A stretch of 20,403 bases of DNA from Bacteroidales bacterium (GTDB taxonomy: Bacteria; Bacteroidota; Bacteroidia; Bacteroidales; JALTDM01): assembly GCA_026996635.1 (NCBI GenBank), contig JALWKH010000145.1, forward strand, positions 1 through 20,403. The letters are read 5' to 3'. The notes under the pieces are model-generated. The model saw nothing but the letters and a program-made list of their open reading frames with translations, was not told the origin of the DNA and ran no database searches. How positions within the stretch are numbered: the stretch's first letter is position 1; each line of letters begins with the position of its first letter. A program made the translations under genes and the position numbers. Of this stretch, positions 1 to 20,403 are shown piece by piece.

Positions 1-467
1 TATTTATTCTTTCTGCAGTTTTTTTACTTGTTTTTTCCGGTTTTGCTCAAAACTCTGCAACAACTTCATCAGGTGAAAATAATTTACCTGACGGAGTGTA
101 TCATGTTAAGGATTTGGATAAAAAACCACATTTTAAAGGGGGACACGAAGCTTTGATGAAGTTTATTAAGTCAACAGCTGAAGTTCCGTCGGATTTGAAA
201 GAATATAAAGGAATTACTGTTGTAGGATTTATTATTGAAGAAACTGGTAAAGTAACAGACCCTAAGGTTGTGAAAAGTTGCGGTAATGAAGATTTGGATA
301 AGGTAGCAGTAGAAACAGTTAAAAAAATGCCGGCTTGGTTACCCGGAATAAAAGACGGGAAAAAAGTAAAGACATTGATGAGATTACCAATTCCTTGGAA
401 TACAAAATTAAAACCAAGAAACGGGAAAAAGCATTCAAAAGAAGGATTGAATAAAAAATCTAATTAA
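1..467 (+). CDS. Exported TonB C-terminal-domain protein (5' end missing)
   Basis: The reading frame is open from base 3 at the window edge, so the gene begins upstream. The visible N-terminus, FILSAVFLLVFSGFAQ, is the hydrophobic core and cleavage region of a signal peptide. The GTG at 96 lies inside the mature protein and is not the start. The rest is a TonB C-terminal fold: the 'GGHEALMKFI' entry, the strand 'VVGFIIEETGKV', the 'LDKVAVETVKKMPAW-PG' helix and turn, and a closing 'RLPIPW' strand. In Bacteroidota such stand-alone TonB_C modules are often exported, without the TonB N-terminal membrane anchor, and their roles are mostly unknown. A basic tail follows the domain. The stop lies 11 nt before the PorP-like gene, so the two are probably co-transcribed. 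The domain call is secure; the function is not. Confidence 0.85.
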   Translation, partial: FILSAVFLLVFSGFAQNSATTSSGENNLPDGVYHVKDLDKKPHFKGGHEALMKFIKSTAEVPSDLKEYKGITVVGFIIEETGKVTDPKVVKSCGNEDLDKVAVETVKKMPAWLPGIKDGKKVKTLMRLPIPWNTKLKPRNGKKHSKEGLNKKSN

Positions 468-478
468 AATATAAGCCT

Positions 479-1393
479 ATGAAAAAGATATTATTATCTG
501 TAGCATTATTGTTTGTTGGGTTAGTAAGCGGTTATTCCCAACAGTTGCCTTTGTACAGTCAGTACCTGTTGAACGACTTTTTGTTGAATCCGGCTATAGC
601 TGGGACAAATAATTATATACCCATCAGATTGACAGGAAGGTATCAATATGTCGGATTTGACGGAGCACCAAAAACTGTTGCACTTGCTGCTCACTCACCT
701 ATTATGAGAGGTAAAATGGGTGTGGGAGGTTTCTTGTTCAGCGATAAGATAGGAGCTGTTTCTCAAACAGGATTGCAGCTATCTTATTCGTATCATATGC
801 CTTTGTCAAATGACATTAAATTGTCAATGGGTTTGGGTTTCAGGGCATTTCAATATGTGCTGGATGAAACACAATTGGTTTATATTGATGAAGACCAAAC
901 AATAACAGATACCAAGCAAGCTGCATTTGTTCCTGACGCAGATTTCGGTTTGTATGTTTATTCGGGAACAAAATGGTTTGCAGGTTTTTCGGCAGCACAA
1001 TTAATTCAATACAAAGTCAAGCTCGGTGATGTTGACATTGAAAGTTCGAGCAGCACAATCAGGCACTATTTCTTGACAGGCGGATATACTTTTGATGCAG
1101 GTCAAGATTTCCAAATTCAACCTTCATTGTTGGTTAAAGCTACTGCAGAATCACCTGTTAATGTTGATGTGAATGTAAAAGCAACATATCAAAAAAATTA
1201 TTGGTTAGGGCTTTCATTCAGATCTGACAAATCTTTAATAACAATGTTTGGTGTTAAATACCAAATTTATTTCTTAGGTTTTGCTTATGATTATTCATTC
1301 TCCGATATTAAAAATTATTCAAACGGTTCTTTTGAAATCGTATTGGGTGTAAATCTGGGAGAAGGAGCAAACAGAGGTTCTTCATTGTTGTAA
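479..1393 (+). CDS. PorP/SprF family type IX secretion outer-membrane protein
   Basis: A 304-residue protein with a Sec signal peptide of about 20 residues ending GYSQ, followed by the family's hallmark opening 'QLPLYSQYLLNDFLLNPAIAG' region. It then has 'RLTGRYQYVGFDGAPKT' and alternating beta strands typical of a 14-strand-type barrel. The length is normal for PorP/SprF. Members are outer-membrane partners of the type IX secretion system or of gliding motility, often paired with a specific secreted substrate. No large T9SS substrate is visible here; the partner may lie upstream. A strong terminator follows, making this the last gene of its transcript. Which PorP/SprF subtype this is cannot be told from the sequence alone. 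Confidence 0.92.
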   Translation: MKKILLSVALLFVGLVSGYSQQLPLYSQYLLNDFLLNPAIAGTNNYIPIRLTGRYQYVGFDGAPKTVALAAHSPIMRGKMGVGGFLFSDKIGAVSQTGLQLSYSYHMPLSNDIKLSMGLGFRAFQYVLDETQLVYIDEDQTITDTKQAAFVPDADFGLYVYSGTKWFAGFSAAQLIQYKVKLGDVDIESSSSTIRHYFLTGGYTFDAGQDFQIQPSLLVKATAESPVNVDVNVKATYQKNYWLGLSFRSDKSLITMFGVKYQIYFLGFAYDYSFSDIKNYSNGSFEIVLGVNLGEGANRGSSLL

Positions 1394-1423
1394 AAAAAGG
1401 GATAGCATAAAATTTATATATTT

Positions 1424-1447
1424 GGGGGCAGGTTTGCCCCCTTTTTT
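1424..1447 (+). terminator. Rho-independent terminator after the PorP-like gene
   Basis: A perfect 7-bp stem GGGGGCA/TGCCCCC (1424-1430 with 1435-1441) with a GGTT loop is followed directly by six T. It lies 31 nt after the PorP stop and separates this transcript from the rhomboid run. Confidence 0.93.
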
Positions 1448-1470
1448 ATTTAATTTGAAAGCCGGAAAAA

Positions 1471-2094
1471 ATGAGTATTACTTTAATCATTATTATTATT
1501 ATAAGCAGTATTGTTTCCATAGTAGCATTCGGCAACAGGGAACTATTCGATAAATTGCAATTTAACCCGTCGAAAATTGTTCACAAAAAAGAATATTACA
1601 GAATAATTACTCACGCTTTTTTACATGCAAACTTCCTTCATTTGTTTATAAATATGCTTGTTTTGTTCTCATTCGGCACAATGGTGGAATATTATTTTGT
1701 AGAGTTTTTCGGGATGGCAAAAGGTAAACTTCTGTTTTCGGTTTTATATTTGACATCTATAATTTTTTCTGTATTGTATTCTTTGCAGAAACACAAAGAC
1801 GATGTTTTTTATAATGCGGTGGGGGCATCGGGTGCGGTATCGGCAGTAGTGTTTACCAGCATTTTTTTCGAGCCTTGGAATTTGGTTTATTTTTTCGGGA
1901 TTTTACCTGTGCCGGCAATTATTTTCGGGGTAATCTATTTGTATTACTCGTACATAATGAGTAAAAAAGATCAAACGAGTTTTATTGCTCACGATGTACA
2001 TTTTTGGGGGTCTGTTTACGGGTTCTTTTTTCCGGTTTTGATCAATTATAAATTTTTGTTTTACTTTTTTGCTAAACTTTTCTTTTTAGACTGA
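1471..2094 (+). CDS. Rhomboid-family intramembrane serine protease
   Basis: A 207-residue, strongly hydrophobic protein with about six membrane segments, the minimal rhomboid core. Motifs in order: 'HAFLHANFLHLFINM' (oxyanion-side His and Asn at residues ~57 and 61), 'GASGAVSA' with the catalytic Ser at residue 120, and 'HFWGSVYG' with the catalytic His at residue 177. The Ser-His dyad is therefore intact. Rhomboids cleave transmembrane substrates within the bilayer; no substrate can be inferred. This is the first gene of a five-gene run, with a one-base gap before the next ATG. The upstream TTAATTTG at 1450-1457 resembles a -7 box with one mismatch, so a promoter is possible between the terminator and this gene. 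Confidence 0.93.
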   Translation: MSITLIIIIIISSIVSIVAFGNRELFDKLQFNPSKIVHKKEYYRIITHAFLHANFLHLFINMLVLFSFGTMVEYYFVEFFGMAKGKLLFSVLYLTSIIFSVLYSLQKHKDDVFYNAVGASGAVSAVVFTSIFFEPWNLVYFFGILPVPAIIFGVIYLYYSYIMSKKDQTSFIAHDVHFWGSVYGFFFPVLINYKFLFYFFAKLFFLD

Positions 2095-2095
2095 T

Positions 2096-2590
2096 ATGAA
2101 TAAAGCGGTTTTTCTTGACAGAGACGGTATAATCAACAGGGAAATAGGTGATTATGTTTACAATGTTGATGATTTTGTTTTGAATGAAACTATTGCAGAT
2201 GTGATTAAGTTGCTGAAGGAAAGTGGCTATTTGATTATTGTTGTAACAAATCAAGGCGGTATTTCAAAAGGTATTTTTTCAATGGCGGATTTTGCGGAAG
2301 TTAACGGATATATGTTGTCAGAATTGGAAAAAAAAGGCGCTATAGTTGATGAGGTTTATTTTTGTCCGCATCATCCCGATGTGACGAAGTGTTTATGCCG
2401 TAAGCCGGATCCGTTGATGATCGAAAAGGCAATAGCAAGATTTGATATAGACAGAGAAAATTCTTATATGATAGGTGATGCCCCGAGAGATGTTTTGGCA
2501 GCTGAAAGGGCAGGAGTAAAAGGCATCCTGGTTGAAGCCAACAGTAATATTTTGGACGTTGCAAAAATGATTGTAAACGGAACAATATGA
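2096..2590 (+). CDS. gmhB: HAD-IIIA phosphatase, D-glycero-D-manno-heptose-1,7-bisphosphatase-like
   Basis: A 164-residue HAD phosphatase. The DxDG motif (Asp8 nucleophile, Asp10 acid/base) is at the N-terminus, motif II is 'VTNQGG' (Thr51), and the metal site is 'MIGDAPRD' (Asp128). Between them is the GmhB/HisB-N zinc loop C90-x-H92...C99-x-C101 followed by RKP. GmhB removes the C7 phosphate of heptose bisphosphate on the way to ADP/GDP-heptose for LPS or S-layer glycans. The related histidinol-phosphatase domain has the same fold; the stand-alone form without an imidazoleglycerol-phosphate dehydratase partner favours GmhB. The ATG lies one base after the rhomboid stop, and the stop overlaps the next start (ATGA). 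Confidence 0.86.
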   Translation: MNKAVFLDRDGIINREIGDYVYNVDDFVLNETIADVIKLLKESGYLIIVVTNQGGISKGIFSMADFAEVNGYMLSELEKKGAIVDEVYFCPHHPDVTKCLCRKPDPLMIEKAIARFDIDRENSYMIGDAPRDVLAAERAGVKGILVEANSNILDVAKMIVNGTI

Positions 2591-3447
2591 AGTTAACCGA
2601 TTTTGTAATATATAACGGGAAAAAGTACAGAGTAACGGATAAGTTGTTCGGAATTTACAACCGTGCCTTGCGTTATGGAGACGGTTTTTTCGAGTCTGTT
2701 ATTTCTTTTTACGATAATGTTCCGTTTTGGGGTTATCATTACACAAGGATTAAAGAGGCTGTATCTGATTATGAAATGGGTTACAGTGATTTTTTGAGAA
2801 GCAATTATTTTTTGAATGAACTTGACCGCTTGCGAAAGTCAAACAAGTTTTTCGGTAAGGTTTATTCCAGAATTTCTTTTTTCAGGGAGGGTAGAGGTAA
2901 ATATTTGCCGGGTGAGGATGTCAAGGTTTCATACCTGATAGAGCAAAAATTTCTCGGACAAGGCGGTTTTGAATTGAATAAAGAAGGATTAGTGATAGAT
3001 ATTTTTACGGAATATAAAAAGGCGGTAAACAAATGGTCGGCATACAAAAAAATAAGTGCGGAATTGTTTGTGATAGCTTCTATGGAGGCTGCGAGGAGAA
3101 ATTTTGACGATGTGCTGATTTTGAACGAAAAAGGAAATATTATTGAGAGTACCAACTCAAATGTTTTCTGTTTGTCAAAGTCCGGAGTGGTTTATACGCC
3201 GGCGTTAAGCAGCGGATGTGTAAAGGGAGTTATGCGTAGTGTCGTGTTGGAGTTGTTGCGCAAAAAAGGTATAAAAGTTGTGGAAACCGATGATTTTTCA
3301 ATGGATCATATCAGGGAAGCAGACGAACTTTTTTTGACAAATGCCGTAACGGGAATAAAGTGGGTAAAGGCTATGGGACAAAAAAGATTTTTGAAAGATT
3401 TATCTTTGTCATTGGTGGAAATGCTAAATGAAATGTATGTGAAATGA
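2587..3447 (+). CDS. PLP-dependent class IV aminotransferase / aminodeoxychorismate-lyase-like
   Basis: A 286-residue fold-type IV PLP enzyme. The N-terminal part has 'RALRYGDGFFESV', the family's dimer and active-site strand. The PLP Schiff-base Lys is probably residue 154 in 'SAYKKISAELFVIASMEA', placed by its spacing to the conserved E-A. Glu187 in 'IIESTNSNVF' would contact the pyridine nitrogen. 'TPALSSGCVKGVMRSVV' is the phosphate-binding turn, and 'ELFLTNAVTGI' closes the domain. The family includes branched-chain and D-amino-acid aminotransferases and PabC; the residues visible here do not settle the substrate. A 4-bp ATGA overlap joins it to both neighbours, implying translational coupling. 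Confidence 0.88.
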   Translation: MKLTDFVIYNGKKYRVTDKLFGIYNRALRYGDGFFESVISFYDNVPFWGYHYTRIKEAVSDYEMGYSDFLRSNYFLNELDRLRKSNKFFGKVYSRISFFREGRGKYLPGEDVKVSYLIEQKFLGQGGFELNKEGLVIDIFTEYKKAVNKWSAYKKISAELFVIASMEAARRNFDDVLILNEKGNIIESTNSNVFCLSKSGVVYTPALSSGCVKGVMRSVVLELLRKKGIKVVETDDFSMDHIREADELFLTNAVTGIKWVKAMGQKRFLKDLSLSLVEMLNEMYVK

Positions 3448-4346
3448 GGATAAATAAAGAAACAATAAAAAATACCAAACTGGTAAAAGTTGCCAAAACA
3501 AAGAGGTTTTCCATACTTTCCGGTAAAACAATTGCAGAGGTTTTATCTTTCTTTTTTAAAAGCCTTACAGACGGTAATATTACAACAAGAGCAGCTGCTA
3601 TTGCATACAATTTGTTTTTGTCAATTTTTCCGGGATTAATATTCTTGTTTACACTCATTCCTTATTTGCCCATACCTGATTTGGAAAACCAAGTAATGTC
3701 ACTTTTGAGAGAATTTATGCCGGATTATTCATACAAGACATTCGAAACTTTGATAATGGATATTATCAGTAAGCAAAGAGGTGAGCTTCTGTCTTTCAGT
3801 GCTTTGACTACATTGTATTTTGCCACTAACGGAATAAGCAGTTTTATATCGGCATTTCAAAATTCAATTTCGTTTGACAAGGGTGAAAATTGGTTTAAAA
3901 AGAGATTGAACTCCTTTATTTTGGCTGCAATTGTTACTTTGCTTTTGGCTGTTGCAACTATTCTTTTGCTTTTTACCAATGTTGCGGTGAACTTACTTGT
4001 AGAATACGGCTTGTTGAGTGATAACATTATTGTTTATCTTATTTTAATAGCAAAGTGGGTCATTGTGTTTTTGCTTTTTTATTTTGCTTTAGACTTTTTG
4101 TACTACTACGGTACTCCGAAAAAAGAACGCAAATGGAGGTTTTTCTCCATCGGAACTTTTTTCTCTACCGTGATGACAATGCTTGTGTCGTGGGGATTTT
4201 CATTTTATGTAAACAATTTCGGACATTACAATAAATTTTACGGGTCACTTGGGGCGATTATCGTGTTGCTTTTGTGGCTTTATTTTGTTTCGCTTACTAT
4301 TCTTACCGGATTTGAAATGAACAGGAGTATAGATGTTAAGAATTAG
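3444..4346 (+). CDS. YihY/BrkB family inner-membrane protein
   Basis: A 300-residue polytopic protein with about six membrane helices. It carries the family signature 'ITTRAAAIAYNLFLSIFPGLIFL' region after a short cytoplasmic N-terminus, the Gly/Ser-rich middle 'TLYFATNGISSFISAF', and the C-terminal 'YGSLGAIIVLLLWLYF...GFEMN' block. The family was long mis-annotated as ribonuclease BN; its real role is unsettled, and transport has been suggested. Its start overlaps the aminotransferase stop and its end overlaps the barrel gene by 14 nt, so it belongs to the same transcript. Confidence 0.92.
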   Translation: MRINKETIKNTKLVKVAKTKRFSILSGKTIAEVLSFFFKSLTDGNITTRAAAIAYNLFLSIFPGLIFLFTLIPYLPIPDLENQVMSLLREFMPDYSYKTFETLIMDIISKQRGELLSFSALTTLYFATNGISSFISAFQNSISFDKGENWFKKRLNSFILAAIVTLLLAVATILLLFTNVAVNLLVEYGLLSDNIIVYLILIAKWVIVFLLFYFALDFLYYYGTPKKERKWRFFSIGTFFSTVMTMLVSWGFSFYVNNFGHYNKFYGSLGAIIVLLLWLYFVSLTILTGFEMNRSIDVKN

Positions 4347-5778
4347 TGTTATATTATTGTGTTTGTGGTTGTTGAGCGTAAAACTTTTTTCGCAGGCGGA
4401 GTTTCCCGTTCGTGATAATTTGTCGCATTATTACGAGTTAAAATATTTGCAAAAAACCGATTCACTTTTTGACGAAAGCATAAGACCTTATTATACAAAT
4501 TATCTTACCGATACGCTGAAAAAAAACTTTTTGTTATTGCCTGCCATTGGAAGTTATGCAGAGTTTGCAAAAGGGGATTACCCTATGTTTAACAATTATT
4601 TCGGAGGAATGTTTTTTTACGGTCATAAAAAGTTTTCGGGGTGGGTTTTGCCGTATTTTTATTACTCTCAATCGGAACTGTATCGCCATTCTTTGCCGGG
4701 ATATATAAGCGGTTTTTATTCCAAATATAATTTTACAGGCAATAGCGTTTATTTTGCAGATGTATTGTGGGAAGCAGAATATAATGCTGCTAAATTTATC
4801 AGGTTTTACGCAGGAAAAGGTAAATTGTTTTTGGGAGAAGGGAATCGTAGTTTGTGGATTTCGGGCAGCGGTGCTCCATACAATTATTTCAGGGGAGTGG
4901 TAGATGTTTGGCATATAAAGTATGTATGGCAAGTGGGAAGCGGATTGGACAGGGATTCTTTAGATTATGGTGTTAACACTAGGAGGCGCAAGTATTTTGC
5001 ACTGCATTATTTGGATTGGCAAGCTACCAAGTGGTTAAATGTCCAAATGTTTGAAACGGTGATTTGGGCACAATATTCCGAAAAATATAGAAGAGGGCTG
5101 GAGCCGGCTTATATAAATCCCATTGTCTTTTACAGACCTGTGGAGTTTGATATAGGTTCGTCCGATAATGTGATTATGGGTGGCGGTTTGGTCTTGAAGC
5201 CGGTAAAAGGGTTGTCGTTGTATTCACAGTTGGTTTTGGACGAGTTTAAAATAAGTGAAATCCGGGCAAAAAAAGGTTGGTGGGGAAATAAATTCGGCTT
5301 GCAAGCGGGTATAAAGTATTATTTGCCAAAAGCGTATTTTCTTGTGGAAGCAAATGCTGTAAGACCTTTTACATATTCGCACAATTTGTCCATAAGTAAT
5401 TACGGGATAGACAGGCAGCCGTTAGCACATCCTTCGGGTGCAAATTTCAGGGAATTGATTTTTGACAGCCGATTTGAAGTAGCGGATAACTTTTATATTA
5501 GTCTGTTTGGCGGGTATATGCAAAAGGGGTTGAATACAGACAGTGTTAACTACGGCGGTAATATTTATTGGTCTTACGACTATTTAAGGCGTGAATACGG
5601 CAATAGTTTATTGTCGGGCGTTTTGTTTTCGGAGTTTTATGGTGGCATTGGTGCCGGAAAGTTTGTGGGTAATGCTTTGGAAATTTTCGGTAGGGCAGGT
5701 TACAAAAGTATTTCAGTGGGTAGCAACTTGCAAAAAGGATTTTATTTCGAGGCAGGGGTGAGGTCTGTTTTTTTGTAA
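4333..5778 (+). CDS. Wzi/RemB-like outer-membrane beta-barrel protein
   Basis: A 481-residue exported protein with a signal peptide ending LFSQ near residue 20. The body is aromatic-rich alternating beta strands, and the chain ends in a barrel-type strand 'GFYFEAGVRSVFL'. Conserved blocks recalled from the capsule-assembly Wzi family and the Flavobacterium gliding protein RemB are present: 'GKGKLFLGEGNRSLWIS', 'HYLDWQATKWLNVQMFE', 'INPIVFYRPVEF', 'GSSDNVIMGG', 'KGWWGNKFGLQAG' and 'VRPFTYSH...QPLAHPSGANF'. Wzi is a lectin that anchors capsule at the cell surface; RemB affects gliding. This is the last gene of the five-gene run and overlaps the BrkB-like gene by 14 nt. Its last 19 codons recur in diverged form at 6524-6580, beyond the RAYT gene. 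Confidence 0.83.
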   Translation: MLRISVILLCLWLLSVKLFSQAEFPVRDNLSHYYELKYLQKTDSLFDESIRPYYTNYLTDTLKKNFLLLPAIGSYAEFAKGDYPMFNNYFGGMFFYGHKKFSGWVLPYFYYSQSELYRHSLPGYISGFYSKYNFTGNSVYFADVLWEAEYNAAKFIRFYAGKGKLFLGEGNRSLWISGSGAPYNYFRGVVDVWHIKYVWQVGSGLDRDSLDYGVNTRRRKYFALHYLDWQATKWLNVQMFETVIWAQYSEKYRRGLEPAYINPIVFYRPVEFDIGSSDNVIMGGGLVLKPVKGLSLYSQLVLDEFKISEIRAKKGWWGNKFGLQAGIKYYLPKAYFLVEANAVRPFTYSHNLSISNYGIDRQPLAHPSGANFRELIFDSRFEVADNFYISLFGGYMQKGLNTDSVNYGGNIYWSYDYLRREYGNSLLSGVLFSEFYGGIGAGKFVGNALEIFGRAGYKSISVGSNLQKGFYFEAGVRSVFL

Positions 5779-5794
5779 GGAGAGAGGTTTTTAT

Positions 5795-5865
5795 CACACG
5801 ATAGGGATCGTGCGGTAGCGTGGAAAATAAAAAAAACTTTGCTACCTCACGAATCTTTCGTGAGG
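5795..5865. repeat. Inverted pair of REP-like palindromes (BIME-like)
   Basis: The first unit (5795-5820) is CACGAT-AGGG-ATCGTG followed by CGGTAGCG. The second (5841-5866) is the reverse orientation, GCTACC leading into a 10-bp perfect stem ACCTCACGAA/TTCGTGAGGT with a TCT loop. The GGTAGC and GCTACC tails face each other 21 nt apart and can also pair. This tail-to-tail arrangement of two units is the organisation known from bacterial interspersed mosaic elements. Confidence 0.75.
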
Positions 5866-5876
5866 TTAGAATTTGT

Positions 5877-5891
5877 AACGATTGTATCGTT
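5877..5891. repeat. Short perfect palindrome upstream of RAYT
   Basis: AACGAT-TGT-ATCGTT, a 6-bp stem with a 3-nt loop, 24 nt before the RAYT ATG. The core CGAT/ATCG resembles the flanking REP-like units but lacks the GGTAGCG tail. It may be a third unit or an operator-like site in the RAYT leader. Confidence 0.55.
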
Positions 5892-5915
5892 TATTAGAAT
5901 AAATTTATTTATAAG

Positions 5916-6464
5916 ATGAGTAGGAACTATAAGTTTTATAATCCTTCAGGTATTTATTTCGTTACTTTTTCTGTCGTAGAATGGATTGATGTTTTTACGA
6001 GAATTGAATACAAGGATATTATTGTTGATAGTTTGCATTATTCTCAAAATAACAAAGGAATGGAGATATTTGCTTGGTGTATTATGACAAATCATATTCA
6101 TTTGATATTTAGAAGCATAAGTGGAAAAAAGCCTGAACAAATTTTAGGTGAGTTAAAGCGTTTTACAAGTAAGGCTTTGGTAAAATCTATTTTGAATAAT
6201 CCGCAAGAAAGCAGAAAAGATTGGATGATTAAAGCTTTTAAAAGAAATGCCGAAAGGACTTCTAATGTGAGAAATTTTCAATTTTGGCAACACCATAATC
6301 ATCCTATAGAATTGTGGAGTAGTGAGGTTATGGATGAGAAAGTAAATTACATTCATAATAATCCGGTTAAAGCCGGATTTGTGAGAAATCCAGAGGATTA
6401 TTTATATAGTAGTGCAATAGATTATAGCGGTGGGAAAGGGTTGTTGGAAGTAACTGTTATTTGA
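5916..6464 (+). CDS. REP-associated tyrosine transposase (RAYT, Y1 HUH family)
   Basis: A 182-residue single-domain Y1_Tnp protein, a usual length for bacterial RAYTs. Motifs: an N-terminal 'GIYFVTFSVVEW' strand, then 'AWCIMTNHIHLIF' with the metal-binding H60-x-H62 of the HUH site. The C-terminal helix is 'KVNYIHNNPVKAGFV', where Tyr145 is the best candidate nucleophile, followed by 'PEDYLYSSA'. RAYTs are single-strand endonucleases related to IS200/IS605 TnpA. They are thought to act on REP palindromes and are usually single-copy and domesticated. Palindromes with a GTAG-containing tail lie on both sides of this gene, which fits that role. No frameshift or stop is present and the key residues are intact, so the protein looks functional. 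Activity on these particular repeats is inference. Confidence 0.92.
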   Translation: MSRNYKFYNPSGIYFVTFSVVEWIDVFTRIEYKDIIVDSLHYSQNNKGMEIFAWCIMTNHIHLIFRSISGKKPEQILGELKRFTSKALVKSILNNPQESRKDWMIKAFKRNAERTSNVRNFQFWQHHNHPIELWSSEVMDEKVNYIHNNPVKAGFVRNPEDYLYSSAIDYSGGKGLLEVTVI

Positions 6465-6490
6465 AATGTTTTGTCAGATAAAATTTGCTT

Positions 6491-6518
6491 TACCACACGA
6501 TAGAAATCGTGCGGTAGC
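6491..6518. repeat. REP-like palindrome downstream of RAYT
   Basis: An 11-bp stem TACCACACGAT/ATCGTGCGGTA (6491-6501 with 6506-6516) with an AGAA loop, followed by the shared GCGG tail. The single mismatch is A:C on this strand but G:T wobble on the other, so the hairpin is more stable on the minus strand. It lies 27 nt after the RAYT stop. Confidence 0.78.
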
Positions 6519-6523
6519 GGTGT

Positions 6524-6580
6524 TGCAACTTACAAAAAGGATTTTATTTCGAGATAGGGGTGAGGTCGGTGTTTTTGTAG
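6524..6580 (+). pseudogene. Orphan copy of the 3' end of the Wzi/RemB-like gene
   Basis: Read in one frame, this stretch gives CNLQKGFYFEIGVRSVFL and a TAG stop. The barrel gene ends SNLQKGFYFEAGVRSVFL and TAA. Of the 18 sense codons, three differ silently and two change the amino acid (Ser to Cys, Ala to Ile). There is no start codon and the preceding bases belong to a palindrome, so this is a remnant and not a gene. The high share of silent changes suggests that the copy, or its source, spent time under selection as a real gene end. Confidence 0.8.
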
Positions 6581-6592
6581 GAGCAGGGTTTC

Positions 6593-6620
6593 ACCACACG
6601 ATGGAATCGTACGGCAGCGG
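6593..6620. repeat. REP-like palindrome abutting the dxr stop
   Basis: ACGAT-GGA-ATCGT with the tail ACGGCAGCGG, a diverged third copy of the unit at 5795 and 6491. It ends 3 nt before the dxr stop codon, between convergent genes. It belongs to the second copy of the ~95-bp direct repeat. Confidence 0.7.
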
Positions 6621-6623
6621 ATT

Positions 6624-7793
6624 TTATTTTCCTTTTATAATTTCTTGTGCCACTTTTCTTGCTTCCTTGTCGGTTTGGTAAAGGTCTTCAAGAGTCGGAT
6701 TTAATACGAAGTTTACTTTTTGCATTGTTTGTTCAATGATTTCGGGCATTTCGGTAAACTTAATCTTATCGTGCAAGAAAGCATCAACGGCAATTTCATT
6801 CGCAGCATTGAGGATACAAGGCATATTTCCGCCTTTTTGCAAAGCATCAAATGCCAGTTGCAAGTTGCGGAAAACTTTTGTGTCGGGTTTTTCGAATGTG
6901 AGTTCCGGATAATTCAAAAAATCGAATCTCGGTAATTGTGATTTTATTCTTTGCGGGTATGAAAAAGCATAAAGTATTGGCAGTTTCATATCGGGTAAAC
7001 CGAGCTGGGCTTTTATGCTTCCGTCCTCAAATTGCACGAGTGAGTGGATAATTGATTGCGGATGTATGATTACTTCAATCTTTTCGGGCGGAATATCAAA
7101 CAGCCATCTTGCTTCTATTACTTCAAGTCCTTTGTTCATAAGTGAAGCTGAGTCAATAGTGATTTTTGCCCCCATATTCCAATTAGGGTGTTTCAATGCT
7201 TCAGCTTTGGTTTTTGTTTTCAATTCGTCAAAGGTCATACCACGGAAAGGTCCTCCTGATGCAGTGAGTATTATTTTTTCGATATTGTTGTGCCTTTCGC
7301 CTTCAATACATTGAAAAATGGCGGAGTGTTCGGAATCAACGGGGATAATCGATACATTGTATTCTTTGGCAAGCGACATAATTATATTGCCTGCTACAAC
7401 AAGGGTTTCTTTGTTGGCAAGGGCAATGTTTTTGCCGTGTTTTATGGCATTCACCGTAGGTTTTAGTCCGGCAAAGCCTACCATCGCGGTAAGCACCATA
7501 TCTATTTCGGGGAGCGTAACTATTTCGGAAATGGCATCTGTGCCAGACAGAACATTTATTCCAAAAGGTGATAATTCTTCGCTTACAGTCTGGTATTGAG
7601 TTTCGTCGGCTATTACAACATATTGAGGTTTGAATTTTTTTGCTTGTGAAATAAGCAAATCTGCATTAGTTCCCGCAGTAAGCACTACAGGGCGAAAAAT
7701 ATCACTGTGCTGTTCTATTATTTCAAGCGCTTGTTTTCCGATTGAGCCTGTGGATCCGAGTATGGCTATATTTTTCACGGAGTTGGTCTTCAT
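6624..7793 (-). CDS. dxr: 1-deoxy-D-xylulose 5-phosphate reductoisomerase
   Basis: A 389-residue protein of normal length, converting DXP to MEP with NADPH in the non-mevalonate isoprenoid pathway. The NADPH-binding GSTGSIG is at 13-19 and 'ANKETLVVAG' near 126-135. The metal-binding 'PVDSEHSAIFQ' has Asp153 and Glu155, and 'TASGGPFR' is near 178-184. The substrate loop is 'HPNWNMGAKITIDSASLMNKGLEVIEA' with Asn220, Lys221 and the third metal ligand Glu224. 'HPQSIIHSLVQFEDGS' and 'LGLPDMKLPI' follow. All catalytic residues are intact. The gene is convergent with the barrel gene, with the RAYT unit between them, and has its own promoter upstream. Confidence 0.98.
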   Translation of the reverse strand: MKTNSVKNIAILGSTGSIGKQALEIIEQHSDIFRPVVLTAGTNADLLISQAKKFKPQYVVIADETQYQTVSEELSPFGINVLSGTDAISEIVTLPEIDMVLTAMVGFAGLKPTVNAIKHGKNIALANKETLVVAGNIIMSLAKEYNVSIIPVDSEHSAIFQCIEGERHNNIEKIILTASGGPFRGMTFDELKTKTKAEALKHPNWNMGAKITIDSASLMNKGLEVIEARWLFDIPPEKIEVIIHPQSIIHSLVQFEDGSIKAQLGLPDMKLPILYAFSYPQRIKSQLPRFDFLNYPELTFEKPDTKVFRNLQLAFDALQKGGNMPCILNAANEIAVDAFLHDKIKFTEMPEIIEQTMQKVNFVLNPTLEDLYQTDKEARKVAQEIIKGK

Positions 7794-7825
7794 TTTTACT
7801 GTTTTTGTGCCGCACCTGACGGAGC

Positions 7826-7854
7826 TAAATTTATTTTTTACATAGCGTTACAAA
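7826..7854 (-). promoter_or_regulatory. Probable dxr promoter
   Basis: On the minus strand, TTTG (7854-7851), a 17-nt spacer, then TAAATTTA (7833-7826) match the Bacteroidota -33 TTTG and -7 TAnnTTTG boxes with one mismatch at the last base. They lie 33 nt upstream of the dxr ATG. The -33 box sits inside the T-tract of the terminator of the preceding gene. Confidence 0.5.
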
Positions 7855-7872
7855 AAATCCGTTCCTAACGGA
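7852..7872 (-). terminator. Intrinsic terminator after the M23 peptidase gene
   Basis: On the minus strand, TCCGTT-AGG-AACGGA is followed directly by six T, 17 nt past the M23 stop. The 6-bp stem is short. The same CCGTTCCTAACGGAAC core looks like a dispersed Bacteroidota palindrome, so it may be a repeat serving as a terminator. Confidence 0.6.
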
Positions 7873-7889
7873 ACTATTTTTATTTTCAA

Positions 7890-8747
7890 TTATTGATTGA
7901 AAGAAATGAAATCTGCAGGGTTTAAAGGTTTGCCTCCATACCACATTTCAAAGTGTAAATGCGTTCCACTTGACAGTTCACCTGTGTTGCCGACAAAAGC
8001 GATTGGTTGACCGGTTTTTATTCTGTCGCCTTGTTTTACTATTATACCTGATAAATGCTTATATACGGTTACTACATTGTTAAAGTGTTGTATTTGAATG
8101 GTATAGCCTGCTTCGAGAGACCAAGATGTACCGATAACCGTTCCGTCGTAAGCTGCTGAAACTGCAGTATTAGGTTTTGAAACTATATCTATTCCGTAAT
8201 GACCACGCAAAGGTGCAAATGTATTGGAAACCACACCTTTTACGGGAGGATAAAAATTAATTTGATATAAGTTGATGTTACTTGTTAAATTTGTCGTATT
8301 ATTTATGTTAAACATTTCTTTTTGTTCCACTTCGTGACGCAGCATACTGTCATTTTTTGAAATCGACATATCAAGATTTTTGTAGTCAATGTTAGTATCC
8401 TTTATGATTGTATCGTTTGTGTAATTTTCCAGGCTGTCTCCTTTTAAAATTCTAAGAATGTTGGTTATGTATTGATTTTTTATCTCTAGTTCGTGTTGGA
8501 TGGAGTCTAACTTATAGGTTGTAATTTGCGATATAAGTATGGTTTCTTTATCGGGATAGCCGGGTACTAAAAATTTAATGGGGGTGTATGAAATTACAAA
8601 AAAGTTGATAACCGATAGTGTTATCAGCACAAAGAGAATAAGTAGGATGAGCTTGGTTTTGGTATATTTATATCTGCGTATTTCTTTAAAAGCGTAGTTG
8701 TAAATAACGATAAAGAAATTTTCTTTATTTTCTTTTTTCTTTGCCAT
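7890..8747 (-). CDS. Membrane-anchored M23 (LytM-type) metallopeptidase
   Basis: A cell-wall endopeptidase-type protein. Numbered from the preferred ATG at 8747 (MAKKKENK), it has a short basic cytoplasmic tail, one membrane helix near residues 33-55 and a linker with coiled-coil character to about 155. A LytM domain occupies about 170-270. The zinc site is intact: H183-x3-D187 in 'GHYGIDI' and H265 in 'GTHLHFEMW', with catalytic His231 ('KHLSG') and His263. A GTG at 8768 could extend the protein by seven residues, but it lies on the -7 promoter box, so the ATG is favoured. Such proteins trim peptidoglycan cross-links in growth or division. It is followed by a terminator and is probably monocistronic. 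Confidence 0.92.
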   Translation of the reverse strand: MAKKKENKENFFIVIYNYAFKEIRRYKYTKTKLILLILFVLITLSVINFFVISYTPIKFLVPGYPDKETILISQITTYKLDSIQHELEIKNQYITNILRILKGDSLENYTNDTIIKDTNIDYKNLDMSISKNDSMLRHEVEQKEMFNINNTTNLTSNINLYQINFYPPVKGVVSNTFAPLRGHYGIDIVSKPNTAVSAAYDGTVIGTSWSLEAGYTIQIQHFNNVVTVYKHLSGIIVKQGDRIKTGQPIAFVGNTGELSSGTHLHFEMWYGGKPLNPADFISFNQ

Positions 8748-8767
8748 CGCATTTTCATTTGAATGCA

Positions 8768-8775
8768 CAAAGTTA
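8768..8775 (-). promoter_or_regulatory. -7 box of the M23 peptidase promoter
   Basis: TAACTTTG on the minus strand is an exact match to TAnnTTTG, 20 nt before the ATG at 8747. No TTTG is found at the expected -33 spacing. Its position excludes the GTG at 8768 as a transcribed start codon. Confidence 0.55.
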
Positions 8776-8854
8776 AAAGTTTTTGGTGGTAATTATGTTT
8801 TTTAGCAAAGAATAATCTTAAATTGCGGATAAAAGGATTTAGTTCCGGAAGAAG

Positions 8855-8880
8855 TTTTTGTGGTTAAAACTAAAATTTTA
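8855..8880. repeat. Dispersed short palindrome (GGYTAAARCC family), diverged copy
   Basis: TTTTTGTGGTTAAAACTAAAA here matches 17319-17339, where the core is TGGCTAAAGCCA. The C-to-T and G-to-A changes in the two arms are compensatory, so pairing is kept. A further core, TTGGCTTTAGCC, lies at 8975-8986. Confidence 0.55.
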
Positions 8881-8926
8881 CTGAAGTGTTAAATAAAATT
8901 GTTAATTCAAAATGCATTTTTTTTGA

Positions 8927-8938
8927 TTAGCTCCGTCA
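8927..8938. repeat. 12-bp repeat shared with the dxr leader
   Basis: TTAGCTCCGTCA occurs here and, inverted, as TGACGGAGCTAA at 7817-7828 just upstream of dxr. The match is exact over 12 bases. It resembles the 'ctccg' palindromic repeats dispersed in many Bacteroidota genomes, recalled rather than checked. Confidence 0.4.
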
Positions 8939-9063
8939 TTTATGGTGGGGGAAATAAAATAAATAAAAATACCGTTGGCTTTAGCCTTAGCTTTTACATT
9001 GTTCTTTGTCATTTGATACTAAGAACCAAAAATCTCGGTCAAAATGATGCTTCCGCCCTCTCT

Positions 9064-9223
9064 GTCAAAACATGGCGACTACGGAAAAAGCGGAAAACGA
9101 AAAATCGCATAAGCCAACACTGATTGCCACATTTTTCGTTTAAAATCCGCCTTGACGGCGTACTTTTCCTCGTATTCGCAGATGTTTTGCCATTCACGGC
9201 CGCCGCAACACCGCCATTTTGAC
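9064..9223. repeat. ~160-bp fold-back element with nested inverted repeats
   Basis: Three nested pairings are visible. The outer is GTCAAAA-CA-TGGCG (9064-9077) with CGCCATTTTGAC (9212-9223). The middle is TACGGAAAAAG (about 9080-9090) with CTTTTCCTCGTA (9163-9174), imperfect. The inner is GCGGA+AAACGAAAAAT (9090-9105) with ATTTTTCGTTT+AAAA+TCCGC (9131-9150). Base composition is near 47% GC, clearly above the AT-rich sequence on either side. An open frame on the minus strand (9267-9079) crosses it but has no recognisable domain. It could be a MITE-like element or a structured RNA; the sequence does not decide. Confidence 0.6.
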
Positions 9224-9269
9224 CAGTCCAAACTCACTATTGCAATTGTTACTAAACAGTAAATCAATA

Positions 9270-9309
9270 AATTAACAAATTAACAAATTAGCGAATTAAT
9301 TCATTAACC
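9270..9309. repeat. Tandem 8-bp AT-rich repeat
   Basis: Five consecutive octamers: AATTAACA, AATTAACA, AATTAGCG, AATTAATT, CATTAACC. The first two are identical and the rest degenerate. There is no spacer structure, so it is not a CRISPR array. It lies between the fold-back element and a composite palindrome. Confidence 0.7.
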
Positions 9310-9319
9310 CATTTACTTC

Positions 9320-9374
9320 CCGCCTTAAAAGACGGTGCTATTCATACCCAAACGATACAATTGTGCAGTAACGG
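9320..9374. repeat. Composite palindrome (CCGCCTTAAAAGACGG unit + REP-like unit)
   Basis: A 26-nt unit beginning CCGCCTTAAAAGACGG and ending GCTATTCAT is exactly repeated at 17364-17389. It is followed by a degenerate REP-like unit, CCAAACGATACAATTGTGC plus the tail AGTAACGG (9348-9374), matching the RAYT-flanking units. It lies 7 nt beyond the rarA stop, on the 3' side of the gene. Confidence 0.7.
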
Positions 9375-9381
9375 TAAAAAG

Positions 9382-10623
9382 TTATTTTTTCATCTGCTCT
9401 TTAATAGAATTTTCTTTTTGGTTTGAGCCGGGTGTGTAGAATTTTTCGTTAATACCATCGGGCATATAGTTTTGTTTTACGAAATTGCCGGGGTAATCGT
9501 GCGGATATTTGTATCCCTCGGAATAGCCGATTTCTTTCATCAGTTTGGTCGGGGCATTGCGTAAGTGCATAGGAACGGGTGCATTGGCTGTTTTGCGGGC
9601 AAATTCCATTGCTTTGTTTATGGCTTTGTATGCACTGTTGCTTTTGGGTGAAGTGGCAAGGTAAATAGTTGTTTCGGAGAGAATTATGCGTGCTTCGGGC
9701 ATCCCGATTTTGTTTACCGCATCAAAGCAAGCATTTGCAAGCAGGAGTGCATTCGGATTGGCAAGTCCGATATCTTCGGCAGCAAGTATAATAAGCCTGC
9801 GGGCAATGAATAAAATGTCTTCGCCTGCATTGAGCATTCTTGCAAGCCAATAAAGTGCGGCATCGGGGTCGCTACCCCTGACAGATTTGATAAAAGCAGA
9901 GATTATATCGTAATGCAAGTCGCTATTTTTGTCATAATAAGCAGGTTTTTCTTGAATGATTTTTTCAACAATATCGTTAGTAATCACAATCTTCGGGTTG
10001 TCTTTCAGGTAATTTACGGTAAGTTCCAAAGCATTCAGCAGTTTGCGGGCATCACCGCCGGAATAGTAGAGTAGAGCTTCGTATTCTTTTATTTCAATGT
10101 CGAGTTTTTTCAAGACTTCATCTTCGGTAATGGCACGGTTGAGGATTTTTTTCAATTCGTTCTCGCCCAGTTCTTTTAAGATGTAAAGTTGGCAACGGGA
10201 AAGAAGTGGGTTAATGATTTCAAAAGAAGGATTTTCGGTAGTGGCGGCAATGAGTATAACGGAACCTTCTTCCACCATTTTCAGCAGGGCATCTTGTTGA
10301 GCCTTATTGAAGCGGTGAATTTCATCAATAAAAAGAATTGGAGCTTGAGTGATGAAAACGGAATTTAGTTGTGCCGAGACTTCTTTTATTTGCTTTACGC
10401 CCGATTCTATGGCATTAATGGTAAAAAGTTTTCTGTCCGTTAGGTTTGCTATCATTCGTGCAAGTGTAGTTTTTCCTGTGCCGGGTGGTCCCCACAGTAT
10501 CATAGACGAAAGGGAGTTGTTTTCAATCATTTTGGTTATGGGGCCGTCTTTCCTGAGCAAGTGTTCTTGTCCGAAAAATTGTTCCGGCTTTTGGGGACGC
10601 ATTCTTTCGGCTAACGGTTTCAT
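9382..10623 (-). CDS. rarA: Replication-associated recombination protein A (AAA+ ATPase)
   Basis: A 413-residue protein of the RarA/MgsA/WRNIP1 family, clamp-loader-like ATPases acting at stalled replication forks. The opening 'PLAERMRPQKPEQFFGQEHLL' is typical. Walker A GPPGTGKT is at 45-52, Walker B ILFIDEIHRF at 96-105, sensor 1 'AATTENPSF' near 126-134, and the Arg finger is R143 in 'LLSRC'. The C-terminal tetramerisation part has 'DPDAALYWLARMLNAGED', 'AAEDIGLANP' and 'VPMHLRNAPTKLMKE'. Its ATG overlaps the truA stop by 4 nt. It is the last gene of a five-gene minus-strand run; beyond it lies the repeat hub, with no clear terminator. Confidence 0.97.
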   Translation of the reverse strand: MKPLAERMRPQKPEQFFGQEHLLRKDGPITKMIENNSLSSMILWGPPGTGKTTLARMIANLTDRKLFTINAIESGVKQIKEVSAQLNSVFITQAPILFIDEIHRFNKAQQDALLKMVEEGSVILIAATTENPSFEIINPLLSRCQLYILKELGENELKKILNRAITEDEVLKKLDIEIKEYEALLYYSGGDARKLLNALELTVNYLKDNPKIVITNDIVEKIIQEKPAYYDKNSDLHYDIISAFIKSVRGSDPDAALYWLARMLNAGEDILFIARRLIILAAEDIGLANPNALLLANACFDAVNKIGMPEARIILSETTIYLATSPKSNSAYKAINKAMEFARKTANAPVPMHLRNAPTKLMKEIGYSEGYKYPHDYPGNFVKQNYMPDGINEKFYTPGSNQKENSIKEQMKK

Positions 10624-11408
10624 TTCAGCAAAAAGTTTTTTACGGGTTTAATCGGTTCGTCAATAAAAATGTCTTTGGGATATTCAATCCCTGTGAGAAA
10701 CAATCCGCAAGCGGGAACGGATTCACCTGCACGGTTTCTGTCTTTTGCTTCCAGCACTTCCAAAATGTGTTCGGCGCCAAGGTTTTCTTTTTCTATTTTC
10801 AGCACAGTGCCGACTATCGATCTTACCATATTTCTCAAAAAGCGGTTGGCGGTAATTTTTATGTAAAAGCCGAAAGGTGCAGGATTGCATTCCGCTTCGT
10901 AAACATTGCAAACTGTGGTCTTTGCCGATCCGTGCTTTTTCTCGAAAGAATCAAACTCGTGAGTGCCTTTAAGATATGATAGCGACCGGTTTATTCTGTC
11001 CAAATCTACAGGAAAATAAATGCGGTGTGTAAAATCTTGCAAAAAAGGATTTTTTGAAGTGGAAATAAAATAATGGTAAGTTCTTTTTACGGCATCAAAG
11101 CGTGCATTGGCACCGTCTTTTACCCTTACAATTTGGTGGATTGCGATGTCTTTGGGCAAAAATGCGTTTAATTCTTTTACTGCCCAAGCGGTATCTTCAA
11201 TTGGGTGTTCAACTTCAAAACTTGCAACATAAAAAGAAGCGTGAACGCCTGTGTCTGTCCTGCCTGCTCCTGTGAGTATAATTTGGCGGCGAAGTTTCAG
11301 GGACATTTTTTCTTCAATAACTTGCTGAATGCCTGTTGAGTTTTTTTGGCTTTGCCAGCCGTTGTAATTCTTGCCGTTGTAAGAAAGTGATATGAAGTAA
11401 GAAGGCAT
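10620..11408 (-). CDS. truA: tRNA pseudouridine(38-40) synthase
   Basis: A 262-residue TruA of normal length, modifying U38-U40 in the tRNA anticodon stem. The N-terminal 'YNGKNYNGWQSQ' is the family opening, and 'GAGRTDTGVHA' at 47-57 carries the catalytic Asp52. 'DAVKRTYHYFI' and 'FLRNMVRSIVGT' in the C-terminal half are also conserved. It starts 2 nt after the stop of the ABC permease gene and overlaps rarA by 4 nt, so expression is probably coupled to both neighbours. Confidence 0.97.
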   Translation of the reverse strand: MPSYFISLSYNGKNYNGWQSQKNSTGIQQVIEEKMSLKLRRQIILTGAGRTDTGVHASFYVASFEVEHPIEDTAWAVKELNAFLPKDIAIHQIVRVKDGANARFDAVKRTYHYFISTSKNPFLQDFTHRIYFPVDLDRINRSLSYLKGTHEFDSFEKKHGSAKTTVCNVYEAECNPAPFGFYIKITANRFLRNMVRSIVGTVLKIEKENLGAEHILEVLEAKDRNRAGESVPACGLFLTGIEYPKDIFIDEPIKPVKNFLLK

Positions 11409-11410
11409 TT

Positions 11411-12208
11411 TTATCGTTTTTGTAAGATGTTAGTTTTCAGGTTTTTGTATTCGTCGAAAATAAATCTGTTTGAAATTAGCACAGTAAACATTACCGTGAG
11501 CATTGACGATACAAAGATAGTAATCATTATCAGAATCTGGTATTTGATAGCAGTGGTAGGGGTAGTGCCGCTGAGGATTTGTCCTGTCATCATTCCGGGC
11601 AGTGAAATAAGTCCCATTATTGCCATTGTTGCAATGGAGGGATTAAAGGCTTTTTTTATTGCATCACGAAGGAAAGGCAGTAAGGCTTCTTTTTGCGAAG
11701 CGCCGTTTGCTATGGCAAATTTGTACAATTGGTTTTCGGTGGAGAGCCGTGAAAAATAGGCGTTTAACGCTATGATGTTGGAACGCAGGGCGTTGCCGAG
11801 CAGCATTCCCGTAATGGGAATGTAATACCGGGCTTCAAAAAAGTAGTCGAGTTTTAGGACGGCTTTGAAGAAATAAAAATCAATGAGAAATATTGAAAGC
11901 GAAAGAGCAACGGTTGTTGGCAAAAAGAACAGTTTCATATTAAGTTCGCTGCGTTTGATGGTTGTGTATGAGGCGATTATTATCATAATGATTCCCCAAA
12001 GCAGGTTTAGCCAAAGGTTATTTAAGCGGAAAAGCACCTCCAAATAAACGCCGAGAGCCAAGAGTTGCAAAGTCATACGGATAGCGGCAATAATGGTGTC
12101 TTTTACCAAACCTGTTTTGAAATACCAAAACACATAAATAGGTATCAGCAGCAGAGAATAAGCAATAAAGAGGTCTAACCAGTTAATATCCAATATGTTA
12201 TTTTGCAT
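11411..12208 (-). CDS. fetB: FetB-type ABC exporter permease (UPF0014 family)
   Basis: A 265-residue membrane protein with about seven hydrophobic segments. It has the UPF0014/FetB features 'AAIRMTLQLLALGVYLE' near the N-terminus, 'YYIPITGMLLGNALRSNIIALN' in the middle, and 'SLPGMMTGQILSGTTPTTAIKYQI' in the C-terminal third. In E. coli FetAB is implicated in iron export and resistance to oxidative stress; the substrate here is not shown. It overlaps its ATPase partner by 11 nt, the usual FetA-FetB arrangement, and is followed 2 nt later by truA. Confidence 0.9.
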   Translation of the reverse strand: MQNNILDINWLDLFIAYSLLLIPIYVFWYFKTGLVKDTIIAAIRMTLQLLALGVYLEVLFRLNNLWLNLLWGIIMIIIASYTTIKRSELNMKLFFLPTTVALSLSIFLIDFYFFKAVLKLDYFFEARYYIPITGMLLGNALRSNIIALNAYFSRLSTENQLYKFAIANGASQKEALLPFLRDAIKKAFNPSIATMAIMGLISLPGMMTGQILSGTTPTTAIKYQILIMITIFVSSMLTVMFTVLISNRFIFDEYKNLKTNILQKR

Positions 12209-12839
12209 AATCTTCTATGTTGATTATTTTATCCGAGTTTGAAATCCAATAAGGGTTGTGTGATGTTGCAATTATGGTTTGGTCTTTTAGCGAAAACAAA
12301 AAGTCGGTTACATTTTTTATGTTCTTCTCATCAAGTGCCGATGTCGGCTCGTCCAGCAGAATTATGTCCTTTTTCAGTAATATAATTGATGCAAGGGCAA
12401 CCCGCTGTTTTTGTCCGCCGGAAATCTCGGTCAGTTTCTTTTGCAGAATATCTTTTTTTAGGCCGAATGCACTAAAAATTTCATCAATCTTTTTGTCGTC
12501 GGGTCGCAGGTGCTCATTGTTTTTGAAAGTAAAGGGATAAAAAAACAATTCTCCGGCAGTGTCAAATCCGCCTGTAATTTCTTGTGGCAACCAAGCTATG
12601 TGTTCTTTTCTTATAAGGTCAATATTATTTTTGTTTATTGTTTTGCCTTTTATGGCAACCGTTCCGTCGTAGGTTGTGATAAATCCGCAAAGTATGTTAA
12701 GAAGTGTTGTCTTGCCCGAACCCGATTCGCCTGTTATGCTGACTTTCTCACCTTTGTTTACGGAAAAAGACAGGTTTTTGAAAATGATGTTTCCTCCCAA
12801 TGATACGGTAAGGTTCTCGGCAACTACTTCATTTGCCAT
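12198..12839 (-). CDS. fetA: FetA-type ABC transporter ATPase
   Basis: A 213-residue ATPase with all core motifs: Walker A GESGSGKT (37-44), Q-loop Gln86 in 'WLPQE', signature SGGQK (140-144), Walker B 'DIILLDEP' (158-165), D-loop 'SALD' and switch His194. The ATG at 12839 (MANEVVAENL) was chosen because the longer frame to 12908 runs back into the upstream hydrolase gene, and this ATG follows that gene's stop by one base. The adjacent UPF0014 permease identifies it as the FetA-like partner rather than a LolD or MacB ATPase. Confidence 0.9.
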   Translation of the reverse strand: MANEVVAENLTVSLGGNIIFKNLSFSVNKGEKVSITGESGSGKTTLLNILCGFITTYDGTVAIKGKTINKNNIDLIRKEHIAWLPQEITGGFDTAGELFFYPFTFKNNEHLRPDDKKIDEIFSAFGLKKDILQKKLTEISGGQKQRVALASIILLKKDIILLDEPTSALDEKNIKNVTDFLFSLKDQTIIATSHNPYWISNSDKIINIEDYAK

Positions 12840-12840
12840 A

Positions 12841-13548
12841 TTAAAGTTTTTTGAAAAATAAATACAGATTAAGCCAATATTCTTTACTTCCGGGGGCTTT
12901 GGTGTCAAGTGCTTTTATGCCGTGTTCTCCCGTAGCTGTTCCGGGTTTGAAAATTATTATATTCTTTTGATTTGCTTTTGATAGCAATTGGACTACATAA
13001 GGATATTCCATTTGGCTGCAAGCAACAAAGGCTTTTTTCGAAAAACCTTGTAATTTGTCTTCTACTTTCAGGGTGCCGAAATATTCACCCGGGCTAAATG
13101 CTATAACTGCTTTTACTTTATCGTTATTTTTAGCTTCAATTAAGGCAAGAGATGCGGAAAATCCCGTCCCGAACAGGATAACGGGCTTGTGTGTTTTTTT
13201 GTATGCATAATTTATGGCAGCTTGTATATCTTTTTGAGCATCAATCAAATCCGGGTCGGGATGATTTTTTCTATATTCCGAAGATGTTTCATTTTTTCCC
13301 ACACGCATATCTATTGACAAACAGTTGTATCCGAGTTTTACAATTTTATAAGCTATGTCCGCATAATCCATTTTACTTCCTGTGGCATTGTGCAGTAAAA
13401 TCACATACGGAACAGAATCGTTTAGGTTATAATCGTAAGCGTTTATTGATAGGCTGTCTTCTGTTTTAAAGGTGACAACTTCTTGTGTATATGTAAATTT
13501 TGTAAAGAAGAAAAAAGCCGAAATAATAAATAATAGCTTGTTAACCAT
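12841..13548 (-). CDS. Exported alpha/beta hydrolase (dienelactone-hydrolase-like)
   Basis: A 235-residue protein with a signal peptide of about 22 residues ending TYTQ. The fold is seen in 'VPYVILLHNATGSKMDYADIA' (oxyanion region), the strand 'GYNCLSIDMRVGK', and the nucleophile elbow G-T-G-F-S131-A-S. His209 in 'GEHGIKAL' is the probable base. The usual acid position reads 'CSQMEYPYV', so the third triad member may be Glu181 and not Asp. The substrate is unknown. It is first in the run with fetAB, truA and rarA, ending one base before the fetA ATG. Transcription would start from the divergent region shared with the response regulator. Confidence 0.82.
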   Translation of the reverse strand: MVNKLLFIISAFFFFTKFTYTQEVVTFKTEDSLSINAYDYNLNDSVPYVILLHNATGSKMDYADIAYKIVKLGYNCLSIDMRVGKNETSSEYRKNHPDPDLIDAQKDIQAAINYAYKKTHKPVILFGTGFSASLALIEAKNNDKVKAVIAFSPGEYFGTLKVEDKLQGFSKKAFVACSQMEYPYVVQLLSKANQKNIIIFKPGTATGEHGIKALDTKAPGSKEYWLNLYLFFKKL

Positions 13549-13553
13549 TGATG

Positions 13554-13561
13554 CAAATGTT
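13554..13561 (-). promoter_or_regulatory. -7-like box for the hydrolase-fetAB-truA-rarA run
   Basis: AACATTTG on the minus strand, one mismatch from TAnnTTTG, ends 5 nt before the hydrolase ATG. A transcript from it would be nearly leaderless. With GCAT after it, it mirrors the box on the opposite strand at 13614. Confidence 0.35.
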
Positions 13562-13613
13562 TACTTTTTGTTGTAAAATTACATAAAAATTTATTAAGAA
13601 TTGGTTTTTTTTT

Positions 13614-13621
13614 TACATTTG
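13614..13621 (+). promoter_or_regulatory. -7 box of the LytTR regulator promoter
   Basis: TACATTTG matches TAnnTTTG exactly and continues as GCA, 20 nt before the ATG at 13642. A run of ten T (13605-13614) fills the spacer just upstream. No TTTG is found at the -33 position. Confidence 0.6.
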
Positions 13622-13641
13622 CATAATAAAATCTTGAGTTT

Positions 13642-14367
13642 ATGAAAATTAAGTCAATTATTATAGAAGACGATAAGCTTTCCTTGCAATTGCTTCGTGA
13701 ATTGGTTGGTAAAATCAGTTTTTTAGATCTTATTGCCACTTACGAATCCGCAAAAGAGGCATTCGAAAATATGGAGAAAATAAGAGAAGCGGACTTGATT
13801 TTTTTAGATATAGAGATGCCGGATATGACAGGAATAGAGTTTTTGCAAAATTTGGAAGTTAAACCCGAGGTAATTATTATTTCCGGTAATCCCGAATATG
13901 CATTGGATGCTTTTGAATTTGAAGTTACTGATTATATCCTTAAACCGCCGACATTACCCAGATTATTGAAAGCTTTGAATAAAGTTAAGGAGAATGTTAC
14001 AATTAAGAAAAACAGGCGAATATTAAAGTCTTCAAATGATGTTAGCGAAGAGAGCATATTTATAAAAACCGACAAGGGAATAAAAAAGTTTGATTTTAAG
14101 GATATTTTGTTTGTTGAGGCTATGGAAAATTATGTGAAAATCTGGAGTGACGATGGAGTTTACATATCCCACAGTACAATGAAAAAAATGCGTGAGATCT
14201 TGCCTGATTATTTTATGCAGGTTCACAGGTCATATATTATAAATCTTAACCGAATTTCTTTGATTCAGTCAAATGTGATTTCCATAGAGACACCGCAGGG
14301 CAACCAGGTTATTCCTATTGGCAAAAAGTACAGGGATGAATTGTACGAGAGGTTGAATGTCAAATAG
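13642..14367 (+). CDS. LytTR-family response regulator
   Basis: A 241-residue regulator. The receiver domain (about 3-115) has the acidic pair Glu9/Asp10, the phosphoacceptor Asp56 in 'LIFLDIEMPDMTG', Ser81 and Lys101 ('ILKPP'). The LytTR DNA-binding domain (about 138-240) has 'DILFVEAMENYVKIW', 'MKKMREILP' and 'FMQVHRSYIINL'. In this family phosphorylation by a histidine kinase of the LytS/YehU type usually controls DNA binding. No kinase gene lies in the window, so this is an orphan here. It is divergent from the hydrolase-fetAB run and 12 nt from the aminotransferase that follows, which it may share a transcript with. Confidence 0.95.
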   Translation: MKIKSIIIEDDKLSLQLLRELVGKISFLDLIATYESAKEAFENMEKIREADLIFLDIEMPDMTGIEFLQNLEVKPEVIIISGNPEYALDAFEFEVTDYILKPPTLPRLLKALNKVKENVTIKKNRRILKSSNDVSEESIFIKTDKGIKKFDFKDILFVEAMENYVKIWSDDGVYISHSTMKKMREILPDYFMQVHRSYIINLNRISLIQSNVISIETPQGNQVIPIGKKYRDELYERLNVK

Positions 14368-14379
14368 AACAATTGAGGT

Positions 14380-15564
14380 ATGATTTCGTTGAAGAGTTTT
14401 TTTTTGAGGAATGTTGCCCAAACTTCCCCTTCACCGTTGATGTTGGAGATAAAAAAAGCAAAAGGGATTTATCTGTACGGAATAGACGGCAAAAAGTATA
14501 TTGATTTGATTGCAGGTGTTTCCGTAACAAATGTCGGGCACCGGAATATAAGGGTAATAAATGCCGTAAGAAAGCAATTGTCAAAATTTACCCATACTCA
14601 CGTGTACGGAGAATTGGTTTTGTATCCGCAAGTGAGGTTTGCACAATATTTAGACAGTTTACTGCCTTATGAAACGAGCTCGGTTTATTTTGTTAATTCA
14701 GGTGCTGAAGCAATTGAAGGTGCACTCAAGCTTGCAAAAAAATATACCGGCAGAACCGAGCTAATCAGTTTCAAAAATGCATATCACGGAAGTACTCACG
14801 GTGCGTTGAGCATTCAGGGTGCAGAAACATACAAAACTGCATTCAGACCGTTGCTTCCAGACATAAGGCAAATAGAATTTAACAATTTTGACGATTTAAA
14901 GCATATTACAGAAAAAACTGCTTGTGTAGTTGTAGAGCCTATTCAAGGTGAGGCAGGGATAATAATGCCGGAAAACGGATTTTTGAAAGCATTGAGTGAC
15001 AGGTGTAATGAAACCGGGGCTTTGCTGGTTTTTGATGAGATTCAAACGGGAGTGGGACGAACGGGCAAAATGTTCGCTTTTGAAAATTTTGGTGTAGTGC
15101 CGGACATAATAACATTGGCAAAGGCTTTTGGTGGCGGTATGCCTTTGGGAGCGTTTATCGCACCAAAAGAAATAATGGATGCGCTAAAGGATAATCCTGC
15201 ATTGGGACACATTACAACTTTCGGAGGGCATCCAGTTTCGTGTGCTGCAGGTTACGAGGCAATGAAGATTATAGAAGAGAAAGAACTTCACACTAAGGCA
15301 GTGAAAAAAGGAGAACTGTTCAAAAAACTTTTGGTGCACGACAAAATAAAAGAGGTTAGAGGCATAGGCTTATTTATGGCGGTAGATTTGGGAAGTAGTG
15401 ATTTGCTGTTTAAATTTATGGAAAAGTCGATTGAAAACGGTATCCTGACTGATTGGTTCTTGTTTAACGACAGGTCTTTCAGAATTACACCACCGTTGAC
15501 TATTACTGAAGAAGAAATAAAGATCACAGTAAAGAAAATTTTAAAAACCCTTGATGAAATATAA
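14380..15564 (+). CDS. Class III PLP-dependent aminotransferase (acetylornithine/ornithine type)
   Basis: A 394-residue fold-type I enzyme. 'YGIDGKKYIDLIAGVSVTNVGH' opens the domain. 'NSGAEAIEGALKLAKKYTGR' binds the PLP phosphate (Ser107-Gly-Ala), and Tyr135-His136 in 'NAYHGST' stack on the ring. Asp219 in 'LLVFDEIQTGVGRTG' pairs with the pyridine nitrogen. Lys248 in 'TLAKAFGGGMPLGAF' forms the Schiff base, and 'HITTFGGHPVSCAA' follows. Substrates in this class include acetylornithine, ornithine and 4-aminobutyrate; no arginine or GABA genes are adjacent, so the specificity is open. A run of nine T at codons 6-9 is a possible slippage site. It overlaps the next gene by up to 11 nt. Confidence 0.93.
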   Translation: MISLKSFFLRNVAQTSPSPLMLEIKKAKGIYLYGIDGKKYIDLIAGVSVTNVGHRNIRVINAVRKQLSKFTHTHVYGELVLYPQVRFAQYLDSLLPYETSSVYFVNSGAEAIEGALKLAKKYTGRTELISFKNAYHGSTHGALSIQGAETYKTAFRPLLPDIRQIEFNNFDDLKHITEKTACVVVEPIQGEAGIIMPENGFLKALSDRCNETGALLVFDEIQTGVGRTGKMFAFENFGVVPDIITLAKAFGGGMPLGAFIAPKEIMDALKDNPALGHITTFGGHPVSCAAGYEAMKIIEEKELHTKAVKKGELFKKLLVHDKIKEVRGIGLFMAVDLGSSDLLFKFMEKSIENGILTDWFLFNDRSFRITPPLTITEEEIKITVKKILKTLDEI

Positions 15565-16669
15565 TATGCGGTTTTTGACTTTTTTAATCTTTTTGTTCCC
15601 CGTTTTTGCATCTGCTCAACTTGTTGATATTGATAACTTAGAGGGTAGAGGACATATTGTTTTGCTAATGCATCCTACCGAGTCGAATGTCAAGAATTTT
15701 TGTTGGCTTGTAGATACCGGATTTATAGAGATTGACAGTCTTACCATTGTGGGAGTATGTTACAAATATGATAACTATGATTTTTCGAAGTCTGTTGATT
15801 ATGTGAAAAAGAATGAGATAGACTTTGTGAAATTTGTGGCTGTAAACGATACTTTGACGCAAGATGATATTTTTAAGGAAAATGCCTGTACGGATGACTT
15901 TAAGAAGCTGTTTGAAGTTTCTGACGGTGTGATTTTTACTGGAGGAGACGATTTGCCTCCGTATGTTTACGGGAAACAAACATCGTTGCTTACTTCCAAC
16001 AGCAATACCTTAAGACATTTTTTCGAATTGTCTTTTTTGTATCACTTGGCGGGAGAATGGAGTAGTGCTTCAGATTTGCCTTTGATAAACAAGAAAAAAG
16101 ATTATGTGGTATGGGCAATATGTTTGGGTATGCAGACAATGAATGTGGCTCTTGGAGGAACATTGGTTCAAGATATTCCTTCGCAACTTTATTCGTGCAA
16201 TACAGTGGAAGAGGTGTTGAAACAGCAAAATGATGAAAAGCATAAGAATTATTACAACCGTTTACATCCCGAGCAAGATTATGACGGAGGAACTTTTCAC
16301 CGCATAAAGTTTACCGGAGAATCTTTTGCAAAAAATATTGCCGAAAAAACATCCGTAAATAATCCTTATGTGTACAGTTATCATCATCAATGTGTTGGTA
16401 AGACCGGCAAAGGTTTGCAAGTGGTTGCTACTTCTATGGACGGCAAAGTGCCTGAAATGATTCAAAGTGAGAAATATAAGAATTTTACGGGCTTTCAGTT
16501 CCATTTTGAGTATAAATATCTTTATTCGGATGATAGTGCGCATAAATTATATTGGAATGGTAAACAAAATATTACAACTTCTTCATTTGTGCGTGATAAG
16601 GAAACATTAAATTTTTACAAAGGTTTGTGGAAATATTTTTCAAATTTGATAAACGGCAAAAAAGATTAA
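15554..16669 (+). CDS. Exported C26-type glutamine amidotransferase/gamma-glutamyl hydrolase-like protein
   Basis: A 371-residue protein with a clear signal peptide, MRFLTFLIFLFPVFASAQ. The ATG at 15554 or the one at 15566 could start it; both keep the signal sequence, and the earlier one is listed. The class I amidotransferase fold shows in 'GVIFTGGDDLPP', the nucleophile elbow 'WAICLGMQTMNVALGGTLVQDIP', 'VYSYHHQCVGKTGKGLQVVATSMDG' and 'GFQFHFE'. Counting from the listed ATG, the nucleophile is Cys190 and the His/Glu pair is His317 and Glu319; His is followed by Phe where the family usually has Pro. Cytosolic relatives cleave gamma-glutamyl amides such as gamma-glutamyl-GABA; an exported form implies a periplasmic or surface substrate. 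It overlaps the aminotransferase, hinting at a shared pathway. Confidence 0.84.
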   Translation: MKYNMRFLTFLIFLFPVFASAQLVDIDNLEGRGHIVLLMHPTESNVKNFCWLVDTGFIEIDSLTIVGVCYKYDNYDFSKSVDYVKKNEIDFVKFVAVNDTLTQDDIFKENACTDDFKKLFEVSDGVIFTGGDDLPPYVYGKQTSLLTSNSNTLRHFFELSFLYHLAGEWSSASDLPLINKKKDYVVWAICLGMQTMNVALGGTLVQDIPSQLYSCNTVEEVLKQQNDEKHKNYYNRLHPEQDYDGGTFHRIKFTGESFAKNIAEKTSVNNPYVYSYHHQCVGKTGKGLQVVATSMDGKVPEMIQSEKYKNFTGFQFHFEYKYLYSDDSAHKLYWNGKQNITTSSFVRDKETLNFYKGLWKYFSNLINGKKD

Positions 16670-16712
16670 GTTTTATATAAATACTACCGCAAAAGGGTAA
16701 TAATTATTTACA

Positions 16713-16740
16713 AAAAACATATTTGCCTTTAAATGTTTTT
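16713..16740 (+). terminator. Weak terminator-like inverted repeat
   Basis: AAAAACAT (16713-16720) can pair with ATGTTTTT (16733-16740) around a 12-nt loop, 43 nt after the C26-like gene. The stem is almost all A:T, and a run of 14 A follows, so it is weak on this strand. No better terminator is visible before the next gene. Confidence 0.25.
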
Positions 16741-16786
16741 AAAAAAAAAAAAAACAAAAAGTTTTAATATTGTTATTTATTCATAT

Positions 16787-16813
16787 TTTGTATAAAACTT
16801 ATTTATATATTTG
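16787..16813 (+). promoter_or_regulatory. Promoter of the Rrf2 regulator gene
   Basis: TTTG (16787-16790), a 15-nt spacer and TATATTTG (16806-16813) continuing CA; the -7 box is exact but the spacing is slightly short. It lies 30 nt before the ATG. An A14 tract at 16741-16754 upstream could act like an UP element. Rrf2 proteins often bind their own promoter, but no clear operator dyad is seen. Confidence 0.6.
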
Positions 16814-16843
16814 CACAAAATTCCACATCAAAATAGAAATTAA

Positions 16844-17260
16844 ATGAGACTATCAAAAACATCCGAATATGCACTAAGGATTTTCAGTTTTATGATAAAT
16901 GACGATAAACAAGTGTTTAGTGCTAAGTATTTGGTTAACAACCTTAATATTCCCGAAAAGTATTTAAGGAATCTTCTTACAAAATTGACAAAATTTAACC
17001 TGATAAAAAGCATTAAGGGACGGGATGGCGGATTTGTTTTTGCCAAGAATGCCGATAAAATTACACTTGCCGATATTGTTGATGCGGTTGAGGGAATGGA
17101 TAAATATGAAAAATGTATTTTGGGTTTTGACTATTGTGATGAAAGCAGACCTTGTGCATTACACCACAGGTGGCATCCGATAAAACAACAAATTCTTGAT
17201 TTTCTCAACAATACAACTGTTGCAGATTTGAGGGATAAGGAAGGTAATTTGAGGTTTTGA
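16844..17260 (+). CDS. Rrf2-family transcriptional regulator with Fe-S-type cysteines
   Basis: A 138-residue winged-helix regulator. 'RLSKTSEYALRIFSFM' opens the domain, the recognition helix region is 'NIPEKYLRNLLTKLTKFNLI', and the wing is 'SIKGRDGGFVFAK'. The cluster loop has Cys91, Cys98 and Cys104 followed by His107. This resembles IscR and NsrR, which bind [2Fe-2S] or [4Fe-4S] and sense iron-sulfur status or nitric oxide, but the first spacing is C-x6-C where those have C-x5-C. The gene stands alone with its own promoter. No iron-sulfur or NO-detoxification gene is adjacent, so the target is unknown. Confidence 0.93.
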   Translation: MRLSKTSEYALRIFSFMINDDKQVFSAKYLVNNLNIPEKYLRNLLTKLTKFNLIKSIKGRDGGFVFAKNADKITLADIVDAVEGMDKYEKCILGFDYCDESRPCALHHRWHPIKQQILDFLNNTTVADLRDKEGNLRF

Positions 17261-17318
17261 TATAGCTTACAGAATATTTTTTTCCAAATTACGCATCAGA
17301 AAATTAAAAAGTGATTAA

Positions 17319-17346
17319 TTTTTGTGGCTAAAGCCAAAAAATTTTA
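17319..17346. repeat. Dispersed short palindrome (GGCTAAAGCC family)
   Basis: TTTTTG-TGGCTAAAGCCA-AAAAA: a 5-bp core arm pair around AA, extended by a T/A flank after one mismatch. It is the better-preserved relative of the copy at 8855, and a shorter core is at 8975. It follows the Rrf2 gene by about 60 nt. Confidence 0.6.
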
Positions 17347-17361
17347 ATGTGGATATTTTAA

Positions 17362-17421
17362 CACCGCCTTAAAAGACGGTGCTATTCATTACGTCAACGC
17401 TACTGCACGAATCTTTCATGC
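17362..17421. repeat. Composite palindrome, second copy with the REP-like unit inverted
   Basis: CACCGCCTTAAAAGACGGTG and the following GCTATTCAT repeat the unit at 9320 exactly over 26 nt. It is followed by CGCTACTGCACGAA-TCT-TTCATGC (17398-17421), a REP-like unit in the opposite orientation to the one at 9348. The loop GAATCTTTC is shared with the unit at 5851. Confidence 0.7.
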
Positions 17422-17435
17422 TGGGGCTGTTTTTT

Positions 17436-17450
17436 TGCGATTCAATCGCA
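17436..17450. repeat. Short perfect palindrome
   Basis: TGCGAT-TCA-ATCGCA, a 6-bp stem and 3-nt loop after a run of T, within the second repeat hub. It has the ATCG core of the REP-like family but no GTAG tail. Confidence 0.5.
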
Positions 17451-17461
17451 TGAATTTATAA

Positions 17462-17481
17462 CCACACGATACAATCGTGCG
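17462..17481. repeat. REP-like unit without tail
   Basis: CCACACGAT-ACA-ATCGTGCG is the same hairpin as at 6493, here followed by AATTTG in place of GTAGCG. Loss of the tail suggests a decayed copy. Confidence 0.65.
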
Positions 17482-17592
17482 AATTTGATTTAAGAACATC
17501 GAATAATGAACAACGAATGATGAAGTTAACATCTAAAATCAATATTCAATATTGGATATTCGTTATTCATATTTTCCTCCCTTGAGAGCCCG

Positions 17593-17696
17593 TCCCGAAT
17601 ATGTTTCGGGAGAGAACTACTGTGGGTGATAGATAATAAACGAGCTTTAGCCCATTTGTAATTTATATTTATATAGCCCTGCCTTTTAAGGTAGGG
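17593..17696. repeat. Two further hairpins in the second repeat hub
   Basis: TCCCGAA-TATGT-TTCGGGA (17593-17611, 7-bp stem) and CCCTGCCTT-TT-AAGGTAGGG (17677-17696, one mismatch in nine) are unrelated to each other. The second resembles an inside-out version of the CCTTAAAAG unit. Neither has a T-tract, so they are not obvious terminators. Nothing else is recognisable in 17482-17746 apart from AT-rich sequence. Confidence 0.5.
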
Positions 17697-17746
17697 TAAA
17701 ATTATTACGTAATTGTGGCTTATTGTTGGTTGTATTGTTCTATTTT

Positions 17747-18400
17747 TTAATTCATTTTTCCGTAGCTGTAAATAATTTTGATTTTATCACTTTTTGAATA
17801 ATTGGCGGGATTGCAGCCAAGTTTACCTTCCGGTACGGGGATTGCCAGTTTTTTGAAGTAATTTATCCACACACTGTCTATTTTGCCTGTATGCATATTT
17901 TTGAAAGTCATAGGCTTTAGGTCGAATAAATGCTTACCTTCTTTATTTTGGAAAACTTCATAAACAAGTTCGCAGCAGTAAAATTTATTATTACCGATTT
18001 TAAATTCATCGTCGTAGGGTTTGTTGTACAGCGCTTGTAAGCGGTTCTTGAAACCTGATGTGTAACTGCTGTATTTATCCTTGATTCTGCCTACAATTAC
18101 TTTGGGGTTACAGTTTGCGTCTTTGCTTCGGTAGAGAAATTCATTCAGCGGTGTGAGTTTTACTTTGTCCAGTGCTTCCGCTACATACCAATTATTATCA
18201 GTTCCTTTTATCAAAATGCCCACGTGTGAAATTTTGCTTCCGTTTATGCCTTCTTCCACATTTTCTATTGATTCGCAAAGCGGACCGCAATCAAGATTTT
18301 GAAACAATAAGTCGCCTTCCTTCGGATTATATTTATCATTGCAGCCGTTCATAAAAAACATCAGTGTTACAAGAATTGAGCTAAGAATCAAGGACTTCAT
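17747..18400 (-). CDS. YiiX/YebB-like papain-fold hydrolase, probable lipoprotein
   Basis: A 217-residue protein starting at the ATG at 18400; the longer frame begins with an unlikely TTG inside the upstream gene. The N-terminus MKSLILSSILVTLMFFMNGC is a lipoprotein-type signal with Cys20, though the lipobox (M-N-G-C) is atypical. The permuted NlpC/P60-like domain has 'GDLLFQ' near 29-34, His59 in 'SKISHVGILI', Glu75 in 'VAEAL', and the nucleophile Cys142 in 'FYCCELVYEVF'. YiiX-type enzymes are thought to cleave amide or ester bonds, with substrates mostly unknown. The gene overlaps the CapD-type gene by 20 nt and is probably translated with it. Confidence 0.82.
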   Translation of the reverse strand: MKSLILSSILVTLMFFMNGCNDKYNPKEGDLLFQNLDCGPLCESIENVEEGINGSKISHVGILIKGTDNNWYVAEALDKVKLTPLNEFLYRSKDANCNPKVIVGRIKDKYSSYTSGFKNRLQALYNKPYDDEFKIGNNKFYCCELVYEVFQNKEGKHLFDLKPMTFKNMHTGKIDSVWINYFKKLAIPVPEGKLGCNPANYSKSDKIKIIYSYGKMN

Positions 18401-20255
18401 AAGGTGAGTTGTTGCTTTTGTATTCGGGAACAATTTCTTTTAGTTTTTTTACGATTTTGTAATTGTCGAATGTTTTCAGAATAGCGGCAAGTTCTTCCAG
18501 ATGTTTTGTTATTGTTTCAAAATCAACATCTTTTACTTTTGCTATAAGGATTTTTTCGTGGTGTGTTTCAAGGTAATCTTCGTTTTGATAAAACAATTCT
18601 TCATAAAGCTTTTCTCCGGGTCTGAGTCCCGTGTAAACTATCTGAATGTCTTTGCCGAGTTCCAGTCCGGATAGCTTTATCATCTTTTTGGCAAGGTCGA
18701 GTATTTTAATCAATTTTCCCATATCGAACATAAACACTTCACCGCCTTTGCCCATACTTGCGGCTTCGAGTACCAGACGGCATGCTTCGGGTATGGTCAT
18801 AAAATAACGTGTAACTTCCGGATGTGTAATAGTAACGGGACCGCCTTTTTCGATTTGTTCACGGAACCTTGGTATCACACTTCCGTTTGAACCGAGTACA
18901 TTGCCGAAACGGGTAATAATGAATTTTGTTTTATTGAATTTGTTATGGTATGCTTTGGTAAGCATTTCGGCTACTCTTTTGGTTGCACCCATTACATTGG
19001 TAGGGTTTACGGCTTTGTCGGTGGAAATGAAAACAAATTTTTCGGTGTTGTGTTCTATTGCAAGTTCCACAAGGTTTTTGGTTCCGAAAATGTTGGTTTT
19101 TACCGCTTCGTAAGGGTTTATTTCCATCATTGGCACGTGCTTAAGTGCGGCAGCGTGGTAAATAATCGAAGGTTTGTATCTGGAAATGATGTAATTAAGC
19201 CTTTCGCGATCCAGAATGTTTCCGACAATAGTTTTGAAATTTTCAAATTTCAGGTTTTCTTTCAAGTTTATTTCGAGGTTGTGCAGGGGTGTTTCGGCAA
19301 TGTCATAAAGAATTATCATTTTGGGATTGAATTGCGTAAGTTGCCGAACAATTTCGCTACCAATAGAACCTGCTGCACCTGTGACCATAATGGTCTTGTT
19401 AAGAATGTCTTTTTTTATTTTCCCGGTATCGAGTTTTATTTCTTCACGTTCCAACAAATCTTCAATGCGGTATTTTTTTATTTGTTTTACACTTAATTCT
19501 CCGTTTATCCATTCTTTTATGTCGGGTACGGTTTTTATTTCAATGTGATGTGCAAGGCAAAAATCTACTATTTCCTGTTTGACTTCAAAGGGGAAGTTTC
19601 CTGTGATGATAAGCTGGTCTATTTTGTTTTTCTTTGCTATCTTTTTTATTTCGGAGGTGTGATAAATTTTTATGTTGTCGATTTTGTGTCCTTTTTTGCT
19701 TTTGTTGTGTTCAATAAATGCAACGACTTTGGCGGGATTTTCAGGGTCATTTTCTATAGTTTTTTTAGTGATGAGAGCTTTATCATCAGACCCTGCTATA
19801 ACTACAATATTTTTTTCTTTGTTTCCGTTTTGCAATTGTCCGAAAGCAATTTTCACCAAAAGCCTGTATGACAATAAAAAGAACAATGAACTTAAAAATT
19901 CTATGCCGATAATTGAATACGGTACGAAGTGAATATAATTAAACCCGAGGCGTGAAACGAGGTTTATGATAACGAATATTACAGAACCTGCAAGCAGATT
20001 GAAAAAAATATGTTGTGCATCTTTGCTTCCTGTGTATCTTAAAAGTCCCGTGTAGGTTTTCCCGGATAAAAATAAAATAAACCGAATGCTTAAAACCGTG
20101 GCTAAAGCCAATAATAACTTGCTCTGTTCCGTAACAGGTATATGAAAATTGAATCGAAGTAAAAAAGCTAAATAAACTCCGAATGCAACCAGCACTAAAT
20201 CAATAAATAATACGAACCAGCGGGAAAAATATTTTTCGGAAAAAAAATCTAGCAT
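18381..20255 (-). CDS. Membrane CapD/FlaA1-type nucleotide-sugar 4,6-dehydratase
   Basis: A 624-residue protein from the ATG at 20255. 'SRWFVLFIDLVLVAFGVYLAF' is the usual start of the family, and the farther ATG at 20303 lies upstream of the -7 box. There are four membrane helices (about residues 12-33, 46-64, 86-104 and 112-133). A Rossmann domain of the CoA-binding type follows (about 148-245), then 'RIEDLLERE', then the SDR domain with GAAGSIG at 293-299, 'YHAAALKHVPMMEINP' and 'FISTDKAVNPTNVMGATKR' with the catalytic Lys426. 'GRPGEKLYEELF'-type sequence closes it. Relatives (PglF, WbpM, CapD) make 4-keto-6-deoxy UDP-sugars for capsule, O-antigen or glycoprotein glycans. Confidence 0.94.
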   Translation of the reverse strand: MLDFFSEKYFSRWFVLFIDLVLVAFGVYLAFLLRFNFHIPVTEQSKLLLALATVLSIRFILFLSGKTYTGLLRYTGSKDAQHIFFNLLAGSVIFVIINLVSRLGFNYIHFVPYSIIGIEFLSSLFFLLSYRLLVKIAFGQLQNGNKEKNIVVIAGSDDKALITKKTIENDPENPAKVVAFIEHNKSKKGHKIDNIKIYHTSEIKKIAKKNKIDQLIITGNFPFEVKQEIVDFCLAHHIEIKTVPDIKEWINGELSVKQIKKYRIEDLLEREEIKLDTGKIKKDILNKTIMVTGAAGSIGSEIVRQLTQFNPKMIILYDIAETPLHNLEINLKENLKFENFKTIVGNILDRERLNYIISRYKPSIIYHAAALKHVPMMEINPYEAVKTNIFGTKNLVELAIEHNTEKFVFISTDKAVNPTNVMGATKRVAEMLTKAYHNKFNKTKFIITRFGNVLGSNGSVIPRFREQIEKGGPVTITHPEVTRYFMTIPEACRLVLEAASMGKGGEVFMFDMGKLIKILDLAKKMIKLSGLELGKDIQIVYTGLRPGEKLYEELFYQNEDYLETHHEKILIAKVKDVDFETITKHLEELAAILKTFDNYKIVKKLKEIVPEYKSNNSPYEVLDS

Positions 20256-20273
20256 CAGAATTTTTTTGACTAC

Positions 20274-20281
20274 CAAAGTTA
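20274..20281 (-). promoter_or_regulatory. -7 box of the CapD-type gene promoter
   Basis: TAACTTTG on the minus strand is an exact TAnnTTTG match, 18 nt before the ATG at 20255. It is identical to the M23 promoter box at 8768. A TTTG lies upstream, but only 12 nt away, which is too close for a standard -33 box. Confidence 0.5.
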
Positions 20282-20341
20282 ATATAAATAAAGCAAACTG
20301 CATTAAATACTCAAGAGCAATAAGTAATTTTTATATTGTTT

Positions 20342-20403
20342 ATGCTAATTATTAAAAAGAAAAAATTGCATGAGATGCAAAAAGAAAAAGAAATAGAGGA
20401 ATT
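20342..20403 (+). CDS. Possible start of a divergent gene (truncated by window end)
   Basis: An ATG at 20342 opens MLIIKKKKLHEMQKEKEIEE and stays open to the window end. The Lys/Glu-rich start could be a cytoplasmic or coiled-coil N-terminus. Only 20 codons are visible, no good promoter box precedes it, and such AT-rich sequence can stay open by chance, so this is tentative. Confidence 0.3.
   Translation, partial: MLIIKKKKLHEMQKEKEIEE

Follow-up and report, generated by a model that had tools for sequence, protein, structure and literature searches.

Bacteroidales bacterium GCA_026996635.1 contains a gene for a REP-associated tyrosine transposase (RAYT) that is bracketed by two copies of the same sequence, namely the last codons of the preceding protein-coding gene together with the palindrome behind them. 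This raises the question of how the end of a host gene came to lie on both sides of a transposase gene and whether both copies serve as gene ends. We addressed it in a window of 20,403 nucleotides, i.e., the whole stretch of DNA analyzed, which is contig C145 (JALWKH010000145.1) of a genome of 2.2 Mb in 461 contigs with a completeness of 88.7%.

Arrangement of the RAYT locus and its palindromes

The host gene (4333-5778, forward strand) comprises 481 codons for a protein of 481 amino acids and ends in the first copy of the tail (5722-5778, 19 codons including the stop codon TAA). A sequence-only reading of this DNA had labeled the product Wzi/RemB-like, which was not confirmed, as no Pfam or NCBIfam family was found for it at E 0.001. 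A sister species encodes an orthologue, likewise of 481 amino acids and with 89% protein identity, and 25 of 60 genomes, counting the one studied here, contain homologues. Downstream and on the same strand follow REP1 (5790-5820), a palindrome with GGTAGC behind it, a hairpin (5841-5865) that is preceded by GCTAC, and a second, weak hairpin (5877-5891) for which equally good folding was seen in 16 of 200 shuffles. The RAYT gene (5916-6464) has an intact frame of 182 amino acids and is succeeded by REP2 (6489-6519) with GGTAGC at 6513-6518, by the second copy of the tail (6524-6580), which has no start and the stop codon TAG, and by REP3 (6590-6619), the fold of which is no better than that of shuffled sequences. 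The convergently transcribed dxr gene (6624-7793, reverse strand) completes the arrangement. REP1 and REP2 resemble each other in a 4-nt loop and the sequence TGCGG, while a 3-nt loop and TACGG are found both in REP3 and in the one REP that the sister species has at this place. The RAYT unit proper extends from about 5841 to 6518, with REP1, REP3 and both tails outside it. The REPs of one type thus number three and not two, in addition to the hairpin at 5841-5865. Scans of the window for tRNAs, Rfam families and tandem repeats yielded nothing relevant.

The assignment of the transposase as RAYT held up. The protein passes the NCBIfam model REP_Tyr_transpos (NF047646) with 103.8 bits at a cut-off of 80 and stays under the cut-off of 55 with 22.9 bits for the IS200/IS605 model NF033573. 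Its translation features the Y1 core motifs NHIH (HUH), FWQ and YIHNNP as compared by eye with a published survey signature, and no solved structure was similar to it by sequence at E 0.001. Two further Y1 transposases are encoded in the same genome (L096 and L098, on contigs C129 and C1) and one in G002, a relative from the same family (L097); all three are far better matches to Pfam Y1_Tnp than the RAYT.

The palindromes flanking the RAYT gene recur in its own genome. Right palindromes, some of them solitary, were found 12 times there (three at the RAYT site), five times in the sister species (G001) and four times in G002; left hairpins with at most two mismatches were found 10, three and zero times, respectively, and controls with reversed patterns gave zero for both. 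No RAYT of the window's kind was found in the incomplete assemblies (82-83%) of G001 and G002, in which right palindromes are nevertheless present. The genome also harbors short elements with three palindromes, consisting of a left hairpin with CTAC, a second hairpin in the middle and, on the right, a palindrome that ends in GGTAAC or similar. Seven distinct ones with lengths of 83-89 bp are listed, six of them from the RAYT-bearing genome and one from the sister. The hairpin at 5841-5865 resembles their left end and the weak hairpin at 5877-5891 corresponds in place and sequence to their middle palindrome. Since the RAYT gene is preceded by the counterpart of their middle palindrome and followed by that of their right one, the ends of the RAYT unit resemble those of the short elements (L045, L048, L061, L063, L064 and L065 in the same genome, L049 in G001). 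The latter look as if they were internal deletions of the RAYT unit, or else the unit could be such an element that gained a gene. A further element of the same kind, with left hairpin, middle hairpin and right palindrome, lies in an intergenic region of the window (17400-17481) and lacks the right foot GGTAAC. In canonical REPs, GTAG is located 5' of the palindrome, whereas in REP1 and REP2 it forms a foot on the 3' side on the forward strand (on the opposite strand, as well as at the left hairpin, CTAC is located 5'), and for this reason we call the short elements REPIN-like. The foot of REP3 reads GCAG, and that of most REPIN-like elements GTAA.

The two tails and the empty site of a sister species

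The tails form a direct, ungapped repeat of 58 nt (5720-5777 and 6522-6579) with 52 of 58 identical bases (90%) and a longest identical run of 21 nt. Excision of the RAYT by recombination between the copies, which the sequence-only reading supposed to be harmless to the host gene, would have this run as its longest stretch of identity. Extended through the REP, the repeat covers 101 alignment columns with 84% identity (E 1.4e-24), so the recurrence of tail and palindrome behind the RAYT, as described from the sequence alone, is borne out. According to the codon table, the second copy reads TGC..TAG, i.e., CNLQKGFYFEIGVRSVFL-stop. Five sense codons differ between the copies of the 19-codon tail, three of them silently, and the stop is TAA in one and TAG in the other, just as the sequence-only reading had it.

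Could the tail be a passenger carried in a mobile unit by RAYTs of this family? It directly adjoins the right end of the RAYT, as would be expected for such cargo. Searches of the same genome, in which all 16 candidates were scored, found the tail at the two places of the RAYT site and nowhere else. A query against 99 genomes, in many of which scoring was limited to 9 of the first-look candidates, matched just this locus with its two places and the sister's own gene, and apart from that gene there was none in the 97 other genomes. Furthermore, the 21-nt run common to both copies is without exact match in viral contigs, and the listed REPIN-like elements with ends like those of the RAYT unit carry no tail. 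A dispersed repeat family, which would have spoken against capture or insertion at this gene, is therefore unsupported and we give the passenger explanation almost no credence.

The site in the sister species (G001, record JALTDM010000205.1; a metagenome assembly of the same genus, 82% complete and the only genome of the genus that was compared) features the orthologous gene, one tail, one REP and then directly dxr. There is no RAYT at this place, and neither a RAYT nor another Y1 transposase was found in the sister genome at its completeness of 82%. A relative devoid of the RAYT thus has one tail and not two, in agreement with the earlier idea of an insertion. In the sister, about 40 nt that are absent from both copies in the window lie between stop codon and REP (L035, 4289-4344), flanked by ATGAGGT repeats 40 nt apart. 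Overall divergence of the host gene from its orthologue amounts to 0.12-0.17 per 180 bases throughout, and divergence at third positions to 0.22-0.32 up to base 720 and to 0.33-0.40 beyond it. Neither a step at the tail nor a clear foreign tract is apparent in the gene, which counts against the joining model described below.

Over 57 bases, the two copies differ from each other at 7 positions and from the sister's tail at 10 and 9. In the three-way comparison, one sequence is the odd one at 13 of 57 bases (copy 1 alone at four, copy 2 alone at three, the sister alone at six), and there is no position at which all three differ. The sister's tail agrees with copy 2 at the four bases changed in copy 1 and with copy 1 at the three bases changed in copy 2 and is not the product of one crossover between the two present copies. 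These numbers bear on the explanation that the RAYT and both tails are older than the split of the species, with later loss of the RAYT and one tail from the sister by recombination. That the tails differ at 7 of 57 bases, which is not far below the 10 and 9 of 57 between the species, would be in line with such an age. If the present differences had already existed, however, the sister's tail would require three switches (copy-1, copy-2, copy-1, copy-2 type), whereas simple excision provides one. In addition, the absence of the approximately 40 nt from both copies in the window fits a deletion common to both, although it would be uninformative if these bases had been inserted in the sister. 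Altogether, loss from the sister appears improbable to us.

Polarized by the sister, the four changes specific to copy 1 are all silent, one of them turning the stop from TAG to TAA, while the three changes specific to copy 2 are all replacements (Ser to Cys, and Ala to Ile via two bases). This contrast has a Fisher p of 0.029 in a test chosen post hoc on small counts, with the Ala-to-Ile codon making up two of the three changes in copy 2; the polarization comes from one sister genome, and three sequences cannot fix the branching order. The pattern implies that selection has acted on copy 1 in its role as a gene end but, at least in recent times, has not acted on copy 2. Judged from these changes, the gene uses the upstream copy as its working end, whereas the downstream copy looks like a decaying relic of the original one and looks unconstrained of late. 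TAG is the older stop codon if the state shared by copy 2 and the sister is ancestral. The sequence-only reading, which had regarded both copies as functional gene ends, consequently finds no support on this point as far as the present is concerned, while its insertion or capture scenario is not contradicted by the empty site with one tail or by the lack of a repeat family in the genomes searched.

A proposed joint at a REP-foot sequence

The sequence GGTAGC occurs once in the host gene, at 5719-5724, where the duplicated tail has its 5' edge and next to the start of the repeat at 5720. It is identical to the foot of REP2, the right end of the RAYT unit; on the forward strand of the window it occurs four times in all, the remaining three being at position 302, in the foot of REP1 and in that of REP2, and the match was chosen post hoc. 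The foot of REP2 ends at 6518 and the likeness to the tail starts at 6522. The joint is not clean: eight further bases (GGTGTTGC) that can be aligned with the gene only in part follow GGTAGC, while a clean crossover would have left GGTAGC directly before AACTT.

We consider it somewhat better than even (probability about 0.55) that the RAYT unit became connected, by its right end, to the host gene at its GGTAGC or next to it, with the result that the original, RAYT-less gene end is now preceded by one that bears the RAYT. The RAYT unit would initially have been situated behind one gene end (tail copy 1 followed by REP1). The connection at or next to the GGTAGC in the final part of the same gene would then have placed the RAYT-bearing end ahead of the original one (tail copy 2 plus REP3). 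The gene would thereby have kept a complete 3' end, and the original tail, now outside the reading frame, would have begun to decay. We infer the joining step and its order from the two copies, the empty site in the sister, the copy-specific changes and the GGTAGC at the edge. The recombination would have used homology on the left and the short match to the REP foot on the right. Breakage may have been the work of the transposase, though ordinary repair would also suffice. In natural transformation, homology-facilitated illegitimate recombination is known to proceed with homology restricted to one side, the opposite side contributing just a few matching bases; such a process would join two alleles as observed here, the REP foot acting as the short match.

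The second tail would have come either from the sister chromosome, equivalent to a duplication, or from the allele of a diverged strain. Copy 1 has four changes at 11.3 silent sites and copy 2 three changes at 57 sites. Equal ageing of a working tail and a neutral relic is disfavored by a likelihood-ratio test (p 0.033) and by a conditional binomial test (p 0.017, or 0.047 with a transition bias of 4), in an argument that was formed post hoc on small numbers. A neutral copy is expected to age faster, and yet the counts are four and three, which fits alleles that parted before they were joined. A diverged allele is thus slightly and weakly favored as the source (p approximately 0.02-0.05). The alternative put forward from the sequence alone, namely that either the RAYT entered and supplied a substitute tail or the tail and the REP were duplicated together, stands as such, and these weak statistics together with the types of the REPs lean toward the former.

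Tail and REP (about 100 nt) might also have been duplicated in tandem first, with the RAYT unit inserted between the copies later. Precedents exist, because tandem duplication is known for REPIN clusters with their flanks, which in strain SBW25 lie beside RAYT genes according to the accessible part of Bertels and Rainey 2011 (PMC3116915), and because repeats of flank plus REP bracket RAYTs elsewhere, e.g., with 75 nt in L068. An insertion of this kind would, however, have needed luck to place the end of the RAYT unit within a few bases of the second tail (6518 and 6522), the tails have aged unequally (p 0.02-0.05), and REP1 is like REP2 and unlike REP3 in loop and stem. We therefore regard a prior tandem duplication as rather unlikely. 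The similarity of REP1 and REP2, in turn, may be due to later conversion, which is an objection to the joining model. As the left flank of REP1 (AGGTTTTTA) is identical to that in the sister, REP1 may be the native REP altered by conversion with REP2.

A more far-reaching variant of the joining model is that the RAYT enzyme itself makes such joints, treating a chance GGTAGC as a REP foot and the gene tail up to the REP as a movable unit. If true, RAYT units could enter gene ends and supply a spare 3' end, leaving the gene intact. Single-stranded REPs are cleaved at CT, in one system also at CA, and undergo strand transfer in vitro, and GTAG guides the choice of site in one system while similar attempts in two others failed, as far as covered by the accessible part of the report (PMC8266576). 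The location of GTAG on the 3' side of the palindromes lowers the odds for joints made by the enzyme, guidance by GTAG is not established at the RAYT site, and we deem this variant very doubtful. Regardless of the agent, the occupied site, its empty counterpart in the sister and a joint where the sequence is that of a REP foot together describe a concrete rearrangement around a RAYT and lead to the testable idea that a REP-foot sequence inside a gene can act as a joining point at which the end of the gene is duplicated.

Other RAYT loci and comparison with known systems

Of the 47 matches listed by the RAYT search, 30 came with loci (that of the window among them). Direct repeats of at least 30 nt across the RAYT were present at 16 of the 30 loci, with no more than six repeats listed per locus. 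A comparison was started with 29 RAYT loci of relatives and 26 control loci (out of 30 for the host-gene family), of which 24 and 26 had full flanks and were retained. With 600 nt of flank on either side, direct repeats of at least 40 nt bracketed the RAYT at 8 of 24 loci, as opposed to 0 of 26 controls (Fisher p 0.0014), which we count in favor of the joining model; the numbers were 11 of 24 versus 1 of 26 with flanks of 1000 nt and 12 of 24 versus 0 of 26 with flanks of 1500 nt. In reading these numbers it has to be considered that several RAYT loci stem from the same genome, that some RAYT matches are fragments and several repeats are REP arrays, and that matches to the host-gene family cover part of the gene, such that the untrimmed flanks of controls hold coding sequence. 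Repetition of a REP with its flank thus appears to be ordinary at RAYTs.

The same does not apply to a duplicated gene tail, for which no second case was established among the 30 loci. Open reading frames of at least 80 codons with the 3' end inside a repeat also occur in L067, L079, L086, L093 and L094; judged by coordinates, those in L067, L079, L093 and L094 end in repeat arrays or overlapping frames. L086 contains two copies (109-305 and 2278-2473, 94% identity) with hairpins and, as seen by eye, the 5' end of a RAYT-like frame and no host tail. In L068, which stems from the same order, 75 nt of non-coding flank plus REP bracket the RAYT (1379-1452 and 2187-2261), and both copies start with GTAG. 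GTAG at the edge of repeats is not a rule, since the RAYT in L068 is on the other strand and the other listed repeats start differently. When 34 partly overlapping REP loci of the RAYT-bearing genome (G000), G001 and G002 were compared with themselves (five from the window, four of these at the RAYT site), repeats of at least 40 nt were found in L056, L061/L102, L064/L106 and L105, and no duplication of tail plus REP was recognized by eye in any of these.

Among described systems, the locus is reminiscent of the REPtrons of RAYT (TnpA_REP) subclass 2.6, in which palindromes found repeatedly in the genome flank a Y1 transposase (PMC6006769, accessible part). The signature of the subclass, NH[LIV]H, WQ and YIH[QN]NP, fits the NHIH, WQ and YIHNNP of the RAYT in the window when compared by eye and without a tree, and the 'atypical secondary structures' and the host range in Bacteroidetes given for this subclass fit as well. 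The window differs from these REPtrons in that a host coding tail plus REP is present on each side of the unit. A second parallel is provided by the tandem REPIN clusters with flanking sequence that Bertels and Rainey noted beside RAYT genes in Pseudomonas fluorescens SBW25 (PMC3116915), where REPs and neighboring non-REP sequence are likewise directly repeated next to a RAYT. In contrast to these nearly identical head-to-tail REPINs, the repeated flank in the window is the 3' end of a gene, and its diverged copies with their REPs, 84% identical and in the same direction, have the RAYT unit between them. Duplication of a host gene tail around a RAYT is not described in the accessible parts of PMC6006769, PMC3116915, PMC3733652 and PMC8266576. 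Repetition of a REP along with its flank is, therefore, a known phenomenon, and a coding tail repeated around a RAYT is an unusual variant of it.
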